From assembly GCA_009840355.1 (NCBI GenBank), contig VXNZ01000011.1, positions 1 through 64,000 on the forward strand: a DNA stretch of 64,000 nucleotides, read 5' to 3'. The stretch comes from Chloroflexota bacterium (GTDB lineage: Bacteria > Chloroflexota > Dehalococcoidia > Lucifugimonadales > JADFKI01). Positions 1 to 64,000 of the stretch are shown here, piece by piece; position 1 is the stretch's first letter; every line of letters begins with the position of its first letter. The notes under the pieces are model-generated. The model made no database searches, was not told the origin of the DNA, and worked only from the letters and a program-made list of their open reading frames with translations. Both the position numbers and the translations under genes were made by a program.

Positions 1-1
1 A

Positions 2-82
2 GGACGCGACCGCAAGCACACCGCAGCAGCCCAAATCCCCACTCCCAAGCTAACCATCCCCATCAACAACCGCAGCCCTTAA
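2..82 (+). other. possible 3' end of a gene cut by the window edge
   Basis: Frame 2 is open from the left edge to a TAA at 80-82 and would end ...LTIPINNRSP. Frame 3 is also open for 16 codons, so the reading is ambiguous and no product can be named. The rest of the stretch up to 207 shows no gene; it holds the upstream region of the aminotransferase. Confidence 0.2.
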
Positions 83-221
83 CCCAACTCTGTATCCTCT
101 TGTGCCTTTTTGTGGCTATTCCGCGCCATTAGACAAGCAATCTGCGCGATGATACTATGCCTCCATTCCCGCGCTTGCCAGCGTATAGGCACGCGCTAAT
201 ACCATTTGGAGGCACATCCCC

Positions 222-1424
222 ATGACCGGCAACGCCCTCGATTATTCGACGCTCTTCAACAAGGACCTGCCCGCGCCCGCGGCTCAGTTTGAAGGACACC
301 CCAAATACAACTTCATCGGCGGGCATAGCGACCCCGACTCGGTGCCGATGGAAGGGTTTATCGAAGCCGCGACGAATGTGTTCAGCGGCGACCCCAAGTA
401 CATGTCTATGTACAGCCTTGACGGGCCGCAAGGCATCCTGCCCCTGCGCCAGTTCGTGGTTGACAAGCTCAGGGCGCATCGCGGCATTGAGATTACAACT
501 GATGAAGTGCTGATTACCTCCGGCTCCGGGCAGGGCATTCAGATTATCAACGACGTGCTGCTGGAAGAGGGCGATACGGTCATCGTGGAGGAGTTCAGCT
601 TCTCCGGCGCGCTGAACTTCCTGCGAAAGCGCAATGTCAACTTCGTCGGCGTCAAGATTGACGATGACGGCATCGTGATGGAAGACTTGGAACGCATTCT
701 CAAAGAATTGCGCGGCAAGGGCGTCCGACCGAAGTACATTTACACGATACCCACGCTGCAAAACCCCAACGGCTCCGTGATGAGCATGGAGCGCCGCCAC
801 CGGATGCTCGAGTTGAGCGCCGAGTACGGCGTGCCGATATTCGAGGACGAGTGCTACGCCGATCTTGTGTTTGAGGACAAGTACGAACCCGCGATAAAGG
901 CGCTGGACGACACGAACCGGGTGCTGCACATCGGCTCGTTCTCCAAGAACTTGGGCCCCGCAATGCGGCTCGGATATATGGTCGCGCCTTGGAAGATTAT
1001 GAGCCGCTTCATATCCGCCAAGGCAGACGCCGGCAGCGGCGTGATGGACCAGCTCATAGTCGGCGACTACTTCACGAACCACTACGACGAGCACATTCAA
1101 GACCTGCGCGCGGCATTGCAGCGCAAGCGGGACGCGCTCGGCGGCGCGCTGCGCGAGTCGTTCGGGCCGAATGTGGAGTTCGAGATGCCCAGAGGCGGCA
1201 TGTACCTGTGGATGAAGTTCCCGGACGGTGTTGATGTGCGAGAGTTGGTCGCGCCCGCCCTCGAAGAAGGCATCGCATTCAATCCGGGTCCCGACTGGTC
1301 GGCAGACCCGGAAGCCGCCGCGAACTACATCCGTCTGTGCTTCGCGCTCCCGTCCGTTGAAGATATATGGGAAGGCGTGGCGAAATTGGCGGATGTGTTC
1401 CGGCGAGAGGGCGAGCTGCCCTGA
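222..1424 (+). CDS. PLP-dependent class I/II aminotransferase (2-aminoadipate/aromatic type)
   Basis: This 400-residue protein matches fold-type I aminotransferases of the LysN/ARO8/MocR-like group, which move an amino group between an amino acid and a 2-oxo acid in the cytoplasm. The PLP lysine is K242 in SFSKNLGPAMRLGY. Other family marks are the Y-x-x-P-x-x-QNPNG motif near residue 185, the EDECYADL segment (the aspartate that holds the pyridine nitrogen) and a C-terminal arginine in NYIRLCFA. GGAGG at 208-212 sits 9 nt before the ATG. There is no N-terminal GntR domain, so it is an enzyme and not a MocR regulator. It is transcribed alone. The true substrate cannot be read from the sequence; 2-aminoadipate, aromatic amino acids or kynurenine are all possible. 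Confidence 0.88.
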   Translation: MTGNALDYSTLFNKDLPAPAAQFEGHPKYNFIGGHSDPDSVPMEGFIEAATNVFSGDPKYMSMYSLDGPQGILPLRQFVVDKLRAHRGIEITTDEVLITSGSGQGIQIINDVLLEEGDTVIVEEFSFSGALNFLRKRNVNFVGVKIDDDGIVMEDLERILKELRGKGVRPKYIYTIPTLQNPNGSVMSMERRHRMLELSAEYGVPIFEDECYADLVFEDKYEPAIKALDDTNRVLHIGSFSKNLGPAMRLGYMVAPWKIMSRFISAKADAGSGVMDQLIVGDYFTNHYDEHIQDLRAALQRKRDALGGALRESFGPNVEFEMPRGGMYLWMKFPDGVDVRELVAPALEEGIAFNPGPDWSADPEAAANYIRLCFALPSVEDIWEGVAKLADVFRREGELP

Positions 1425-1589
1425 TCCTCCGTTCCCACATAGGCCATCCCCACATAGGCTCTATTGCAACCATCTTTCACAAATGGACATAATTCCTAAT
1501 TCCTATGGTTTCTGACTAGGCGCTGGCTTACTATCTCATTAGCGTCCGCGCTGCAAATTCGCTTTTGAGCCTGGGAAGGACGTTACGCG

Positions 1590-3236
1590 TTGGAACTCCA
1601 CGACTCCCTCTTTGCTATCGGCGCGATGATTGTCGTTGCCAAGCTGCTGGAAGGCGTATTCAAGCGCTTCGGCCTTAATTCGATTATTGCCTACGCGACG
1701 ACGGGCGTAATCCTCGGTCCTTTAACCGGACTGGTCGAACCGGGCGTCGAAATCGAGATTGTCCTGAGCCTCGGCATTTTCATCTTCTTCTTCCTAATCG
1801 GCTTGGAGGAACTGGACATTCGAGGCTTCCTTGCGTCTATTCGGGGTCGCCTGTTTCTTACCGCTTTACTATCCGTGACCATTTCGCTGCTGATTTCGCT
1901 GGCAGTGACTACCGACTTTCTGTTTGATCTGGGCTTGAATCTCAGTTTCACCCAGGCGCTTGGACTTGCCGGAGTGCTGTCCCTGTCCAGCCTTGGAGTG
2001 GTCGCCAAAGTGCTGATTGATGAAGGACGCATCAGAGAGCCTGTTGGCGTCCGGATATTCACGGCTGTGATTATTGCCGAGCTTATCTCGCTGTTCGTCG
2101 TTGGCTTCGCAATAACCGAGCACTTTGGCGCAAGCGGACGCGCCCACCAGCTCAACTTGCTCAGCATGGCAATGATTGTTGGGCAGATTGTCGGGTTCTC
2201 CGCGGTAACATGGTTCTTCTCCGTCAGGATTCTACCCAGAATAATAGTCTTGCTGCATCGCTTCCTTCAGGTGCCGCAACTCTCGTTCGGGCTGTTGCTG
2301 GGCGGGCTGTTCCTCGTAGTTGTGGGAGCGGAAACGGTCGGGCTGCACGGCTCGCTGGGAGCGTTGCTCTTCGGAGGCGCCCTATCTCTACTGCCCTACC
2401 AGGTTCGCCGGGATATTATGCCGGGCATGAAAGGCACGGCTGAAGGGTTTTTCGTACCTCTGTTCTTCGCGTCGGCCGGGTTACACCTAAGCTTAGATTT
2501 CGTGAAGCTGCCGATTGAGACCATTCTGGCGCTCGTTTTCGTGCCTCTGCTCGGCAAATTCGTCGCATCCTTCATCAGTGCATACATCACACGGATTGAC
2601 GCGCCCTTTGCAATAGCCGCAGGGCTGATGGCGAAGGGTGTGGCAGAAATCGCGCTTCTTCTCGTGCTGCACCATACCGAAGCTATCGACAGTGGCATCT
2701 TATCACTGCTGGTTCTGGTGATGTTCGCGTATATCCTGCTGACGCCGTTTGGCATCAGTTTTGCGATTAGGAGGATTGATCACTCCGAAGAGACCACTCC
2801 GCAAGACCAAATACCACCTTCGCTGTATCGCTTTGCATTGGAAGGATTCAGGGTGCAAGACATCCTAGACCGCTCCCGTAGCTACGCAGAGCAGTCGATG
2901 ACGGTCAAGGCATTCGCAGAAAGCTGGCTCCTGCCGGAGCAGCACGATTATGTCATCGTGGAAGAGGGCAAGCTGGCCGGCATAGTCTCCCTCGGCATGC
3001 TGCGTTACTTGCCGCGCAGCGAGTGGGAGCGCACCTCGCTTACACAGGTGCTGCGCCACAATACGCCCCGTGCCTATTCTCACGAATTCGTCGAGGATGC
3101 CCTACAGCGAATGACGGAGAACTCTCTGACCGTACTGCCGGTTGAGGACTCGGAGACGGGGGAGTTCATCGGCTCGATTTCCAGCCACGAGGTTCTGGAG
3201 ATGATAGTCCTGAGCGCGCAGGGACGCGAAATCTGA
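1590..3236 (+). CDS. CPA2-family cation:proton antiporter with C-terminal CBS domains
   Basis: The N-terminal ~390 residues are a Na+/H+-exchanger (Kef/CPA2) membrane domain with about 11 to 13 hydrophobic segments. They include a GVILGPLTGL loop after the second segment and AAGLMAKGVAEIALL in a late segment. The last ~120 residues hold two short repeats of the CBS kind (a VKAFAESWLLPE region and a VEDALQRMTENSLTVLPV region), which in this family often bind adenine nucleotides and gate transport. There is no KTN/RCK domain. The start is TTG at 1590, supported by AAGGA at 1576-1580; no in-frame ATG fits better. The protein probably exchanges Na+ or K+ for protons across the inner membrane. Ion choice cannot be told from sequence. 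Confidence 0.85.
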   Translation: MELHDSLFAIGAMIVVAKLLEGVFKRFGLNSIIAYATTGVILGPLTGLVEPGVEIEIVLSLGIFIFFFLIGLEELDIRGFLASIRGRLFLTALLSVTISLLISLAVTTDFLFDLGLNLSFTQALGLAGVLSLSSLGVVAKVLIDEGRIREPVGVRIFTAVIIAELISLFVVGFAITEHFGASGRAHQLNLLSMAMIVGQIVGFSAVTWFFSVRILPRIIVLLHRFLQVPQLSFGLLLGGLFLVVVGAETVGLHGSLGALLFGGALSLLPYQVRRDIMPGMKGTAEGFFVPLFFASAGLHLSLDFVKLPIETILALVFVPLLGKFVASFISAYITRIDAPFAIAAGLMAKGVAEIALLLVLHHTEAIDSGILSLLVLVMFAYILLTPFGISFAIRRIDHSEETTPQDQIPPSLYRFALEGFRVQDILDRSRSYAEQSMTVKAFAESWLLPEQHDYVIVEEGKLAGIVSLGMLRYLPRSEWERTSLTQVLRHNTPRAYSHEFVEDALQRMTENSLTVLPVEDSETGEFIGSISSHEVLEMIVLSAQGREI

Positions 3237-3346
3237 ACGCCCGCGCGCTGCTGGGCGCATATACTTTGGAAGGGCTGCGGCTCGCGGTGGACCCGGCGCA
3301 TGGCAGGCTTATCCCGGCTACTACGGCATGGGCGTAAGAGTTGCCC

Positions 3347-3772
3347 CTACGACAGCAGGGAGTCTTCGTCCAGGAGGGAGCGGGCCAGTTGGTCGTTGTC
3401 GGTGTTTACGGCTACTATGCCGTAGCCTTCAATGCGTTGCGCGATGTGGATGGCGCGCACGTTGATGTCGTGGCTGGCGAAGAGCTGCGATACACTCGCC
3501 AACGCGCCCGGCCTGTCCGGCAGGCGGAATACCACGGCGTCCGAGCTTATGGCGCGCAGATCGGCTTCTAGCAGCGCGCGCAGTGCAGCGTCGTCGTCGT
3601 CCGACCGCAGCCTAATGACGCCAAGGTCGCCGGCGTTGCGGCCGTCTATGTCTTCGATGTTTATGTCTTTTTCGGCGAGCGCGGTGGTCACGCGCGCCAA
3701 CGCACCCGGCTTCGCAGCCGTGATGACTATGATGCGGCGCTGCGCCGACTGCTGGTCTGAATTCTGGGTCAT
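3347..3772 (-). CDS. double ACT-domain protein coupled to the upstream decarboxylase
   Basis: The 141-residue protein consists of two tandem ACT-like folds. The first (residues ~14-70) begins IIVITAAKPGALARVTTALA and the second (~80-135) contains FRLPDRPGALASVSQLFA. Both show the PGALA/PGxL turn that forms the amino-acid site at ACT interfaces. ATG at 3772 overlaps the TGA of the decarboxylase as ATGA, so the two are translationally coupled. A longer in-frame reading back to 4180 is only antisense or overlapping sequence. ACT domains bind amino acids, so the likely job is sensing histidine or another amino acid and modulating the partner enzyme. That role is inference. Confidence 0.8.
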   Translation of the reverse strand: MTQNSDQQSAQRRIIVITAAKPGALARVTTALAEKDINIEDIDGRNAGDLGVIRLRSDDDDAALRALLEADLRAISSDAVVFRLPDRPGALASVSQLFASHDINVRAIHIAQRIEGYGIVAVNTDNDQLARSLLDEDSLLS

Positions 3773-4920
3773 GTCGTCTCCGGCGGCCATTCGAGGCAAT
3801 CCGCAACTACCTCGTCTATCATCTGGCGGGTTACATGGGGCATCGTTATCAGGTGGGCGATGTCGTCTATCGGCGCCAACTGCCACTGGAACAGCACATA
3901 CGACGACGGTCGGGGAAACACGACGATGGGGCTGTTCTTCGCGCGCCATGCCGGTATGCCGTTCTCGTTGAACCGCTGTACCGCGTACTCGGCGGTGTCG
4001 AGCATATCCGCGACTATGCGCCGGAATCCATCGACGCCGTTCTTCGTCAGCGAATACCACATTATCATCGGCGTAATCGCGTTGCGCGAGCCTAGCAGCG
4101 TCGTGTCCAATACGCCGACATACTCGATTGCCCTGCCGATTTGCGCCGTGTATTCCTTCTTTGTCACGACTACGCCGCACGGCAGAGGAGAGCCGAACAT
4201 CTTGTGCCCGGACACTGCGATGCTATCCACGCCGCTGTCGAAGCCGAACGGCTGCGGGTCATCCACGAACGGCAGTATCATGCCGTGGAACGCGGCGTCC
4301 GCGTGAATGTAGTATCGCGGCAACGCCAACTCCTGCACTATCTCCCTGATGCGGTCAAGGTTGTCCACCGCGCCTTTCATCGTCGTGCCGATGTTGGCGA
4401 CAATCAGCGCGGGCGATGTGCGGTTGATGCGTATCGATTCGCGCAGGTCGTCGTAGTCCATCTCACCGTTGTCCTGACTGCGAATCATGATGTTGCGGAT
4501 GTTCAGCACATGCAAAATCTTCAGCACGGAGTAGTGCGTATCCTGTGAGAAGTACGCCACCGGGTCGCGCATCAGCTCGCGCCCAACATATATGCCGTAC
4601 ATGTTGCCTTCTGTGCCGCCGGCGGTAACATATCCCCAAGCATCTTCAACGGGCAGGCGCATCAGCTCGGCGACGGCGGTTACCACCTCTCGCTCCGTTT
4701 CGTGAGTGTTAGACTGGTAGCGCGAATGCCCAAACGGGTCGCCGACATTGTTCGCGGCGTAGGCGAGCAACGGGTACAAGCTGGTGTAATCGAAGTTCTG
4801 GTTGACCGGATAGCCCGCCGAAAACGGACTGAGCCGGCTGAACGCCGATAGTGTTTGTTGAATGCGCGCGTCGATTTTGTCCTGGTTCTGATTCCGGTTT
4901 ACAGAAGTTCCTGTATCCAT
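3769..4920 (-). CDS. hdc: PLP-dependent group II decarboxylase, histidine-decarboxylase-like
   Basis: The protein (383 residues from the ATG at 4920) matches the pyridoxal-dependent histidine decarboxylase branch of group II decarboxylases. Visible marks are TAGGTEGNMYGIYVGREL, DTHYSVLKI (the His that stacks on PLP), HADAAFHGMILPF (the Asp that holds the PLP nitrogen) and SGHKMFGSPLPCGVV, which carries the PLP lysine and is close to the Hdc signature. AAGGA at 4931-4935 lies 10 nt upstream of this ATG; a TTG 33 nt further out has no better support. The expected reaction is L-histidine to histamine and CO2, but relatives act on other amino acids. The next gene is an ACT protein joined by an ATGA overlap. 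No amino acid/amine antiporter is adjacent, unlike acid-resistance operons. Confidence 0.82.
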   Translation of the reverse strand: MDTGTSVNRNQNQDKIDARIQQTLSAFSRLSPFSAGYPVNQNFDYTSLYPLLAYAANNVGDPFGHSRYQSNTHETEREVVTAVAELMRLPVEDAWGYVTAGGTEGNMYGIYVGRELMRDPVAYFSQDTHYSVLKILHVLNIRNIMIRSQDNGEMDYDDLRESIRINRTSPALIVANIGTTMKGAVDNLDRIREIVQELALPRYYIHADAAFHGMILPFVDDPQPFGFDSGVDSIAVSGHKMFGSPLPCGVVVTKKEYTAQIGRAIEYVGVLDTTLLGSRNAITPMIMWYSLTKNGVDGFRRIVADMLDTAEYAVQRFNENGIPAWRAKNSPIVVFPRPSSYVLFQWQLAPIDDIAHLITMPHVTRQMIDEVVADCLEWPPETT

Positions 4921-5048
4921 CTCGGTTCGTTCCTTAACTTGAGACGATTTCAAACTTGAGACCTTGAGACGATTTCATAAGTCCCCTTCCGCCTTAATGG
5001 GCTGATAGTGACAGGTATATGCCGAATACAATGGTATCGGATGTGTTT

Positions 5049-5076
5049 GTAGGGGCGACCGGCCGGTCGCCCCTAC
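5049..5076. repeat. perfect 28-bp palindrome
   Basis: GTAGGGGCGACCGG is followed directly by its exact reverse complement. A diverged copy of the same design lies at 59518-59545. It sits alone in the 286-bp gap upstream of the decarboxylase; the rest of that gap shows no gene. It could form a strong hairpin or a REP-like mobile palindrome. Confidence 0.75.
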
Positions 5077-5206
5077 GGAATCACGCCATGTCAAATACGA
5101 GAATCAAATACCTACCCATCCTACCCGTTAATGGGGGAATGGGGGATGGTTAAAGCCTGTCCCGAGCAAACCCTCGTCATGGAATCGTCTTTCATTTCTG
5201 CGAAAT

Positions 5207-6064
5207 CTACGCGTCAGGATCAGGCGACCAGTTGTATATTCGCGTCAGCGCGCCGCCCATCAGCATAGTGCGCTCGGAATCCGACAGCGAGTCCGTTACG
5301 CGGAACGCCGCCACGCCTTGCTCGTATGTCAGCACATGTATCGCCCGCGTCCAGTCCGTTCCCCATAGACAGCGCTCGAATCCGAACGCAGTGAAAAGCT
5401 GTCCAAGTGGCTCCCATATATCAGGATATGGGAACGGCTCATGCGCCAGCGTGCACGCGCCCGAAATCTTGATTGCCACATTGTCGAGCGCAGCCATCGC
5501 CACAACGGCCGGCAGATCCGCCCACGGCTCCGTCGGCGCGGGTGGGTGGCGCGGCTGATCCAGCCCCACATGGTCTATGACGAGCTGCGTGTTCGGATTG
5601 CGCCGCGCAAGTTCTCCCACGACATGCATTTTGCCCGTTGACATGATGTTCACGGGAACGCCTGCGCGTCCCGCCGCGGCGACGATGGCGTTCAACCCCG
5701 CATGCGAACCGTCATCGTAATCTCCGTAAGTGAGCATTATGCGCGCGCCCACGACTCCGGGAGTCGCCGTCCATTCCGCCATATCATCGTCAATTGTCTC
5801 AGACTCAGGGTTGAACGGCCGTATGACGCCAAACTTACCGGGATGCTTCGTGTGGACTTCCAGTGCGTAGCTCGGATCGAAGCGATACATAGAATACGGC
5901 GACACTAGTAGCGCGCCGTCCACGCCCACCGCGTTCATAGCGGCAACCATGTCGTCGCCCGTAACCTCATCGGGTCCATCCAGAAAGCCCTGCCAGGGAC
6001 GATCGGGGCTGTCGCGCTCGTAGGCATGCACCTGCGAGTCAATGGTGGGAGTCTGCTCATCCAT
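5207..6064 (-). CDS. amidohydrolase family 2 (TIM-barrel metal-dependent hydrolase)
   Basis: This 285-residue cytoplasmic protein belongs to the amidohydrolase-2 group (ACMS decarboxylase, PDC hydrolase and lactonase relatives). It starts with IDSQVHAYE, where the usual D-x-H-x-H has Q-V-H. It continues with VVGARIMLTYG, a LVIDHVGLDQP strand with the conserved histidine, VAIKISG, and FGFERCLWGTDW, which carries the late aspartate. The start at 6064 has AGGAGA at 6071-6076; an upstream in-frame ATG at 6088 lacks this. It is a single gene. Family members hydrolyse lactones or decarboxylate aromatic acids, but the substrate here is unknown. The replaced first histidine suggests a low-metal or metal-free variant. 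Confidence 0.78.
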   Translation of the reverse strand: MDEQTPTIDSQVHAYERDSPDRPWQGFLDGPDEVTGDDMVAAMNAVGVDGALLVSPYSMYRFDPSYALEVHTKHPGKFGVIRPFNPESETIDDDMAEWTATPGVVGARIMLTYGDYDDGSHAGLNAIVAAAGRAGVPVNIMSTGKMHVVGELARRNPNTQLVIDHVGLDQPRHPPAPTEPWADLPAVVAMAALDNVAIKISGACTLAHEPFPYPDIWEPLGQLFTAFGFERCLWGTDWTRAIHVLTYEQGVAAFRVTDSLSDSERTMLMGGALTRIYNWSPDPDA

Positions 6065-6143
6065 GTTGTTTCTCCTGCCCTGTTTCATCGTATCTGTTGG
6101 CCTGTAACTTCAGCGTGAAGCGCACCACATCCTGAACTTCTCT

Positions 6144-6171
6144 TTATCATAAGCGCCTATGGTTATGATAA
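6144..6171. promoter_or_regulatory. inverted repeat, possible operator
   Basis: TTATCATAA at 6144-6152 and its exact reverse complement TTATGATAA at 6163-6171 are separated by 10 nt. The pair lies about 80 bp upstream of the amidohydrolase start, where a repressor site would be expected. No regulator gene is adjacent. The rest of 6089-6387 shows no gene. Confidence 0.4.
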
Positions 6172-6387
6172 CGGACAAAATGCGATGACTGCCAGTATCA
6201 AGCCTAGAACTCATGCCTCCGTCAACAAATCGCATTCGCCGGAATGTATGCTTCGGTAGGTGGGGTTATAGTCAATGACCAGCCGGATAATCACTCCGAA
6301 AAAAACATCAAGACGGACATGCCGATAGATTTAAGCATATTTGCCTCTTGCACAGCCTATTGTTCCGTCCCGTGTTCAGTCCCGTTA

Positions 6388-7446
6388 TTATCCGCTCACC
6401 ATCGGATATACATGGTATCCGCGCTGCAAGTCTAGCGGAATCTTCTCGGAAATCCAGCTATCGCCGCCATCTGCGCTGGCGAAGAAGTGCCCGTAGTTGG
6501 TAACGCAGAACACATTGTCAGGCGCGCGCGGGTCTATCGCCACTTGGAACATTCTGCCCGGCGGTTCGTCGCCGATGTCCAGGCGCTGCCAGACTTCGCC
6601 GGCGTCGTCGCTGCGGAAGAGCGCGCCGGCTTCCTGCGTGCCGGACGGAGCGCCGCCGCCGCCCGCGCCTGCCGCAAGGTATATCGTGCGCGGGTCGTCC
6701 GGCGATACGAGCAAGCCGCGGCAGTACGAGCCGCCGGGGAACATTTCGCCAAAGCGGATGTGTTCCCAGTTTCGCCCCTTGTTGCGACTGCGGAACATTG
6801 CCACCTGCGCGATGATGAACACCGTGCCGGGCGCCGCCGCGCTCACCTGAACGCCGTGCAGGTCAACCGTGTGATTGTCACGGTAAAGCCCGTCGGTGAG
6901 CGAATCCCAGGACGCGCCGCCGTCTCTGCTGGCTATCAGTCCGCCGACTTCTATCGCGCCGTAAACATCGTCCGGCTCGGACGGATCGGCGCACAGCCCG
7001 ATGACGCGCTTGGCGAGTGGCGGCATGTATGTCGTGACATCCGGGTATTGCACGCGACTAGTGTCCATCTTCTGCCAAGTGTCGCCGCCGTCCTGAGAGC
7101 GCGCGATGGCGCAGGGTTCGTAACCGGCGTACAACGTGTCCGGGTCGGCAGGGCTGAACGCGAGCGACCAGACATCGGCTTTCGGCGCATCGAGCGCGCG
7201 CCAAGATTCGCCGCGGTCGTCGCTGCGATACGGTCCGTCCTGCGTGCCTGCGAAAATCACCGACGGGTCGTCCGGACGGATGGCGAGCGCGCGCACCTGC
7301 GGATTCGCGGGCAGCCCGTTGGAGATGCTCAGCCACTCGGAATCGCCCAGCGCGCGCCGCAGCATGCCGCCCTGCCCGATGGCGTCGCCTTCGCCGGCGA
7401 TGCCGATGTAGATGTGGGTTTGGTGGTGTCCGTTTGTGGTGGTCAT
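6388..7446 (-). CDS. Asp-box (BNR) repeat beta-propeller protein
   Basis: The 352-residue protein carries six Asp-box motifs of the S-x-D-x-G-x-T-W type: SDDRGESW, SQDGGDTW, SRDGGASW, SRNKGRNW, SDDAGEVW and SADGGDSW. This marks a sialidase/sortilin/Ycf48-like beta-propeller. No signal peptide is seen with the start at 7446, which has GGAGG 9 nt upstream; the longer start at 7512 would run into the divergent methyltransferase promoter. Catalytic residues of sialidases (the arginine triad) are not evident, so a binding or scaffold role is as likely as hydrolysis. The sequence resembles exo-alpha-sialidase or glycosyl-hydrolase annotations often given to such proteins. Confidence 0.75.
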   Translation of the reverse strand: MTTTNGHHQTHIYIGIAGEGDAIGQGGMLRRALGDSEWLSISNGLPANPQVRALAIRPDDPSVIFAGTQDGPYRSDDRGESWRALDAPKADVWSLAFSPADPDTLYAGYEPCAIARSQDGGDTWQKMDTSRVQYPDVTTYMPPLAKRVIGLCADPSEPDDVYGAIEVGGLIASRDGGASWDSLTDGLYRDNHTVDLHGVQVSAAAPGTVFIIAQVAMFRSRNKGRNWEHIRFGEMFPGGSYCRGLLVSPDDPRTIYLAAGAGGGGAPSGTQEAGALFRSDDAGEVWQRLDIGDEPPGRMFQVAIDPRAPDNVFCVTNYGHFFASADGGDSWISEKIPLDLQRGYHVYPMVSG

Positions 7447-7541
7447 TAGTGCGCCTCCGTTTTCTATAACCCGTAAATCCAAGTCAGCGCGCATTGTATA
7501 GCTTGTGTTCATGATACACTTTATTGTGAGTGAGGACAGCG

Positions 7542-8501
7542 ATGACTACGCTACAAGATATCAGGCAACTGCAAGCCAATGAGATTTACTGCGGCGACGC
7601 CCGCAAATTGCTCAGGCAAATTTGCCACGAGTCCATCGATCTGAGCTTCTGGTCGCCGCCATACTTTGTGGGCAAATCCTATGAAAAGAGCCTTTCTTTC
7701 GACGACTGGCAAGAACTTCTATGTGAGGTTATAGCACTACACTTCAGCATTGTGAAGCCAGGCGGATTTCTCGCTATCAATATAGCGGACATACTAGCGT
7801 TTCCTGACCCTGAAATGCCGCGCATCCAAGCGGATAATGTTTCCAGCAAGAAGGTCAAAATTACGCGAGAGCAAGTTTTGGCGGCGCAAGAGGCGCATCC
7901 CGCGTTCAACAGATACCAACTTGCCGAATTGCTGGGTTGCAGCGAGCAGACGATTGACAGGCGACTCAACAACAATAATGTGCGGGGCGGAAAGTACGCG
8001 GTTCAGCGAAAAGTGAAGATAGTGGGCGGATTGGTGGAAGATTGGGCAGCCCAAGCGGGATTTTACCTATACGACCGCCGCGTGTGGGTAAAGGATGCTT
8101 GTTGGGAAAATAGCAGGTGGCATAGTCTTTCATATCGCTCGGTGGATGAGTTCGAGTACATCTATGTCTTTTGGAAGCCGGGGATTACGACCATTGACCG
8201 CTCGCGCCTGAGTAAAGAGGAATGGGGCGAGTGGGGTTCACGGGGCGTTTGGGACATCCCGTCGGTGCGCGCGAATGTAGAGCATGAGGCGCAATTCCCG
8301 ATTGAGCTGCCGCGCCGAGTAATCCGCCTATTCTCCGCGCCCGGTGATTTGGTGCTGGACTGCTTTATGGGGAGCGGCACGACGGCGGTCGCCGCGATTG
8401 GGGAAGGGCGTAGCTATCTTGGCATAGAGTTGCTGGCTGATTACGCCGAGCTTGCCAGAAGACGCTGCAAAGAAACATTGGACGAGGCTTATGTCTCTTG
8501 A
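7542..8501 (+). CDS. type II DNA methyltransferase (SPPY class, probable N4-cytosine)
   Basis: The 319-residue protein is an amino-methyltransferase of the beta arrangement. The catalytic motif IV SPPY (residues 38-41) comes first and the SAM-binding motif I DCFMGSGTT (about 273-281) comes last. SPPY is typical of N4-cytosine enzymes. Residues ~108-146 hold a helix-turn-helix-like insert (YQLAELLGCSEQTIDRRL) where the target recognition region would be. AGGA at 7533-7536 supports ATG 7542 over the GTG at 7530. Its last 11 nt overlap the start of the SfiI-like nuclease gene, so the two are made together, and it should protect the host's own target sites. Confidence 0.87.
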   Translation: MTTLQDIRQLQANEIYCGDARKLLRQICHESIDLSFWSPPYFVGKSYEKSLSFDDWQELLCEVIALHFSIVKPGGFLAINIADILAFPDPEMPRIQADNVSSKKVKITREQVLAAQEAHPAFNRYQLAELLGCSEQTIDRRLNNNNVRGGKYAVQRKVKIVGGLVEDWAAQAGFYLYDRRVWVKDACWENSRWHSLSYRSVDEFEYIYVFWKPGITTIDRSRLSKEEWGEWGSRGVWDIPSVRANVEHEAQFPIELPRRVIRLFSAPGDLVLDCFMGSGTTAVAAIGEGRSYLGIELLADYAELARRRCKETLDEAYVS

Positions 8502-9213
8502 GCCGCAATCGCTGTTGCATAATCTAACCCTTCTTGAACAAGTCGAGAAGGCGACACTGCGTATGGTCGTTCAAGCGATTTACGATTTCAGAAACGAAGC
8601 CGGCGAATTCTTCATTCACGAAACCGACCTTGTGGCAGACATTGGCGAAGACATCACCCGCGAAGCCATGGATCGTATGGGCACTTCGACCATACCCGTA
8701 AGGCTATTCGGGAAGATTGATTACAAGAGGGCTAGGTATGTATTTCAACCTGAGTATTCTGTCAGACAGGCGTTGTTCGTAGATTCCAAAGCAGAAAAGA
8801 TTGAAGGCGCGGGAACGGTTACGATACAGACAGCGCAAACATCCATGAGCGTCAGGCAGATGCGCGCCGGCGCACCCGTAGATGAACAGGGAACATTGCC
8901 GCGAATCCTCAACGTTCAGAATGACGAATATCTCGTTACAACGGTTTTCGTCAAGTACAACTACTCCGAAGGCTCAGAGACATTGCAGAAAGCGCTTGAA
9001 AGCATGTCCGTAACATGTCTGCCTAACGGGATACTGCAAGACCGCTACAATCCGACGCCGGAGCAGACATTTTGGCTTGCGGGCAGGAACGCTCCAAGTC
9101 GAGGCGAACCATTTCGCGCTAGAATCAGCCTCAGCAGGTTGAAGCAATTGGCTTCGTGGCGTGTGCAACATATATCGCTTGATGCGGGAACGCCTTTTGT
9201 ATGGGATGAGTAA
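8491..9213 (+). CDS. SfiI-like type II restriction endonuclease
   Basis: This 240-residue protein matches, as I recall the SfiI sequence, from end to end: EKATLRMVVQAI near the N-terminus, IDYKRARYVF, FVDSKAE, RYNPTPEQTFW and SRGEPFRARISLSRLK near the C-terminus. The PD-(D/E)XK residues are D77 in IDYKR and D98-x-K100 in VDSKA, matching the spacing of the SfiI catalytic residues (D79, D100, K102). SfiI cuts GGCCNNNNNGGCC as a tetramer that needs two sites; a related target is likely but not proven. The start at 8491 overlaps the methyltransferase end by 11 nt; the longer reading from 8452 lies within the methyltransferase. Confidence 0.82.
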   Translation: MSLEPQSLLHNLTLLEQVEKATLRMVVQAIYDFRNEAGEFFIHETDLVADIGEDITREAMDRMGTSTIPVRLFGKIDYKRARYVFQPEYSVRQALFVDSKAEKIEGAGTVTIQTAQTSMSVRQMRAGAPVDEQGTLPRILNVQNDEYLVTTVFVKYNYSEGSETLQKALESMSVTCLPNGILQDRYNPTPEQTFWLAGRNAPSRGEPFRARISLSRLKQLASWRVQHISLDAGTPFVWDE

Positions 9214-9288
9214 TCTTTGGGATGTTGTGAGTCCTTCATTAAGTCATTACACTGGCTCCAATGATTTGACTAATGGAAGGGGACAGCG

Positions 9289-9459
9289 ATGGCAGCACGA
9301 ATGGACAAAGAATTCAGCCTTGAGGAAAAGGCGAGAATCGAAGAGCGGTTCAAGCCGTACAAGTCGCCAATCGTGCAGAAGAAGGCGCTTAAAGGTTTTG
9401 CGACGATCGAGCGCGGCGAGTATGTCAACTGCTCATGCTCGAAATCAAAGGGGAAGTAA
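9289..9459 (+). CDS. small protein of 56 residues, unknown
   Basis: AAGGGGA at 9277-9283 precedes ATG 9289 by 5 nt. The reading MAARMDKEFSLEEKARI... runs 56 codons to TAA 9457-9459. It is charged (many E, K and R), has an ERFKPYKSP segment and ends CSCSKSKGK, with two cysteines two residues apart. It follows the nuclease by 75 nt on the same strand and may be cotranscribed with the restriction unit. It does not look like a C-protein, because no helix-turn-helix is visible. The function is unknown. Confidence 0.5.
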   Translation: MAARMDKEFSLEEKARIEERFKPYKSPIVQKKALKGFATIERGEYVNCSCSKSKGK

Positions 9460-9549
9460 CCTGCTTAAAGCGAGAGCAGGGGACGAAATAACAGCGCAAT
9501 TTCCACGCCGTCCCCTCATCCCCTTATCCTATTCATCCCAGGCCATCTA

Positions 9550-10218
9550 CTACAACTCAAACGTCTTCACCCACACGCCCGGCGAACCCGCCGCGTGCTC
9601 CATCGTGTTCTGCCAGCGTTCGTTGCGCGGGTCTATGGCGCGCTGCCGATTCCATTCGTCGGTCTGCGATACTTCGGGATGCTCGAATTCGTACACGGTG
9701 AGGTATGCGGGCTCGCCGACAACGGCGCGGTAGCGCCTGCCGCGTATGCAGCCCGGCACTTTCATGTAGTTGGGCACATAGACGCTGTTGTACCAGTCGT
9801 TCCACTCGGCATCCAGTTCCGGCGGGACGGTCATTCGTCCGATTTGCAACGCGGCCGCCATCCCGCTCTGCGCCGTGCCTTCTTCGACGTCTGCCGGGAA
9901 TATCTGCTCGTACGTGTTGCGGATGTAGGTCGTGGCGATCACATCCGGTGAGCAGCGCTTCGTCCACTCTGTCGGGTTGGCACGAACGCTCAGGTACGCA
10001 TCCGACGTCATCACGTCGATGTTCTCCAATTCGTACATCGCGAGGTGCTTGGGCGCGCCGGGGGATGATGATTCGTAGCGAGCGGCGCTCAGGAAGCCGG
10101 GGATGGCGAGCCGCTCCGCAATGTGCTCCTCGTTGTACCAGGCGTTGTAGTCGTCCTCCTTATCGGCCGGGACTTCTGTCCAGACCATCAGCAGGGCGCT
10201 GCCTTTTTTGTTTGGCAT
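9550..10218 (-). CDS. EthD-like/dimeric alpha-beta barrel protein, two repeats
   Basis: The 222-residue protein holds two ferredoxin-like halves. The first has WTEVPADKEDDYNAWYNEEH and GFLSAARYE; the second repeats the plan with WNDWYNSVYVPNYMKVPG and RGRRYRAV. The W-Y/N-x-x-H pattern is typical of stand-alone EthD/DUF4286-like proteins that sit beside degradation genes. GAGGAG lies just upstream of the ATG. The luciferase-like monooxygenase gene lies upstream on the same strand, 61 nt away, so the two may work on one compound. No catalytic role can be named. Confidence 0.65.
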   Translation of the reverse strand: MPNKKGSALLMVWTEVPADKEDDYNAWYNEEHIAERLAIPGFLSAARYESSSPGAPKHLAMYELENIDVMTSDAYLSVRANPTEWTKRCSPDVIATTYIRNTYEQIFPADVEEGTAQSGMAAALQIGRMTVPPELDAEWNDWYNSVYVPNYMKVPGCIRGRRYRAVVGEPAYLTVYEFEHPEVSQTDEWNRQRAIDPRNERWQNTMEHAAGSPGVWVKTFEL

Positions 10219-10279
10219 GTTTTCTCCTCTTTCAAGTGTTAACGCTCAAAAGTCGTCAGTGGTATTTTCATCCAACCGC

Positions 10280-11488
10280 CTAGTCGTCGCCGGGCACCGC
10301 TTCCAGTTCAGATTCGCGCGCTGATGCGCTCCCCTTGAACGCGGGCATGACTTCTTCGGCGAACCATTGGAGCTGCTCAGTGATGATTGCCTCGGCTGTG
10401 CCTACGGGCTGGCTTACGCTTATTCTGTCTAAGCCAGGATATGCCTCTTCCACGCGCTTTAGCTGGGCGGCGACTTCTTCGGGCGTGCCGCATAGGAATC
10501 CTCCCGCTTCGACTGCGCCTTCGATGCGCGGCAGATCGGAGTTTGGCGCGCGCCTCGGATCGCTCATCGCGTCTATTTGCTCTTCGCTGAGTGCGCGCAC
10601 CAGACGCAGCGGTCCGAACATCTTCAGGTTTTCCTCAAACAGCGCGGCTGCCTCTCGTATCGCCTTTTCCTTGCTGTCGGCGAGGTAGAAGTGATAGCCG
10701 AAGCTCAGGTTGCCGCCGAGTTCTAAGTCAACGCCGGTGCGCGCGTATGCCTCTCGAAACGCCTCCACGACGCGGTGCATCGCACCGCCTTCTGCTACGC
10801 CGCCGCCGATGATGCCCTTGATGCCGTGCTTCGCCATGAAGTCCAGTCCGCGAGGAGTCGCGCTCTGTATCGGCTGCCAGCATTCGACAGGTAAGCGCAT
10901 CGGACGCGGCACGAGGGTTATCTCCTCGAGTTCATAGCCGCGATACGGCACGCTCGGCGGGATGGTGTAGTTCTTGCCGTGGTGTGAGAACGAGTCTTCG
11001 TTGAACGCCTTGAAGATGATGTCCACCTGCTCCTCAAACAGGTCGCGGTTGCCCTCTTGGTCGAACAGGGGCGAGCCGAACGACTCAATCTCGCGGCTGT
11101 GGTAACCACGTCCAACGCCGAATATAACGCGCCCGCCGGTCAGGATGTCCGCAGTCGCGTAGTCTTCCGCCAGTCGCAGCGGATGCCACATCGGAGCGAT
11201 GTTGAAGCCGCAGCCGATGTTCAGCCGTTCCGTGATGTGCGCCAGATGCACCGCGCTCATCAGCACATTGGGTATGCACTCGTAGCCCTCCGGCTGGAAA
11301 TGGTGCTCCGCAAGCCAGAATGTGTCATAGCCGTTCGCATCCATCGTCTTGGCTATCGCGTCCGTCTTGGAATAGACGCTCGCCAGATGGTCGTTGTCGA
11401 AAACGCGGTCGTTCACCGCTGTGCCCGCATAGCCGATATTGTCCATGTCCACATGCCCGGCATACAGGCTGTCGAATTTCGTAATCAT
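10280..11488 (-). CDS. LLM-class flavin-dependent oxidoreductase
   Basis: The 402-residue protein has the bacterial luciferase-like TIM barrel: ANGYDTFWLAEHHFQPEGY near residue 52, IAPMWHPLRLAEDYATADIL, GGRVIFGVGRGYH (the flavin phosphate region) and a late GGFLCGTPEEVAAQLKR helix. Members use FMNH2 or F420 to oxidise or desulfonate organic compounds. The window also encodes a PPOX/F420-type protein, so F420 is possible, but the cofactor is not decided by sequence here. TTTGGAGG precedes the ATG. It is upstream of, and cotranscribable with, the EthD-like gene. Confidence 0.85.
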   Translation of the reverse strand: MITKFDSLYAGHVDMDNIGYAGTAVNDRVFDNDHLASVYSKTDAIAKTMDANGYDTFWLAEHHFQPEGYECIPNVLMSAVHLAHITERLNIGCGFNIAPMWHPLRLAEDYATADILTGGRVIFGVGRGYHSREIESFGSPLFDQEGNRDLFEEQVDIIFKAFNEDSFSHHGKNYTIPPSVPYRGYELEEITLVPRPMRLPVECWQPIQSATPRGLDFMAKHGIKGIIGGGVAEGGAMHRVVEAFREAYARTGVDLELGGNLSFGYHFYLADSKEKAIREAAALFEENLKMFGPLRLVRALSEEQIDAMSDPRRAPNSDLPRIEGAVEAGGFLCGTPEEVAAQLKRVEEAYPGLDRISVSQPVGTAEAIITEQLQWFAEEVMPAFKGSASARESELEAVPGDD

Positions 11489-11586
11489 GACGCGCCTCCA
11501 AATTATGTAAGATAGGCTTATTGTAGTCCGACATAATCAAGTGTCAACAAGCGACAAGTTCTGAACGGCGATGGAAAGTAGCAAAT

Positions 11587-12411
11587 ATGACCGAATTATC
11601 GAGCAAAATCGCGCTGGTTACGGGTGCCAGCCGTGGCGTCGGACGCGGTATCGCGCACGAGCTGGGCATTGCGGGCGCGACGGTGTATGTAACCGGGCGC
11701 AGCGTAAGCAGAAGCGCGACAACGGAATCGCTGGGCGGCGATGTGAACGGCGCGGCTGCGCTGGTAACGCAGGCTGGCGGCACAGGAATCGCCGTACGCT
11801 GCGACCACACGAATGACGCCGATGTGCGCGACCTGTTCGAGCAGATTGCGCGCGAACAGGGCAGGCTGGACATACTGGTGAACAATGTCTGGGGCGGCTA
11901 CGAGCGCATCGACGATGTGGATTTCGTGGCGCCGTTCTGGGAGCAGCCGCTTTGGCGCTGGGGCTTGATGTTCAACGCCGGCGTGCGCGCGCACTACACG
12001 GCGAGCCGTCTCGCCGTGCCGCTGATGGTACCGCAGAGCTGCGGACTCATCGTGAACATATCGTCGGGCGACGAGGACAAGTATCGCGGGCAGGTGATGT
12101 ACGACATCGCCAAGGCAGCCGTGGACCGCATGGCGTTCGCGATGGCGCAGGAATTGCGGCAGCACGGGATCGTCGCGCTCGCGCTATATCCGGGCTTGAC
12201 GCGCACCGAGCGCGTGGAGCGGTTCGCGTCCGCCGACGAGCTGGCAATCGCGGAATCGCCGCGATACGCGGGGCGCGCCGTCGTCACCCTTGCAACGGAT
12301 CCCGATGTGATGCGACGAAGCGGCAACGCCTACAAGACCGGCGAACTCGCGCGAGAATACGGCTTTACCGACATCGACGGCAGGCAGCCACCGCCATTCA
12401 CCTTTGGCTAA
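11587..12411 (+). CDS. short-chain dehydrogenase/reductase, DHRS1-like
   Basis: The 274-residue NAD(P)-binding protein begins with the Rossmann motif TGASRGVGRGIA (residues 12-23). It has NNVWGG in place of the usual NNAG, and the active site is NISSGDEDKYRGQVMYDIAK, with Ser, Tyr and Lys in the normal order. The NNVWGGYE and FWEQPLWRW segments recall the DHRS1 subgroup, whose members reduce steroids and xenobiotics. An arginine after the first strand (VTGRS) suggests NADPH. It stands alone on the plus strand, divergent from the monooxygenase, with a 98-bp gap. The substrate is unknown. Confidence 0.85.
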   Translation: MTELSSKIALVTGASRGVGRGIAHELGIAGATVYVTGRSVSRSATTESLGGDVNGAAALVTQAGGTGIAVRCDHTNDADVRDLFEQIAREQGRLDILVNNVWGGYERIDDVDFVAPFWEQPLWRWGLMFNAGVRAHYTASRLAVPLMVPQSCGLIVNISSGDEDKYRGQVMYDIAKAAVDRMAFAMAQELRQHGIVALALYPGLTRTERVERFASADELAIAESPRYAGRAVVTLATDPDVMRRSGNAYKTGELAREYGFTDIDGRQPPPFTFG

Positions 12412-12461
12412 GCGTCTGTTAAAGTATAAGTGCGCAAGGTTGCAGATTTGATACACATATA

Positions 12462-12638
12462 GCAACAGTAGAAGATGTCAAAAACTTAAGTGACAAGGTG
12501 CAAGGCGTAGATAGCCGGGTGAGCCGTTTGGAAGGCGGTCACGAACATATTGCCACAAGAGCTGACGTGAAAGAGATGGAAAATCGACTGTTCGTGCGCT
12601 TGGGACTGCTGATTGTGGTAGTGGGCGCGGTAGCATAG
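12462..12638 (+). pseudogene. remnant of a small coiled-coil membrane protein (DUF1640-like C-terminus)
   Basis: The frame from 12462 to TAG 12636-12638 reads ATVEDVKNLSDKVQ..., then ADVKEMENRLFVRLG and the hydrophobic end LLIVVVGAVA. That is a coiled coil followed by one membrane segment. No ATG, GTG or TTG with a ribosome site starts it, and a stop lies in frame at 12426-12428. The design matches the C-terminus of the small protein at 43508-43777, so it is best read as a 5'-truncated relative. The remaining part of 12412-12845 shows no gene. Confidence 0.45.
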
Positions 12639-12845
12639 TGCAGCGTTTGTGAGACTGAGGCGGCGGTCGCTATCATCCGCCATCTCCGGCGATAGCGCAC
12701 AGCGACGGAAGATGCGTTTTCGTAGCGTTGCTTTACATATTCTTGAATCTCGTCTAAACTCTGGCAAGTGCGACTGTTGCGATTGTGACGATGACATGTG
12801 TCGATGATAACAGTCGAGCCAACACCAATTAGGGAGGTGAAAGTT

Positions 12846-12995
12846 ATGCCGCGAGGAAGTGTCCCTAAGCGTGAGGCTAAAAAGCCCAAGAAGAAGGCAC
12901 AGAAGCGAGACACTTATATTTCGCCGGTGGTAGCCGCCGAAACGGTCGAGGTCGTGGGGAAGCGGCGCAGGCGCAAGGCTGACGACGACTTCTAG
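12846..12995 (+). CDS. small basic protein of 49 residues
   Basis: GGAGGTGA at 12833-12840 is almost a perfect Shine-Dalgarno site and lies 5 nt before ATG 12846. The protein MPRGSVPKREAKKPKKKAQK... is very rich in Lys and Arg, has a short hydrophobic-acidic middle (SPVVAAETVEVVGKR) and ends ADDDF. It resembles the small PKREAKK-type hypothetical proteins seen in high-GC bacteria, and may bind nucleic acid. Its TAG stop shares the tetramer CTAG with the TAG stop of the convergent HAD gene. Confidence 0.7.
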   Translation: MPRGSVPKREAKKPKKKAQKRDTYISPVVAAETVEVVGKRRRRKADDDF

Positions 12996-13702
12996 TCGCT
13001 CATTGTCTCCAATAGTTCCGGTAATTCGGATAGGTCGGTGATGCGCGGCTGTGCCTTGTAATCCCTGTGGTTGCCGTCCCTGTCCAGCAACACGGCGCTA
13101 ATGCCCACATTCAGCGCACCCGCCACATCGGATGTCAGCTGGTCGCCTACATGCACCGCAGATTCGGGACGCGCGTCCGCGCGTCCCAGCGCACGCTCGA
13201 ATATCAACGGGTCGGGCTTTTCCGCGCCGACTTCGTGCGATGTTATTGAGAAATCCAGATACGGCAGTAGTCCGAGGCTGTCCGCCAGCTCATCGCCGTT
13301 CCGGTTCATGTTGCTGATTAGCCCGACGATCAAGCCCATCCGCCTGCACGCTTCTAGCGCGGGTATCGTGTCGTCGAACGGCGCGAGCGCGTAGTCGATG
13401 CGCCGTATGCGCCGCCATATCTCCCACGCCTGCTCCTGCGACACCTCAACGCCCGCGCCACGCAGCACACGCCGCTCATACTCGGCGAAGAACACCTGGT
13501 TCTCCTCGCGCGACAGGCTACGCACCGGCTTCGTGGCGTTCTGCTGCGACATAAATGCGTCCGCAAGGTAGTAGCCGCGCAGAATGCCGTCCGGCGTCAC
13601 GGTGATACCGAAGTCCGCGAGCGCCTCCGACTGTATCTCGTAGCGCGAGGGGCGAAAACCGGCCAATGTACCGTATAGATCGAAGAATACTGCAGTTATC
13701 AT
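12992..13702 (-). CDS. HAD-superfamily (IA) hydrolase
   Basis: The 236-residue protein has all four HAD motifs. Motif I is FFDLYGTLAGF, in which Y replaces the usual catalytic acid-base aspartate (DxD is DLY). Motif II is LISNMN, motif III is the lysine in GAEKPDPLIFE, and motif IV is VGDQLTSDVAGA. The cap insertion is between residues ~20 and 90. Members are phosphatases, haloacid dehalogenases or phosphoglycolate-like enzymes; DLYGT with an aromatic after the nucleophile is seen in dehalogenase-type and uncharacterised members. It is monocistronic. The substrate is unknown. Confidence 0.85.
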   Translation of the reverse strand: MITAVFFDLYGTLAGFRPSRYEIQSEALADFGITVTPDGILRGYYLADAFMSQQNATKPVRSLSREENQVFFAEYERRVLRGAGVEVSQEQAWEIWRRIRRIDYALAPFDDTIPALEACRRMGLIVGLISNMNRNGDELADSLGLLPYLDFSITSHEVGAEKPDPLIFERALGRADARPESAVHVGDQLTSDVAGALNVGISAVLLDRDGNHRDYKAQPRITDLSELPELLETMSD

Positions 13703-13727
13703 GGTCGTCAGTTCATCAGTCTTTCAA

Positions 13728-13869
13728 AGACGACTTCACAAATCCCTAATGTTGTCATTCCGAACGCAGTGAGGAATCTGAAATCGTTGCACGCAAACCT
13801 GTTTCCGACTTTAGATTTCTCGCTTCGCTCGAAATGACAGGTATGAAAGGCCTTTGTGAAATCGTATCT
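13728..13869. repeat. MITE-like repeat, copy A
   Basis: The ends are inverted: AGACGACTTCACAAA at the left and TTTGTGAAATCGTATCT at the right. Inside is a second inverted pair, TGTCATTCCGA at 13753 and TCGAAATGACA ending at 13839. The whole element recurs in the opposite orientation at 53287-53470. It contains no open frame. It fills most of the 249-bp gap between the HAD gene and the AIR-synthase gene. Confidence 0.75.
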
Positions 13870-13951
13870 CTTTCAGTCGGTCAGTTTCCTGACTGTCTAT
13901 GTTACCTTATTACTGACCTAACTGGCATACTGAAAGACTGACTGACTAAAT

Positions 13952-14956
13952 ATGCTTGCTGGCAAACTTCCGATGGAGTTGCTTTCGCGGCTGCTGTCTG
14001 ACATTGATGTGCGCGACCCGCGTGTGGTGTTGGGCGCGCGCGCCGGGGAAGATGCCGCCCTCATCGACATGGGCGACCGGTATCTCGTCGCCAAGACCGA
14101 TCCCATCACATTTGCCACCGATCTTATCGGCTGGTATTTGGTGCAGGTCAACGCGAACGATTTGGCGGCGATGGGCGCGACTCCGCGCTGGCTGATGGCG
14201 ACGCTGCTGCTGCCCGAAGGCACGACCGAAACACAGACCGCTACGATTTTCTCGCAACTGATTGAGGCGTGCGACTCCCTTGGCATCACGCTCATCGGCG
14301 GACACACCGAGATAACCTACGGCTTGCCGCGTCCCGTGATGATGGGCGCGATGCTCGGCGAGGTGGACAAGGACAAGGTCGTGCTGACATCCGGCGCGCA
14401 GGTCGGCGACAGCATCGTGCTGACGCAAGGCGTGGCGATAGAAGGTGCATCGATTCTGGCGCGCGAAGCAGAGGACGCGCTGGCGGCGAAAGGTGTGCCG
14501 CAGGCGGTCATCGAGCGCGCGAAGGCGTTCTTGTTCACTCCGGGCATAAGCGTGGCGCGTGCTGCGGCAATAGCCTGCGACACGGCAACCGTACATGCCA
14601 TGCACGACCCGACAGAAGGCGGAATAGCCTCCGCGCTGCTGGAACTCGCGACGGCGGCAGACGTAGGTCTGACCATTGACGCGGCGCGTATCCCGATACT
14701 GCCCGAGTGCCGCGCAATCTGCGACGCGCTCTCGCTCGACCCGCTCGGGCTAATCGCATCCGGCGCGCTGCTCGCAACTATGTCGCCACCGGACGCCGAA
14801 CGCGTCATCGATGCGCTAGGCAGCGAAGGCATCCCTGCCAGCATAATCGGCAGCATCACCCCGCAGTCCGCCGGCTTGCGCATCACCACAAACGGCGAAG
14901 AGCGCCCGCTTCCCACCTTCTCCCGCGACGAATTGGCGCGGTTCTTTGCGGACTAG
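13952..14956 (+). CDS. AIR synthase-related protein (HypE-like)
   Basis: The 334-residue protein has the PurM/HypE/SelD fold. It shows GEDAALIDMGDRYLVAKTDP at the N-terminal half, VQVNANDLAAMGATPRWL with the conserved N-D-x-A-A-M-G motif, and LIGGHTEITYGLPRPVMMGA. In the C-terminal half it has VHAMHDPTEGGIASALLELA. It lacks the C-terminal cysteine that HypE carbamoylates and the glycine-rich Cys/Sec loop of SelD. It therefore probably binds ATP and forms a phosphorylated or dehydrated product in an unknown pathway. ATG 13952 has no strong ribosome site; ATG 13973 is an alternative. No hydrogenase gene is near. Confidence 0.75.
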   Translation: MLAGKLPMELLSRLLSDIDVRDPRVVLGARAGEDAALIDMGDRYLVAKTDPITFATDLIGWYLVQVNANDLAAMGATPRWLMATLLLPEGTTETQTATIFSQLIEACDSLGITLIGGHTEITYGLPRPVMMGAMLGEVDKDKVVLTSGAQVGDSIVLTQGVAIEGASILAREAEDALAAKGVPQAVIERAKAFLFTPGISVARAAAIACDTATVHAMHDPTEGGIASALLELATAADVGLTIDAARIPILPECRAICDALSLDPLGLIASGALLATMSPPDAERVIDALGSEGIPASIIGSITPQSAGLRITTNGEERPLPTFSRDELARFFAD

Positions 14957-15015
14957 CGTTGCCGTGAGATTGCGTGTCGTTCACCTCCCTTTCATACAAG
15001 TCCATTGCCAACCAT

Positions 15016-15100
15016 GGCATTCCGAGCATCGGGATGAATTTGAAGCCTCCTACTGGCTCAGTGCTAGGATTTCGGATGCCTCACTTCGTATCGGAATGAC
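15016..15100. repeat. GGCATTCCGA...TCGGAATGAC repeat
   Basis: GGCATTCCGA at 15016 and TCGGAATGAC at 15091-15100 form inverted ends about 85 bp apart. They belong to the same family as the other ATTCCGA elements, but without the outer TTCACAAA arms. It lies in the gap 14957-15244, which shows no gene. Confidence 0.5.
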
Positions 15101-15244
15101 AGCGCAGTTGTTTGCTTGTGGAATTGAAGGGAGACGGGTATTAGCATCGATGGACAGGATAGATAAGACGGCGAGTGAAGAAGCTACGCCGCCATCCCCC
15201 GCCCTGCCCTGTGCTATGCTGTATGCAGCGATTATGCGAAAGTT

Positions 15245-16687
15245 ATGATACGGAGTATTAGCACTATGCCCTTTTCCATTGGCAGGGTGGCGGCTGGCGT
15301 GCTCGTTGTTATGATGCTTGCGGTGGTTCTTGCCGCGTGCTCGCAGCAGGCAGAGCCGCAAACTACGGCTGCTACGGCGGACACGCCGGCGCCCACAGCA
15401 GCAGCACCGGCGGCACCCACCGCAGCGCCAACATCTGCACCCGCGCCCACCGCTACGCCTGAACCCGCACCCACGGCAACCGCGGAGCCACGGGCATCGG
15501 CGACTCAACCTGCGGCAACAGCCGCGCCTGCGTCAACCGCTACGGAGGCGCCCGTGACTGCGCCGGTTGCAACGGCGGCGTCAAGCGGATCGGGCGCGAA
15601 CCACTTTGTCCTTGGAGAAGGCACTGTTGCACGGTACATGATCGATGAAGAGCTGGCGGGCAGAGGGTTCTTCACCGCCGTCGGTGAGACTACCGAGGTG
15701 GTGGGGCGCGTCGTGTTCGATGACGATGGCGGTGTTGTGGCGGAAGGCAGCGCTATCGTTATGCAAGCCGCGTCGCTGACGACTGACAGCGACCGCCGCG
15801 ATGGCTATGTCCGCGAGCGAACGCTGCTGACATCAGAATATCCCGCGATTGTGTTCAGCCCCACTTCGGCTGAAGGGCTGCCATCACCGCTCAGCGATGC
15901 AAGCGGCACAGTCGAGTTCACCATCACCGGCGACCTGACCGTTCGCAACCAGACTCGCGAGGTAACCTGGGATGTCGTCGCGGAGTTCGGCGATACGATA
16001 AGCGGACTGGCGAGCGTGGTGGTTACCTTCGAGCAGTTCGGTATAGACAAGCCTAGCGTCGCGGTCGTGCTCAGCGTGGAAGATAGTTTCCAGCTAGAGT
16101 TAGAGTTCGTGGGAGCGTTCGAGGAAGCGGGCGCGATAAATGTCGATAGCGCGGACAATACGGCGTACGCGCAGTTTCTAGGCGATGAGAACGCGCCGGT
16201 AACGGTCATCGAGTTCTCAGACTTCCAGTGACCATACTGCCGCACATTCGCCCTCGGGCCAGGGCGACAGATTATCGAAGACTATGTGGCATCGGGCGAT
16301 GTGCGCTTCGTGTATCGCCACTTCATCGTCATCGGTCAGGAATCCATCGTCGCCGCGATGGGCACGGAGTGCGCTGCCGAGCAGGACATGTTCTGGGAAT
16401 ATCACGACGCCATATTCGACAACTGGGACGACGCGCGACAGAACAGGTTCGGTCTAGCTTGGCTGCAATCCACCGCCGAAAGCCTGGAACTGGACTTGCC
16501 GACATTTATGGAGTGCCTCGATAGCGGCCGCCACTTCGAGCGCATCCGCGCAAGCCAGATCGACGGCATGGGACGCGGCATCAGAGGCACGCCTTCCGTG
16601 TTCGTCAACGGTGAGCGCGTGGGCGGACCGGACTACGAAGTCTATCGCGCCGCCATCGAAGCCGCGCTTGAGGAAAGTAATCAGTAG
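15245..16687 (+). CDS. probable selenoprotein: lipoprotein with YceI-like and DsbA-like (UPYC) domains
   Basis: The frame runs 480 codons if the TGA at 16229-16231 is read as selenocysteine (U329). Order of parts: a lipoprotein signal with lipobox LAAC (C32); an Ala/Thr/Pro-rich spacer to about residue 115; a YceI-like beta domain (~118-298) with FVLGEGTVARYMIDEEL and the DLTVRNQTREVTWDV signature; then a DsbA/thioredoxin-4 domain (~305-480). That domain has VTVIEFSDFQ-U-PYC-RTF, FWEYHDAIFDNW and the cis-proline loop GTPSVFVNG (P450). The TGA replaces exactly the first Cys of the CPYC active site, while the rest of the fold continues in the same frame without another stop. ATG 15245 is the long start; ATG 15266 has GGAG 10 nt upstream and may be the real one. 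Expected role: outer-face thiol-disulfide or peroxide chemistry, tethered to the membrane. A nonsense mutation or an assembly error is the alternative. Confidence 0.85.
16229..16267 (+). promoter_or_regulatory. UGA codon with candidate bacterial SECIS hairpin
   Basis: Sixteen nt after the TGA, TCGCCCT (16248-16254) pairs perfectly with AGGGCGA (16261-16267) around the 6-nt loop CGGGCC. A short stem at this distance with G near the start of the apical loop fits the bacterial SECIS pattern that SelB recognises. The hairpin lies inside the coding region, as bacterial SECIS elements must. The pairing is seen directly; SelB recognition is inference. Confidence 0.6.
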
Positions 16688-16751
16688 TCAGTCAAAGCGA
16701 TACCGCAATGGCATATCTGATTACTGATAACTAGGGCGTGTTGACATTTGA

Positions 16752-16852
16752 GTCATTCCCGTGAAAACGGGAATCCAGAATCTCAAAACGCAGCCATTTT
16801 ATCTCATTAACGCTGCTTGCAGACACTAGATTCCTGCTTCCGCAGGAATGAC
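16752..16852. repeat. GTCATTCCC...GGAATGAC repeat
   Basis: This intergenic element begins GTCATTCCCGTGAAAACGGG, which holds its own small hairpin. It ends TTCCTGCTTCCGCAGGAATGAC from about 16831, where ATTCCTGC and GCAGGAAT pair. Similar short hairpins recur at 21528-21550. It lies between the selenoprotein and cupin genes, which face each other, so it may also act as a two-way terminator. Confidence 0.6.
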
Positions 16853-16881
16853 GGGCTGAAAATCAGAAATGTCCACAGAGC

Positions 16882-17250
16882 CTAGTCGTCGTACACGGTA
16901 GTTTGGCTGGTAGGATGCGTTAGCGAGATGTGCGAGAAGTCTTCGCCATCGACGGCGCCGTGCCAGTGGCGCTCGCCGGCAGGGATTAGCGCCGTGTCTC
17001 CCTCGCCTACCTCTATCTGCTCCGAGTCGGTGGCTACATAGCCCTTGCCGCCCAGCACGAACAGAATCTGGTCGCTCGTGTGCGTGTGGAACTTGTTCTT
17101 CGCGCCATTGAAGAAGCTGACCTTGTTGAAGTTAAAGTCGCCGCTCATACCGTCGCCGACAATCCCTTCGCCCGTAACCTTGCCGCCGTAGAATATCGGC
17201 GCGTCCGAGCGGTCTTCCGGCTCGTTCTGCCCATTTCGGATAACCTGCAT
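16882..17250 (-). CDS. cupin-2 domain protein
   Basis: The 122-residue protein is a single small beta-barrel. Cupin motif 1 is FHTHTSDQILFVLGGKG (metal-binding histidines and the G-x-G turn) and motif 2 is ALIPAGERHWHGA. AAGGAG lies just before the ATG. Members of this size bind a metal and act as isomerases or dioxygenases, or sense small ligands. The protein stands alone, and no substrate can be named. Confidence 0.8.
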   Translation of the reverse strand: MQVIRNGQNEPEDRSDAPIFYGGKVTGEGIVGDGMSGDFNFNKVSFFNGAKNKFHTHTSDQILFVLGGKGYVATDSEQIEVGEGDTALIPAGERHWHGAVDGEDFSHISLTHPTSQTTVYDD

Positions 17251-17367
17251 TTTCTGTTCTCCTTGAATTGTGCGCTATCGATTCAGATGCTGCTTATTAT
17301 ATGACTGCGCGCCTCCGTTAGCATAGATCAGCTACCTGTGAGAGCATCAGTTTTCGCAGCGAAATAA

Positions 17368-18879
17368 TTACCTGAGTAGCATGAAAGTCGAAAGTGGCAT
17401 ACAGACTATTCGAGGGTCATCAACGGTTACTGCATCGTCTTGGGTGATTAGTATGCCGAAAGGCGCATTATTGACTGCTTTCTCCATAAATGACCGAATG
17501 CCCAGAGTGTCCTGCAAAGGATGTATCCTGCGCCGATACTTAATCTCCACAGGTAGGCGCTGATAACCAATCGTCAAAACGAAATCCACTTCCCGGTCTA
17601 TGCCTCGCTCTGGCAAGTGAGAGATGTCCAGTCCGGCAATCGTAGAAGCGACCGAACCGAAGATACTCTCTGCTAAATGTCCGGCTACAGTGGAAAGTTC
17701 GGGACGATCCGCCAGCGCTTTTGGAGTTAAGGGAATCTGCTCCTGAAGCCAGCTTGCGCGCAAGCCATGATCAACCAAGCACAGCTTTGAACTTCCTCTC
17801 TTCCTCTTCAAGCGGATCTCAAGGGGCGGAATCAACCGGAGCAAAAGAGTGTCATCGAGAAATCTCAGATAGGAAGTTACTCGCTGAAAGCCGATGTTGG
17901 CGCTAAGGGACAGACGTGTTTCCTCGGCAAGAGTGGACACAGTTGGGGTTTGCCCCGCATATCGGCAGGCAAGACGAAACAACTCTTCAAGCAATTGTGG
18001 GTCCCTCTTGCGTCCCCTTTCGCCCAGGCGAAGGTCGTGCTGAATGACCCGCTTGATAACCGTTTCGTTGAGCTGGTCGGCAAGCGTATGCCAATCAACA
18101 TCCCTGAGATTATGGACGAGTGGATATCCGCCTCTTTCCGAAAAGTGGCAAAAGGCTTCGTCTCTAAGTTTCGCTTGGGCCTGTCCGTGAGCGCGTAGGT
18201 CCAGCCAGAAGTCCTTGTCTAAAAGTGGACCTAACCCATTGTCAGGTAGAAATGGATCAGGCGTCTCCAACTCTCGAAGAACGCCGATTTCGGTCAATGA
18301 GAGAACGCCAGCTTCGATCGTGTTGATGCGTCCCGCAAGGCTATCACGCCCTCGCTCGATTCTGAGCGCCGAACTCCCCGTGACCACAACCTTTACTGCG
18401 GAGTTGTCGACCAGGGATTTGAGTTGGGCGCTCCAGCCGTCAAGATTCTGAACCTCGTCGAAGAAGAGATATGCTCTTTGACCTTCGCCCGCTAATGTGT
18501 TGAATCTCGCAGCAGCTATTTGACGCTCAAACCAGTCGGAAATGCGAAGAATAGGCTCGTTCAAATTTCTGAGCGAGTACAATTCGTCGAACTGGACACG
18601 CAGAATACTTGTGGGAGGCACGCCTTCGGCGAGCAGGTCAGAAATGATTTGGAACTGCGCCGTTGTCTTTCCCACTTGGCGCGGGCCTCGCACCACCACT
18701 ATCGGAGCAATCCTGGCTTCCAGCCGTCGGCGTATCTGCCCTACGAGATGGCGGCGCATTTTGGGCTGGGGAGGCATGGAGGCATGCTCCCACCAAGGAT
18801 TTAGGCGACGCAAATCGCTTATAAGCTCATTTGGAAGTCCATCGTCAACAAAGAGCGAAGTCTGATTACTTGCAATCAT
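17368..18879 (-). CDS. AAA ATPase with DUF4143 and C-terminal nuclease-like fold
   Basis: This 503-residue protein belongs to the AAA_14/DUF4143 group. Walker A is GPRQVGKTT (about residue 67), Walker B is AYLFFDEVQNL and the sensor strand is VVVTGSSALRI. The DUF4143 part follows from ~300. The C-terminal REVDFVLTIGYQRLPVEIKY shows the D...ExK pattern of PD-(D/E)XK folds. The start at 18879 has GGGGGAAGGA upstream; an earlier in-frame ATG at 18918 does not. Such ATPases are common accessory genes in bacteria and archaea and their role is not settled. It is a single gene of lower GC content than its neighbours, which suggests gain by transfer. Confidence 0.85.
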   Translation of the reverse strand: MIASNQTSLFVDDGLPNELISDLRRLNPWWEHASMPPQPKMRRHLVGQIRRRLEARIAPIVVVRGPRQVGKTTAQFQIISDLLAEGVPPTSILRVQFDELYSLRNLNEPILRISDWFERQIAAARFNTLAGEGQRAYLFFDEVQNLDGWSAQLKSLVDNSAVKVVVTGSSALRIERGRDSLAGRINTIEAGVLSLTEIGVLRELETPDPFLPDNGLGPLLDKDFWLDLRAHGQAQAKLRDEAFCHFSERGGYPLVHNLRDVDWHTLADQLNETVIKRVIQHDLRLGERGRKRDPQLLEELFRLACRYAGQTPTVSTLAEETRLSLSANIGFQRVTSYLRFLDDTLLLRLIPPLEIRLKRKRGSSKLCLVDHGLRASWLQEQIPLTPKALADRPELSTVAGHLAESIFGSVASTIAGLDISHLPERGIDREVDFVLTIGYQRLPVEIKYRRRIHPLQDTLGIRSFMEKAVNNAPFGILITQDDAVTVDDPRIVCMPLSTFMLLR

Positions 18880-19012
18880 TATTCCTTCCCCCTTCATCTT
18901 TATACATACAATATACACTAAAAAGTCAACGCTACTACATTGACAGTGTCTCAGTCTGAATTACGACCTGCCGTATAGACTGCTCGATATTTCAAAGCGA
19001 GACGCTACCACG

Positions 19013-20329
19013 CTATTCCCTACGCCTGGGGGTGCCCGCTTGAGTCAGCGCAATCGCGCCGGTGAAGAAGAGCGCCGCGACCAACAGGAACGCGAAGCGG
19101 TAGCTGCCCGTGTAGTCGAACGACCATCCCGCAAGAAGCGGTCCGACGAACGCGGGCACTGCCATCGTTATGCTCATCACGCCCATGATGCTGCCATAGT
19201 ACCGAATGCCGAATGCGTCTTGCACGATGAGCGGGAAAAGCGCGCCGAACGCGCCCAGAAAGAAGCCGAACAGCGGCACGAATATCCAGACGAGTGGCAA
19301 TTCCGCTACGGGTATGAACGCCGGCAGCGGGACGAATTGCCCCGCGAAGTAAGTGAGCAACACAAGAAAGCCCGCCTGCCCCAGCAAGTCCATCATCAGA
19401 GCGTAGCGCGCCGTTATGCGGTCGGCGAGCAGCCCCATCACGAACTTGCCGAGCATTCCAAAGCCCGCCAGTAGTCCCAGCGCGAATCCCGCCACACCCG
19501 CCGAAACGCCCTCTTCCGTCAGGTGCGCCGCCATCTGCGTCAGCACCGCGCTGTATGTGAAAGAGCCGAGCATCACCGCCAGCGTCATCGCGTAGAATGC
19601 TTTCGTCCGCAGCGCCTCGCGCAGCGACCAGCCTGTTAGCACGACCGGCGCATCGTCCGGCCCGTCGTCTTCCTCGACCGCTTGACGGCGCACTTGCGCC
19701 CGCGTCGGGAAATCGCGCACCACCAGCAGCGCATAGACCGTCAGCAATGCCCCGATTGCTCCGAACAGCAGGTATGTCCCCTGCCACGGCGACAGGCTGA
19801 TGAACGCCCAGTGCCACGACATCCCAAGCGCAAGCGTGGTCAGCGGCGAAAAGGTCATGCCACCAAAGTTGTTACCCATGAGCGTTATGCCCATCACACG
19901 CCCACGCGAGCGTTGGAACCAGATGCCCACGAGCCTGCCTGCCGGCAGGATGGACGCGCCGGCGAAGCCAAAGTACTGCACGAAGCTGAGCGCATACCAG
20001 TGCCATAACTCGGTCATGAGCGGGCGCAGCAGGTAGCTGACGGCGATGAGCGCTATGGACGCCGCTAGGATGTTCTTCGCGCCGTGCCTGTCCATGACGC
20101 GACCTAGAAACGGCGCGATGAGGCTGCCCGCCGCCGTGAAGGACAGCGAGAAGTTTATCTGCGTGCGCGTCCAGCCGAACTCCTGCTCCAGCGGCGGGAT
20201 AAGCAGCCCAAAGGCGTACTGCCCCGATCCGACAGTGAGCATAGCGGCAAGAAACGGCGCGGATATGACCCACCAACCAGCGTAAATGGGAATCGGCTTA
20301 GGGCGCAGCGCGCGCATGATTTTAAGCAT
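19013..20329 (-). CDS. major facilitator superfamily transporter (monocarboxylate type)
   Basis: The protein of about 438 residues has 12 membrane segments in two halves. The loop between segments 2 and 3 is GRVMDRHGAKNIL, the MFS signature, and its second-half copy is LLADRITARYALM. A charged central loop (VRRQAVEEDDGPDD) separates the halves. The opening YAGWWVISAPFLAAMLTVGSG and the WTRTQI motif are typical of OxlT/MCT-like carriers that move organic acids. ATG 20329 is preferred over the TTG at 20338; no clear ribosome site is seen for either. The substrate is unknown. Confidence 0.83.
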   Translation of the reverse strand: MLKIMRALRPKPIPIYAGWWVISAPFLAAMLTVGSGQYAFGLLIPPLEQEFGWTRTQINFSLSFTAAGSLIAPFLGRVMDRHGAKNILAASIALIAVSYLLRPLMTELWHWYALSFVQYFGFAGASILPAGRLVGIWFQRSRGRVMGITLMGNNFGGMTFSPLTTLALGMSWHWAFISLSPWQGTYLLFGAIGALLTVYALLVVRDFPTRAQVRRQAVEEDDGPDDAPVVLTGWSLREALRTKAFYAMTLAVMLGSFTYSAVLTQMAAHLTEEGVSAGVAGFALGLLAGFGMLGKFVMGLLADRITARYALMMDLLGQAGFLVLLTYFAGQFVPLPAFIPVAELPLVWIFVPLFGFFLGAFGALFPLIVQDAFGIRYYGSIMGVMSITMAVPAFVGPLLAGWSFDYTGSYRFAFLLVAALFFTGAIALTQAGTPRRRE

Positions 20330-20496
20330 AGGTAGCAAGTATATCAGTGTTTCAGTCCATCAGTAAGTCAGTCTGTCAGCGGGATGAGGACTGCTAGGAC
20401 TTACAGGATGCGGAGGATGTTGATTGCCGTTGGGGTGCGATGGTGGTATAACTGACTGGTAATAGGCTCGCGCCAATACACTGGGGGGATTAGAAG

Positions 20497-21510
20497 ATGA
20501 CCACGCCGCTGTTTTCGACATATAGTCAAGGGGAGAATCGCGTTACTGCCACTTTTCTTGCTGTGCTTGAGCGGCTGAGTGTAGCCAACATGAATCGCAT
20601 ACTTGAGGGATTGTTGGGAGACGAGGAGTTTGGGCTTGTCACATTTGCCAATCAACCAAGAGGGGTTGATTCCATACCCGATGCCAAAATCGAGACCGGG
20701 CATAGCGTATGGATAGAGACTAAGATAGAACACGATAAAGTAGGCGTTGTACAGATCAGAAACCACATGAAAGCAGTGAAGCCCAACGAAAAACTGCTCG
20801 TACTCATTCCTGACGACGATAGACCAACTAATTTAGATAGCAACTCTATAAGTAAAAATGATAGAGAAAGAATCGTATGGGCGAACTTCAGGAAATTGGA
20901 CAACATAGTGTCAGAAATACTCGACAGCAAAGATGCACCACCTTTATCGATGGATGATTACCTGCTAAGAGAGTTTAGTTCATTTCTCGATCACGAAGCA
21001 CTTACAATATCTTCTGCCGACAGAGTCGCGGTGGCTTCTGCCGGTTGGGCTTGGCCGGCGTATAACGCTTTAGGCAAAGTTGCAGAGCCTTTCATCAGCG
21101 GATATAGAGCAGGATATGGACTGGCCAAGCCTTCAAACCATATTGCCTTTTACACAGGCCAAGAAATCAAGATCATTGTGCCTAAAGTGAAGTCGGTGGT
21201 AGGCCCCATTAACTTTACGAGGCAGGTAGAAATCGACTCACTTGAAGACTCTCAAGAGAGGGAACTCGCTAACGAGATATTCAAGCGAATTAAGCAATGC
21301 AATGAGATTGAGAATTTCAATGCGGAGACCAAGATCATCTTTTTGAGCGGCCCTGATGATCCTGAGACTATAACGCTAGACAAGCCTATCGCTAATGACC
21401 TGATAGGTAAGGGTGGAAAGCGAGTGGGTTGGGTGATGAAAGGTCAGCGTTATGTAACTTTAGATTCACTGAAGACCGCGAGCAAGACTAGCGATCTGAA
21501 ACTCTGCTGA
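20497..21510 (+). CDS. PD-(D/E)XK nuclease-like protein, unknown role
   Basis: The 337-residue protein contains PDAKIETGHSVWIETKI at about residues 54-70. That is the D...ExK catalytic pattern of PD-(D/E)XK nucleases, followed by helix QIRNHM. The C-terminal 130 residues are not recognised. The gene is visibly richer in A and T than its neighbours (many AAA, GAA and ATA codons), a sign of recent transfer. It stands alone; no methyltransferase or helicase partner is adjacent. A defence role is possible but unsupported. The upstream gap 20330-20496 shows only ACTG-rich short repeats. Confidence 0.65.
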   Translation: MTTPLFSTYSQGENRVTATFLAVLERLSVANMNRILEGLLGDEEFGLVTFANQPRGVDSIPDAKIETGHSVWIETKIEHDKVGVVQIRNHMKAVKPNEKLLVLIPDDDRPTNLDSNSISKNDRERIVWANFRKLDNIVSEILDSKDAPPLSMDDYLLREFSSFLDHEALTISSADRVAVASAGWAWPAYNALGKVAEPFISGYRAGYGLAKPSNHIAFYTGQEIKIIVPKVKSVVGPINFTRQVEIDSLEDSQERELANEIFKRIKQCNEIENFNAETKIIFLSGPDDPETITLDKPIANDLIGKGGKRVGWVMKGQRYVTLDSLKTASKTSDLKLC

Positions 21511-21621
21511 CACACAACCGGATAATGGATTCCTGCTGCCACAGGAATGGCGATTTAACTCGCCGACTGACTAACTGACATACCCGACTGACATACCGAC
21601 ACTTCCCCGAAGGAGATTTCC

Positions 21622-22554
21622 ATGGCTGACGACTTTAGGATTGCGCTTATTGGGCAAGCGGCATTTGGCGAGAGTGTGCTGAACGCGCTCGTTGAGCACG
21701 ACGAGAACATTGTGGGCGTGTTCTGCCCGCCGGATAGGGAAGGCAGACCGGCCGACCCAATCAAGACTGCCGCCGAGGGGCATGACATCCCCGTCTTGCA
21801 GTTTCGCCGCATGCGCAACCAAGACTGCATCGACGCGTTCTTGGCGCTGAATGCCGACCTGTGCGTGATGGCGTTCGTAACCGACATCGTGCCGGACGCA
21901 ATTCTCGAAGCGCCAACACAGGGCACGATACAGTATCACCCGTCGCTGCTGCCGTTGCACCGCGGTCCGAGTTCTATCAATTGGCCCATCATTTTCGGCA
22001 GGGAAAAGACAGGGCTAACGGTATTCTGGCCAGACAAGGGCTTGGACACCGGTCCCGTTCTGCTGCAAAAGGAGACCGAGATAGGACCGGACGACACGCT
22101 CGGCTCGGTGTATTTCGGCAGGCTGTTCCCGATGGGCGTGGACGCGATGGTCGAGGCGGTCGATATGGTCAAGGCGGGCACCGCGCCGCGCATTGAGCAG
22201 AACCACGACGACGCCACCTACGAAGGTTGGTGCCGAGCTGAGGACGTGGTCATAGACTGGGACAAGCCGGTCGGAGAGGTTTACAACTTGATTCGCGGCA
22301 GCGACCCCAGCCCAGGCTCCGGCTCGACATTCGGAGACGACAGCGTGCGCTTCTTCCGCGCGAGCAAGTCTGACAGCGATGCAGGCGGGGCACCAGGCGA
22401 GGTTACGGAAATCACGGACGATGGCTTCCGCATCGCGGCGAACGGCGGATCTATCTTCGTAGGCAGAGTGCAGCAGGGACGCCAGCGCAAGGTGAACGCG
22501 CCCGAGTGGATTGAAGCAGTTGGCTTGAAGGTGGGGGATAGGTTTGGTGACTAG
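21622..22554 (+). CDS. formyltransferase-family protein, like the hydrolase domain of 10-formyl-THF dehydrogenase
   Basis: The 310-residue protein has the Fmt fold: RIALIGQAAFGESVL at the N-terminus and the folate-binding strand QYHPSLLPLHRGPSSINWPI. The late catalytic Asp is in GLDTGPVLLQ, and a C-terminal OB-like domain starts at ~225. The position that is Asn in Met-tRNA formyltransferase is Q here (Q-Y-H), as in the N-terminal domain of 10-formyltetrahydrofolate dehydrogenase. That fits a formyl-THF hydrolase or a sugar/amine formyltransferase better than Fmt. GAAGGAG precedes ATG 21622. The gene is single and its stop shares CTAG with the convergent GNAT gene. Confidence 0.75.
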   Translation: MADDFRIALIGQAAFGESVLNALVEHDENIVGVFCPPDREGRPADPIKTAAEGHDIPVLQFRRMRNQDCIDAFLALNADLCVMAFVTDIVPDAILEAPTQGTIQYHPSLLPLHRGPSSINWPIIFGREKTGLTVFWPDKGLDTGPVLLQKETEIGPDDTLGSVYFGRLFPMGVDAMVEAVDMVKAGTAPRIEQNHDDATYEGWCRAEDVVIDWDKPVGEVYNLIRGSDPSPGSGSTFGDDSVRFFRASKSDSDAGGAPGEVTEITDDGFRIAANGGSIFVGRVQQGRQRKVNAPEWIEAVGLKVGDRFGD

Positions 22555-23141
22555 CCCTCACCTAAACCCTGCATCTTCTCCCACTCGTCGCGCAGGATTT
22601 CCATTTGGATAAAGTCCAAGCCGCGCTTGCGTACGCGCTTGACTTGGCGGAAGCCTGACTTGCCGAATGACCTCTGCGCGCGGTGATTCCAGTCCAGCGT
22701 GTGCAGATATACGCGCTCCAAGTTCGTCTGCGTGAAGATGTACTTCAGCAGCGTGTCCACGGCATCCGTGCCGTAGCCCTTGCTCCAGTACGCGCGGTCG
22801 CCGATCATTATGCCCAGCTCGGTCTCGCGGCGGCGCGTGTCTATGTCATAGTACATGCAGTTGCCGATGTGCTTACCCGTCAGGTCGTCGATGCCGAAGC
22901 GCTTGGAGCGTGCGCTAGGGTAGTCTATCTCTTCCTGCGAGTATCGCAAGAAGTCGTTGTACGCCATGTTTAACGGGCGTGTGGCGTCTAACTTGGCGAG
23001 TTCGTCGTCCACCCGCCAAGTGTAGTCGTTGAGTGCGTCCTCGATGCGCTTCTCCCGAAGCTCCACCTTCTTGCCTTCAAGCGAGATGGGTTCAGCCGGT
23101 TCGGGCTTTCTTCGAGATAAGCTGAAGGGCATTCTTAACAA
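22551..23141 (-). CDS. GNAT acetyltransferase (RimJ/RimL type)
   Basis: The protein of about 196 residues shows the GNAT core of the RimJ/RimL group: the substrate strands KKVELREKRIEDALNDYTWR, the acetyl-CoA motif A GDRAYWSKGYGTDAVDTLLKY, and LERVYLHTLDWNHRAQRSFGKSGF. Members acetylate protein N-termini, ribosomal proteins or small amines. TTG 23141 or ATG 23132 may start it; both lie inside the 3' end of the NUDIX gene, an overlap of 41-50 nt, so the two genes form an operon. Its TAG shares CTAG with the formyltransferase stop. Confidence 0.82.
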   Translation of the reverse strand: MLRMPFSLSRRKPEPAEPISLEGKKVELREKRIEDALNDYTWRVDDELAKLDATRPLNMAYNDFLRYSQEEIDYPSARSKRFGIDDLTGKHIGNCMYYDIDTRRRETELGIMIGDRAYWSKGYGTDAVDTLLKYIFTQTNLERVYLHTLDWNHRAQRSFGKSGFRQVKRVRKRGLDFIQMEILRDEWEKMQGLGEG

Positions 23142-23544
23142 CTCGGACCTCGTTATCGTGAGTCAGCGTCCTCAAGGCTTCCGGCGCAGGAAGCCAGCGC
23201 ACATAGTCGAATTCGTGGTCGTGCAGCGACAGGTCGCCGCCGTACGCGCTCATCAGGTAGAAGTGCACGACCTTGTGGCAAGGCGCGCCGTCATCGAACC
23301 GGGCGAAGCAGTAGTCTATGCTGCCCACGAAGTCATCGATGCGAACTTGCAAACCTGTCTCTTCGTTCACCTCGCGCAGGGCGGTCTGTTCGCGCGTTTC
23401 GCCGTCTTCAGGCGTTCCCTTCGGCAGCCCCCAGACGACATTGCCTTGCTGCGCGTCGAACCCGCAGACTACGAATTCCACGTCGCCGCCGCGCGTCCGC
23501 GCCACCACGCCGCCCATAGACTCCATTTCAATCACATCAGCCAA
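23092..23544 (-). CDS. NUDIX hydrolase
   Basis: The 150-residue protein carries the Nudix box GTPEDGETREQTALREVNEE followed by TGL (REVNEET in place of the common RELxEET). VVWGLPKG stands before it. It should cleave a nucleoside diphosphate linked to another group, such as Ap4A, NADH or oxidised nucleotides. Its end overlaps the GNAT gene. The start may be TTG 23544 or ATG 23526. The specific substrate is not determined. Confidence 0.83.
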   Translation of the reverse strand: MADVIEMESMGGVVARTRGGDVEFVVCGFDAQQGNVVWGLPKGTPEDGETREQTALREVNEETGLQVRIDDFVGSIDYCFARFDDGAPCHKVVHFYLMSAYGGDLSLHDHEFDYVRWLPAPEALRTLTHDNEVRVVKNALQLISKKARTG

Positions 23545-23718
23545 TACGCCGTTCCTTGCCTTGCGAACCGTATTCCGCGCTATTCTAGTGTCTTACGCGA
23601 AAGCGCGTCAAGGCGCGTCTCGCACCATCCACAATCCCATTCCATCCTGCTTATTCTGTACACCGATGTTGATTTCATCCTTAATTGACAGTATGAACAA
23701 GATAGCACACGCCTCAAT

Positions 23719-23813
23719 GTCATTCCGAACGCAGCGAAGCGAAGTGATGATTCCGAAATATCTGAACGATTTTGCCATGACGATTTCATATTCCTCGCCC
23801 TGCTCGGAATGAC
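23719..23813. repeat. GTCATTCCGA...TCGGAATGAC repeat with ACGATTTCA
   Basis: GTCATTCCGAAC at 23719 and CTCGGAATGAC ending at 23813 are inverted ends. Inside is TGACGATTTCATATTCC, which recalls the outer arm of copies A and B. It lies in the ~330-bp region 23545-23874, which shows no gene. Confidence 0.55.
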
Positions 23814-23874
23814 CAATCATTATCAACTAACAGTATGAGCAGGATAGATATGGTAAAAGATCGCGTAATCTTCC

Positions 23875-23904
23875 TTGAAGCGTGTACGCCGCTGCTTGTA
23901 CAAT
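23875..23904 (+). promoter_or_regulatory. promoter of the pyr operon
   Basis: TTGAAG at 23875-23880 and TACAAT at 23899-23904 are 18 bp apart, close to the housekeeping sigma consensus. Transcription would begin near 23911, just before the PyrR-binding hairpin. Confidence 0.6.
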
Positions 23905-23928
23905 GGTAGCAGCAAATCTAGAGAATGC

Positions 23929-23961
23929 CCCTTTAACTCAGTCCGGAGAGGCTGGCAAGGG
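23929..23961 (+). promoter_or_regulatory. PyrR-binding anti-antiterminator hairpin
   Basis: The RNA shows the conserved PyrR loop: CAGTC (23939-23943) pairs with GGCTG around CGGAGA, above a lower stem CCCTT/AAGGG (23929-23933 with 23957-23961). The run TTTAACTCAGTCCGGAGAGG is nearly the published PyrR target consensus. When UMP is plentiful, PyrR would hold this hairpin and let the terminator form. Confidence 0.85.
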
Positions 23962-24009
23962 AGACGACGATTTTGCCGCAGTTGTGTGCCGGTTGCACGA
24001 CAGTGCTGA

Positions 24010-24639
<630 letters not shown>

Positions 24640-24698
24640 TTCTAAAGTGAAAGACTTGACCGACTTGTCGAAGGGCAAACCCTGATGGAGAGCGACTG

Positions 24699-25733
24699 AT
24701 GACGACGACAACTCGCCGCGGACCTGTGCGGCAAGCGCCGCTGCCACACACGAACGGCGCGCGACCAGCCACGCCGCGACACATCCTTGACCTGGACGAT
24801 TTCACGCGCGAAGAGATCGAGGTGGTGCTGCAGAACACGGAAGTGATGCGCGAGGTGTTGCAGCGCGACATCAAGAAAGTGCCAACGCTGCGCGGCAAGA
24901 CCATCATCACGCTATTCTACGAAGCCAGCACGCGGACGCGCGTGTCGTTCGAGCAGGCGGGCAAGATACTCAGCGCGGATGTGATAAATGTATCCGGCAG
25001 CGGGAGCAGCGTGGAAAAGGGCGAGTCGCTGTACAACACAGCGCTCACATTGCAGGCGATGAACGCGGACATCATCGTGATGCGCCACCCACACTCGGGC
25101 GCGCCGCACTTCCTATCGCGCTTCCTGAACTCTGCCGTCATCAACGCGGGCGACGGCACGCACGCGCATCCCACGCAGGCGCTGCTTGATCTGTACACCA
25201 TCCGCGAGCACTTCGGCAAAGTCGAAGGCTTGAAGGTCGTCATCGTGGGCGACTTGTTGTACAGCCGTGTGGCGCGCTCCAATCTATGGGGGCTGACGAA
25301 GATGGGCGCAGATGTAACGCTATGCGCGCCGCCAACGCTGATACCGTCCGACTTCCTAGGCGGCATCGGCAACGGCATAGAGGACGGCGCGCCCGAGCAT
25401 CCCTTCGCCGGCGTGAAAGTCGAGACGAATGTGGAACGCGCGCTCGCCGATGCCGATGTGGTGATGGCGCTGCGCCTGCAATCGGAGCGGCAGGAAGCGG
25501 GACACCTGCCCACTTTGCGCGAATACTCGCGGATGTACGGCATCACGCCGCGCCGCATGCAGCTCGCCAAGCCCGACGCGCTGGTAATGCACCCGGGGCC
25601 CATGAACGAAGGCATAGAAATCGACCCGGAAGTGGCGCACGGCGCACAGCAGGTCATCGAAGAACAGGTCACGAACGGAGTAGCTGTGCGAATGGCGCTG
25701 CTGTATGCGGCAGTTACACCGCGCGTTAGCTAA
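24699..25733 (+). CDS. pyrB: aspartate carbamoyltransferase catalytic subunit
   Basis: The 344-residue enzyme joins carbamoyl phosphate and aspartate, the first committed step of UMP synthesis. Signatures are LFYEASTRTRVSFEQ (carbamoyl-phosphate site), SSVEKGESL, VMRHPHSGAP and INAGDGTHAHPTQALLDLYT. The late motif is ALVMHPGPMNEGIEI. The first ~25 residues are an extra, polar extension. GGAGAG precedes the ATG. No pyrI regulatory subunit is present; control comes from the PyrR attenuator upstream. It lies 59 nt behind pyrR. Confidence 0.95.
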   Translation: MTTTTRRGPVRQAPLPHTNGARPATPRHILDLDDFTREEIEVVLQNTEVMREVLQRDIKKVPTLRGKTIITLFYEASTRTRVSFEQAGKILSADVINVSGSGSSVEKGESLYNTALTLQAMNADIIVMRHPHSGAPHFLSRFLNSAVINAGDGTHAHPTQALLDLYTIREHFGKVEGLKVVIVGDLLYSRVARSNLWGLTKMGADVTLCAPPTLIPSDFLGGIGNGIEDGAPEHPFAGVKVETNVERALADADVVMALRLQSERQEAGHLPTLREYSRMYGITPRRMQLAKPDALVMHPGPMNEGIEIDPEVAHGAQQVIEEQVTNGVAVRMALLYAAVTPRVS

Positions 25734-25785
25734 TATCAATGGACAGCCCTTCGACAAGCTTAGGACAGGGATAGGGAGGATAAAG

Positions 25786-26559
25786 TTGACTGAAACGCCT
25801 CGCCAAAGGGCGACCGCCATTGTTGTCCGTGACGGCCGCATATTGGTTGTGCGCGACAAGTTCAGACCCGCGTTCATGCTGCCCGGCGGCGGGATTGACG
25901 AGGGTGAATCGCCTGAAGATGCCGTAGTACGCGAACTTGAAGAGGAGACAACGCTGACCGCGACCGCTGTGCAGTATTTGTTCACGCACGACGGCAAGTA
26001 TAACCACCACTATGTCTTCAGCGTTGAGGCGGACGGCGCTGTGGACATTTCGCGTGATCCACTTGTAGTGGAATACGCTTGGTGGGGCGGTGGTCCCGAT
26101 GTACCGGTACATCCGCATGTGAACGCGATACTGCGCCGCGTGGGCATAATAGAAAGGAGAATTAGACACAGGGCTACCGCAATAGTGATTCGAAATGGCA
26201 AAGTCCTGCTCGTGAGGGAACCGCAGGATGTAGAGTTTGAATTCCCGGGCGGCGGAATTGAAGATGGCGAACTACCTGCGGATGCCGTCGAACGAGAACT
26301 GCGCGAAGAGACCGGATTGACCATGGGCAAAGCCGACTATCTCTTCGACTATTGCGATTACTGGGCAGCAGACGACCAAGACTACTTGGGACGGGTTCAC
26401 GCCGTCTTCGGCGTGAAGGCTGCCGGAGATGTCGTACTGGGCGACGAACACTGCGAATTCGCCTGGTGGGACGGCTCAGTGAAACTTCCCCTATTCGACT
26501 ATGTAGAGCCGATGTTGGAAATGCTGCAAGGAGAGAGCGAGTGGCGCACTCAGGAATGA
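25786..26559 (+). CDS. tandem NUDIX-domain protein inside the pyr operon
   Basis: Two NUDIX domains of ~120 residues are joined in one 257-residue protein. Box 1 is GGGIDEGESPEDAVVRELEE followed by ETTL, where T replaces the usual glycine; box 2 is the standard GGGIEDGELPADAVERELRE followed by ETGL. Each domain starts with RATAIVVR or RATAIVIR, so they arose by duplication. TTG 25786 is the start, with AGGGAGGA at 25773-25780. The 3' end overlaps pyrC by 19 nt, so it is truly part of the operon. A nucleotide clean-up role (for example on oxidised or excess pyrimidine nucleotides) would fit, but is inference. Confidence 0.8.
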   Translation: MTETPRQRATAIVVRDGRILVVRDKFRPAFMLPGGGIDEGESPEDAVVRELEEETTLTATAVQYLFTHDGKYNHHYVFSVEADGAVDISRDPLVVEYAWWGGGPDVPVHPHVNAILRRVGIIERRIRHRATAIVIRNGKVLLVREPQDVEFEFPGGGIEDGELPADAVERELREETGLTMGKADYLFDYCDYWAADDQDYLGRVHAVFGVKAAGDVVLGDEHCEFAWWDGSVKLPLFDYVEPMLEMLQGESEWRTQE

Positions 26560-27884
26560 TTCTCATCAAGGGCGGCAGGCTGATAGATCCGTCGCAGGAC
26601 ATGGACGGCATTTGCGACTTGCTTGTGGAAAATGGCGTGGTAAGCGGTGTGGCGCAGAACATCGCGCCGCCGGAGCACGGCGCAGTCATCGATGCTGCCG
26701 GAATGGTCGTGGCGCCCGGCTTCGTTGATGTGCACTGCCACCTGCGCGAACCGGGCTTCGAGGACAAAGAGACCATCGCATCCGGAACGCTTGCGGCGGC
26801 GCGCGGCGGCTTCACGACCGTCTGCGCGATGCCCAACACGAACCCGGCAATGGACACAGCCGCCACACTGGAGTATGTGCTTCGCAAGGCGCGCGACGAG
26901 GCGACCGTGCGCGTGCTGCCTATCGGCAGCGTAACGAAGCGCAGCGCAGGCGCGGAACTCGCGGAAATGGGCGAGCTTGCGGACGCGGGTGCTATCGGCT
27001 TCAGCGACGACGGCAACCCTATCTTCAACGCAAACATCATGCGGCAGGCGCTCGCGTACAGCTCGGCGGTAGGATTGCCCGTTATCAACCACTGCGAAGA
27101 GCCGTCGCTGTTCCATGGCGGCTCTATGAACGAAGGCTGGGTGTCCAATCGGCTCGGATTAAAAGGCATACCCAACGCATCCGAGGACATAATGGTCGGG
27201 CGCGACATTGAACTCGCGGCGCTTACGGGCGGGCGCTACCATGTGGCGCACTTGACCACGGAGGGCTCGCTCGAATTGGTGCGCCGCGCGAAGGAACGCG
27301 GCATGACGAATGTGAGCGCGGAGGTTACTCCGCATCACCTAACGATGACGGATGTTGCGGCGCTGGGCAGAACGGCGGACGGCAGCTCTATCAACTGCAT
27401 GTTTGCGCCGCTTACGCCCGCCGCCTACGACACCACGGCGAAGGTCAACCCGCCGCTGCGCGCAAAGAAGGACATGAACGCGCTGGTCGCCGGGTTGCGC
27501 GACGGAGTCATCGACTTCATCGCCACCGACCACGCGCCGCACAATTTCACCGGCAAGCAGTGCACATTCCACGAGGCGGAGTTCGGTATCAGCGTGTTCG
27601 AGACGGCGCTCGGGCAGCTGATGGAGCTGGTGCACAGCGGCGCGATAGAGCTGCCCTTGCTGATTGATAAGCTCACTGCATCGCCCGCGCGATTCCTGCA
27701 CCGCAACGACATCGGCACGCTCCGACAAGGCGCCGTAGCGGACATCACCATCATCAACCCGGATGAGGAGTGGGTTGTGGATACGGCGCAGTTCGCGTCC
27801 AAAGGCAAGAACACGCCGCTGCAGGGCGCCACCCTGCGTGGGAGAGTGCATGCGACGCTGGTTAGCGGGGAGGTGGTGCAATAG
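26541..27884 (+). CDS. pyrC: dihydroorotase
   Basis: The 447-residue enzyme closes carbamoyl aspartate to dihydroorotate, the third step of UMP synthesis. It is of the class I type: APGFVDVHCHLREPG with the HxH metal site, the metal-lysine region replaced by the GRDIELAALTG context, HVAHLTTEGSLELVR, and the late FIATDHAPH. GTG 26541 has AAGGAGAG at 26528-26535; ATG 26556 overlaps the NUDIX stop but lacks a site. It follows pyrB and the NUDIX gene and precedes carA in the same direction. Confidence 0.93.
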   Translation: MAHSGMILIKGGRLIDPSQDMDGICDLLVENGVVSGVAQNIAPPEHGAVIDAAGMVVAPGFVDVHCHLREPGFEDKETIASGTLAAARGGFTTVCAMPNTNPAMDTAATLEYVLRKARDEATVRVLPIGSVTKRSAGAELAEMGELADAGAIGFSDDGNPIFNANIMRQALAYSSAVGLPVINHCEEPSLFHGGSMNEGWVSNRLGLKGIPNASEDIMVGRDIELAALTGGRYHVAHLTTEGSLELVRRAKERGMTNVSAEVTPHHLTMTDVAALGRTADGSSINCMFAPLTPAAYDTTAKVNPPLRAKKDMNALVAGLRDGVIDFIATDHAPHNFTGKQCTFHEAEFGISVFETALGQLMELVHSGAIELPLLIDKLTASPARFLHRNDIGTLRQGAVADITIINPDEEWVVDTAQFASKGKNTPLQGATLRGRVHATLVSGEVVQ

Positions 27885-28009
27885 TGACAAACCTATCAGA
27901 TTCGGAAGTTCGCGGGGCTTTGGACAGGGTTTATGCTATAGAATCGTCGGCGCTTGACGATGAACTGATGTAAATGCAGTTGGCATCGCTGCCGGAAGAG
28001 GACTGGTAA
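27884..28009 (+). pseudogene. short broken reading frame behind pyrC
   Basis: GTG 27884 has GGGGAGGTG upstream. It reads 29 codons (TNLSDSEVRGALDRVYAIES... to DDELM), then an in-frame TAA at 27971-27973, and then continues MQLASLPEEDW to TAA 28007-28009. The small acidic design and the PEEDW end recall short antitoxin-like proteins interrupted by one nonsense codon. It could also be a real 29-residue peptide. The identity is not known. Confidence 0.3.
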
Positions 28010-28031
28010 CGCAGTAAGAAGGGTAACTCAG

Positions 28032-28673
28032 TTGGGCAGGATGAGAGGCTTGGCAAATAAAATCTGGTCGGACTACAAGACCGAGGCAATCTCGTGCGGA
28101 TTTGGTCTTCTAGTATTGGTGGCACTTGTCATTTCCTCGTATGTCACTGATCTTGACCCTAACGCCGCAGTACAGTCCTTTACCTTAGTGGTTCTGGTCA
28201 TTGTTACGATTGTATATGCAAAGGCCATTCATAAGACTTACAAGGCGACTTCGGAGCAAGTCAACACAACTAAGGAAGCAGTAAGAGTTGCTGTTGACTC
28301 AGAGCGAAATTCCTTTGCTCCGATTGTTTTGTTGACACTCCGGTCTTACGGAACAAGTGGGATAGATGCCCAATTTGAAAACATTGGTCGGGGACCTGCA
28401 TTGAATCTCTCGGTCTGGCTCGAAAAACCTGAAGACAGTTCCTTTGACTATTTAGAAAACAAAAGCAAGAAGCATAACGCCATAGTCAAAATGGGACAGT
28501 CTGTGCTCCTGAGTTGGAGCCCATTTAGTGCGCAACAGCCACTGCCTGAATACAATACTGGTTTCAGCATGGTCGCGGAATACACTGATGTCTACCTTCG
28601 GCGTTTCCAGTCGAAGATTGTAATTGCCTCACTTAAAGAGACCTTTCATTACGGTCTGGCAGAAGCTGCATAG
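28032..28673 (+). CDS. hypothetical protein with two membrane segments
   Basis: The 213-residue protein has two close hydrophobic stretches near the N-terminus (FGLLVLVALVISSYV and FTLVVLVIVTIVYAK). A helical link HKTYKATSEQVNTTKEAV follows, then a soluble C-terminal domain of ~120 residues that begins near FAPIVLLTLRSYG. No family is recognised with certainty. TTG 28032 has AAGGG 9 nt upstream; ATG 28041 is an alternative. The gene is richer in A and T than pyrC and carA on either side, so it is probably a later insertion into the operon. Confidence 0.55.
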   Translation: MGRMRGLANKIWSDYKTEAISCGFGLLVLVALVISSYVTDLDPNAAVQSFTLVVLVIVTIVYAKAIHKTYKATSEQVNTTKEAVRVAVDSERNSFAPIVLLTLRSYGTSGIDAQFENIGRGPALNLSVWLEKPEDSSFDYLENKSKKHNAIVKMGQSVLLSWSPFSAQQPLPEYNTGFSMVAEYTDVYLRRFQSKIVIASLKETFHYGLAEAA

Positions 28674-28768
28674 AAGAAGCCGAAACTCACCTAAGGATGA
28701 TTGAGCGCACAAGTCATTTTGTAAGACCTTATAATTCGCAAGAGAAATATCGGAGTACCCACAAACCA

Positions 28769-29881
28769 ATGCCAAAACCAACACCAGCCCACCTAGTTCT
28801 TGAAGACGGCTCTACTTATCGCGGGTATGCGTTTGGCGCGCAGTCTTCCGCGTTTGGCGAGGTTGTCTTTGCCACTTCCATGACCGGCTATCAGGAGATG
28901 CTGACCGACCCGTCGTTTGCCGGGCAGATTGTCGTGCCCACTTATCCGCTCATCGGCAACTACGGCATCAACTCGCGCGATGTGGAATCGCGCCGCGTCC
29001 AGGTCTCCGGCTTCGTAGTACGCGAACATAGCCTTCGCCCCAGCCATTCTCTCAGTGACATGACGCTGCACGAATACCTGCAATCCGAGGGCATCGCGGG
29101 CATTAGCGGCGTGGACACGCGCGCCATCACCCGCCGACTACGCACGCAGGGCGTGATGATGGGCGCAATCGGCGTCGGAGAGCCGCCAGAAAAGACTTTG
29201 GCGCGCCTAGAAGAAATCCCCGCTTACGGCGATCTGGACTTCGTGCGACAGGTTTCGACTGAGAGCGCATACGACTGGAACAGCCCGCTTTGGCAGCAGC
29301 CGGCCCCTGAGACCACGCGCCGCATCCTAGTCAGCGACTTCGGTTTGAAGTACAACATCCTGCGGATGCTGCGCTCTCGCGGCTGCGAAGTTGTCGCCAT
29401 GCCCGCCACCGCGTCGGCGCAGGACATACTCGCGCGCAACCCGGACGGCATCATGCTATCGCCCGGGCCCGGCGACCCTGAGCTTCTGGACTACGCCGTT
29501 GAGACGACCAAGGGGCTGCTCGGCAGGCTGCCGGTGTTCGGGATATGCCTCGGCAATCAGGTCGTCGGACGCGCGGTAGGCGGCAGCACATACAAGCTCA
29601 AGTTCGGGCATCGCGGGGCGAACCACCCAGTCAAAGACTTGCAGACAGGGCTGGTAAACATCACCGCGCAGAATCATGGTTTCGCTGTCGATCCGGACAA
29701 ACTGCCGTCAGAGGTCGAGGTTAGCCACATCAACCTGAACGACGACACCGTAGAGGGTTTGCGCCATACATCGTTGCCTGTGATGACGATACAGTATCAT
29801 TCGGAAGCGTCCCCGGGTCCGCTCGATAACGAGTATATGTTCGACAGGTTCATGGAGATGATCGACTACGCGGAGGGGTGA
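28769..29881 (+). CDS. carA: carbamoyl-phosphate synthase small subunit
   Basis: The ~370-residue subunit takes ammonia from glutamine for carbamoyl phosphate. The N-terminal domain has GEVVFATSMTGYQEMLTDPS and GISGVDTRAITRRLR. The C-terminal class I glutaminase has LSPGPGDPELL, the nucleophile C260 in GICLGNQ (the common form is GICLGHQ, so N263 replaces His), LKFGHRGANHPV and YHSEASPGP with the His and Glu. ATG 28769 is chosen because the CarA family begins there (PAHLVLEDGSTYRGYAFG); the longer frame has no homologous sequence. carB lies 3.7 kb further on, which is unusual. Confidence 0.95.
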   Translation: MPKPTPAHLVLEDGSTYRGYAFGAQSSAFGEVVFATSMTGYQEMLTDPSFAGQIVVPTYPLIGNYGINSRDVESRRVQVSGFVVREHSLRPSHSLSDMTLHEYLQSEGIAGISGVDTRAITRRLRTQGVMMGAIGVGEPPEKTLARLEEIPAYGDLDFVRQVSTESAYDWNSPLWQQPAPETTRRILVSDFGLKYNILRMLRSRGCEVVAMPATASAQDILARNPDGIMLSPGPGDPELLDYAVETTKGLLGRLPVFGICLGNQVVGRAVGGSTYKLKFGHRGANHPVKDLQTGLVNITAQNHGFAVDPDKLPSEVEVSHINLNDDTVEGLRHTSLPVMTIQYHSEASPGPLDNEYMFDRFMEMIDYAEG

Positions 29882-29978
29882 CGCGATAACTGCAAAATTT
29901 GCTATAAATCTACTATATTTCATCAGAAGATTCGTTGAAGTTAGCGACAATGAAAATAAGGCTCTGGATATAAACTAT

Positions 29979-32348
29979 ATGATGAAGATGAAACGCATTG
30001 CACTTCCGGTCATGGCTATTATTGTCGCGGTTGCATTTGCCGCCGTTGTTGGGTGGCTGGTACCGGACAACGAAGCCCAGGCGCAAACGGGTTTGCCCAC
30101 CACCCCCGCTCCCGCTAACGTGCAGGCGGTCAATGGCGCCAATCCCGGCGAGGTGGTGGTGTCTTGGGAGGCGGTGTCCGGCGCTTTGGGTTATGTCATT
30201 CGCTGGGTGGACAATGATGCTGCCTGGGACGCTCATTACGCCGGTCAGGACTGGCAGAATCTCGTCCTGACCTATAATGTTGACGGAAGCGAAACGACTA
30301 CGCACACCTTAACGGTCAGCAATCCGACTAACGGAGCAGCGCAGTACCAGTTCAGTGTAGGCAGCAAAAGCAGCCCGGGCGCAGAACCCGTAAATTGGTC
30401 GGCATGGCAGTTGCTGGAAGTAGAGGGAGACCCTGACGAAGAGGTACAGGCTCTTGACTCCGACGTCCAAGCCCTCGCCGCCGCGGTTCGTATTTCTAGG
30501 CTTGCCGGTGAGTTGGTTGCCTTGTCCGGCCCTACTACTCCTGCGATGACGCCGGACAGCATTACTCAATCTGAGACGGTGATAGACGAACATAAGGCAG
30601 ACATGGAAGCGCAACTGGCGATACTTGCCGAGGCAGCCCGCCCCGAGCGGACCGGCGAGATTACTAGATTAGTGAGAGATATGGGATCCGACGCGGATGT
30701 CATCCAGCAAGGCAGGCAGCCATTGTGGGGTTTGCTCGTTGCCGGTCTAGCAAACAGGCGGAGCGTGACTGAAGACAGCGCCATAGTAATAGTCCCTGCT
30801 ACCACCACCAGCTTAGACGACGAATTCTATGAACTGGTGGCTGATTCAGATAGTCACTCCACAGAAGAATTACTCCGCTACATACATTTGACAAATTTGA
30901 CGTCAACCTTGGATCTTGCAACCCCCACGCTCTTTGGGGCGAGTACGCAGGATAATCCTGCATTGGCAGGGCAACTCCACGAGCTATTCGATGGGAGGGC
31001 TGCCGCCGCTGCTCGGGACATTGAATATCTGCGGGAGCTTGGGGACCCCGAGTTGGATGAAGTGCTCCAACTCACTCAGGAAATGTTCGACCGCGGGCAG
31101 GGAGATAACAACCTCTTCGACGGCTTGTATCATCGACTCGCCTTGATAACACAGGAGCGAGTCTTGGTTGCTAAGGTCGCGAACGTTCAGCGCCAGTTAC
31201 TGCTTGAAGTTGACGGCATTGTGGCAGACATACAGGGCGACTCTCAACCGTCAACGGCGCCTGTGGCAGTGGCCATGGTGCCGGGGGTTACTGACAGTGA
31301 GATTAAGTTTGGGCAATCCGCCGCTTTGACGGGACCCTCGGAGGCATTAGGCAAAGGGGTGCGACTTGGCATCTTGGCCGCTTTCCACGAAGTGAATCAG
31401 GCGGGCGGCGTCAATGGCCGACAACTGACGCTTAAGACACTCAACGACCATTACGAACCCTTCTTTGCGTTTTCAGGCACGAATCAGCTGATTAATAGGG
31501 AGCGTGTATTCGGGCTGATTGGCTCAGTGGGCACGCCGACTACTCGCGCTGCGTTGCCGACGGTGGAAGCCAGCGGCGTTCCTTTCGTGGGAGCGTTCAC
31601 CGGTACGCAGTTGATCCGACGCGATGATCAGTCCAATGTGCTCAATGTGCGGGCATCCTACCACGATGAGACCGAGACTATGGTTGATTACCTAGAAGAG
31701 AATGGCAAGAACAAGGTGGCGGTGCTGTATCAGAACGACTCTTTCGGCCATGACGGGCTGGAAGGAGTTAAAAATGCGCTGGAAAAGCGGGATAGCATGG
31801 AACTGGTAGCGGCCTGGTATTACATCCGCAACACCTCTGCAGTGAAGTCGGCAGCTTATCGTATCGCCAATGCCGAGCCGGACGCTGTCATCATCATCGG
31901 TTCTTACACTCCGACGGCCGAATTCATCAAATACACGCGCCTCAGGCTTACGGATGCCCCCATCTTCATGGCGGTGTCATTCGTCAGCAGCGACGCGCTC
32001 AAGAGTCGGCTTGCGGAACTCGACCAATCCCTAGAAGACGTTTTCGTGACCGAGGTGACGCCTCCGCCCACCGATGAAAGCAACTCTCTGGTCGCCAGGT
32101 ATCGGGCCGCCCTATCCGCATACGACTCCGAGGCAGAACCCGAGTTTATCTCGCTGGAAGGCTATATGGCGGGACGTCTGGCAATCGCGCGGTTGCAAGA
32201 GTGTGGTCTTGATGTCACACGGGAGTGCTTCCTTGACGTCTTTGATGAAACCACGCTTATAGACATAGGCGGTTTTGAGCTCGAATTCGGCCCCAAGGAT
32301 AACCAAGGGTCTGACAATGTATCTCTGAGGGCAATCGCGCCCGAATAG
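29979..32348 (+). CDS. secreted fusion: FN3-like, helical sensor-like and type I solute-binding domains
   Basis: The 789-residue protein starts with a signal peptide (hydrophobic 8-28, AQAQ near 35). A fibronectin III-like domain follows (~42-150; PANVQAVN...VSWEAVSGALGYVIRW). Residues ~155-430 are mostly helical (SDVQALAAAVRISRLAGELV, VANVQRQLLLEVDGIVADIQ) and recall TorS-type periplasmic sensor bundles. From ~437 it is a Leu/Ile/Val-type binding protein (FGQSAALTGPSEALGKGVRL, GGVNGRQLTLKTLND, VAVLYQNDSFGHDGLEGV). ABC permeases and ATPases are absent nearby, so it may be a sensor or scaffold and not a transporter part. It sits between carA and carB. Confidence 0.75.
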   Translation: MMKMKRIALPVMAIIVAVAFAAVVGWLVPDNEAQAQTGLPTTPAPANVQAVNGANPGEVVVSWEAVSGALGYVIRWVDNDAAWDAHYAGQDWQNLVLTYNVDGSETTTHTLTVSNPTNGAAQYQFSVGSKSSPGAEPVNWSAWQLLEVEGDPDEEVQALDSDVQALAAAVRISRLAGELVALSGPTTPAMTPDSITQSETVIDEHKADMEAQLAILAEAARPERTGEITRLVRDMGSDADVIQQGRQPLWGLLVAGLANRRSVTEDSAIVIVPATTTSLDDEFYELVADSDSHSTEELLRYIHLTNLTSTLDLATPTLFGASTQDNPALAGQLHELFDGRAAAAARDIEYLRELGDPELDEVLQLTQEMFDRGQGDNNLFDGLYHRLALITQERVLVAKVANVQRQLLLEVDGIVADIQGDSQPSTAPVAVAMVPGVTDSEIKFGQSAALTGPSEALGKGVRLGILAAFHEVNQAGGVNGRQLTLKTLNDHYEPFFAFSGTNQLINRERVFGLIGSVGTPTTRAALPTVEASGVPFVGAFTGTQLIRRDDQSNVLNVRASYHDETETMVDYLEENGKNKVAVLYQNDSFGHDGLEGVKNALEKRDSMELVAAWYYIRNTSAVKSAAYRIANAEPDAVIIIGSYTPTAEFIKYTRLRLTDAPIFMAVSFVSSDALKSRLAELDQSLEDVFVTEVTPPPTDESNSLVARYRAALSAYDSEAEPEFISLEGYMAGRLAIARLQECGLDVTRECFLDVFDETTLIDIGGFELEFGPKDNQGSDNVSLRAIAPE

Positions 32349-32361
32349 GTAGCGCGTACCG

Positions 32362-32436
32362 GCTGACGGCGTGACCGTCAACTTCCCCGATAAGATGGCT
32401 GAATATCTGTGGTCGAAGGGGATTGGTCAAATGTGA
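32362..32436 (+). pseudogene. 3' remnant of a second glycerophosphodiesterase gene
   Basis: The 25 codons read ADGVTVNFPDKMAEYLWSKG and end IGQM-stop. They match the last codons of the intact gene downstream (DGATVNFPDKMAEYLRVKG then ISQT). The remnant begins 14 nt after the stop of the solute-binding gene, so the rest of the copy was removed when that gene arrived. The region 32437-32525 shows no further gene. Confidence 0.8.
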
Positions 32437-32525
32437 TAAATCTGAGGATCGCACATCTGGCTCACCCTCATCAAGAGAGAAGGGATAAGCGTGCGGCAAT
32501 TATGCCCACCGAAAGGAAATAGACC

Positions 32526-33281
32526 GTGCGGAAGTTCATGAATGTCGCGCACCGCGGCGCGTCTTCGTATGCGCCGGAGAACACTTTCGCCGCCTACGAC
32601 AAGGCGCTGGCGATGGGTGTGCATCATATCGAGCTCGATGTGCACCTGACGCGCGACGACCACATCGTGGTCATCCACGACGACACGGTGGACAGGACGA
32701 CGGACGCTCAAGGTAGAGTAGCGGACTTCACTCTGGCGGAACTCCGCGCGATGGACGCGGGCGGCTGGTTCGGCGCTGAATACGCAGGAGAGCGGATACG
32801 ATCGTTGGGCGAGACGCTGGAGTGCTACAAAGGTAGGCTGTACTTTCACATCGAGATAAAGCAGCGTGAGATTGCGGGCGGACTGGCGCGGCGCACGATA
32901 GACATGGTGCGCGGCTATGGCTTGACGGATAGTGTAACCATAACTTCGTTCCGCAAGGAATGGCTTGAAGAGGCAGCAGCTTACGATTCCGTCCTACCCA
33001 AGGGTTGGCTTGTGCCGATGGGACCCGTCGCGACATGGGACGACTCTATTATTGAGCAGTCGAAGGAACTCGGTCTGACACAGATATGCCCTCGCGCAGA
33101 CATAACGACACCGGACCTGGTGGATAGGATTCGCGCCGAAGGATTCGTAGTTCGCTGCCAGGGTCTGTACAACGAGGACCTTATGCGCCATGTCGTAGAT
33201 GTGGGCGCAGACGGCGCAACCGTGAACTTCCCGGACAAGATGGCGGAGTATCTTAGGGTGAAGGGTATCAGTCAGACCTAA
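32526..33281 (+). CDS. glycerophosphodiester phosphodiesterase
   Basis: The 251-residue TIM-barrel enzyme has the full GDPD signature: AHRGASSYAPENTFAAYDKA, IELDVHLTRDDHIVVIHDD, VDRTTDAQGRV and a FHIEIK strand. It hydrolyses glycerophosphodiesters to sn-glycerol 3-phosphate and an alcohol, using a divalent metal held by the E-x-D and H residues. There is no signal peptide, so it is cytoplasmic. GTG 32526 is the start, with AAAGGAAA upstream. A truncated sister copy lies 90 bp upstream. Confidence 0.9.
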   Translation: MRKFMNVAHRGASSYAPENTFAAYDKALAMGVHHIELDVHLTRDDHIVVIHDDTVDRTTDAQGRVADFTLAELRAMDAGGWFGAEYAGERIRSLGETLECYKGRLYFHIEIKQREIAGGLARRTIDMVRGYGLTDSVTITSFRKEWLEEAAAYDSVLPKGWLVPMGPVATWDDSIIEQSKELGLTQICPRADITTPDLVDRIRAEGFVVRCQGLYNEDLMRHVVDVGADGATVNFPDKMAEYLRVKGISQT

Positions 33282-33319
33282 ATGCAAATGCGTTTATAGG
33301 GACCAAGAGGACTCCAGCA

Positions 33320-33571
33320 ATGACAACGACAGATGAGATTAGATCAAATCTCAAAGTATCTTACGAATTCGAGAACGGGCGCGCCAGAACGATACACAAA
33401 GGCATTACGTTTTGGGACGGCGGAGAGGGCGAAACCAGCGCCGAAAACCCGATGCAAACCTTCGACGCAATGGTGTATGAGTTGCTGGGCGCAGAAGAAT
33501 TCTGGTCGGACCAGTACGAAATCAAGGGGATAAAAATCACAGTTGAAATAGAGGAATCGAGAAAGCAGTGA
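33320..33571 (+). CDS. hypothetical 83-residue protein coupled to carB
   Basis: The small soluble protein ([20 protein letters not shown]..., ending [12 protein letters not shown]) is acidic and has alternating beta-like strands. GAGGA lies 8 nt before the ATG. Its TGA overlaps the GTG start of carB as GTGA, so translation of carB probably depends on it. No family is recognised. Confidence 0.65.
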
Positions 33572-36500
33572 ACGAAAAACCTTCCAAAGTCCTTGTCATC
33601 GGGTCGGGGCCCATCGTTATTGGGCAGGCGGCAGAGTTCGACTACGCCGGCACTCAGGCGTGCAAGTCGCTGCGCGAAGAAGGCGTTACCACCGTGCTGG
33701 TGAACTCCAACCCAGCCACGATTATGACGGACGAAGACATCGCCGATATCGTGTACATCGAGCCGCTGACGGTCGAAGTGCTAACGCGCATTATCGCCGC
33801 GGAGCGTCCGGACGGCGTGCTGCCCACGCTCGGCGGACAGACAGGACTCAACCTCGCCGTGGACCTCGCGGACGCCGGCGTGCTCGAAAAGTACGATGTG
33901 CGCCTGCTCGGTACTCCCCTAGCGACCATCCGCAACGCAGAAGACCGCGAGCTGTTCAGGCAGCTGCTGGCGGACATCGGCGAGCCGGTGCTGCCCAGCG
34001 CAATCGTCGAATCTATGGAAGAGGCGCACGAAGCGCTCAAGACGCTGCCGCTGCCGCTGGTCGTGCGCCCGGCGTACACACTTGGCGGCACGGGCGGCGG
34101 CATTTGCCACACGATGGACGAGTTCAACACCATCGTCGCAAGCGGTCTAGCCGCAAGCCCCATCAGTCAGGTTCTGCTGGAACGTTCGCTCATCGGCTGG
34201 AAGGAAATCGAGTACGAGGTGATGCGCGACGCCGCCGACAACTGCATCACCATCTGCAATATGGAGAACATTGACCCGATGGGCGTGCATACCGGCGACA
34301 GCATCGTGGTCGCGCCCAGTCAGACGCTCTCCGACAAGGAATACCAGCTGCTGCGTTCTGTCAGCCTGAAAATAATCCGCGCGCTTGGCATCGAAGGCGG
34401 CTGTAACATACAGATGGCGCTCGCGCCGGGCGATGTTGTCAGCGAGACGCTGCCCGACGGCGGCGGCAGGGACAACGAATACTACATCATCGAGGTAAAC
34501 CCGCGCGTCAGCCGCAGTTCTGCGCTGGCAAGCAAGGCGACAGGCTATCCCATCGCACGTGTCGCTGCGAAGATCGCCGTGGGAAAGCGCCTCGACGAAA
34601 TCCCTAACGCCGTAACGCAGCAGACTGTCGCCGCGTTCGAGCCCGCGCTCGACTACTGCGTGGTGAAGATTCCACGCTGGCCATTCGACAAGTTCCCGGC
34701 GGGCGACCGTTCCATCACCACGCAGATGAAGGCGACCGGCGAGGTGATGGCTATCGACCGCTCGTTTGAGGCGGCGTTCCAAAAGGCGGTGCGCTCGCTG
34801 GAAATCACCAACCGCGACATACTCTGGGAAGGCGAAGGCTGGCGTCTCGGCGATGCTGATGCGGCGCAGAATGGCGCGGAACGGGCGAGCGGCGGCGACA
34901 CTGATGCAATGCTGGAAGGGCTGAACGGCGCGCGGCTGCCGCTGAACCCGAACGACGAACGCCTGTGGGCACTGCTGTACACACTGCGGCGCGGCGTCAG
35001 CCCGGAAGCGCTCTCGCGCGCGACCGGCATCGACCCCTGGTTCACGCGCGCGTTCCAGAACATCGCGCTGATGGAAGAAGAACTGCTGTCTTCGCACTTG
35101 GACGCGGACAGGCTCTGGCGCGCGAAGCGGCTCGGCTTTTCGGATGTAAAGATTGGCGAGCTGACCGACCGCACCGCGCAGCAAATCCGCGACCTGCGCC
35201 ACGAGTGGGACCTGCGTCCCGTGTACAAGATGGTGGATACCTGCGCCGCCGAGTTCGAAGCGCTCACGCCCTACTTCTACAGCACATACGAAGAAGAGAA
35301 CGAAGCCATACCGATGAACACGGGCAAGGCGCTCGTAGTGGGCAGCGGGCCGATACGCATCGGGCAGGGCATCGAGTTCGACTACTGCTCTGTGCACGCG
35401 GCTTGGGCGCTCGACGAAGAGGGCGTCTCCAGCATCATGGCGAACTCCAATCCGGAGACCGTATCGACCGACTTCGACACCAGCGACCGCCTGTACTTCG
35501 AGCCGCTTGACGAAGAGAGCGTGCTGGACATTCTGGAAAACGAAGCGCTCACCGAAGACGGCTCCGAGTTGGACTTCCCGCCTTCCATCGTGCAGTTCGG
35601 TGGACAGACGGCGATCAACCTATCGCAGACGCTCGACAGCGTGGAGATGCCGATACTGGGATCTACGGCGCGTTCCATCGACATCGCGTCCGACCGCCAC
35701 CTGTTCGAGGAGTTTTTAGCGAGAACGGGCATCCCCAATCCACCAGGCGCGGCGGTCAGCAACCTGGAACAAGCGCTGAATGTCGCGCAGCGCGTGGGAT
35801 ACCCTGTGCTGGTGCGCCCGAGTTATGTGCTGGGCGGCAGGGCGATGGAAATCGTGCAGAATGCCACCGAGCTTGTGCGCTACATGACGCACGCATTCGA
35901 GGCGGGAATGGGCAGGCGCGTGCTGATTGACAAGTACTTCGAGGGACGCGAAGTAGAAGTGGATGCCGTGTGCGACGGCGAGAATGTGCTCATTCCCGGC
36001 ATTATGGAGCATGTAGAACGCGCCGGTGTACACAGCGGCGACTCCATGGCGATATACCCGGGCCTGACACTGACCGAGGCTGAGGTTGACACAATCGTCG
36101 ATTACACCACGCGCATCGGCCGCGCGCTGCAAGTCAAGGGGCTGATGAACATCCAGTATGTCGTGGTCGGCGGGCAGGCGTATCGCAGCCCTGCGACAGG
36201 CGGCGCAATCGGCAATCAGGACACTCAGGTGTTCGTCATAGAGGTGAACCCGCGCGCCAGCCGTACCATACCGTTCATATCTAAGGTAACGGGTGTGCCG
36301 ATGATTAGGCTCGCGATAAAGGCGATGCTGGGCAAAAGCATCACTGAAGCGGGCTATGAAGGCGGCTTGTGGAAGAGGCAGAAGCTAGTCGCGGTGAAGG
36401 CGCCGGTGTTCTCAATGTCTAAGCTATCCGGCGTGGACACATATCTTGGGCCGGAGATGAAATCGACCGGCGAGGTGATGGGCATAGACGAGGATTTCTC

Positions 36501-36954
36501 GTCGGCGGTGGCGAAGGCGCTGATAGCGTCAGGCATGATGCTGCCGGAACAAGGCTCGATACTACTGACAATCGCGGACAGGGACAAGGCAGACGCCGTG
36601 CCGATGATACGCCAACTCGCGGATGCGGGCTACACGCTGTTCGCCACGGAAGGCACGGCGCGGCTGATTCACGGGCTTGGCATAGACGCCTTTGCCATAC
36701 CGAAGGCGCACACCGGCGAGCATCCCAACACGGTGGACATCATCGCGGACGGCACAGTATCGGCGGTGGTAAATACAATTGAAGGCGACCGCGAATCGCT
36801 AGAAGACGGCTTCGAGATACGCCGCGCCGGCGTGGACCGCCGCATCCCCTGCTTCACATCGCTAGACACCGCCCGCGCCGCCGTAGAAAGCCTGATAGGG
36901 GGAGCGGCGAATTACAGCATTAAGCCGCTGCCGGAGTATCGCAACAGGTCGTGA
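33568..36954 (+). CDS. carB: carbamoyl-phosphate synthase large subunit
   Basis: The 1128-residue enzyme is complete and somewhat longer than the usual ~1075. The first half has [23 protein letters not shown]-grasp motifs ([29 protein letters not shown]) and a longer linker at ~425-450 with [15 protein letters not shown]. The second half repeats the plan ([52 protein letters not shown]). It ends in a MGS-like regulatory domain from ~985 ([20 protein letters not shown]). It makes carbamoyl phosphate for pyrimidines and arginine with CarA. It starts at a GTG that overlaps the preceding stop. Confidence 0.96.
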
Positions 36955-37094
36955 TATTTTCCCGGTACTCACACGGGAAGACGACAAGGCGTGTAACGCC
37001 CTGCGCCCTGCAGCGTCTGCGACAGCAGACGCCAACTATCACATATTACCCATCCTGTATATCGTTGTTAATTCCTGTTCGCGAGGTACCACCT

Positions 37095-39686
37095 GTGATC
37101 CCCCTCAAACTCAGCGTCAAGAATTTTATGTGCTACCGCGACGACGTGCCGGCGCTGCACTTTGATAGCATCCATGTCGCTTGTCTTTGCGGCGATAATG
37201 GGCACGGCAAGACGGCGCTGCTCGATGCTATCACTTGGGCGCTCTGGGGCGTTGCGCGCGCCACTCCTACCGGCACGGGCAGCATCAATGCGCTCCGAAT
37301 GGCGGACCTGATGCACATGGGGCAGACCGACATGAGCGTGGAATTGGACTTCACGGCGAGCGACCAACTCTACCGCGTCGTCCGCAGGCACACCGTCGGC
37401 GTGCGCGGCAAGAACAGCCGCACAACTCTCGAACTACAGATTGCGACCGACGACGGCGGCGAGACTTTTCGCTCTATCAGTCGCAATACCGTCAGGGAGA
37501 CCGGCATCCGTATCAGCGAAATCCTGAATATGGATTTCAAGACATTCGTCAACACCGCGTATCTCGCGCAGGGTCAGGCGGACCTGTTCACCACCAGCAC
37601 GCCCACGGAGCGCAAGAAATGCCTCGCCGAAGTGCTGGATTTGTCTTACTATCAGCGTCTGTCCGATGACGCCAACACGCGCAGTCGCAGCCTGCGGAGC
37701 GATATGCAGCAGGCACTCACCGCGATCAACCTGCACTCGGAAGAGACCGCGCGCAAGCCTGAATACGAGCAGCGTCTCGCCGCTGTGAACGCCGCAATCG
37801 CGGAAACCACGCCGCAAGCGGCATCGCAGCGCAAGCAGGTCGAATGCCTTCGCGCCGAAGTGCAAAGACTGCAATCGCTCCAAACAGAGTTCGCCACCCT
37901 TGAGCAGCGTGTGAAATCGGCGCAAGCAGACGCCCGCACGCTGCGGCAACGGGTAGTTGCCGACGAAGGGCGAGCCGACAATTACCGCAAGACCATCGCC
38001 AATGCGCCGCAGATTGTGCAAGGCTACGACGCGCTCCAATCGGCGCAGTCTGAGATCGCAAGGCTGGACACAGCGCTATCACAGAAGAGCAGCTTAGACT
38101 CGCGGCGTGCGGCGCTCGCGCAGGCGATTGCCCTGCAGGAAGAGCGCATCTCATCGACGCGGCGCACATTGCGGCAGCGCATTTCTGCCGAGCTGGAACC
38201 GCGCGCCAATCGCCTGACGCAGATTAAGGAACAACAGGAGGCGCTGCTACAGCGACACGCTACACTCGCAAAACAGTCGGGTGCCGTCGAACGGCAGCGC
38301 AAGGACGCGGCTGGCATCGACACCAGCATCCGGACGCTCACGCAGGACAACGAGCGGCTGATGGCGCAGATGCAGGACACGCGCCGCAAGTTCGATATGC
38401 TTGAACAAGGCGATGCCATCTGCCCGCTGTGCAACCAGCCGCTCGGCGCGGACGGGCAGCAGCATCTCCGCGCCGAATACCAGCGCACGGGAGTTGAAAG
38501 CAAGGCGGCGTACAGCGAGAACGCCATACGAATCGACGCGCTCACGAACAAGGGGAAGAGGGCCGCCGCAGAAGTCGCCGCTTTGGAAGCGAAGCACAAT
38601 TCCTCAAGCCGCGCGCTCGCGGCGGAAGACGCGAACTTGAAGCGCGACGAACAGGACTCGCTACAAGCGCAGGAAGACTTGGCTGCCGCGCGCACAGCAC
38701 TCACGGACACGGAACGCGCGCTGAAAGACAAGGCGTTCGCGCAGAACGAACGCAACGAACTCGCCGGGTTGGAAACGACCATAGCCGCGCTGGAATACGA
38801 CGCGGAGGCGCACCAGCAAGTGCGCAAGAATGTCAGCGAACTGCGGCAGTTTGACGCGGCGCATCACGCGCTCAATGAGGCGCAGGCGAATCTTCCCGCC
38901 GTCGATGAGGCGCTGCACACCACGCGGCAGATGCTCGCCGAGCGCCAAGCAGACATCGAAGCCGCGAACGAGCGAATGTCCGCTTTGACACAAGACTTGG
39001 AATCGCTGCCCTCGCTCACGACCGCGCTGTCCGCCGCCGTATCGCAGAGTGAACAATTGGCGGACGAACTGCGGCGCGCCGAGATAGAACGCGGCGTGCT
39101 TGAAAGCAACATCAGCCGCTGCGAGGATTTGGAAAAGCAGATAAGCGCTTTGCGGCAAGAGCACAAACGCCTAGCCCGCGACAAGAGCATCTACGACGAG
39201 CTGACCGTGGCGTTCGGCAAGAACGGCATACAGGCGCTCGTCATCGAGAGCGCTATCCCGCAGCTGCAAGACGACGCCAACGCGATTTTGGGTCGCGTTA
39301 CGGACAACCGCATGAGCTTGAAGTTGGAGCTGGACGAGAGCACATCGGAGCGGCTGGAGATCCGCATCGGGGACGAACTCGGCACGCGCGACTACCTGAC
39401 ATTCAGCGGCGGAGAGGCGTTTCGCATCAACTTCGCGCTGCGCATTGCGCTGTCTCGACTGCTCGCGAGACGCTCCGGCGCGCCGCTGCCTGTGCTCTTC
39501 ATAGACGAAGGCTTCGGCTCGCAAGACAGGTCTGGACAAGAGCGCCTGACGGAGGCAATCCAATCGATCCAGGACGAATTCGAGAAAATAATCGTCATCA
39601 CGCACATCGAGCAGATGAAAGAAGCCTTCCCCGTCCGCATCGAAGTGCGCAAGAGCGAGCGCGGGTCCACATTTGCGGTGGTGTGA
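37095..39686 (+). CDS. sbcC: SbcC/Rad50-like SMC-type ATPase
   Basis: The 863-residue protein has an N-terminal Walker A (CGDNGHGKTALLDAI), a Q-loop (YLAQGQADLF), and two long coiled-coil arms. They are joined by a CPLC zinc hook with NQPLG after it near residue 441. The C-terminal lobe has the signature YLTFSGGEAFRINFALRIA and Walker B LPVLFIDEGFGSQD. Together with SbcD/Mre11 such proteins process DNA ends and hairpins. GTG 37095 has GAGGT 7 nt upstream; the long reading from 36951 overlaps carB. No sbcD is next to it. Confidence 0.9.
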   Translation: MIPLKLSVKNFMCYRDDVPALHFDSIHVACLCGDNGHGKTALLDAITWALWGVARATPTGTGSINALRMADLMHMGQTDMSVELDFTASDQLYRVVRRHTVGVRGKNSRTTLELQIATDDGGETFRSISRNTVRETGIRISEILNMDFKTFVNTAYLAQGQADLFTTSTPTERKKCLAEVLDLSYYQRLSDDANTRSRSLRSDMQQALTAINLHSEETARKPEYEQRLAAVNAAIAETTPQAASQRKQVECLRAEVQRLQSLQTEFATLEQRVKSAQADARTLRQRVVADEGRADNYRKTIANAPQIVQGYDALQSAQSEIARLDTALSQKSSLDSRRAALAQAIALQEERISSTRRTLRQRISAELEPRANRLTQIKEQQEALLQRHATLAKQSGAVERQRKDAAGIDTSIRTLTQDNERLMAQMQDTRRKFDMLEQGDAICPLCNQPLGADGQQHLRAEYQRTGVESKAAYSENAIRIDALTNKGKRAAAEVAALEAKHNSSSRALAAEDANLKRDEQDSLQAQEDLAAARTALTDTERALKDKAFAQNERNELAGLETTIAALEYDAEAHQQVRKNVSELRQFDAAHHALNEAQANLPAVDEALHTTRQMLAERQADIEAANERMSALTQDLESLPSLTTALSAAVSQSEQLADELRRAEIERGVLESNISRCEDLEKQISALRQEHKRLARDKSIYDELTVAFGKNGIQALVIESAIPQLQDDANAILGRVTDNRMSLKLELDESTSERLEIRIGDELGTRDYLTFSGGEAFRINFALRIALSRLLARRSGAPLPVLFIDEGFGSQDRSGQERLTEAIQSIQDEFEKIIVITHIEQMKEAFPVRIEVRKSERGSTFAVV

Positions 39687-39722
39687 GCTGCCACGCCGCC
39701 GCTTGAAATATACTCGACCCAA

Positions 39723-40070
39723 CTACACACTTGCTCCGATTACTTCAATTCCAATATCGCTGAAGATTTCGAGGCGATAGTCGTTTGTGAGGAACACACG
39801 GCATCCGTATGCCAGCGCTGCGCCAAGATGTATGGAATCCGGCGTCGAAAACCCTTACTGCGCCCTAATCAAAGTCGCTTTGTCCAACGCTTCTCGTGTG
39901 AGCGGCGCTATTTCCTCAATTCTCGTTTCGAAGAAGTTGTCAAAATACCACAGCACCTTGATACTTCCTTCTCTGACAGGCCGAATGCGACATTCCAAAA
40001 TAGTCAGAGCGCTTGCTACAAGAATATCTCCGTCGATAGGCAGACGTGAATCTAGGAGTGGGTGTGCGCG
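39723..40070 (-). pseudogene. PIN-domain toxin remnant (5'-truncated, one nonsense codon)
   Basis: The minus strand reads LDSRLPIDGDILVASALTIL, ECRIRPVREGSIKVLWYF and on to KATLIRAQ. A TAA at 39855-39857 follows, then the same frame continues GFSTPDSIHLGAALAYGCRV and FLTNDYRLEIFSDIG to TAG 39723-39725. This is the C-terminal two thirds of a VapC-type PIN ribonuclease (D in TPDSIHLGAAL, TND). The TAA stands where PIN proteins usually have an aromatic or leucine. The N-terminal D-T-S strand is missing at the junction with the CoA-transferase gene. It is surely dead. Confidence 0.75.
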
Positions 40071-40748
40071 CTACAGCTCAATCTCTTGCAAATCCGGCGA
40101 TATTATTAAGTCGGCGTCCGTGGCGGCTTGCACTTCTTCCGCAGTCCATCCGGGCGCGATTTCGCGCAGCACCAAGCCGTCGGCGGTTATTTCCATCACG
40201 GCGATGTCCGTAACTATCAGATCGACGCAGCCTTTGCCGGTTAGCGGGTAGGTACACTCTTGCACGACTTTCGACCCGCCGCTGCGGTCGGTGTGTTCCA
40301 TCGCGACGATGACGCGCCGCGCGCCAACGGCGAGGTCCATAGCGCCGCCCACATTGCCAACGCCACGCTCGGGCAGCATCCAGTTCGCGAGGTCGCCGGA
40401 CGCCGATACTTGCAGCGCGCCAAGCACGGTTACATCGATGTGCCCGCCGCGAATCATCGCGAATGCGTCCGCGGAGTGGAAGAACGACATTCCCGGATGC
40501 CACGCCAGAAAATGCCCGCTCGCGTTCGTCAGATCAACATCCTCTTCACCCTCCTCCGCCATCGGGCCGAAGTTCATCACGCCGCTCTCGCTGTGATACA
40601 GCACATCGCGTCCTTCCGGCACAAACTGCGAGCACAACGAAGGTATGCCGATGCCGAGGTTCACCACATCGCAGTCTTGCAACTCCTTCGCCACGCGCAT
40701 AGCGATGATTTCCCTGTCCAGCCTGTACTTCTCTTCCGTTGCTGCCAT
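40071..40748 (-). CDS. 3-oxoacid CoA-transferase subunit B
   Basis: The 226-residue protein is the B half of a family I CoA-transferase. NLGIGIPSLCSQFVP is the oxyanion region, the catalytic glutamate is in LYHSESGVMNFGP, and GNVGGAMDLAVGARRVIVAMEH follows. It moves CoA between succinyl-CoA and an oxo acid. ATG 40748 has AGGAG 9 nt upstream; the longer frame to 40862 lacks a site. The A subunit is not adjacent but lies at 45481-46191 on the same strand. Confidence 0.9.
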   Translation of the reverse strand: MAATEEKYRLDREIIAMRVAKELQDCDVVNLGIGIPSLCSQFVPEGRDVLYHSESGVMNFGPMAEEGEEDVDLTNASGHFLAWHPGMSFFHSADAFAMIRGGHIDVTVLGALQVSASGDLANWMLPERGVGNVGGAMDLAVGARRVIVAMEHTDRSGGSKVVQECTYPLTGKGCVDLIVTDIAVMEITADGLVLREIAPGWTAEEVQAATDADLIISPDLQEIEL

Positions 40749-40913
40749 CGTGCGTAACTCCTGAGTATGTCGGCGTTTCAGACTGTCAGTGTACCAGACT
40801 TTCATATTTACCCAATGAAAATATGCTATCGTCTCGGCAGATAGACAGATTTGGCATAGCATTCACAAGCAAATAAACTCCGATGCCAATTGGCGTGCAG
40901 ATGACAACATGGG

Positions 40914-42215
40914 CTAATCCCCGCGCGATGGAGGATATAGCAAGCCCGCGATTACGCCAATTCCCGATGTTAGCGCCATCACCACGAGACCCGTCTGCAA
41001 TCCGCCGCTTAACTCAGCGACCACGCCCACGATAATGGGGCCCGCTGCAAAACCCAAGCCCGCGAACATGGCTATCAGCGCACTTACTGCCGCCACTTCA
41101 CGCGGGCGTATGTCGTCGAACTCGAACGGCAGCATCTCTAGCGCGGGCACTGCTATCCACACCAAGCCCAGCGCCGTAATCGCCAGAGCCAGCAGCATCG
41201 TGTCGGTTGTCAGCACGATGGCGAGCGCAAGCAGCACATTCAGCAGCGCGGGAACGGCAAGCAGCACCCGCCGATTGCTGAACTTCCAGTTTACCCATCC
41301 GCCCGCAAGCGCGCCGGGTATCAGGCCGTAATACAGGAAACCCAGCAGAGGTCCGCCCAGCGTTATTTCGATGCCTCTGTCTTCCTGCAGCAGCGTGGGC
41401 AGGAATGTTACGATGCCCGTCCACACCGATGCCAGCGAGAACATCGTTATCGCGATTAGCCAACCTTGCTTGTATTTTCGCAGCGCCGATAGGGGATTAG
41501 TCGGCTGGTTTTGCAGGGCATCGTCGATGTCCTGCGCCGGTGCCTTGCTCTCACGCGCGACGAGAACGAAGGCAATCGCCTGAGCTGCGACGAATGCCGC
41601 CTGCAGGTAGTATGCGCTTCGCCAGCTTCCGAGCCAGACTATCAGCAGCGCGCCGGCGCTGACCGCGATAGCAAGCAGCAGGCTGTGCAACGACAAGCCG
41701 ACCGCGTTGATTAGGGCATACTGCCGCCTTTCTGCCCATTGATGGAACAGCAGCGGGCGCACGGCTATCGTGAGCGAGTGGAACAGAACCGCCAGAAAAC
41801 GCGCCACGAACAGCATAAGGAAGCCGTTCGCAAGCCCTTGCAGAAGCAGCACGGGCGCGACCACAAGCATCGAAAGCCAAGTAATTGAGACGGGACGGTA
41901 GCGCGAGAACCAGACGCCGAACGGCAGCAGCGCAACCGCCGCCGTAACCCACCACACGCCTTGCAGCAACCCGACTTGCACCGGACTAAGCGCGAGGTCT
42001 TGCGCGATAAACGGCAGCAGCACACCCAGCACGAACGACGATAGGCGCAGGCTGCTCAGCTGCAGTTGGCACAGCATCAGCACGATCCACCCTCGCAGGG
42101 ATGTGCGTTCTATGCCGTCAGGATGCGAAGTTGGAGATAGCATTAATTTAAAGAACTGGCGAACTTTCGGAATAGCGAAATTGGCGATTCTCGAAGCCAT
42201 GCACGGCTTAAACAC
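40914..42215 (-). CDS. major facilitator superfamily transporter
   Basis: The protein of up to 433 residues has 12 membrane segments. The first-half loop is FGVWFSRYRPVSITWL, a weak form of the MFS signature, and AERRQYALINAVGLSLHSLL follows. The second half includes GLIPGALAGGWVNWKFSNRR. The family is the general MFS_1 group and the substrate is unknown. GTG 42215, ATG 42200 and ATG 42143 are all possible starts, and none has a good ribosome site. The MFS gene stands between the two halves of the CoA-transferase and could carry its substrate; this is inference only. Confidence 0.78.
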   Translation of the reverse strand: MFKPCMASRIANFAIPKVRQFFKLMLSPTSHPDGIERTSLRGWIVLMLCQLQLSSLRLSSFVLGVLLPFIAQDLALSPVQVGLLQGVWWVTAAVALLPFGVWFSRYRPVSITWLSMLVVAPVLLLQGLANGFLMLFVARFLAVLFHSLTIAVRPLLFHQWAERRQYALINAVGLSLHSLLLAIAVSAGALLIVWLGSWRSAYYLQAAFVAAQAIAFVLVARESKAPAQDIDDALQNQPTNPLSALRKYKQGWLIAITMFSLASVWTGIVTFLPTLLQEDRGIEITLGGPLLGFLYYGLIPGALAGGWVNWKFSNRRVLLAVPALLNVLLALAIVLTTDTMLLALAITALGLVWIAVPALEMLPFEFDDIRPREVAAVSALIAMFAGLGFAAGPIIVGVVAELSGGLQTGLVVMALTSGIGVIAGLLYPPSRGD

Positions 42216-42246
42216 GGGAGATTAGGTCAGAGAAACCTATATGTAG

Positions 42247-42252
42247 TATAAT
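42247..42252 (+). promoter_or_regulatory. -10 box (TATAAT) for the leader RNA
   Basis: A perfect TATAAT stands at 42247-42252, with only a weak -35 (TTAGGT at 42222-42227, spacing 19). Transcription would start near 42259 and produce the structured leader described next. Confidence 0.5.
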
Positions 42253-42258
42253 ACTGCT

Positions 42259-42411
42259 GAAGTGGAGCGGGGGAGATTTACCCATTTCACAATAAGCGTT
42301 CTCGCAAGGGAGCGCATCTTTCCTTTATGAGGCATGAAAAAAAGGAGGTTTGAGCATGACTTAGCGACAGGGAACACACATACGGCGGGCGACCTGCGCC
42401 CAAATTATTTG
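42259..42411 (+). ncRNA. structured leader with a strong Shine-Dalgarno site and a two-codon frame
   Basis: AAGGAGGT at 42342-42349 precedes ATG 42356, which is followed by ACT and TAG: a start, one codon and a stop. TCCTTT (42321-42326) can pair with AAAGGA (42341-42346) and hide the ribosome site. A terminator follows. The arrangement suggests a cis-acting RNA, or a small RNA, upstream of the low-GC gene at 42473. No known riboswitch family was recognised. Confidence 0.4.
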
Positions 42412-42440
42412 AAACACTCCGATTTGGAGTGTTTTTATTT
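42412..42440 (+). terminator. intrinsic terminator between the leader and the orphan gene
   Basis: AAACACTCC (42412-42420) pairs with GGAGTGTTT (42426-42434) around GATTT and is followed by TTATTT. It is AT-rich at the base, as intrinsic terminators are. It ends the leader 33 bp before the next ATG. Confidence 0.75.
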
Positions 42441-42472
42441 GTGATTAAACGAAATTGTGAATGGAGCGAATT

Positions 42473-43162
42473 ATGAACGAACTAAATAAATCCTTGGACA
42501 ACCTGAAGAAATGCCACAAGCAAACTCGTAACGAACTCGCCAAAATTCCTGAATCGACTATCATAGAAATTTATGGCGAGTCTTACTCGAAGAAACTACA
42601 TCGAGAGATGAAGAGGTATGGTGATGGACATTCGTTATATGGGATACCCATGACTGTCAAGGAGTTGAAAGGCACAGATGCGGTAGTTCTAATCGGGATG
42701 TCCTCACCGAAGTTGGACAGTGAATCTGACTTCAACCCTTTCACACCATTGCATACGATACCTCACTGGCGTGACGACAAGAGATTGAAGGCACAAGTTC
42801 ACTCGACTAAGAGCCAAAAGGAGTATCGTCTGCATTTCATGTCGTGGCAGCAAGAGTGCGAAATTCACGGAAAGAATGACAATCATGCCCGCAGAAATCG
42901 GAGATTGTTAGTGAACAGAAGACCCGTTCTTGAATCTATACTACAACAAGAAAGGGGTGCATCAAGGGAGTTCATCAAACTCTTAAGAAATTCGTCAGCC
43001 GATAGCGAAATCCCATGGATTGTATTGACTAACTCAATCAAAGAGCATCTTGATGACGCTATACTGAATCTCTTAGATGATCCCGATGTAATCCACATCA
43101 AAGCTGGACTCAGAAGCAAGAATTACAAAATTATGGGACTGATAGGTGATAAATTGCCATAG
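42473..43162 (+). CDS. hypothetical low-GC protein
   Basis: The 229-residue protein (MNELNKSLDNLKKCHKQT...) is charged and helical. It has no signal peptide or membrane segment, and a hydrophobic strand at the C-terminal end (IPWIVLTNSIKEHLDDAILN). GGAG lies 6 nt before ATG 42473. Its codon use (many AAA, AAT, ATA, AGA) differs sharply from the core genes around it, so it was probably acquired. The leader and terminator just upstream may control it. No family is recognised. Confidence 0.6.
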   Translation: MNELNKSLDNLKKCHKQTRNELAKIPESTIIEIYGESYSKKLHREMKRYGDGHSLYGIPMTVKELKGTDAVVLIGMSSPKLDSESDFNPFTPLHTIPHWRDDKRLKAQVHSTKSQKEYRLHFMSWQQECEIHGKNDNHARRNRRLLVNRRPVLESILQQERGASREFIKLLRNSSADSEIPWIVLTNSIKEHLDDAILNLLDDPDVIHIKAGLRSKNYKIMGLIGDKLP

Positions 43163-43213
43163 CTTCGACTGCGCCCTCTACAAAGTGCAGCTGAAATAGC
43201 TCGCCTTAATCAT

Positions 43214-43306
43214 ACAGGCGGCGGACACAACATACGCTCGCCGCCTGTCTTGCCAGAGCAACGCGCAAAGAAAGACCCCGCGCAAGAGCGCTTATCTTTG
43301 CGCGGG
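43214..43306. terminator. two strong hairpins between convergent genes
   Basis: ACAGGCGGCG (43214-43223) pairs with CGCCGCCTGT (43239-43248). CCCGCGCAA (43277-43285) pairs with TTGCGCGGG (43298-43306). Reading the minus strand, the second stem is followed by GTCTTTCTTTG. They lie between a plus-strand gene end and a minus-strand gene end and probably act as terminators in both directions. Confidence 0.6.
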
Positions 43307-43312
43307 ACTTCC

Positions 43313-43463
43313 TCACGCTATAGCAATCAATGCGATGATTGCAACATTCTCGCCGAGCGACCGCTGGATAGTGGCGACTATCGCCTCTGACTGCTTTTCG
43401 TCGAAGCCGGTGTCTCGCAACGCCTGCGCCGCGCGCAACGTGTCAAACGGAACTGGTTGCCAT
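43313..43463 (-). pseudogene. frameshifted sister copy of the small coiled-coil protein
   Basis: From ATG 43463 (AAAGGGA 10 nt upstream) the frame reads MATSSV and stops. With one extra C removed it continues FDTLRAAQALRDTGFDEKQS and AIVATIQRSLGEN, which matches MAVSTFDTLRIANALKDAGF and AIQDSLGEN in the neighbour at 43508-43777. After SLGEN it ends in VAIIALIAIA and a stop, so the coiled coil is also lost. Confidence 0.6.
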
Positions 43464-43507
43464 AACGTCGTCCCTTTCATCGTAGCTTCGCCGCAGGCTT
43501 GGCGCCG

Positions 43508-43777
43508 TCAGAGCAATTCGAACAGGGTGAACAGCGCGACCATTATCATCACCAACCCGCCGCCCAACACCCAAAATGAACGGTGCATATCCGCGCGCAA
43601 CTCGGCTATCGCCAATTTCATGTCGGATAGCCCAGCGGCATGCTCGGATTTGGTTACAAGATTTTCGCCGAGCGAATCCTGAATGGCGACGACGATTGCC
43701 TTAGCTTGTTCATCATCGAAGCCCGCATCCTTTAGGGCATTGGCTATGCGCAGCGTGTCGAAAGTGGAAACAGCCAT
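43508..43777 (-). CDS. small coiled-coil protein with C-terminal membrane anchor (DUF1640-like)
   Basis: The 89-residue protein starts MAVSTFDTLRIANALKDAGF, continues DEQAKAIVVAIQDSLGEN, has a helical stretch KLAIAELRADMHRSF and ends in one membrane segment VLGGGLVMIMVALFTLF. This order is that of the DUF1640/CCDC90-like small proteins. AGGGAGGAAAG precedes the ATG. The exact role in bacteria is not known. A broken sister lies just downstream and a further remnant at 12462. Confidence 0.65.
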   Translation of the reverse strand: MAVSTFDTLRIANALKDAGFDDEQAKAIVVAIQDSLGENLVTKSEHAAGLSDMKLAIAELRADMHRSFWVLGGGLVMIMVALFTLFELL

Positions 43778-43841
43778 TATCTTTCCTCCCTTCTGCCCAT
43801 TCTACCACCTCGATTGATGAGCGCGGTTCCTAATCGGCGCG

Positions 43842-44195
43842 CTAACGGCTATCGCTCTCGATGATACGCCTGAAGCGGCTGCGGAGCTTGCCCAAACCAG
43901 GGTCATACTCGCCCAACGGATAGTCATCCGGGTGCGCCTCTGCCCAGGCGAGAGCGATTTCACTGATTAGCGCGGCATCAACAAACCTGTTCCTCGCGCG
44001 CTCCAAGACGAACTCTTTTATCGCCCTGCGCCGCTTCGCCACTCCGTAAAGGTAGAAGGGCAGCCAGAAAGGAAGGAATATCAGGCGCAGAATCCACCTG
44101 AATATCGTTACCTGTGTGTTCAGGTTCTCATGGCTGGCGCTGGTATCTAACCTTGCCACTTCCGAACGCCAATCACGCTGCGGCTCTCTGGACAT
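43842..44195 (-). CDS. hypothetical protein with a membrane hairpin
   Basis: The 117-residue protein has a hydrophobic stretch in the middle (FRWILRLIFLPFWLPFYLYGV). Before it is a polar N-terminus and after it a basic helix KRRRAIKEFVLERARNRF. GGAAGGG lies 8 nt before the ATG. It is in line with, and ~40 nt downstream of, the FAH gene. No family is recognised. Confidence 0.55.
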   Translation of the reverse strand: MSREPQRDWRSEVARLDTSASHENLNTQVTIFRWILRLIFLPFWLPFYLYGVAKRRRAIKEFVLERARNRFVDAALISEIALAWAEAHPDDYPLGEYDPGLGKLRSRFRRIIESDSR

Positions 44196-44234
44196 AGCAT
44201 CCCTTCCATTCTGGCATTCGATAGGAGTCAGAGC

Positions 44235-45146
44235 CTACGCATACTTCCCCGTCAGCTGCGGGGTGGTGCCTTCGTTGCCGGCTGACTCCCACTCGTGGCG
44301 CGTCTCCCTACCCCAGGTGCGCTTCAGGTCGTCCCGCACATTTAGGTGCATCTTGCCCAGCCCCTCGACTTCCATGTCGATAGTGTCGCCGTCTTGTATC
44401 GCGCTCAGGCCGAAGTGGTTCGTGCCGGTCGCCACCACATCGCCCGGTCCGAGCGAGTGCACGGATGTTACCCACTCGATTACGCGCGGGATCTTGTGCG
44501 CCATGTCGTCGGTGTTGAAGTCTTGGCAGAGACGGTCGTTGACCCACAGCTTGACGGGCAGACTTTGCGGATCGGCGATTTCGTCCGCGGTCACGAGATA
44601 CGGACCCATCGGCGCGAAGGTCTCGCGTGATTTCATCTGGTAGAACGCCGGAATCCCGCGCGCGGACACGTCGATGAAGTTGATGTAGCCGAAGATGTAG
44701 TCGTAGGCGTCTTCCGCCTTGACCTGCCACGCGGGCTTGCTGATGACCAGCCCAAGCTCCGCCTCATGCTCGAATATCGTTGCGCCCACATCCGGCAGTA
44801 GGATAGTATCGCCGTCGCCTATCACTGCGTTCGGCGACTTGTTGAAGGCGTTTATAGGCGCAAGCTCAGAGCGCGTGCCGTTCTCCATGTAGTTCACTGC
44901 CATACAGATGATGTTAAGAGGCCCCGGCGCGGGCGAGCGCAAGCGGACGCTGTCCAATGGCACGCCGTCGCTGTTGGCGAGCGCCTGCTCGATGTGCGGC
45001 TTGTGCGTGTCGAAGTCGGCTATCAGCCCTGACAGGATGTCCTGCGGGCGGACATGCGGGATGTGGCTCGCCGCGTCCGATAGGTCAACTACACTGTCGC
45101 CTTTGAGCGCGCCCAGCTTAAAGTCGTCGAAGAATACCAGTTTCAT
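44235..45146 (-). CDS. fumarylacetoacetate hydrolase family protein
   Basis: The 303-residue enzyme has the FAH C-terminal fold: ICMAVNYMENG, the metal-binding glutamates in IFEHEAELGLVI, GYINFIDVSAR, FAPMGPYLVTADEI, and the late GDVVATGTNHFGLSA. Members hydrolyse C-C bonds in acylpyruvates or hydrate and decarboxylate 2-oxo-hept-dioates during aromatic breakdown. AGGGAG precedes the ATG. It lies between the CoA-transferase halves, so it may be part of one breakdown route with them. Confidence 0.85.
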   Translation of the reverse strand: MKLVFFDDFKLGALKGDSVVDLSDAASHIPHVRPQDILSGLIADFDTHKPHIEQALANSDGVPLDSVRLRSPAPGPLNIICMAVNYMENGTRSELAPINAFNKSPNAVIGDGDTILLPDVGATIFEHEAELGLVISKPAWQVKAEDAYDYIFGYINFIDVSARGIPAFYQMKSRETFAPMGPYLVTADEIADPQSLPVKLWVNDRLCQDFNTDDMAHKIPRVIEWVTSVHSLGPGDVVATGTNHFGLSAIQDGDTIDMEVEGLGKMHLNVRDDLKRTWGRETRHEWESAGNEGTTPQLTGKYA

Positions 45147-45208
45147 GTTTAACTCCCTTCGTTAGTAGATGTTCCATTGAACTAGTTTATCAGCCAAGAG
45201 CAAAACCG

Positions 45209-45460
45209 TCAGTATCGCGGCTGCTGGGAAGTCAGATGCCAGTAGCCGCATCGGTTATTGTAGTAGGCGCGGAGATACATGCCTCTGCTCAAAGCATTCT
45301 CAGCCGCGCTGTGAGCGCTTTCCCCGTCGCCATACACGATCTTCTTGCATCGTCCGCAGCGATTCCTGCCCTTGGCGTCCGTGTAGTCGGAAGGTGTGGC
45401 GAATTTCCTAATCACCAACGCTATGACGACTACGATCAGGATAGTGACTATGAGTTCCAT
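45209..45460 (-). CDS. small membrane-anchored protein with a zinc-ribbon-like end
   Basis: The 83-residue protein has an N-terminal membrane helix (LIVTILIVVVIALVI). It continues with NRCGRCKKIVYGDGESAHSA and ends with NNRCGYWHLTSQQP. The CxxC and the single C with H (CGYWHLT) form a likely metal site, and the CGYWHLT end is typical of small Zn-finger proteins. It is 20 nt upstream of the CoA-transferase A gene on the same strand. Its role is unknown. Confidence 0.6.
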   Translation of the reverse strand: MELIVTILIVVVIALVIRKFATPSDYTDAKGRNRCGRCKKIVYGDGESAHSAAENALSRGMYLRAYYNNRCGYWHLTSQQPRY

Positions 45461-45480
45461 AGCGTCAGCCCTTCTAGGCT

Positions 45481-46191
45481 TTATATCTTGACGATACGGT
45501 TGACATATATCGCGGGCGTGTGGACGCCGTGCCCGTCTATGTCGCCGACATTCACCACTTCGTCAACTTCCATGATGGTCGTGCGCGCGGCGGTCGCCAT
45601 GACGCCGTTGAAGTTGCGTGATGTGCCTCGATAAACGATGTTACCAAGCGGGTCTGCCTTGTACGCCCGCAGCAGCGCGTAGTCCGCCTTGAGCGCGTGT
45701 TCCAGCACATGCGGCTTGCCGTCGAAATCGCGCGTCTCCTTGCCCTCGGCGAGCAGCGTGCCGGCGGCTGTGGGCGTGTAGAACGCCGGTATGCCGGCGC
45801 CGCCGGCGCGTATGCGCTCCGCGAGCGTCCCCTGGGGGACGAGTTCCAGCTCGACCTTGCCTTCTCTGTACGCGCGTTCATACGATGTCGGGCGCGATGG
45901 CGACGGCGACACGGGGAACGACGCCACGACCTTCTTGATTTGCTCATTGTCCACGAGGATACCGATGTCTATCGGGCGGTCGCCGGGTATCGTGCCGAAG
46001 CCGATGACGCTCGCAAGCCCTGCCGTGTTGCTGATAATCGTTAGATCGCGCGCGCCGTGGTCTCGCAGCGCGCGGATGAGATTTTGCGGCGTACCGCCCG
46101 GTCCCGCGAAGCCGTCTATCATCAGAGTCGCGCCGTCGGGAATATCCGCAACCGCATCGTCGAAGGACGCCACAACTTTATTTATCGCCAT
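45481..46191 (-). CDS. 3-oxoacid CoA-transferase subunit A
   Basis: The 236-residue protein is the A half of a family I CoA-transferase: DGATLMIDGFAGPGGTPQNL near the N-terminus, LTIISNTAG, IPAFYTPTAAGTLLAEG and ALKADYALLRAYKADPLGN. It should pair with the B half at 40071-40748, which lies 4.7 kb away on the same strand. In most genomes the two are adjacent. The gene start has no strong ribosome site (GGGGCAGTTGAG). Confidence 0.9.
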   Translation of the reverse strand: MAINKVVASFDDAVADIPDGATLMIDGFAGPGGTPQNLIRALRDHGARDLTIISNTAGLASVIGFGTIPGDRPIDIGILVDNEQIKKVVASFPVSPSPSRPTSYERAYREGKVELELVPQGTLAERIRAGGAGIPAFYTPTAAGTLLAEGKETRDFDGKPHVLEHALKADYALLRAYKADPLGNIVYRGTSRNFNGVMATAARTTIMEVDEVVNVGDIDGHGVHTPAIYVNRIVKI

Positions 46192-46364
46192 ACGCTCAAC
46201 TGCCCCAAAATGGTTATTCCGCCCTTATGCTGCCGCCTACTGCCGATTCTAACATGGCGGATTCTACCATGCTTGACAAGCGCGGCGGCTTGGGCGGCGG
46301 GACGAATCAATCACCATCCTACCCAACCTGTCCATCCCCATCCCGCCCATCGATGCTAATTCGC

Positions 46365-46697
46365 CTACGCCCTTGAGCGACGAGGCGGCGCGAAGACGAC
46401 CAACAGCGTCAGCGTCTCCGTGATGGAGTGGAACTTGTGCGGCGCCGCCGTTTCCACGAACACGACCATCCCCGCCCGCACTTGCCTGTCTTCGTCTCCG
46501 ACGCGAAGCATGCCCGAGCCGCTGACGACATAGTAGATTTCGTCCTCAGTGTGCGGCTGCTGCGGGTCGTCGTCACCGGCAGGCAGCACATACAGTCCGA
46601 GGCTCAGTGTGTCCGTGTCCGCAGTGAAGAATTCGAGGTAGCGCTCGCCGAGTTCGCCTTGCTCCGATATGAGGTCTGCCATTTCAAATATGTCCAT
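46365..46697 (-). CDS. cupin-2 domain protein
   Basis: The 110-residue protein shows cupin motif 1 in PHTEDEIYYVVSGSGML and motif 2 in GMVVFVETAAPHKFHSI, with the metal histidines. It is a single-domain cupin. It lies head-to-head with the GNAT gene, and the promoters share ~50 bp. The substrate is unknown. Confidence 0.75.
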   Translation of the reverse strand: MDIFEMADLISEQGELGERYLEFFTADTDTLSLGLYVLPAGDDDPQQPHTEDEIYYVVSGSGMLRVGDEDRQVRAGMVVFVETAAPHKFHSITETLTLLVVFAPPRRSRA

Positions 46698-46749
46698 TGA
46701 CTTCCATACTCCCTTCCAAGTTTGCCGCGCATATCATAAACTAGATTGC

Positions 46750-47253
46750 ATGACGAACATAAGCGTGCGCGACGCAACTCGCGCGGACATAAACCGAATC
46801 GCCGGGTTTCAGCAGGCGATGGCGATGGAAACGGAAGGCAGAACGCTCGACGCCGACACCATACGGCTCGGCGTTACGGCGGTGTTCGACGACCCGTTGA
46901 AGGGCTTTTACATCGTCGCTGTCGCGGATGAAGCGGACGGGGATGCGGGCGGCGATTCAGACGATAATGACGATACGGGCAAGGTCGTGGGCAGTCTGCT
47001 CATCACATACGAGTGGAGCGATTGGAGCGCGGCGACTTGGTGGTGGATTCAGAGTGTGTATGTCGATGCGGCTTGGCGGCGCAAGGGCATCTATCGCACG
47101 CTGTACGAGCACATTCTCGCAATGACCGATGGGCGCGACGATATTTGCGGCATTCGCCTGTATGTCGAACGCACGAACACTGTGGCGCAGCAAACCTACG
47201 GCGCGCTCGGCATGAGCCACTCGCATTACGACATGTACGAGATTGTCTTCTAG
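46750..47253 (+). CDS. GNAT acetyltransferase
   Basis: The 167-residue protein has the GNAT fold with motif A WWIQSVYVDAAWRRKGIYRT and motif B YVERTNTVAQQTYGALGM. An acidic loop (EADGDAGGDSDDNDDTG) interrupts the central strands and is an odd insert. The only ATG that begins the fold is 46750, and it lacks a ribosome site. A TATCAT-like -10 box lies ~14 bp upstream, so the message may be leaderless. The substrate is unknown. Confidence 0.78.
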   Translation: MTNISVRDATRADINRIAGFQQAMAMETEGRTLDADTIRLGVTAVFDDPLKGFYIVAVADEADGDAGGDSDDNDDTGKVVGSLLITYEWSDWSAATWWWIQSVYVDAAWRRKGIYRTLYEHILAMTDGRDDICGIRLYVERTNTVAQQTYGALGMSHSHYDMYEIVF

Positions 47254-47360
47254 TCGTGAAGGGTATGGGGCGCTTGGACGGCGTGAATAACATAAGCGGA
47301 AGAACGATTGGACAAGGCGGCGCATTACACACGCCGCCACTGCATTTGTGAGGACAGAAG

Positions 47361-47777
47361 ATGCTGCCAGAAAATGTTAGGGACTTTATCGCTAAAAATG
47401 ACAAGGCCGTGCTCAGCACGTTCCGGCGCAACGGTGCGGCGCAGCTGAGCATCGTCGTCGTGGGCGCATACGGCGACGGCGCGGCGTTCACCACGACGGA
47501 GGATCGCGCAAAGCTGCTCAATCTGCGGCGCGATTCGCGATGTTCGCTGCTGGTGTCGCAGGACAGCTGGTGGGGATTCGTGGTGCTGGAAGGCACGGCG
47601 CGCATCCTGTCCGCGGACAACACGGATGCCGGAGAACTGCGGCAGGCGTTCCGCGAAGTGTATCGCTCCATATCCGGCGAGCACCCGGACTGGGAGGAAT
47701 ACGATCGCGCAATGGTCGAAGACAAGCGCGCCGTGGTCGTGGTCGTGCCTGATCGCATCTACGGCACGGCGCTATAG
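47361..47777 (+). CDS. PPOX-class F420-type oxidoreductase
   Basis: The 138-residue split-barrel protein begins FIAKNDKAVLSTFRRNGAAQ. It has AKLLNLRRDSRCSLLVS, GFVVLEGTARIL and the end RAVVVVVPDRIYG. These are marks of the PPOX-class F420-dependent group, whose members bind F420 or FMN. It supports the presence of F420 chemistry in the organism. GTGAGGACAGAAG precedes the ATG. The exact substrate is unknown. Confidence 0.8.
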   Translation: MLPENVRDFIAKNDKAVLSTFRRNGAAQLSIVVVGAYGDGAAFTTTEDRAKLLNLRRDSRCSLLVSQDSWWGFVVLEGTARILSADNTDAGELRQAFREVYRSISGEHPDWEEYDRAMVEDKRAVVVVVPDRIYGTAL

Positions 47778-47835
47778 CGTGTAACGGCAGCGGCGAAATC
47801 ACCCGGCGCACCGTAAACTCATTACGCCATGCGCA

Positions 47836-48579
47836 TTATCCCGTCGGCTCCAACGGATTAAAAATCTCGTAGCCCTCGCGCGGGTGTGGTCCCTGCAGTC
47901 GCACATCGTCCGCGCATAGCCAGAGCTTGAGACTAGGCTGCCCCGGCGGCGGCATATCGCGCGGCGGTATCACGATTATGTCGCCGATGAAGTATGCCCT
48001 GAAGCAGCCGTCGCGCTCTTCTCGCGGGAATGTGAGACTGCCGTCGAATGTCAGCGTATCTTCGCCGGTCGCCACAATGCGGCTGCCGGAGACAAACACC
48101 GTACCCTGCACGCCGTCGAACTTGCCCGTGCCTTCTACGACACGCAGCCATCGCTTCCACTGCCAGAACTCACCGTTGTCCGACGGGCATGCGAATCCGA
48201 GAGTCTGCACCATCACCAGCCCATCGCCGTCCGGCGTCTCCCATGTGAAGCTGTTCGAGCCTTCGACGGGAACGCTGCAAGAGCCGCGCTCTCCGGTAAC
48301 ATCCGACCAGTCTTCGGTAAAGCGAAACTGAAGTGTGCCTACGCCCATCTCGCCCGCGTCAAATTCGCCGACAAGCTCGATCTTGCACCTGCCCGTTGAG
48401 TCGCATTCGTCCGCATTCGTAATGACCGAATTGCCAGAGCCGCTGCCATCGAAGTCCTTGGGCCAGCCGAACGCGTGGGAGGCATCGCTAGTCAGCGCCG
48501 CTAAAAGCAAAAAGACCGCCAGCGCAACGGCAGCCAGCAACACGGCTCGCGCCCTAGTTAAGGGGACTATATGGCTCAT
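47836..48579 (-). CDS. secreted protein of unknown function
   Basis: The 247-residue protein has a signal peptide (AVLLAAVALAVFLLLAALTS) with likely cleavage after SHA. The mature part is beta-rich with six cysteines (ECDSTGRCKIE, GSCSVP, FACPSD and others). It includes GTGKFDGVQGTVFVSGS, a strand pattern like allene-oxide-cyclase or DUF3224-type barrels. It is exported and may have disulfides. It is single, and the function is unknown. The gap 48580-48768 shows no gene. Confidence 0.6.
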   Translation of the reverse strand: MSHIVPLTRARAVLLAAVALAVFLLLAALTSDASHAFGWPKDFDGSGSGNSVITNADECDSTGRCKIELVGEFDAGEMGVGTLQFRFTEDWSDVTGERGSCSVPVEGSNSFTWETPDGDGLVMVQTLGFACPSDNGEFWQWKRWLRVVEGTGKFDGVQGTVFVSGSRIVATGEDTLTFDGSLTFPREERDGCFRAYFIGDIIVIPPRDMPPPGQPSLKLWLCADDVRLQGPHPREGYEIFNPLEPTG

Positions 48580-48768
48580 GCGCTCACTATTTCCGACCTA
48601 GCATTTCGTTGGGATTGGATGGATGAATTGGCATTCAGGAGTCCCTTCCCATTATGTGGGCTTAATGTGGGAAAGTTAGAATGGGAGCATGACTTGCGCG
48701 GCGCAATCATAACATATTTCACAGACATGGTTCACAGTATGCGTTTGCGCCAAGCACGCACTTTTGCG

Positions 48769-49198
48769 CTACAAACGCTTTTCTTCATAGCGTGGGAAGT
48801 CCACAGGAGTGATGATGTCAATAGCAACGCCGGCGCAGACTAGGCGTTCGAGCACAAGCAGGTCGCTGTCACCGGTCACAATGCAGTCGGCATTGCCAGC
48901 GACCGCAGTGCCGAGAATCGCATCGTCGTCAGGGTCGCGGCAAATTTGCGCGGGGAAAGTAGCGGGTTCGACGATTTCCACATCGGGGAGTATAGACTGA
49001 ATGACATTAGGAATCGCTTCGGCTCTAACTCTAAACTTTCGAATGAGTACTCGCCAGAACTCATTCAGTCAATACAAACTCTGAAAGGACTACTGTATCT
49101 GTTTGTTTCTAAGCAATTGAATTGCGTTGCTGCCCGCACATACAATCACAGCTGATGAATGCAGAAATCAGATAGTTGGTGTCGAATACTATCCTCAC
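48769..49198 (-). pseudogene. PIN_3-type toxin gene, frameshifted
   Basis: GTG 49198 overlaps the antitoxin stop as GTGA and reads RIVFDTNYLISAFIS, the PIN N-terminus with its D-T-N. The frame then breaks. Pieces in other frames read TVVLSEFVLTE, then after a 4-nt insertion (ACTGA-ATGA-G) LNEFWRVLIRKFRVRAEA, ICRDPDDDAILGTAVAGNAD and CIVTGDSDLLVLERL. All PIN_3 motifs are present but in at least three frames, so the ribonuclease cannot be made. Confidence 0.75.
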
Positions 49199-49299
49199 GA
49201 GATGCTATTTAGGACATCCTCTTCAAATACAACGACACCTCGCGCTTGGACTTCCGCAACAAACTCATCCGGCACGGTGATGGTTATTGTCTTCTTCAT
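49195..49299 (-). CDS. short antitoxin-like protein of 34 residues
   Basis: MKKTITITVPDEFVAEVQAR followed by GVVVFEEDVLNSIS is read from ATG 49299, with GGAAGGAG upstream. The ITITVPDEFVAEV start is like the N-terminal DNA-binding strand of small type II antitoxins. It is coupled to the PIN toxin frame by a GTGA overlap, as in VapBC-like pairs. Since the toxin is broken, it has no known partner left here. Confidence 0.6.
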   Translation of the reverse strand: MKKTITITVPDEFVAEVQARGVVVFEEDVLNSIS

Positions 49300-49321
49300 A
49301 GCTAATTCTCCTTCCCATTCC

Positions 49322-49930
49322 TTACAAATCCCACCAATCCAGTGGTAACGTAGGAACAGACCACTCAGAATTGGGAGTCCAACATTCCCAACCTTGCCCG
49401 AATGGAGGTATTCCGGCATCCCGTCTGCTCAAAGCCAAACATCCCTCCGCTCTAATTTCCTCCGCCTGTTTTCGAGAAACAAGGTTGAGCGATACGGCTC
49501 GGCTGAGTTCTGCCTCGTCCTTCCACCGCCAAGTCTTCAAGTCCGCCTCGATAACGATGTCCAAGAAATGATCGATGAAATCGATACCCATGTCTGTCCG
49601 AATGTATTCACGCTCAAGATTGACATACCATCGACTGAACCGAAGTTCTTGATCCCAAAATGCTAGATAGGCATGCTGATCGCCCGGGAGCATGATACGG
49701 AGCATGTCGGCTGTCCATTCACGCTCAAGATGATTCCACTCGCCAATAGGCAGCCGACCTTCGGATGTGTATGTCCGCATTTTATAAACTGTGCCCGCAG
49801 CCAGATAGAGCACAAGGGCTTCCGTTGTATCGCATACCACCGTCACTGGCCACGCCGCCTGAATCCTGTCACCCCAGACACTTCGCATTACTATCCGGTC
49901 GCCGGGAATCCATCTGCTAATTGGATTCAT
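49322..49930 (-). CDS. DUF402-family protein
   Basis: The ~202-residue protein matches DUF402 (FAU-1/YgaC-like). WYVNLEREYIRTDMGIDFID and HFLDIVIEADLKTWRWKDE are the core strands and the acidic metal-binding residues. AEEIRAEG is the usual late helix. ATG 49930 lies inside the purB 3' end, an overlap of 14 nt, so the pair is coupled. Relatives are nucleoside diphosphatases or RNA-binding. The role here is not known. Confidence 0.75.
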   Translation of the reverse strand: MNPISRWIPGDRIVMRSVWGDRIQAAWPVTVVCDTTEALVLYLAAGTVYKMRTYTSEGRLPIGEWNHLEREWTADMLRIMLPGDQHAYLAFWDQELRFSRWYVNLEREYIRTDMGIDFIDHFLDIVIEADLKTWRWKDEAELSRAVSLNLVSRKQAEEIRAEGCLALSRRDAGIPPFGQGWECWTPNSEWSVPTLPLDWWDL

Positions 49931-51302
49931 CCAGTCCGCCCATCCGCGCCACCAGCTCCGCCGCAATCCCCGTATAGCCCGCCGGCGTCAGCGCCATCAG
50001 CCGCTTCTTGTCGTCGGACGGCAGTTCCAGCCCTTTGACGAAATGGCGCATATCGGCTTCCGTTACACGCTGCCCCCGCGTAAACCCCTTCAGCAATTCG
50101 TATGCGTCCTCGCCGCCTTGTTTGCGCATTACGGTTTGCACCGCCTCTGCCAGCACTTCCCACGCATCGTCCAGTTCGGCGGCAAGCAGGTGCTCGTCCA
50201 CGCCTACTTGACGCAAGCCGCGCTGCGCCGATTTCAAGCCAACTAGGCTGTGTCCGATGGCGGGTCCCAAGTTCCGCAGCGCTGACGAATCGGTCAGGTC
50301 TCGCTGTAGCCGCGATACGGGCAGCTTAGTCGCCAGATGCTCCAACAGCGCGTTGCTGATGCCGAGATTCGCCTCCGAGTTCTCGAAGTTGATGGGGTTG
50401 ACTTTGTGCGGCATTGTCGATGAGCCGACTTCGCCTTCTACCGCGCGCTGCCTGAACACGCCCAGCGATATGTACGACCACATGTCGCGGTCGAAGTCCA
50501 GCGTGATTGTGTTGAAGCGAATTAGCGCGTGGAATATCTCAGAAATGTAGTCATGCGGCTCAATCTGCGTGGTCAGCGGGTTGTGCGTCAAGCCCAAGCG
50601 CTCTACGAAGCGGCGCGATATGTCCTGCCAATCGGCGTCCGGATACGCAATGGCGTGCGCGTTGTAGCCGCCCACCGCACCGTTGAACTTGCCGAGATAC
50701 TCGGCGCATTCCATCTGCCGCATCTGCCGCCGCCAGCGATACACGAACACCGCGAGCTCCTTGCCGAGCGTGGTTGGGGATGCCGCCTGCCCGTGAGTAT
50801 ATGCCAGCATCGAGGTATCCGCCGTGGACTCAGCAAGCGCAGCAACACTGTCCACCAGCGCGCGCGCCTGCGGCAGCCATTCGTTTTCAAGCGCAGATTT
50901 GACCATCAGCGCGTGCGATAGGTTGTTGATGTCCTCCGATGTGCAGCAAAAGTGCACCCACTCGCTAACATCTTCCAGCGAAGTGCCTTGCAGACGCTCG
51001 CGGATGTAGTACTCCACCGCCTTGACATCGTGATTCGTCGTACGCTCCATCGCCTTCACGCGCTGCGCCGCATCGTCATCGAAATCTGCCACTAGCCCGC
51101 GCAGGTAGTTCTGCTCTGCGCCGGTCAGCGCGCGCATATCCGCGATGTCCGCGCACGCCGCCATCTCCAGCAGCCATTCCACTTCCACTTCAACGCGCCG
51201 CTTGATGAGCGCCCACTCCGACAGGTGGTCGGCAAGCCCGCTCACCTGAGTCGCGTATCGTCCGTCCAACGGCGTAATCGCCCTAATCGCCAGCATCGTC
51301 AT
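49917..51302 (-). CDS. purB: adenylosuccinate lyase
   Basis: The 461-residue enzyme works twice in purine synthesis, releasing fumarate from SAICAR and from adenylosuccinate. It is of the E. coli type: ITPLDGRYATQVSGLADHLS at the start, KAVEYYIRE, TSEDINNLSHALMV, MLAYTHGQAASPTTLGKELA (catalytic His) and the signature GSSTMPHKVNPINFENSE. AGAGGA lies just upstream. It heads a short run with DUF402 and follows the ornithine-cyclodeaminase-like gene by 26 nt. Confidence 0.95.
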   Translation of the reverse strand: MTMLAIRAITPLDGRYATQVSGLADHLSEWALIKRRVEVEVEWLLEMAACADIADMRALTGAEQNYLRGLVADFDDDAAQRVKAMERTTNHDVKAVEYYIRERLQGTSLEDVSEWVHFCCTSEDINNLSHALMVKSALENEWLPQARALVDSVAALAESTADTSMLAYTHGQAASPTTLGKELAVFVYRWRRQMRQMECAEYLGKFNGAVGGYNAHAIAYPDADWQDISRRFVERLGLTHNPLTTQIEPHDYISEIFHALIRFNTITLDFDRDMWSYISLGVFRQRAVEGEVGSSTMPHKVNPINFENSEANLGISNALLEHLATKLPVSRLQRDLTDSSALRNLGPAIGHSLVGLKSAQRGLRQVGVDEHLLAAELDDAWEVLAEAVQTVMRKQGGEDAYELLKGFTRGQRVTEADMRHFVKGLELPSDDKKRLMALTPAGYTGIAAELVARMGGLDESN

Positions 51303-51328
51303 GTATCCTCTACATCCTGTTCATCATG

Positions 51329-52261
51329 TCAACTGATATATCTATCGTAAACCGCCTTCGCCGCCGCGAGATCCCACATCGCCATGCCCAGCGACTTGAA
51401 CAGCGTGATATCGTCTGCGCCGCGCCTGCCCGGCTTCATGCCGCCGACTATCTGATGCAGTTCGCTGACCTGCTCCCACAGCAACAAGCCGCGCGATGTG
51501 GGCATCATCAGCTCGCCGCATTCGATTTTCGCCTGCGCGATGCTGTCCACGGCGATGATGTCCGCACGGCTAATCGTGGCGTCGTCCAGCTCGGTTACAT
51601 ACTCGTTTGCGCCGCCGACCGCGCAGATGTGCGTTCCAGGACACAGCCATTCGCCGCTGAACACGGGCGTAGGAGAGTTCGTAATCGTAACGAGAATGTC
51701 CGCGCGTTCCACGACATCGCGGGGATTGTCCGCCGCCTGCACTTCGATGCCGAGCGTGTTCGTCATTCGTCGCGCGAAATCGCTGCGGTTCGTGGGGTTG
51801 CGGCTGAAGACGCGCACGCGCTCAATGGTACGCACGCTGCATATTGCCTCAAGCTGCGCGTCCGCCTGAAAGCCGCTGCCTAGTATGCCGATTTCAGCGG
51901 AGTTCTCGCGCGCCATGTGCATCACGCTGACACCGGACGCCGCGCCCGTTCGCAGCCGCCCGAGCGACGACGCTTCTATGACCGCGAGCAGGTCGCCGGT
52001 CTGCATGCCATACAGCAACACGAAGAAGCGGTATTCGCCGCCGACGATGGAATATACCTTGAAGCCGAAGACGCCCTGTTCGTGCAGCGCCGCCGACATG
52101 TGTGCGAGCATCACGCCCGGCCCGGCGACGGTGTGTCCGCGCGGTATGTTCGTCGCCGCGCCTACCGCCTGCTGCCGCAGCACCGCCTCCACCAAAGGAA
52201 TCGCTTCCTCCACGCTCAGCAGGCGTCTGACATCGGCATCCGTTATCCACAGAGGAGACAT
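51329..52261 (-). CDS. ornithine cyclodeaminase / mu-crystallin family protein
   Basis: The 310-residue NAD(P)-dependent protein has GVFGFKVYSIV, IEASSLGRLRTGAASGVSVM, the Rossmann loop IGILGSGFQADAQLEAI and ADILVTITNSPTPVFSGEWL. It ends with GGANEYVTELDDATISRAD. Members deaminate ornithine to proline or reduce cyclic ketimines and alanine-type imines. The exact substrate cannot be read. It is 26 nt upstream of purB on the same strand; a functional link is not obvious. Confidence 0.85.
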   Translation of the reverse strand: MSPLWITDADVRRLLSVEEAIPLVEAVLRQQAVGAATNIPRGHTVAGPGVMLAHMSAALHEQGVFGFKVYSIVGGEYRFFVLLYGMQTGDLLAVIEASSLGRLRTGAASGVSVMHMARENSAEIGILGSGFQADAQLEAICSVRTIERVRVFSRNPTNRSDFARRMTNTLGIEVQAADNPRDVVERADILVTITNSPTPVFSGEWLCPGTHICAVGGANEYVTELDDATISRADIIAVDSIAQAKIECGELMMPTSRGLLLWEQVSELHQIVGGMKPGRRGADDITLFKSLGMAMWDLAAAKAVYDRYIS

Positions 52262-52343
52262 AGAGAATTGCCAGTCATTTGCTTGAGGTTGCTTATCCTG
52301 TCAATCCCTGTAGGCAATGATAAGCCTTGTAAGTTTCTGGGGA

Positions 52344-53165
52344 TTAACTTCGCACCGCGATGATGCCGAGCCAGCTTCGGGGGACATGCGTGATGTTCAT
52401 CTCTTCGAAGGTTTGGCGCACGCCGGATTGCAGCGCGGCGCTCGCTTCTTTCAGCGGCACGCCGGGCAGCGTCCCTTCGATGAAATCCTGGAAGCCGCTG
52501 ATGTCCAGCCAGCCCTCGATCGGCACCTGCACCGTCTCGATGTCCTGCTTCACGATTGTCATGCCGTGCTTTTCCAGCAGCTCTCGGTACTGATCCACCG
52601 TTAACTGCTTGCGGGATTCGACCTTCTCGGCGCGCGTGGGCTTCAAGCCGTATTCGCGCCGCAGCGTGCGGATAGACTTGAACATCCACTTGCGATAGTA
52701 TTCGAGGCTTTCGGGCGGATGGCTGCCTTCGTAGAACGATGTGTTGAAGGCGAACTTGCCGCCGGGGTTCAGCGACCTCGTTATGTCTTCGAGCAGCGCG
52801 TCCTTGTCCGGGATGTAGTGTATGGCGTTGCAGAACACGACCGTGTCCACCGATTCCCTATTGAGCGATTCGGACAGTCCTTCAACCTGACTGTGGACGA
52901 ACTGGATGACAGAGTCTCCTCTGCCCCTCAGGTTCTCCATCGCCTGTTTGAGCGCGCCGGCGGAATGGTCAACTGCGATGACCACGGAATCGCGGGCGTT
53001 GTTCAATCGTCCGACGATAAGGCTCGTTACGCCGCCCGTGCCACAGGCGAGGTCAACGATGCGTTTGTCTCTGCTAAGGTCCGCCATGTCCACCAAATGG
53101 GCATTTAGCCCTTCATAGAAGGAGTTTTGGGAAAACTTGCTGAACGAATAGTCTTGGGTTGTCAT
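52344..53165 (-). CDS. class I SAM-dependent methyltransferase
   Basis: The 273-residue enzyme has the SAM fold: IVDLACGTGGVTSLIVG (motif I), VVIAVDHSAGALKQAM with the acidic residue for the ribose, SVDTVVFCNAIHYI (motif II) and LNPGGKFAFNTSFYEG (motif III). The C-terminal part (~180-260) is an added helical region that would hold the substrate. AGGAGCGCC precedes the ATG. It is single, and the substrate is unknown. Confidence 0.8.
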   Translation of the reverse strand: MTTQDYSFSKFSQNSFYEGLNAHLVDMADLSRDKRIVDLACGTGGVTSLIVGRLNNARDSVVIAVDHSAGALKQAMENLRGRGDSVIQFVHSQVEGLSESLNRESVDTVVFCNAIHYIPDKDALLEDITRSLNPGGKFAFNTSFYEGSHPPESLEYYRKWMFKSIRTLRREYGLKPTRAEKVESRKQLTVDQYRELLEKHGMTIVKQDIETVQVPIEGWLDISGFQDFIEGTLPGVPLKEASAALQSGVRQTFEEMNITHVPRSWLGIIAVRS

Positions 53166-53286
53166 GGCGCTCCTCCTGATTCTGGCGCTCCACTACGCAG
53201 CGCAATTATAACGGAAATTATGCGCAAAAGGAATTAGCCTGTTCATCCTGCCTGTCCCGTAGATCGAACCGATGTTAGCTGCTATG

Positions 53287-53470
53287 AAGACGATTTCACA
53301 AACGGGGTTTATCCTTGTCATTTCGAGCAACGCGAGAAATCTAAAGTTGGGAACAGGCTGCATTTAACGATCCCTGCCTTCGCAGGGACAAGCTTAAGAT
53401 TCCTCACTGCGTTCGGAATGACATAAAAGTAATGCGGAATGAAGACATTAGGGATTTGTGAAATCGTCTC
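53287..53470. repeat. MITE-like repeat, copy B
   Basis: It begins AAGACGATTTCACAAA and ends TTTGTGAAATCGTCTC. Inside are TTGTCATTTCGAGCAACGCG and CACTGCGTTCGGAATGACA, so it is copy A (13728-13869) in reverse orientation. A ~30-nt extra piece holds the small hairpin TCCCTGCCTTCGCAGGGA. It ends ~42 bp before ccmC and fills most of the gap 53166-53511. Confidence 0.75.
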
Positions 53471-53511
53471 TTGCTATGACAGGCACACGACTTTGTGATA
53501 TATTTTACAAC

Positions 53512-54204
53512 ATGATAGTACGCAACGGACTTCTCGCAGCGAGCGCAGCGCTGATGCTCGTAACGCTCTACATGGTCTTCCTCTGGGTGCCGACCGAGGT
53601 GAATCTCGGCGTATCACAGCGCATCTTCTACTTCCATGTGCCGCTGGGATGGCTTGGCATGTTGTCCATTATCGTGGTCGCGGTGGCGAGCATCACGCAT
53701 CTGGTAACCGGCAGGCAGTGGTGGGATGATCTCGCGTACACTACGGCGGAGATAGGCGTCATATTCGCGAGCCTCATCCTAGTAACGGGCGTCATCTGGG
53801 CGCGCGGCGACCTCGGCTGGTGGTGGACATGGGACGCCAAGCTGACCACGACGCTGGTGTTGTGGTTCATATACATCGGCTACCTGATGGTGCGCGCTTA
53901 TGCCCCGAAAGGGTCGCAGTCTGCGCGGTTCTCATCGGTCATCGCACTCTTCGGCGCTATCGACGCGCCCATAATCTACTTCGCGACCGTGTGGTGGAGT
54001 TCAGCGCACCCGGAATTGAATGTAGGTCCCGCCGCCGCTGAAAGGGATGCTATCGAGTCTGGCAAAATCTACCTGACGCTGCTGGTGTCGGTGCTTGCGT
54101 TCACGGTCTTGTACATACACCTGCTGGTCGAACGATTCCATCTGCGCCGCTCCGAATCCGCGCTCGACGGCCTGCACCAAGCGTTCGCGTCACGCCTATC
54201 CTGA
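53512..54204 (+). CDS. ccmC: cytochrome c maturation heme-handling protein CcmC
   Basis: The ~230-residue protein has six membrane segments. QRIFYFHVPLGWLG carries a heme-ligand histidine and GDLGWWWTWDAKLTTTLVLW is the WWD heme domain; ATVWWSSAHPELN holds the second histidine. It gives heme to CcmE on the outer face. The ATG at 53512 begins the family; the longer frame from 53458 starts inside repeat B. TATATT at 53499-53504 lies 8 bp before the ATG, so the message may have almost no leader. Confidence 0.9.
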   Translation: MIVRNGLLAASAALMLVTLYMVFLWVPTEVNLGVSQRIFYFHVPLGWLGMLSIIVVAVASITHLVTGRQWWDDLAYTTAEIGVIFASLILVTGVIWARGDLGWWWTWDAKLTTTLVLWFIYIGYLMVRAYAPKGSQSARFSSVIALFGAIDAPIIYFATVWWSSAHPELNVGPAAAERDAIESGKIYLTLLVSVLAFTVLYIHLLVERFHLRRSESALDGLHQAFASRLS

Positions 54205-54221
54205 ATATCCTTGTCCTAAAG

Positions 54222-54545
54222 ATGTTAATGCTCCGGAGAAATACCTTGCGAAGCGTCATCATAGCCGCAGCAGCCCTGATAATTCTGACCACAGCCGCGA
54301 TACCCGGCGCTGCCGCGCTCGCCTACGACAGCGGCACGTCAGCCGACGCCATAACGCTCGACACAACGACGGACATACCGGCGCAGCAGCGGCGAGGCGA
54401 GGCGGAATTGCCGTGGCTGTTCGCCGTGTACGCAATCACTTGGGCGGCGTTCTTCGGGTATGTCTTCGTGATGTCTCGCCGTCAGCGCGAGATGCAGCGC
54501 GAAATCGAAACACTCAAGCGCGCCCTAGAAGCCAAGGAAGATTGA
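54222..54545 (+). CDS. ccmD: CcmD family small membrane protein
   Basis: The up to 107-residue protein has a first hydrophobic stretch (SVIIAAAALIILTTAAIPGA), perhaps a signal peptide. It then has a polar stretch and the typical CcmD helix LPWLFAVYAITWAAFFGYVF, followed by a basic-coiled end SRRQREMQREIETLKRALEA. CcmD helps release holo-CcmE. ATG 54222 or TTG 54246 (after CCGGAGA) may start it. It lies between ccmC and ccmE. Confidence 0.7.
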   Translation: MLMLRRNTLRSVIIAAAALIILTTAAIPGAAALAYDSGTSADAITLDTTTDIPAQQRRGEAELPWLFAVYAITWAAFFGYVFVMSRRQREMQREIETLKRALEAKED

Positions 54546-54605
54546 GGGTGCGTAGGGCGTACTGCAACGCGCCGGGTTTTGGCACTGTAAGACAAGCGGA
54601 ACAAT

Positions 54606-55109
54606 ATGACAGAAGACACCATACAACCTGAATTGGAACAAGCCGAAGGTGGATTGTTCGCGTCCAAGGGCAAGTTCATCGCCGCGGCGATAGTGCTGAT
54701 AGGCGCGCTCGGCTACCTAGGCTTCATCGCGTTCCAGAGCGCGACGGTGTATTCCTACACGGTCAGCGAACTCGCGGAGATGGGGCCAACGCCCGACGGC
54801 AAGCTGGTGCGTGTGAGCGGTAGTCTCGTCGAGGATTCGTTTGTGCGCCAGGACGGCTCTACGATAGCGCATTTCCGGCTGACTGATACGGACGCGCAAG
54901 ACGGCGCGCTAATCATCGCCGCGAACTACGAAGGCGTGCTGCCTGACCTCTTCTTCAACCCCCACTCCGAGATAATCCTCGAAGGGCAATACGGCACGGA
55001 CGGCATCTTCCACAGCCAAAACGTGCTGGTAAAATGCCCTTCTAAGTACATCGAAGCCGGCGACGAGTCCACCGGCGACTACAGCGATTACGAAAAGCCG
55101 GCGGCGTAG
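54606..55109 (+). CDS. ccmE: heme chaperone CcmE, CXXXY type
   Basis: The 167-residue protein has one N-terminal membrane helix (FIAAAIVLIGALGYLGFIAF) and an OB-fold domain. GKLVRVSGSLVEDSFVR, FRLTDTDAQ and NYEGVLPDLF are conserved. The heme-binding motif is VKCPSKY (C144, Y148), where the common form is H-x-x-x-Y. The Cys form is known from CcmE of archaea and some anaerobes. It takes heme from CcmC. No ccmF, ccmG, ccmH, ccmA or ccmB is in the window. Confidence 0.87.
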   Translation: MTEDTIQPELEQAEGGLFASKGKFIAAAIVLIGALGYLGFIAFQSATVYSYTVSELAEMGPTPDGKLVRVSGSLVEDSFVRQDGSTIAHFRLTDTDAQDGALIIAANYEGVLPDLFFNPHSEIILEGQYGTDGIFHSQNVLVKCPSKYIEAGDESTGDYSDYEKPAA

Positions 55110-55190
55110 GGACGCATTCTATTCACCGTCCCCTATTCCACTGCTAGACACCGACACTTGCCCGGATCAAAGCACTTTTGAGTTATCATC

Positions 55191-56927
55191 CTAGCCTTCC
55201 GTATTTCCGAGCGAGGGCGTAATCGCGCCGTCCACATACAGCAACTCAAGCGCTTGCATGGCGGCTTGCTCGGCTTGTGTCGCCATTTCCGGCGGGATGG
55301 AGGAGCAGAGGGATGCTATGGCTTCGGATGCGGTGGCTTGTCCGTCTAGGCGGCTTAGCAATTGCGAGACTAGTGCGCTGCAGGGGATGCCTTCGGAATG
55401 CGCGTCCGTTACTAAGCCTACTCCCCAGACGAATCTGTCGTCTTCTAGCACGGGCTGTCGTTGCAGGCGTGCGCCCGCCGCGAGTTGCAGTGGCACGTTT
55501 TGCGGCAAGCCTTGTGCGCGGCGGCGGCGTTCTGATTCGACTGCGGCGACACTGTTGCCGAACGCCGGTGGCAGCATTCCTTTAGACAATGCGACACGCT
55601 CGTAACCGCGCGATGGCTGCCCGGCGACGAGCTGGATGAACGACTGTCGCGGAGTCAATGCGGGGTCGTCGTCGAGCAGACGGCGCGCCTCCCAGAAGTA
55701 CGAATCCGCCGTGCGGTTGCTGGAGTAGAACAGCCGCGCAAGCTCGCGAAAATGCCCGTACTCTCGGTAATACATCTGCTCGTACATCTGCGCGGCGGGG
55801 CTTGCAATCGTTGGGTCTTCGAGCGCGGACGCGACCACGACGGCGGCGAGCGCGGCGTATGTCAGCGCAAGATGCACGCCCGACGAAAACAGCGGGTCGA
55901 TGAAGCAGCCCGCGTCTCCTACCAGTATGTACCCGCGACCGTGCAGCGATCGGCAGCGGTACGACCAGTCGCGTACGACCTCCGGCTCGGTCGCCAACTC
56001 TGCGGATTCCAGCATATTTGCGAGGTATGGCGCGGCGGCTATTTGCGATTGCAGAAAACGCACCGTGCCCTGCTCGCGGATGCCGCGCTGACCCACTTCC
56101 GCGTCCACGACCGCGCCGACGCTCGCCCATCCGTCGCGCAAGGGGATGTGCCATAGCCAGCCGTCCGCCTGCGATTCGATGAGGATATTGCCCGCGTCCG
56201 GCGATGGCAGGCGCGCGCCGCCCTTGTAATAGCCGTACACCGCGAGATTGCGGAAGAAGTCGTCCCACTCGCGCAGCCCCAACTGTCTCGATAACACGCC
56301 GCTCTGCCCGCTCGCGTCAACGACAAAGCGCGCTTGTAGCTCGACTTCCGTCGGAAATGCGCCCGCTTTTACGCCGTCTGTCGGCGATAGGTCGTCCGGC
56401 GATAATTCTCTTGCCGTCGCTCTATCCGCGGCTCTATCCATGGATGATGCGCCGGCGGATGCGCCGTGTGACGATGCGTTATCCATCGGGCGGCAGCGGA
56501 CGGCGGCGGCGGCGCCGTCATTGTCGAAGAGGACGCGCGCAACTTGCCAGCCTTCTCGCACATCGACGCCGGAGCGCCGTGCGTTGTTTAGCAATATGGC
56601 GTCGAATTCGGGACGCCAGACCTGATACGCATGCGGATTGCTGGCGTGCGTCTCGCTGAAGCGCCAACTCCATGGCTCGCGTTCCGTGCCCCAGATCATC
56701 GTCGCGCCGGGCTTAACGGTGAAACGCGCTTTGCGAACTTCATCCATCACGCCGAGGCTTTCCAATATGGGGATGCTGCCGGGCAGCAGCGACTCACCAA
56801 CATGCGCTCGGGGAAAGCGCTCGCGTTCCAGCAGCACGACCGGAAAGCCCATGCGCGCGAGCAGCGTGCTGACGCAAGCGCCCGCCGGTCCGCCGCCGAT
56901 GACTATTACAGGATTGCCAGCCGACAT
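55191..56927 (-). CDS. FAD-dependent oxidoreductase, flavin halogenase-like
   Basis: The 578-residue protein begins VIVIGGGPAGACVSTLLARM (FAD). It has RFVVDASGQSGVLSRQLG, DGWLWHIPLRDGWASVGAVV (the W-x-W-x-I-P motif of flavin halogenases) and GYILVGDAGCFIDPLFSSGV. The catalytic lysine of halogenases (K in the GGG-x-P-K-like loop) is not clear. A low-complexity stretch (DNASSHGASAGASSMDRAAD, about 150-175) is an odd insert. A C-terminal ~90-residue helical domain follows. Halogenase or geranylgeranyl-reductase-type chemistry are both open. Confidence 0.78.
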   Translation of the reverse strand: MSAGNPVIVIGGGPAGACVSTLLARMGFPVVLLERERFPRAHVGESLLPGSIPILESLGVMDEVRKARFTVKPGATMIWGTEREPWSWRFSETHASNPHAYQVWRPEFDAILLNNARRSGVDVREGWQVARVLFDNDGAAAAVRCRPMDNASSHGASAGASSMDRAADRATARELSPDDLSPTDGVKAGAFPTEVELQARFVVDASGQSGVLSRQLGLREWDDFFRNLAVYGYYKGGARLPSPDAGNILIESQADGWLWHIPLRDGWASVGAVVDAEVGQRGIREQGTVRFLQSQIAAAPYLANMLESAELATEPEVVRDWSYRCRSLHGRGYILVGDAGCFIDPLFSSGVHLALTYAALAAVVVASALEDPTIASPAAQMYEQMYYREYGHFRELARLFYSSNRTADSYFWEARRLLDDDPALTPRQSFIQLVAGQPSRGYERVALSKGMLPPAFGNSVAAVESERRRRAQGLPQNVPLQLAAGARLQRQPVLEDDRFVWGVGLVTDAHSEGIPCSALVSQLLSRLDGQATASEAIASLCSSIPPEMATQAEQAAMQALELLYVDGAITPSLGNTEG

Positions 56928-56995
56928 TCAGCCGCCTCACTTATTCCAAACGATTTCGCAAATGGCTTGCATTCTTCGATTTCTCGGGCGATGAA

Positions 56996-57040
56996 AGAGG
57001 GCTTGGCAATGTCGTTATACATACGCTCGCCAAGCCCTCT
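56996..57040. terminator. perfect 12-bp hairpin downstream of the CDGSH gene
   Basis: AGAGGGCTTGGC (56996-57007) pairs with GCCAAGCCCTCT (57029-57040) around 21 nt. It stands 29 bp behind the stop of the CDGSH gene and before the flavoprotein start on the minus strand. No T-run follows, so it may be a factor-dependent terminator or RNA-end stabiliser. Confidence 0.5.
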
Positions 57041-57068
57041 CGCAATACCAAAGGCATAACTCCGCGGG

Positions 57069-57263
57069 CTATGCCTCGAAACCTACCTTCCGGTGCTGGC
57101 CGTCGCAGAAGGGCTTGTTCGCGGACTCGCCGCAGCGGCACAAGAAAACCATGTCGCTGTCGCCGTCAATCGCGACCTCGTTGCCGTCCGCGTCCACAAT
57201 CTTGATGCCGCCCTGCACCATGTAGGGACCATTCTTCCGCGTAGTAACCGTCGTGTCTGCCAT
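57069..57263 (-). CDS. CDGSH iron-sulfur domain protein
   Basis: The 64-residue protein carries CRCGESANKPFCDGQH, the CxCx2(S)x3Px2Cx2DGxH site that holds a 2Fe-2S cluster by three Cys and one His. The first half is a beta-rich part (GPYMVQGGIKIVDADGNEV). AAGGAGGG precedes the ATG. It may carry electrons or sense redox state. It lies upstream of the flavoprotein gene on the same strand and could serve it, though the hairpin between them argues against a strict operon. Confidence 0.9.
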   Translation of the reverse strand: MADTTVTTRKNGPYMVQGGIKIVDADGNEVAIDGDSDMVFLCRCGESANKPFCDGQHRKVGFEA

Positions 57264-57496
57264 TGTACCCTCCTTGTACCTTTCTCGTTTGCACTACATG
57301 CCAATAACCGAACCTTCCATTTCCCAAATTGGAAGGCTTTTCCCCAATAGCCGGATGATGCTCCGGCAGGGGTTTCCGGGGGCTGCGTAGGATTTCGGTT
57401 GCCCCCCTTTCTAGGCTTTTCCCACGGGGGAAGGGACATCTGCGTACCCGGCGGGGCGGCGACTTCGCCTATCCGTGTCTTATCTCATGTCTTACA
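57264..57496. other. intergenic stretch without a gene
   Basis: The stretch lies between the ETF fusion end and the CDGSH start on the minus strand. I see no open frame with coding character and no strong repeat; TTCCCAAATTGGAAGGC at ~57318 holds a small hairpin (TTCC/GGAA). It probably contains the CDGSH promoter. Confidence 0.5.
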
Positions 57497-59386
57497 TTAG
57501 GCGCCGCGAGTTTTCAGTGCTTTGATTAGCGCGGGGACTACTTCGGTGTAATCGCCTACTATGCCGAAGTCTGCAGCGCGGAAGATTGGGGCGCGCGCGG
57601 TGTTGTTGATGGCTACTACCGTGCCTGCCTTGCCTATGCCGACGGTGTGATTGAACACGCCGCTCAGCGCCACGGCGAAATATAGGCTCGGCGATACGGA
57701 TTTGCCGGACAGCCCTATCTGGTACTGGCGCGGCAGCCAACCTAGCTCGGTAACATCGCGGGTCGCTCCCAATGGCGCGTCCAGCGCGTCCGCGAGTTCT
57801 CGCAGCAGCGGCAGGTTTTCGGGACCGCCTATGCCCTTGCCCACACTGACTATCGTATGCGCGTTGTCAAGTTCCGCGCCTTCCGCCGATTCGTCCACGA
57901 CGCGCTCGATGATATGCACTCGCGCATCGCCCAAGCCGTCAATCGATAGTCGCTCTACCACCGCATCGACGCTGCTGTCCGGCACGACGGGCGTCAGCAA
58001 GCCGGGCCGCACGGTCGCCATATACGGCGTTGTGTTCGATAATATCGGCGCGACGATGTTGCCGCCGAATGCGGGCTTGAGCTGCACTAGCCGCCCTTCA
58101 TCGTCCACTTCCAGCCCGATGCAGTCGCCGGTCAGCCCCAGCGACAGCCTGCCCGCCAGCCGCGCCGCGAGTTCTCTGCCCATCACGGTCGAGCCGAGTA
58201 GTACGGCATAAGGACGATGCGTGACTATCGCGTCCGCGAGAACGGCTGTGTACTGCGAAACTTCGTAATCCGCAAGCCGTGCATCCTGCGCAAGCAGCAC
58301 GCGGTCCGCGCCATAAGCCGCCAGCGTGTTCGCGTGGCGCGTGGAGTCGTCCGCAGCATCACCGCCGTCAGCGGGGTTATCGCCAAGCAGCACCGCTTCG
58401 ACACTGGTGTTCAGCGCATCCGCGAGTTCGCAAGATCGCCCGAGCAGTTCAAGCGTAATCGGACGCAATTCGCTGCCCAGCATCTCAGCGAGCACCCAGA
58501 TAGCGCCGACATCGCCGCGTTCTCGGCGTGCGCCGCGTGGAATCGCTGCGCCTGGCTTATCGCTTGCGTTGGTAGTGGCAGCAGCATCGCCGCCGAGTGC
58601 GCCCCGTGCATCGAGATATGCCATCAGTTCGCTTACGGCTTCGTCGGCGGGCTTGTCGCGCACGACTATGCCTTCGCGCTCCGGTTCAATGGAGTAGATT
58701 TCACTGACGGATGTGGGCGATCCGTCTGCGCCGAACACGCTCGCGTCGTCGCTCAGGTCGGCGGCGGTCAGCGTGGCGACAGGCTTTTCTTGCGCCGCCT
58801 GACGCTCTGCGCGGCGCGGGTATATCTCCGGCGCGACATCCTCCGTGACGGTGATGAGCGCGGGCAAGGCACAGCGCACGACATCGTAGCCCTCGTCCGT
58901 GATGCGCTCCGCTTCGAGCGCGATACTATCACCGTCAGCGTTCAGGTCAAGACGGCGCACACCGCTGACTTGCGGCAGATCGAGCATATCGGCGATTTCC
59001 GCGCCTACCTGACCCGTTTCGGCGTCCAGGCTGTTGCGCCCGCAGATAATCAGGTCGTAGTCGTCTTGCGCCAAGGCGAGCGCGAGCGCGCGAGCGGTCG
59101 CCAGCGTGTCGCTGCCTGCGAATGCGCGGTCGTTCAGATGCACAGCGCTGTCCGCGCCCATCGCCAGGCACTGCACCAGCGCGTCACGAGCCTGCGGCGG
59201 TCCCATCGTGAAGACGACTACTTCGGCATCGTGCTGCCGCTTCAGGTTTGCCGCGAGCGACATACCTAGCACATCGAACGGGTTGACCTCACTCGGCACG
59301 CCATCGCGCACCACGCGCCGCGATTCGTTGTCGAACTTCAGCAGCGATACGACGGGCACCTGTTTTATGCAGACGGCTATTTTCAT
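57497..59386 (-). CDS. electron transfer flavoprotein, beta and alpha subunits fused
   Basis: The 629-residue protein starts as ETF beta (MKIAVCIKQVPV, PFDVLGMSLAANL, GRNSLDAETGQVGAEIADML; residues 1-~260). A low-complexity linker (ATTNASDKPGAAIPRGARRE) follows, then ETF alpha (~290-629). The alpha part has IWVLAEMLGSELRPITLELL, LLGSTVMGRELAARLAGRL, the FAD region GLSGKSVSPSLYFAVALSGV and the end RAADFGIVGDYTEVVPALIK. ETFs carry electrons from acyl-CoA and other dehydrogenases to the quinone pool. The fusion guarantees a 1:1 ratio. No ETF-quinone oxidoreductase is next to it. Confidence 0.9.
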   Translation of the reverse strand: MKIAVCIKQVPVVSLLKFDNESRRVVRDGVPSEVNPFDVLGMSLAANLKRQHDAEVVVFTMGPPQARDALVQCLAMGADSAVHLNDRAFAGSDTLATARALALALAQDDYDLIICGRNSLDAETGQVGAEIADMLDLPQVSGVRRLDLNADGDSIALEAERITDEGYDVVRCALPALITVTEDVAPEIYPRRAERQAAQEKPVATLTAADLSDDASVFGADGSPTSVSEIYSIEPEREGIVVRDKPADEAVSELMAYLDARGALGGDAAATTNASDKPGAAIPRGARRERGDVGAIWVLAEMLGSELRPITLELLGRSCELADALNTSVEAVLLGDNPADGGDAADDSTRHANTLAAYGADRVLLAQDARLADYEVSQYTAVLADAIVTHRPYAVLLGSTVMGRELAARLAGRLSLGLTGDCIGLEVDDEGRLVQLKPAFGGNIVAPILSNTTPYMATVRPGLLTPVVPDSSVDAVVERLSIDGLGDARVHIIERVVDESAEGAELDNAHTIVSVGKGIGGPENLPLLRELADALDAPLGATRDVTELGWLPRQYQIGLSGKSVSPSLYFAVALSGVFNHTVGIGKAGTVVAINNTARAPIFRAADFGIVGDYTEVVPALIKALKTRGA

Positions 59387-59517
59387 GGTGACGGGCTTTC
59401 GGGCTGAGGATACTGTGCGAGGTTTCGGGGATGCTTATCGATTAGTCTCTTCCCTATGCAGCGGGCTGACAAGAGTATGCATTGGATTTTGTACCCGATA
59501 TGGCTATGGCGTTATCC

Positions 59518-59545
59518 GTAGGCACGCCCGGCCGGGTGCCCCTAC
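59518..59545. repeat. diverged copy of the 28-bp palindrome
   Basis: GTAGGCACGCCCGG is followed by CCGGGTGCCCCTAC, which is the same layout as the perfect palindrome at 5049-5076 but with three mismatched pairs. It lies in the gap 59387-59671, which otherwise shows no gene. Confidence 0.6.
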
Positions 59546-59671
59546 CGTCGTTGCGCCTCGACCGTCAATCCCAAAGTTAACATACCACAATATGCCATGC
59601 GGAGGGCAGCCATGTAGAAGGGGAAGGGACAATTGGACTTGCGGCTCAAATGCGCCTGTCAACAGTGTCTA

Positions 59672-59968
59672 TCAGTCGCGTATGTTTCGTCGGACGCGGT
59701 CAGTGAAGCCGGCGGGGGCGGTTTGGACGGGCACTTGGTGCAGCACGGCAATGGTCTCACGCATGGTGCGGAAGAACGCCTCGCACAGCGGGCAGCCGCT
59801 TATGTGCAGGCGAATCCGTTGCTCCAACTCGGCGTCCGTCATCTCGCCGTCAATGTATTCCGACGAGTACGCGCGCGCCTCTGCGCAGGCCGGCGGCATC
59901 GCGCCGCGTCCAAACAGGCGCATTATCGGATGAAGTATGCGGCTTTGCACAGACATCATCATTTCCAA
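59672..59968 (-). CDS. zinc-finger anti-sigma factor
   Basis: The 98-residue protein has ACAEARAYSSEYIDGEMTDA and RLHISGCPLCEAFFRTM, the His-x3-Cys-x2-Cys zinc site of ZAS anti-sigma proteins. No membrane segment follows, so it is soluble. It faces away from the ECF sigma gene at 60238, a head-to-head layout in place of the usual operon. It probably binds and silences that sigma factor until an oxidant or another signal acts on the zinc site. Confidence 0.75.
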   Translation of the reverse strand: MEMMMSVQSRILHPIMRLFGRGAMPPACAEARAYSSEYIDGEMTDAELEQRIRLHISGCPLCEAFFRTMRETIAVLHQVPVQTAPAGFTDRVRRNIRD

Positions 59969-60237
59969 GTTCCAGCGCGAGATTTATTCTTTGAGACTAT
60001 CCAAAAATTATGCGATGAAACACCATATCACAGATCCTTGCTCTCCGACGGGCAAAGGGCGAGATTGGTGAGATTGGATTGCAGTATATCAGCAAGCTGA
60101 TACCAAGCCTATAGTAGTGTTTCACTTATACGATGCTCTGAATTACAATTGGATGCAAGCAATTTTACGAGTGAGATTCGGCAAATGGCAACTCGGTCTA
60201 TTCTGTATATCTTGTTTACATCGCCTCGCTGAAGAAT
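59969..60237. promoter_or_regulatory. shared promoter region of the sigma/anti-sigma pair
   Basis: This 269-bp AT-richer stretch drives the anti-sigma gene to the left and the ECF gene to the right. GTTTACATC and TATATCTTG stand near the ECF start. No clear ECF-type -35 (GGAAC) was seen in either direction. No gene is seen inside it. Confidence 0.4.
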
Positions 60238-60777
60238 ATGGACGACTCCGCAAGCCCCGAGCAGCCCATGCAGTTCGACGACATCATCGAGATGTACTCG
60301 GACTTCGTTTACAATGTCGCGTATCGTATGATGGGCAATCCGCACGACGCCGAAGAAGTGTCGCAGGAAGCGTTCTTGTCGGCGTTTCGCGCGTTCGACC
60401 GATTTCGCGGCGAATCTCGCGTTACGACATGGCTGTACCGCATCACCGTGAACGCCGCGCTAATGCGCCTTCGCCGCGAAAAGCGCGCGCGCAGCCTGCG
60501 ATGGGTCGGCATCGAAAACCTCGATGTGCCGAGCTGGGACGAATCGCCGGAGCCGTCCGCGATGATTTCCGAGCTGGGCGAGAAGATTCAGGAAGGCATA
60601 GCGATGTTGCAGCCCGACCTCCGCGCCGCGGTAGTGCTGCGTGATGTCGTAGGCCTGTCCAGCGCAGAATCGGCGGAAGCGCTTGAGATTACATTATCGG
60701 CGCTCAAATCGCGGCTGCACCGCGCGCGCGTGCTGCTGCGCCAGCACTTGGCGGAATATGCACCGGGGCATAGATAG
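60238..60777 (+). CDS. ECF-type RNA polymerase sigma factor
   Basis: The 179-residue protein has region 2 (EMYSDFVYNVAYRMMGNPHD, AEEVSQEAFLSAFRAFDRF, ESRVTTWLYRITVNAALMRL) and region 4 (LQPDLRAAVVLRDVVGLSSA, then AEALEITLSALKSRLHRARV). The order and length are those of group 4 sigma factors. The likely anti-sigma protein is encoded divergently at 59672. Its target genes are unknown; the ATP-grasp/transglutaminase genes begin 240 bp downstream. Confidence 0.9.
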   Translation: MDDSASPEQPMQFDDIIEMYSDFVYNVAYRMMGNPHDAEEVSQEAFLSAFRAFDRFRGESRVTTWLYRITVNAALMRLRREKRARSLRWVGIENLDVPSWDESPEPSAMISELGEKIQEGIAMLQPDLRAAVVLRDVVGLSSAESAEALEITLSALKSRLHRARVLLRQHLAEYAPGHR

Positions 60778-60806
60778 GGGCAGGTTCGTAGGCAGGGTCT
60801 TTCGGT

Positions 60807-60904
60807 TGTCACCCTGAACGAAGTGAAGGGTCTAAAAGCGCCGTGTGGAAACAAGCCTGTCCGTAGTCAACGCGTTTAGATTTCTCGCTTCGCTCGAAAT
60901 GACA
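60807..60904. repeat. TGTCACCCTGAA...TTCGCTCGAAATGACA repeat
   Basis: The right half (TTAGATTTCTCGCTTCGCTC then GAAATGACA) is identical to copy A, while the left half is TGTCACCCTGAACGAAGTGA. The outer TTCACAAA arms are missing. It lies between the ECF gene and the ATP-grasp gene; the gap 60778-61020 shows no gene. Confidence 0.65.
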
Positions 60905-61020
60905 TGAATAATCGAAAAGCCCTGAATATGCCGTCGTGTTGTTCTCGCAATACGATACATACGTGTAACATGTCTGCTGTATCATGAGCGCCGATGATTA
61001 GTTGGCGAATGGAGGCTGGT

Positions 61021-62403
61021 ATGATGGCGCAGTTGCCGCAGAATAGCGAAACGACGGTTAGCGAGTATCGCAGCGATGCGGGCGATGTTCGCGCCGTATA
61101 TTCGGATGTCTTGGCGGCGCTTGACGGGCTGGGCGATGACAGCATGCGCGAACGCTGGCGGCAGGCTAACCGCGAGGTCAAGCTGGACGCCTTTTCGTTT
61201 GCGCTTGACCCTAAAGAGTTCAGGCCCGTGCCCACGGACTGGATCCCGCGCATCATCGAGATGGACGAATGGCGCAATATCAAGGCGGGCGTGGAGCAGA
61301 GATTGCGCGCGCTGAATGCCTTCCTGCTGGATGTGTACGCCGGCGCGCAGACGGTCGTGCCCGACGATGTTGTGTACTCCTGCCAGTACTTTTACCCTGA
61401 GCTGCAAGGCTTCCTGCCAGCGAAGGATGTATTCGTGCACATCTACGGCATCGACTTGGTGCAGCAGCGCGACGGCAAGTATGTCGTGCTGGAAGACAAC
61501 CTGCGCATACCGTCCGGCATCACATATCAGCTCAAGACGATGGAAATCGCGCGACAGATTTTCCCGGAGCTTTGCGAAGCCTATGACATCGTTCCATACG
61601 ACATACGCGACACATACCTAGACATGTTCGCATCATTGTGCGACAATCCCAATTCAACCTGCGCGCTGCTGACCGACAGCAAGTTCGGCTCGGCGTTCTT
61701 CGAGCATCGATACCTATCCGAACTGCTGGACATTCCGCTTGTAGAAGGTAGTGACCTGTACATCGGCTATGATGGCGATGTGTGTATGAAGACGCTGGAC
61801 GGCGATGCGCGCGTGGACCTGATTTACCGCCGCGTGGAAGACTTGGAGATATTCGTGCCGCACCTTACGGACGCCTACCTGAACGGCAAGGTCGTGCTGG
61901 TGAACGGCATGGGAACAAGCGTCGCGGACGACAAGCTGGTGTTCCTGTGGGTGCCGGAGATGATACGCCACTACCTTGACGAAGAGCCGATATTGGAGCA
62001 AGCGGTGAGCTACGACCTCGACGATGCGGCGAGCCGCGCCTATGTGCTGGAAAACATGGACAAGATGGTGCTGAAGACGCGGCAAGGCTACGGCGGGCTG
62101 GGCGTGTACATAATGCCGGACCTCGCGGGCAACTATCGCACGCAGCTGACGAGACAGATTATCGAGAACCCGCGCGCGATGATAGCGCAGGAGACCATCG
62201 ATTTCACGCGGCACGTGATATTCGACGAAGAGACGGGCGAGTACGAAGACCGCTACATCGACCTGCGCGTGTATGCGGTGCAGAATGGGCGCGGCGAGGC
62301 GACTGCGTTCCCTGGCGGGCTGACGAGGGTATCGCAAGCGGGCAACCGCGTCACGAACAACTCATCGGGTGGTCTATGCAAGCCGACTTGGGTGGTGCGG
62401 TAA
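61021..62403 (+). CDS. circularly permuted ATP-grasp protein
   Basis: The ~460-residue protein belongs to the CP-ATP-grasp type 2 family: FRPVPTDWIPRIIEMDEWRN, YGIDLVQQRDGKYVVLEDNL (RIPSG follows) and YRRVEDLEI. The end is KTRQGYGGLGVYIMPDL, then FPGGLTRVSQAGNRVTNNSS. GGAGG at 61011-61015 supports ATG 61021. Relatives are encoded with alpha-E and transglutaminase-like proteins, as here, and are thought to make or modify a peptide. The transglutaminase gene overlaps its end by 28 nt. Confidence 0.88.
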   Translation: MMAQLPQNSETTVSEYRSDAGDVRAVYSDVLAALDGLGDDSMRERWRQANREVKLDAFSFALDPKEFRPVPTDWIPRIIEMDEWRNIKAGVEQRLRALNAFLLDVYAGAQTVVPDDVVYSCQYFYPELQGFLPAKDVFVHIYGIDLVQQRDGKYVVLEDNLRIPSGITYQLKTMEIARQIFPELCEAYDIVPYDIRDTYLDMFASLCDNPNSTCALLTDSKFGSAFFEHRYLSELLDIPLVEGSDLYIGYDGDVCMKTLDGDARVDLIYRRVEDLEIFVPHLTDAYLNGKVVLVNGMGTSVADDKLVFLWVPEMIRHYLDEEPILEQAVSYDLDDAASRAYVLENMDKMVLKTRQGYGGLGVYIMPDLAGNYRTQLTRQIIENPRAMIAQETIDFTRHVIFDEETGEYEDRYIDLRVYAVQNGRGEATAFPGGLTRVSQAGNRVTNNSSGGLCKPTWVVR

Positions 62404-63308
62404 GCGATGCGGGCACGCTCGTCGGCTACACCTACGGCGCCCGCTATGTCTATACTGACACCGTTATCCTCAACGACAACTTCCTGAGAGTCTCGGCATG
62501 CGAAGACGGTTATCAGACGCCGCTCACATCGGCGGTGATAACCGTGCCTGCCACGCGCCCGGTGCAGTACAAGGACAGCATGGGCAACCCGACACACCGC
62601 GTCCGCCTGTCGTCGCCGCATCGAAACCTGACGATTCTCGCCGTGGGCAGTGTGCGCCTCGACAGCCCACCGTCTGCGCTGGAAGAAGTCGCGCTCGCCA
62701 ATCTGCGATACGACGCGAGCGCAGACGAGTTCTTGTCGTCCACACCGATGGTGCATCCGGATATGGTCGCGGACATGGCGCGGCAGATTATCGGCGGCAA
62801 CACGGGCGAGCCGGTTGGCAAAGGCGCGGGTCTGCTGGAAACGGTGGATGGCATCGTGAGCTGGGTGCATGAGAATATCACCTACATTCGCGGCAGCACG
62901 ACAGTCGCCACGACGGCGGAGCAGGTGATCGGCACGCGGCAGGGCGTTTGCCAAGACATGACGCACTTGACGATTGGGATGCTGCGCGCGCTGGGCATTC
63001 CGGCGCGCTATGTCAGCGGGCTGATGTGCGGGCAGGTCGGCGAAACGCATGCGTGGCTGGAATTCCTGCATCCTGCGCGAGGCTGGCTGCCTTCTGACCC
63101 AACACGCGGACAGTCCATCGTCAGAGGCGCCGACCTCGTGAAGTTCGCCGTCGGTCGGGACTATACGCAGGCATCGCCTGTCGAAGGGTCGTTCGTGTCG
63201 AAGGGTACGGGCTGGCTCGATGTGGTCGTAGCGCAGGCAATGCCGTCCGCCGACAGCGTGTCGTTCGACGACGCTATGAGCCTTATCGAGAAGGCGAAGT
63301 CCGCATAG
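62376..63308 (+). CDS. transglutaminase-like cysteine protease family protein
   Basis: The 310-residue protein has an N-terminal beta domain (~15-140; GARYVYTDTVILNDNFLRVS) and a transglutaminase core. The core has TRQGVCQDMTHLTIGMLRAL (catalytic Cys), GETHAWLEFLHPARGW (His) and PSDPTRG (Asp). Such proteins hydrolyse or form amide bonds. The start at 62376 lies inside the ATP-grasp gene. It forms a unit with the ATP-grasp and alpha-E proteins. Confidence 0.88.
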   Translation: MQADLGGAVSDAGTLVGYTYGARYVYTDTVILNDNFLRVSACEDGYQTPLTSAVITVPATRPVQYKDSMGNPTHRVRLSSPHRNLTILAVGSVRLDSPPSALEEVALANLRYDASADEFLSSTPMVHPDMVADMARQIIGGNTGEPVGKGAGLLETVDGIVSWVHENITYIRGSTTVATTAEQVIGTRQGVCQDMTHLTIGMLRALGIPARYVSGLMCGQVGETHAWLEFLHPARGWLPSDPTRGQSIVRGADLVKFAVGRDYTQASPVEGSFVSKGTGWLDVVVAQAMPSADSVSFDDAMSLIEKAKSA

Positions 63309-63567
63309 CGCAGACCCGCGCCCTGGTGTCTTAATAACGGGTTAATATACGAAGCGGACGCGCCAAGAGTTTACAGCCAAGAGTTTACAAGTTGATAACA
63401 CACTCCGCCGCGCGCAGGCGTAGAATTGATAGCGGGCAAAGTCAACGGCATACCCTTCCTTGCCTTGGCCGAGCCCCACTTTTCCGCTAAGAGTGCTTGA
63501 CGGACAGGGATTTGAAGGGCAAGAAGACGCGGCAAATTAGAGGATACCGCAAGAAAGAGGCAGCAAT

Positions 63568-64000
63568 TTGATTCAGACGATGGCAGAGCCGCAATCGATT
63601 AGAGTCGCTAGAGACGGGTGGATGACGGATTCACGGGCGTACAACCTCATCTGGCTGGGACGCTGGATGGAGCGCGCCGAAAGCATCGCGCGTGGCATGG
63701 ACACCGCCGCCAAGCACGCCGAATTCGCCAGATCAGGCGCCAACGCAGACGGCAACGATGCGCTGCTGAATTGCCTGTGCGACCTCGCAAGCTCGTTTGG
63801 CGTGTCGGTAGAGCGGCGGGAAGAAGTAACAGCGGAGCTGCTGCTGCGAAACCCGGGCTCGTCAGTCTTGCAGAGCCTGATCAAGGCACGGCTATCGGCA
63901 ACGCAAATCGCGCCTGTGGAGCTAATGCGCGCCCTGACCGAAGCGATACTCGAAGTCGAGCGCGTGCCGGTAGAAGAAATCACCACGCCGCAGCAAGTCA
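63568..64000 (+). CDS. alpha-E domain protein, cut by the window edge
   Basis: From TTG 63568 (GAGG at 63557-63560) the frame is open to the right edge. MTDSRAYNLIWLGRWMERAE and SIARGMDTAAKHAEFAR are the typical start of the alpha-E (DUF403) family, an all-helical partner of CP-ATP-grasp proteins. ATG 63580 is an alternative start. The C-terminal part is outside the window. The gap 63309-63567 shows no other gene. Confidence 0.85.
   Translation, partial: MIQTMAEPQSIRVARDGWMTDSRAYNLIWLGRWMERAESIARGMDTAAKHAEFARSGANADGNDALLNCLCDLASSFGVSVERREEVTAELLLRNPGSSVLQSLIKARLSATQIAPVELMRALTEAILEVERVPVEEITTPQQV

Follow-up and report, generated by a model that had tools for sequence, protein, structure and literature searches.

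Selenoproteins with a UxxC active site of the DsbA-like and DsbG-like types are listed in catalogues from 2006, 2022 and 2026 (PMC1794560; PMC9312934; PMC13188914). For the nearest group, NCBIfam has the model NF041057, the Rcas_1661 family of thioredoxin-like (seleno)lipoproteins, referred to as DsbG-like (PMC13188914; PMC9312934). Other relevant systems are BdbD of Bacillus subtilis (3eu3) with the VKOR-linked DsbA proteins, and the YceI lipocalins, for which structures of TT1927b (1wub), BcnA (5ixh) and E. coli YceI (1y0g) are available. Structures of the YceI family contain isoprenoids or ubiquinone-8, and BcnA, whose partner is a cytochrome b561, shields membranes from lipid peroxyl radicals (PMC9113575).

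We compared these systems to a gene in a 64,000-nucleotide stretch of Chloroflexota DNA (the window; contig VXNZ01000011.1, assembly GCA_009840355.1). The protein shares its redox domain and the UxxC motif with NF041057 (6.4e-46 over residues 300-473), but it scores below the curated cut-off of that family (156.9 versus 190 bits; 140 bits in the genome search), and the 247-position model is without YceI, whereas the protein here has a full YceI domain as its N-terminal half. With the DsbA-like selenoproteins (PF01323, UxxC; PMC1794560; PMC13188914) it has in common a DSBA domain that scores over the cut-off and Sec in the first active-site position, while the YceI fusion and the lipoprotein anchor are features of the protein here. 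BdbD, the closest solved sequence, and the VKOR-linked DsbA proteins have the same fold, and a paralogue of the gene adjoins VKOR; the protein here differs in having Sec for the first Cys and an extra YceI domain, and its gene is not located beside VKOR. The YceI domain is shared with the lipocalins by both Pfam and fold, but the lipocalins compared are single-domain proteins, whereas YceI is here fused to a selenocysteine oxidoreductase. An earlier, sequence-only reading of the window had announced a probable new selenoprotein, a DsbA-like lipoprotein with UPYC as its active site. The selenoprotein is fully supported, as the refuting conditions named in that reading for the Sec machinery and for the homologues were tested and did not overturn it; its novelty holds only in part, since UxxC DsbA- and DsbG-like families are catalogued and NF041057 exists. 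The selenoprotein and enzyme class is already known, and the new part is the YceI fusion with its likely membrane-lipid context. No description of a fusion of YceI to a selenocysteine-containing DsbA domain was found in the literature searched, where YceI and selenocysteine occurred together in one unrelated paper, and neither the combination of VKOR, selenocysteine and DsbA nor that of SAR202 and selenoproteins was encountered there.

The reading frame from 15245 to 16687 on the forward strand (480 codons) contains a single interruption, TGA 16229-16231, at which the open reading frame 15245-16231 terminates. If this TGA is read as U, the frame yields an unbroken protein of 480 amino acids that ends at TAG 16685-16687. 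The flanking residues, VTVIEFSDFQ-U-PYCRTF, place the TGA exactly where a DsbA-type CPYC site has its first residue, and FWEYHDAIF and GTPSVFVNG follow farther on. The sequence-only reading had drawn attention to the common frame on both sides of the TGA and to these downstream fold marks; the latter are indeed present in the read-through protein, and the Pfam match to PF13462 spans the TGA without a break (residues 310-472). The start methionine of the orthologues aligns with window position 15266, which is therefore a likelier start than the ATG at 15245. The lipobox LAAC is followed by a long stretch rich in Ala, Pro and Thr (Table 1). The order of genes for a HAD protein, an AIRS protein, the selenoprotein and a cupin is kept across the genus as far as the contigs reach. 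It had also been predicted that a gene caller would split the protein into two pieces and lose the active site, which agrees with our analysis, but annotation would in addition present the 5' open reading frame as a whole YceI lipoprotein. What gene callers would report is thus a credible YceI lipoprotein plus a DsbA fragment that lacks the active site.

Table 1. Features of the YceI-DsbA selenoprotein gene, in window coordinates.
Feature	Position	Strand	Basis
Selenoprotein gene: lipoprotein signal, low-complexity linker, YceI domain, UxxC DsbA domain	15266..16687	+	Frame open from ATG 15245; orthologues favour ATG 15266
Signal peptide with lipobox LAA-C32 (codon 15338-15340)	15266..15340	+	Lipobox read by eye; orthologue alignment
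YceI (isoprenoid-binding lipocalin) domain, residues 143-288	15671..16108	+	PF04264 1.4e-17; predicted fold matches 1wub, 1y0g, 5ixh
DsbA / Thioredoxin_4 domain, residues 310-472	16172..16660	+	PF13462 1.7e-28, PF01323 6.4e-14; fold match to BdbD 3eu3
UGA, Sec329, first UPYC residue	16229..16231	+	Sequence; homologue alignment
Cys332, resolving Cys of UPYC	16238..16240	+	Sequence; orthologue alignment
bSECIS hairpin: arms 16248-16254 / 16261-16267, loop CGGGCC 16255-16260	16248..16267	+	UGA-to-loop 23 nt; covariation, local folding
Conserved Thr-Pro of the cis-Pro loop (T449-P450)	16589..16594	+	Orthologue alignment

The TGA is located at the identical codon in all five same-genus genomes that carry the two-domain gene, which are independent assemblies; the counterparts are from SAR202 bin90, Chloroflexi SB0664_bin_29, Chloroflexi TM_07 and an uncultured Dehalococcoidia, the SAR202 cluster being part of the Dehalococcoidia in the Chloroflexota. 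Among 92 distinct related domains, a sample picked by similarity and not a census, this column contains Cys in 71 and TGA in 21, with about six parsimony changes between the two on a weakly supported tree. In comparison to the orthologues, dN/dS is 0.11-0.18 in the YceI domain and 0.14-0.35 in the codons 3' of the TGA, which are under purifying selection. A lone TGA in one draft MAG could in principle be an error, and the gene would then be a Cys-type gene with a sequencing error or a nonsense mutation, the latter a pseudogene. However, the same TGA in five assemblies, the selection acting downstream of it, the covarying SECIS hairpin and the full Sec machinery all argue against this explanation, which we consider extremely improbable; the shared TGA, the dN/dS values and the kept gene order exclude it for practical purposes. 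The sequence-only reading had likewise regarded a random nonsense mutation as unlikely, and a check of the close homologues for frameshifts and other lesions, which would have spoken against a selenoprotein, did not overturn this view.

Bacterial SECIS elements were modelled with a loop of 3-9 nt, a stem of 4-16 bp, a G at loop position 1 or 2, a distance of 16-37 nt from the UGA to the loop and a minimum free energy of at most -7.5 (PMC13188914). A hairpin that begins 16 nt 3' of the UGA lies within all of these limits, with a 7-bp stem, a 6-nt loop with G at position 2, a distance of 23 nt and an energy of -11.1 kcal/mol. In an alignment of 18 UGA homologues, 85.7% of the cells pair and two-sided changes are seen in five of the seven pairs, while hairpin versions that were slid along the alignment as a control pair at 32-45%. 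Not one of 500 shuffles reached any of the five observed pairing measures, but relatedness inflates such tests, and the weight lies on the control with slid hairpins and on the changes that affect both sides of a pair in separate lineages. The latter include a change from C-G to U-A in loci L061 and L062 and changes of the whole stem in L066 and L067; in the more distant L063-L065, hairpins are found at the same place in another register. Synonymous change is also suppressed, as 70 codon pairs encode the same residue in the hairpin codons of the five orthologues and just 4 of them differ, compared to 36% upstream and 34% downstream, and only 0.5-1% of synonymous recodings with the peptide fixed and local codon use form such a hairpin. 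The Cys homologues L050, L051 and L063 are without the hairpin, and a fourth, L074, can form a different one at the same place. A covariance model built from the hairpin has two matches genome-wide, the selenoprotein gene and its paralogue. Folded as a whole, the 65-nt region has an energy within the ordinary range of dinucleotide shuffles (z -0.20); whole-region folding is thus uninformative, and support for the SECIS element rests on the local hairpin, the covariation and the synonymous constraint. An Rfam scan of the region returned nothing near the gathering score.

The genome (3.28 Mb, 97% complete) contains the Sec machinery that the sequence-only reading led one to expect. A tRNA-Sec was identified with 66.4 bits, over the Rfam cut-off, and also by ARAGORN, with anticodon tca, and profile searches of the genome recovered selA (531 bits), a full-length selB (342 bits) and, on contig 14, selD (389.5 bits), all over their cut-offs. 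The selD gene (L020) is a selenoprotein gene too, with an in-frame TGA in SCAGUASK, a form in which SelD commonly occurs as a selenoprotein. The search for selA covered the genome of the window and 20 relatives, and each of these 21 had a gene over the cut-off; Sec use is therefore a lineage trait. From the codon, the hairpin, the factors and the conservation we infer, with near certainty, that the UGA at 16229-16231 is decoded as Sec. SelA and SelD would make Sec-tRNA-Sec, which SelB, bound to the SECIS hairpin, would deliver to the UGA. A well-supported selenoprotein is thereby added for the SAR202/Dehalococcoidia lineage.

Both domains score far above their Pfam gathering scores (PF04264, 64.9 versus 23.7 bits; PF13462, 100.3 versus 23.2; PF01323, 52.6 versus 25.6), with Sec in the first active-site position. 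An AlphaFold model (mean pLDDT 80.4, pTM 0.58, linker pLDDT under 50) supports both folds, including the YceI beta-barrel, and the nearest solved structures are BdbD for the redox domain and TT1927b and BcnA for YceI; as for the placement of the two domains relative to each other, the model gives nothing reliable and no interdomain contact can be claimed. The lipobox, the Pfam matches and the model together indicate that the product would be a lipid-anchored, extracytoplasmic two-domain protein. The DsbA-like lipoprotein of the sequence-only reading is thus retained, while the N-terminal YceI half, the SECIS element and the VKOR-linked paralogue had escaped it. A pattern-seeded search, of whose 502 candidates the best 80 were kept, found open reading frames with both YceI and DsbA domains in no other genus. 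The N-terminal half shares 53-59% identity with stand-alone YceI lipoproteins of another family in the order, and the fetched flanks of stand-alone YceI genes from other families contained no DsbA gene of the same type.

Given the ligands of YceI structures and the protection that BcnA gives against lipid peroxidation, it is plausible that the N-terminal half has a role that involves membrane lipids or quinones. By analogy, the YceI domain probably binds an isoprenoid or quinone-like lipid and keeps the DsbA domain at the surface of the membrane. Alternatively to thiol oxidation, the selenoprotein might act as a lipid or hydroperoxide peroxidase or as a recycling partner, with YceI presenting an oxidised quinone or lipid peroxide for reduction by the Sec-Cys pair. 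The binding of ubiquinone-8 and isoprenoids by YceI lipocalins, the action of BcnA and cytochrome b561 against lipid peroxyl radicals (PMC9113575), the frequency of Sec in peroxidases and the presence of both domains on a single chain would suit such a role. We nevertheless consider it unlikely, as the redox domain is of the DsbA/BdbD type with a cis-Pro loop and not a peroxiredoxin or GPX, the paralogues pair with VKOR, and the model allows no claim of contact between the domains. We are highly confident that the C-terminal domain is a thiol oxidoreductase.

A second gene of the same domain family, with the same TGA and the same type of SECIS element, was identified on contig 26 (20019-20630; locus L055, 4960-6095). 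The genome has a single VKOR match, and the 3' end of the second gene overlaps the start codon of this VKOR gene (ATGA). In each of the four genomes of the genus that were read (L055-L058), the short form is followed by VKOR, which was also found at four further Sec loci (L061, L062, L065, L098) and three Cys loci (L050, L051, L074). The gene pair of seleno-DsbA and VKOR thus recurs across related genomes, and this adjacency suggests that the domain family takes part in VKOR-coupled thiol oxidation. Since no VKOR adjoins the two-domain gene, its partner and the direction of electron flow are extrapolated from the paralogue, and we see about an even chance that it is a VKOR-coupled oxidase and not a reductase or isomerase. 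A disulfide reductase or isomerase similar to DsbG or DsbC, kept reduced by another system, would be in line with the weak match to the DsbG model, with the term DsbG-like for the nearest family in the review literature (PMC13188914) and with the distance of the two-domain gene from VKOR; yet the oxidase BdbD is the best match by sequence and fold, Pfam finds no DsbG dimerisation domain, and the paralogues adjoin VKOR, so that we hold this alternative to be possible but doubtful. In one same-genus genome (L059 4312-5565), a UxxC domain near-identical to the one that this genome has beside VKOR follows another N-terminal region, of lipoprotein or coiled-coil-like type, with the TGA retained, and from this locus the Sec domain seems to have been shuffled between carriers.

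Taken as a whole, the best explanation, which we regard as very probable, is that the UGA is decoded as Sec and that the product is a lipid-anchored YceI-seleno-DsbA protein with likely VKOR-linked thiol chemistry. In the DsbA/BdbD-type domain, Sec329 would attack and Cys332 resolve, with the cis-Pro loop present, and the chemistry would most likely be disulfide exchange or the oxidation of extracytoplasmic thiols. Electrons would pass to the quinone pool via VKOR, as the operon association suggests for the VKOR-adjacent paralogue. Together with the seleno-DsbA/VKOR pairs, the protein suggests that these bacteria rely on selenium for their extracytoplasmic disulfide chemistry. The position of the UGA just past a complete YceI lipoprotein also brings to mind a selenium-dependent switch, in which termination at low selenium would give a stand-alone YceI lipoprotein, similar to those that related families have, and selenium would give the YceI-seleno-DsbA protein from the same mRNA. 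In the full-length form, thiol redox chemistry at the membrane would then be coupled to a lipocalin that binds lipid or quinone, but we regard such a switch as improbable.

Directly upstream of the selenoprotein gene, and conserved in the genus, is a gene of the AIR-synthase family (ThiL/HypE/SelD-like; 13952-14956). As a candidate for a local selD it was rejected, with 85 bits versus a cut-off of 125 and the true selD on contig 14, and it also scores under the thiL and hypE cut-offs. Farther upstream, ARAGORN calls a 95-nt tRNA-Gly on the minus strand (12322-12416); the call covers the 3' end of a gene for a short-chain dehydrogenase and is probably a false positive.
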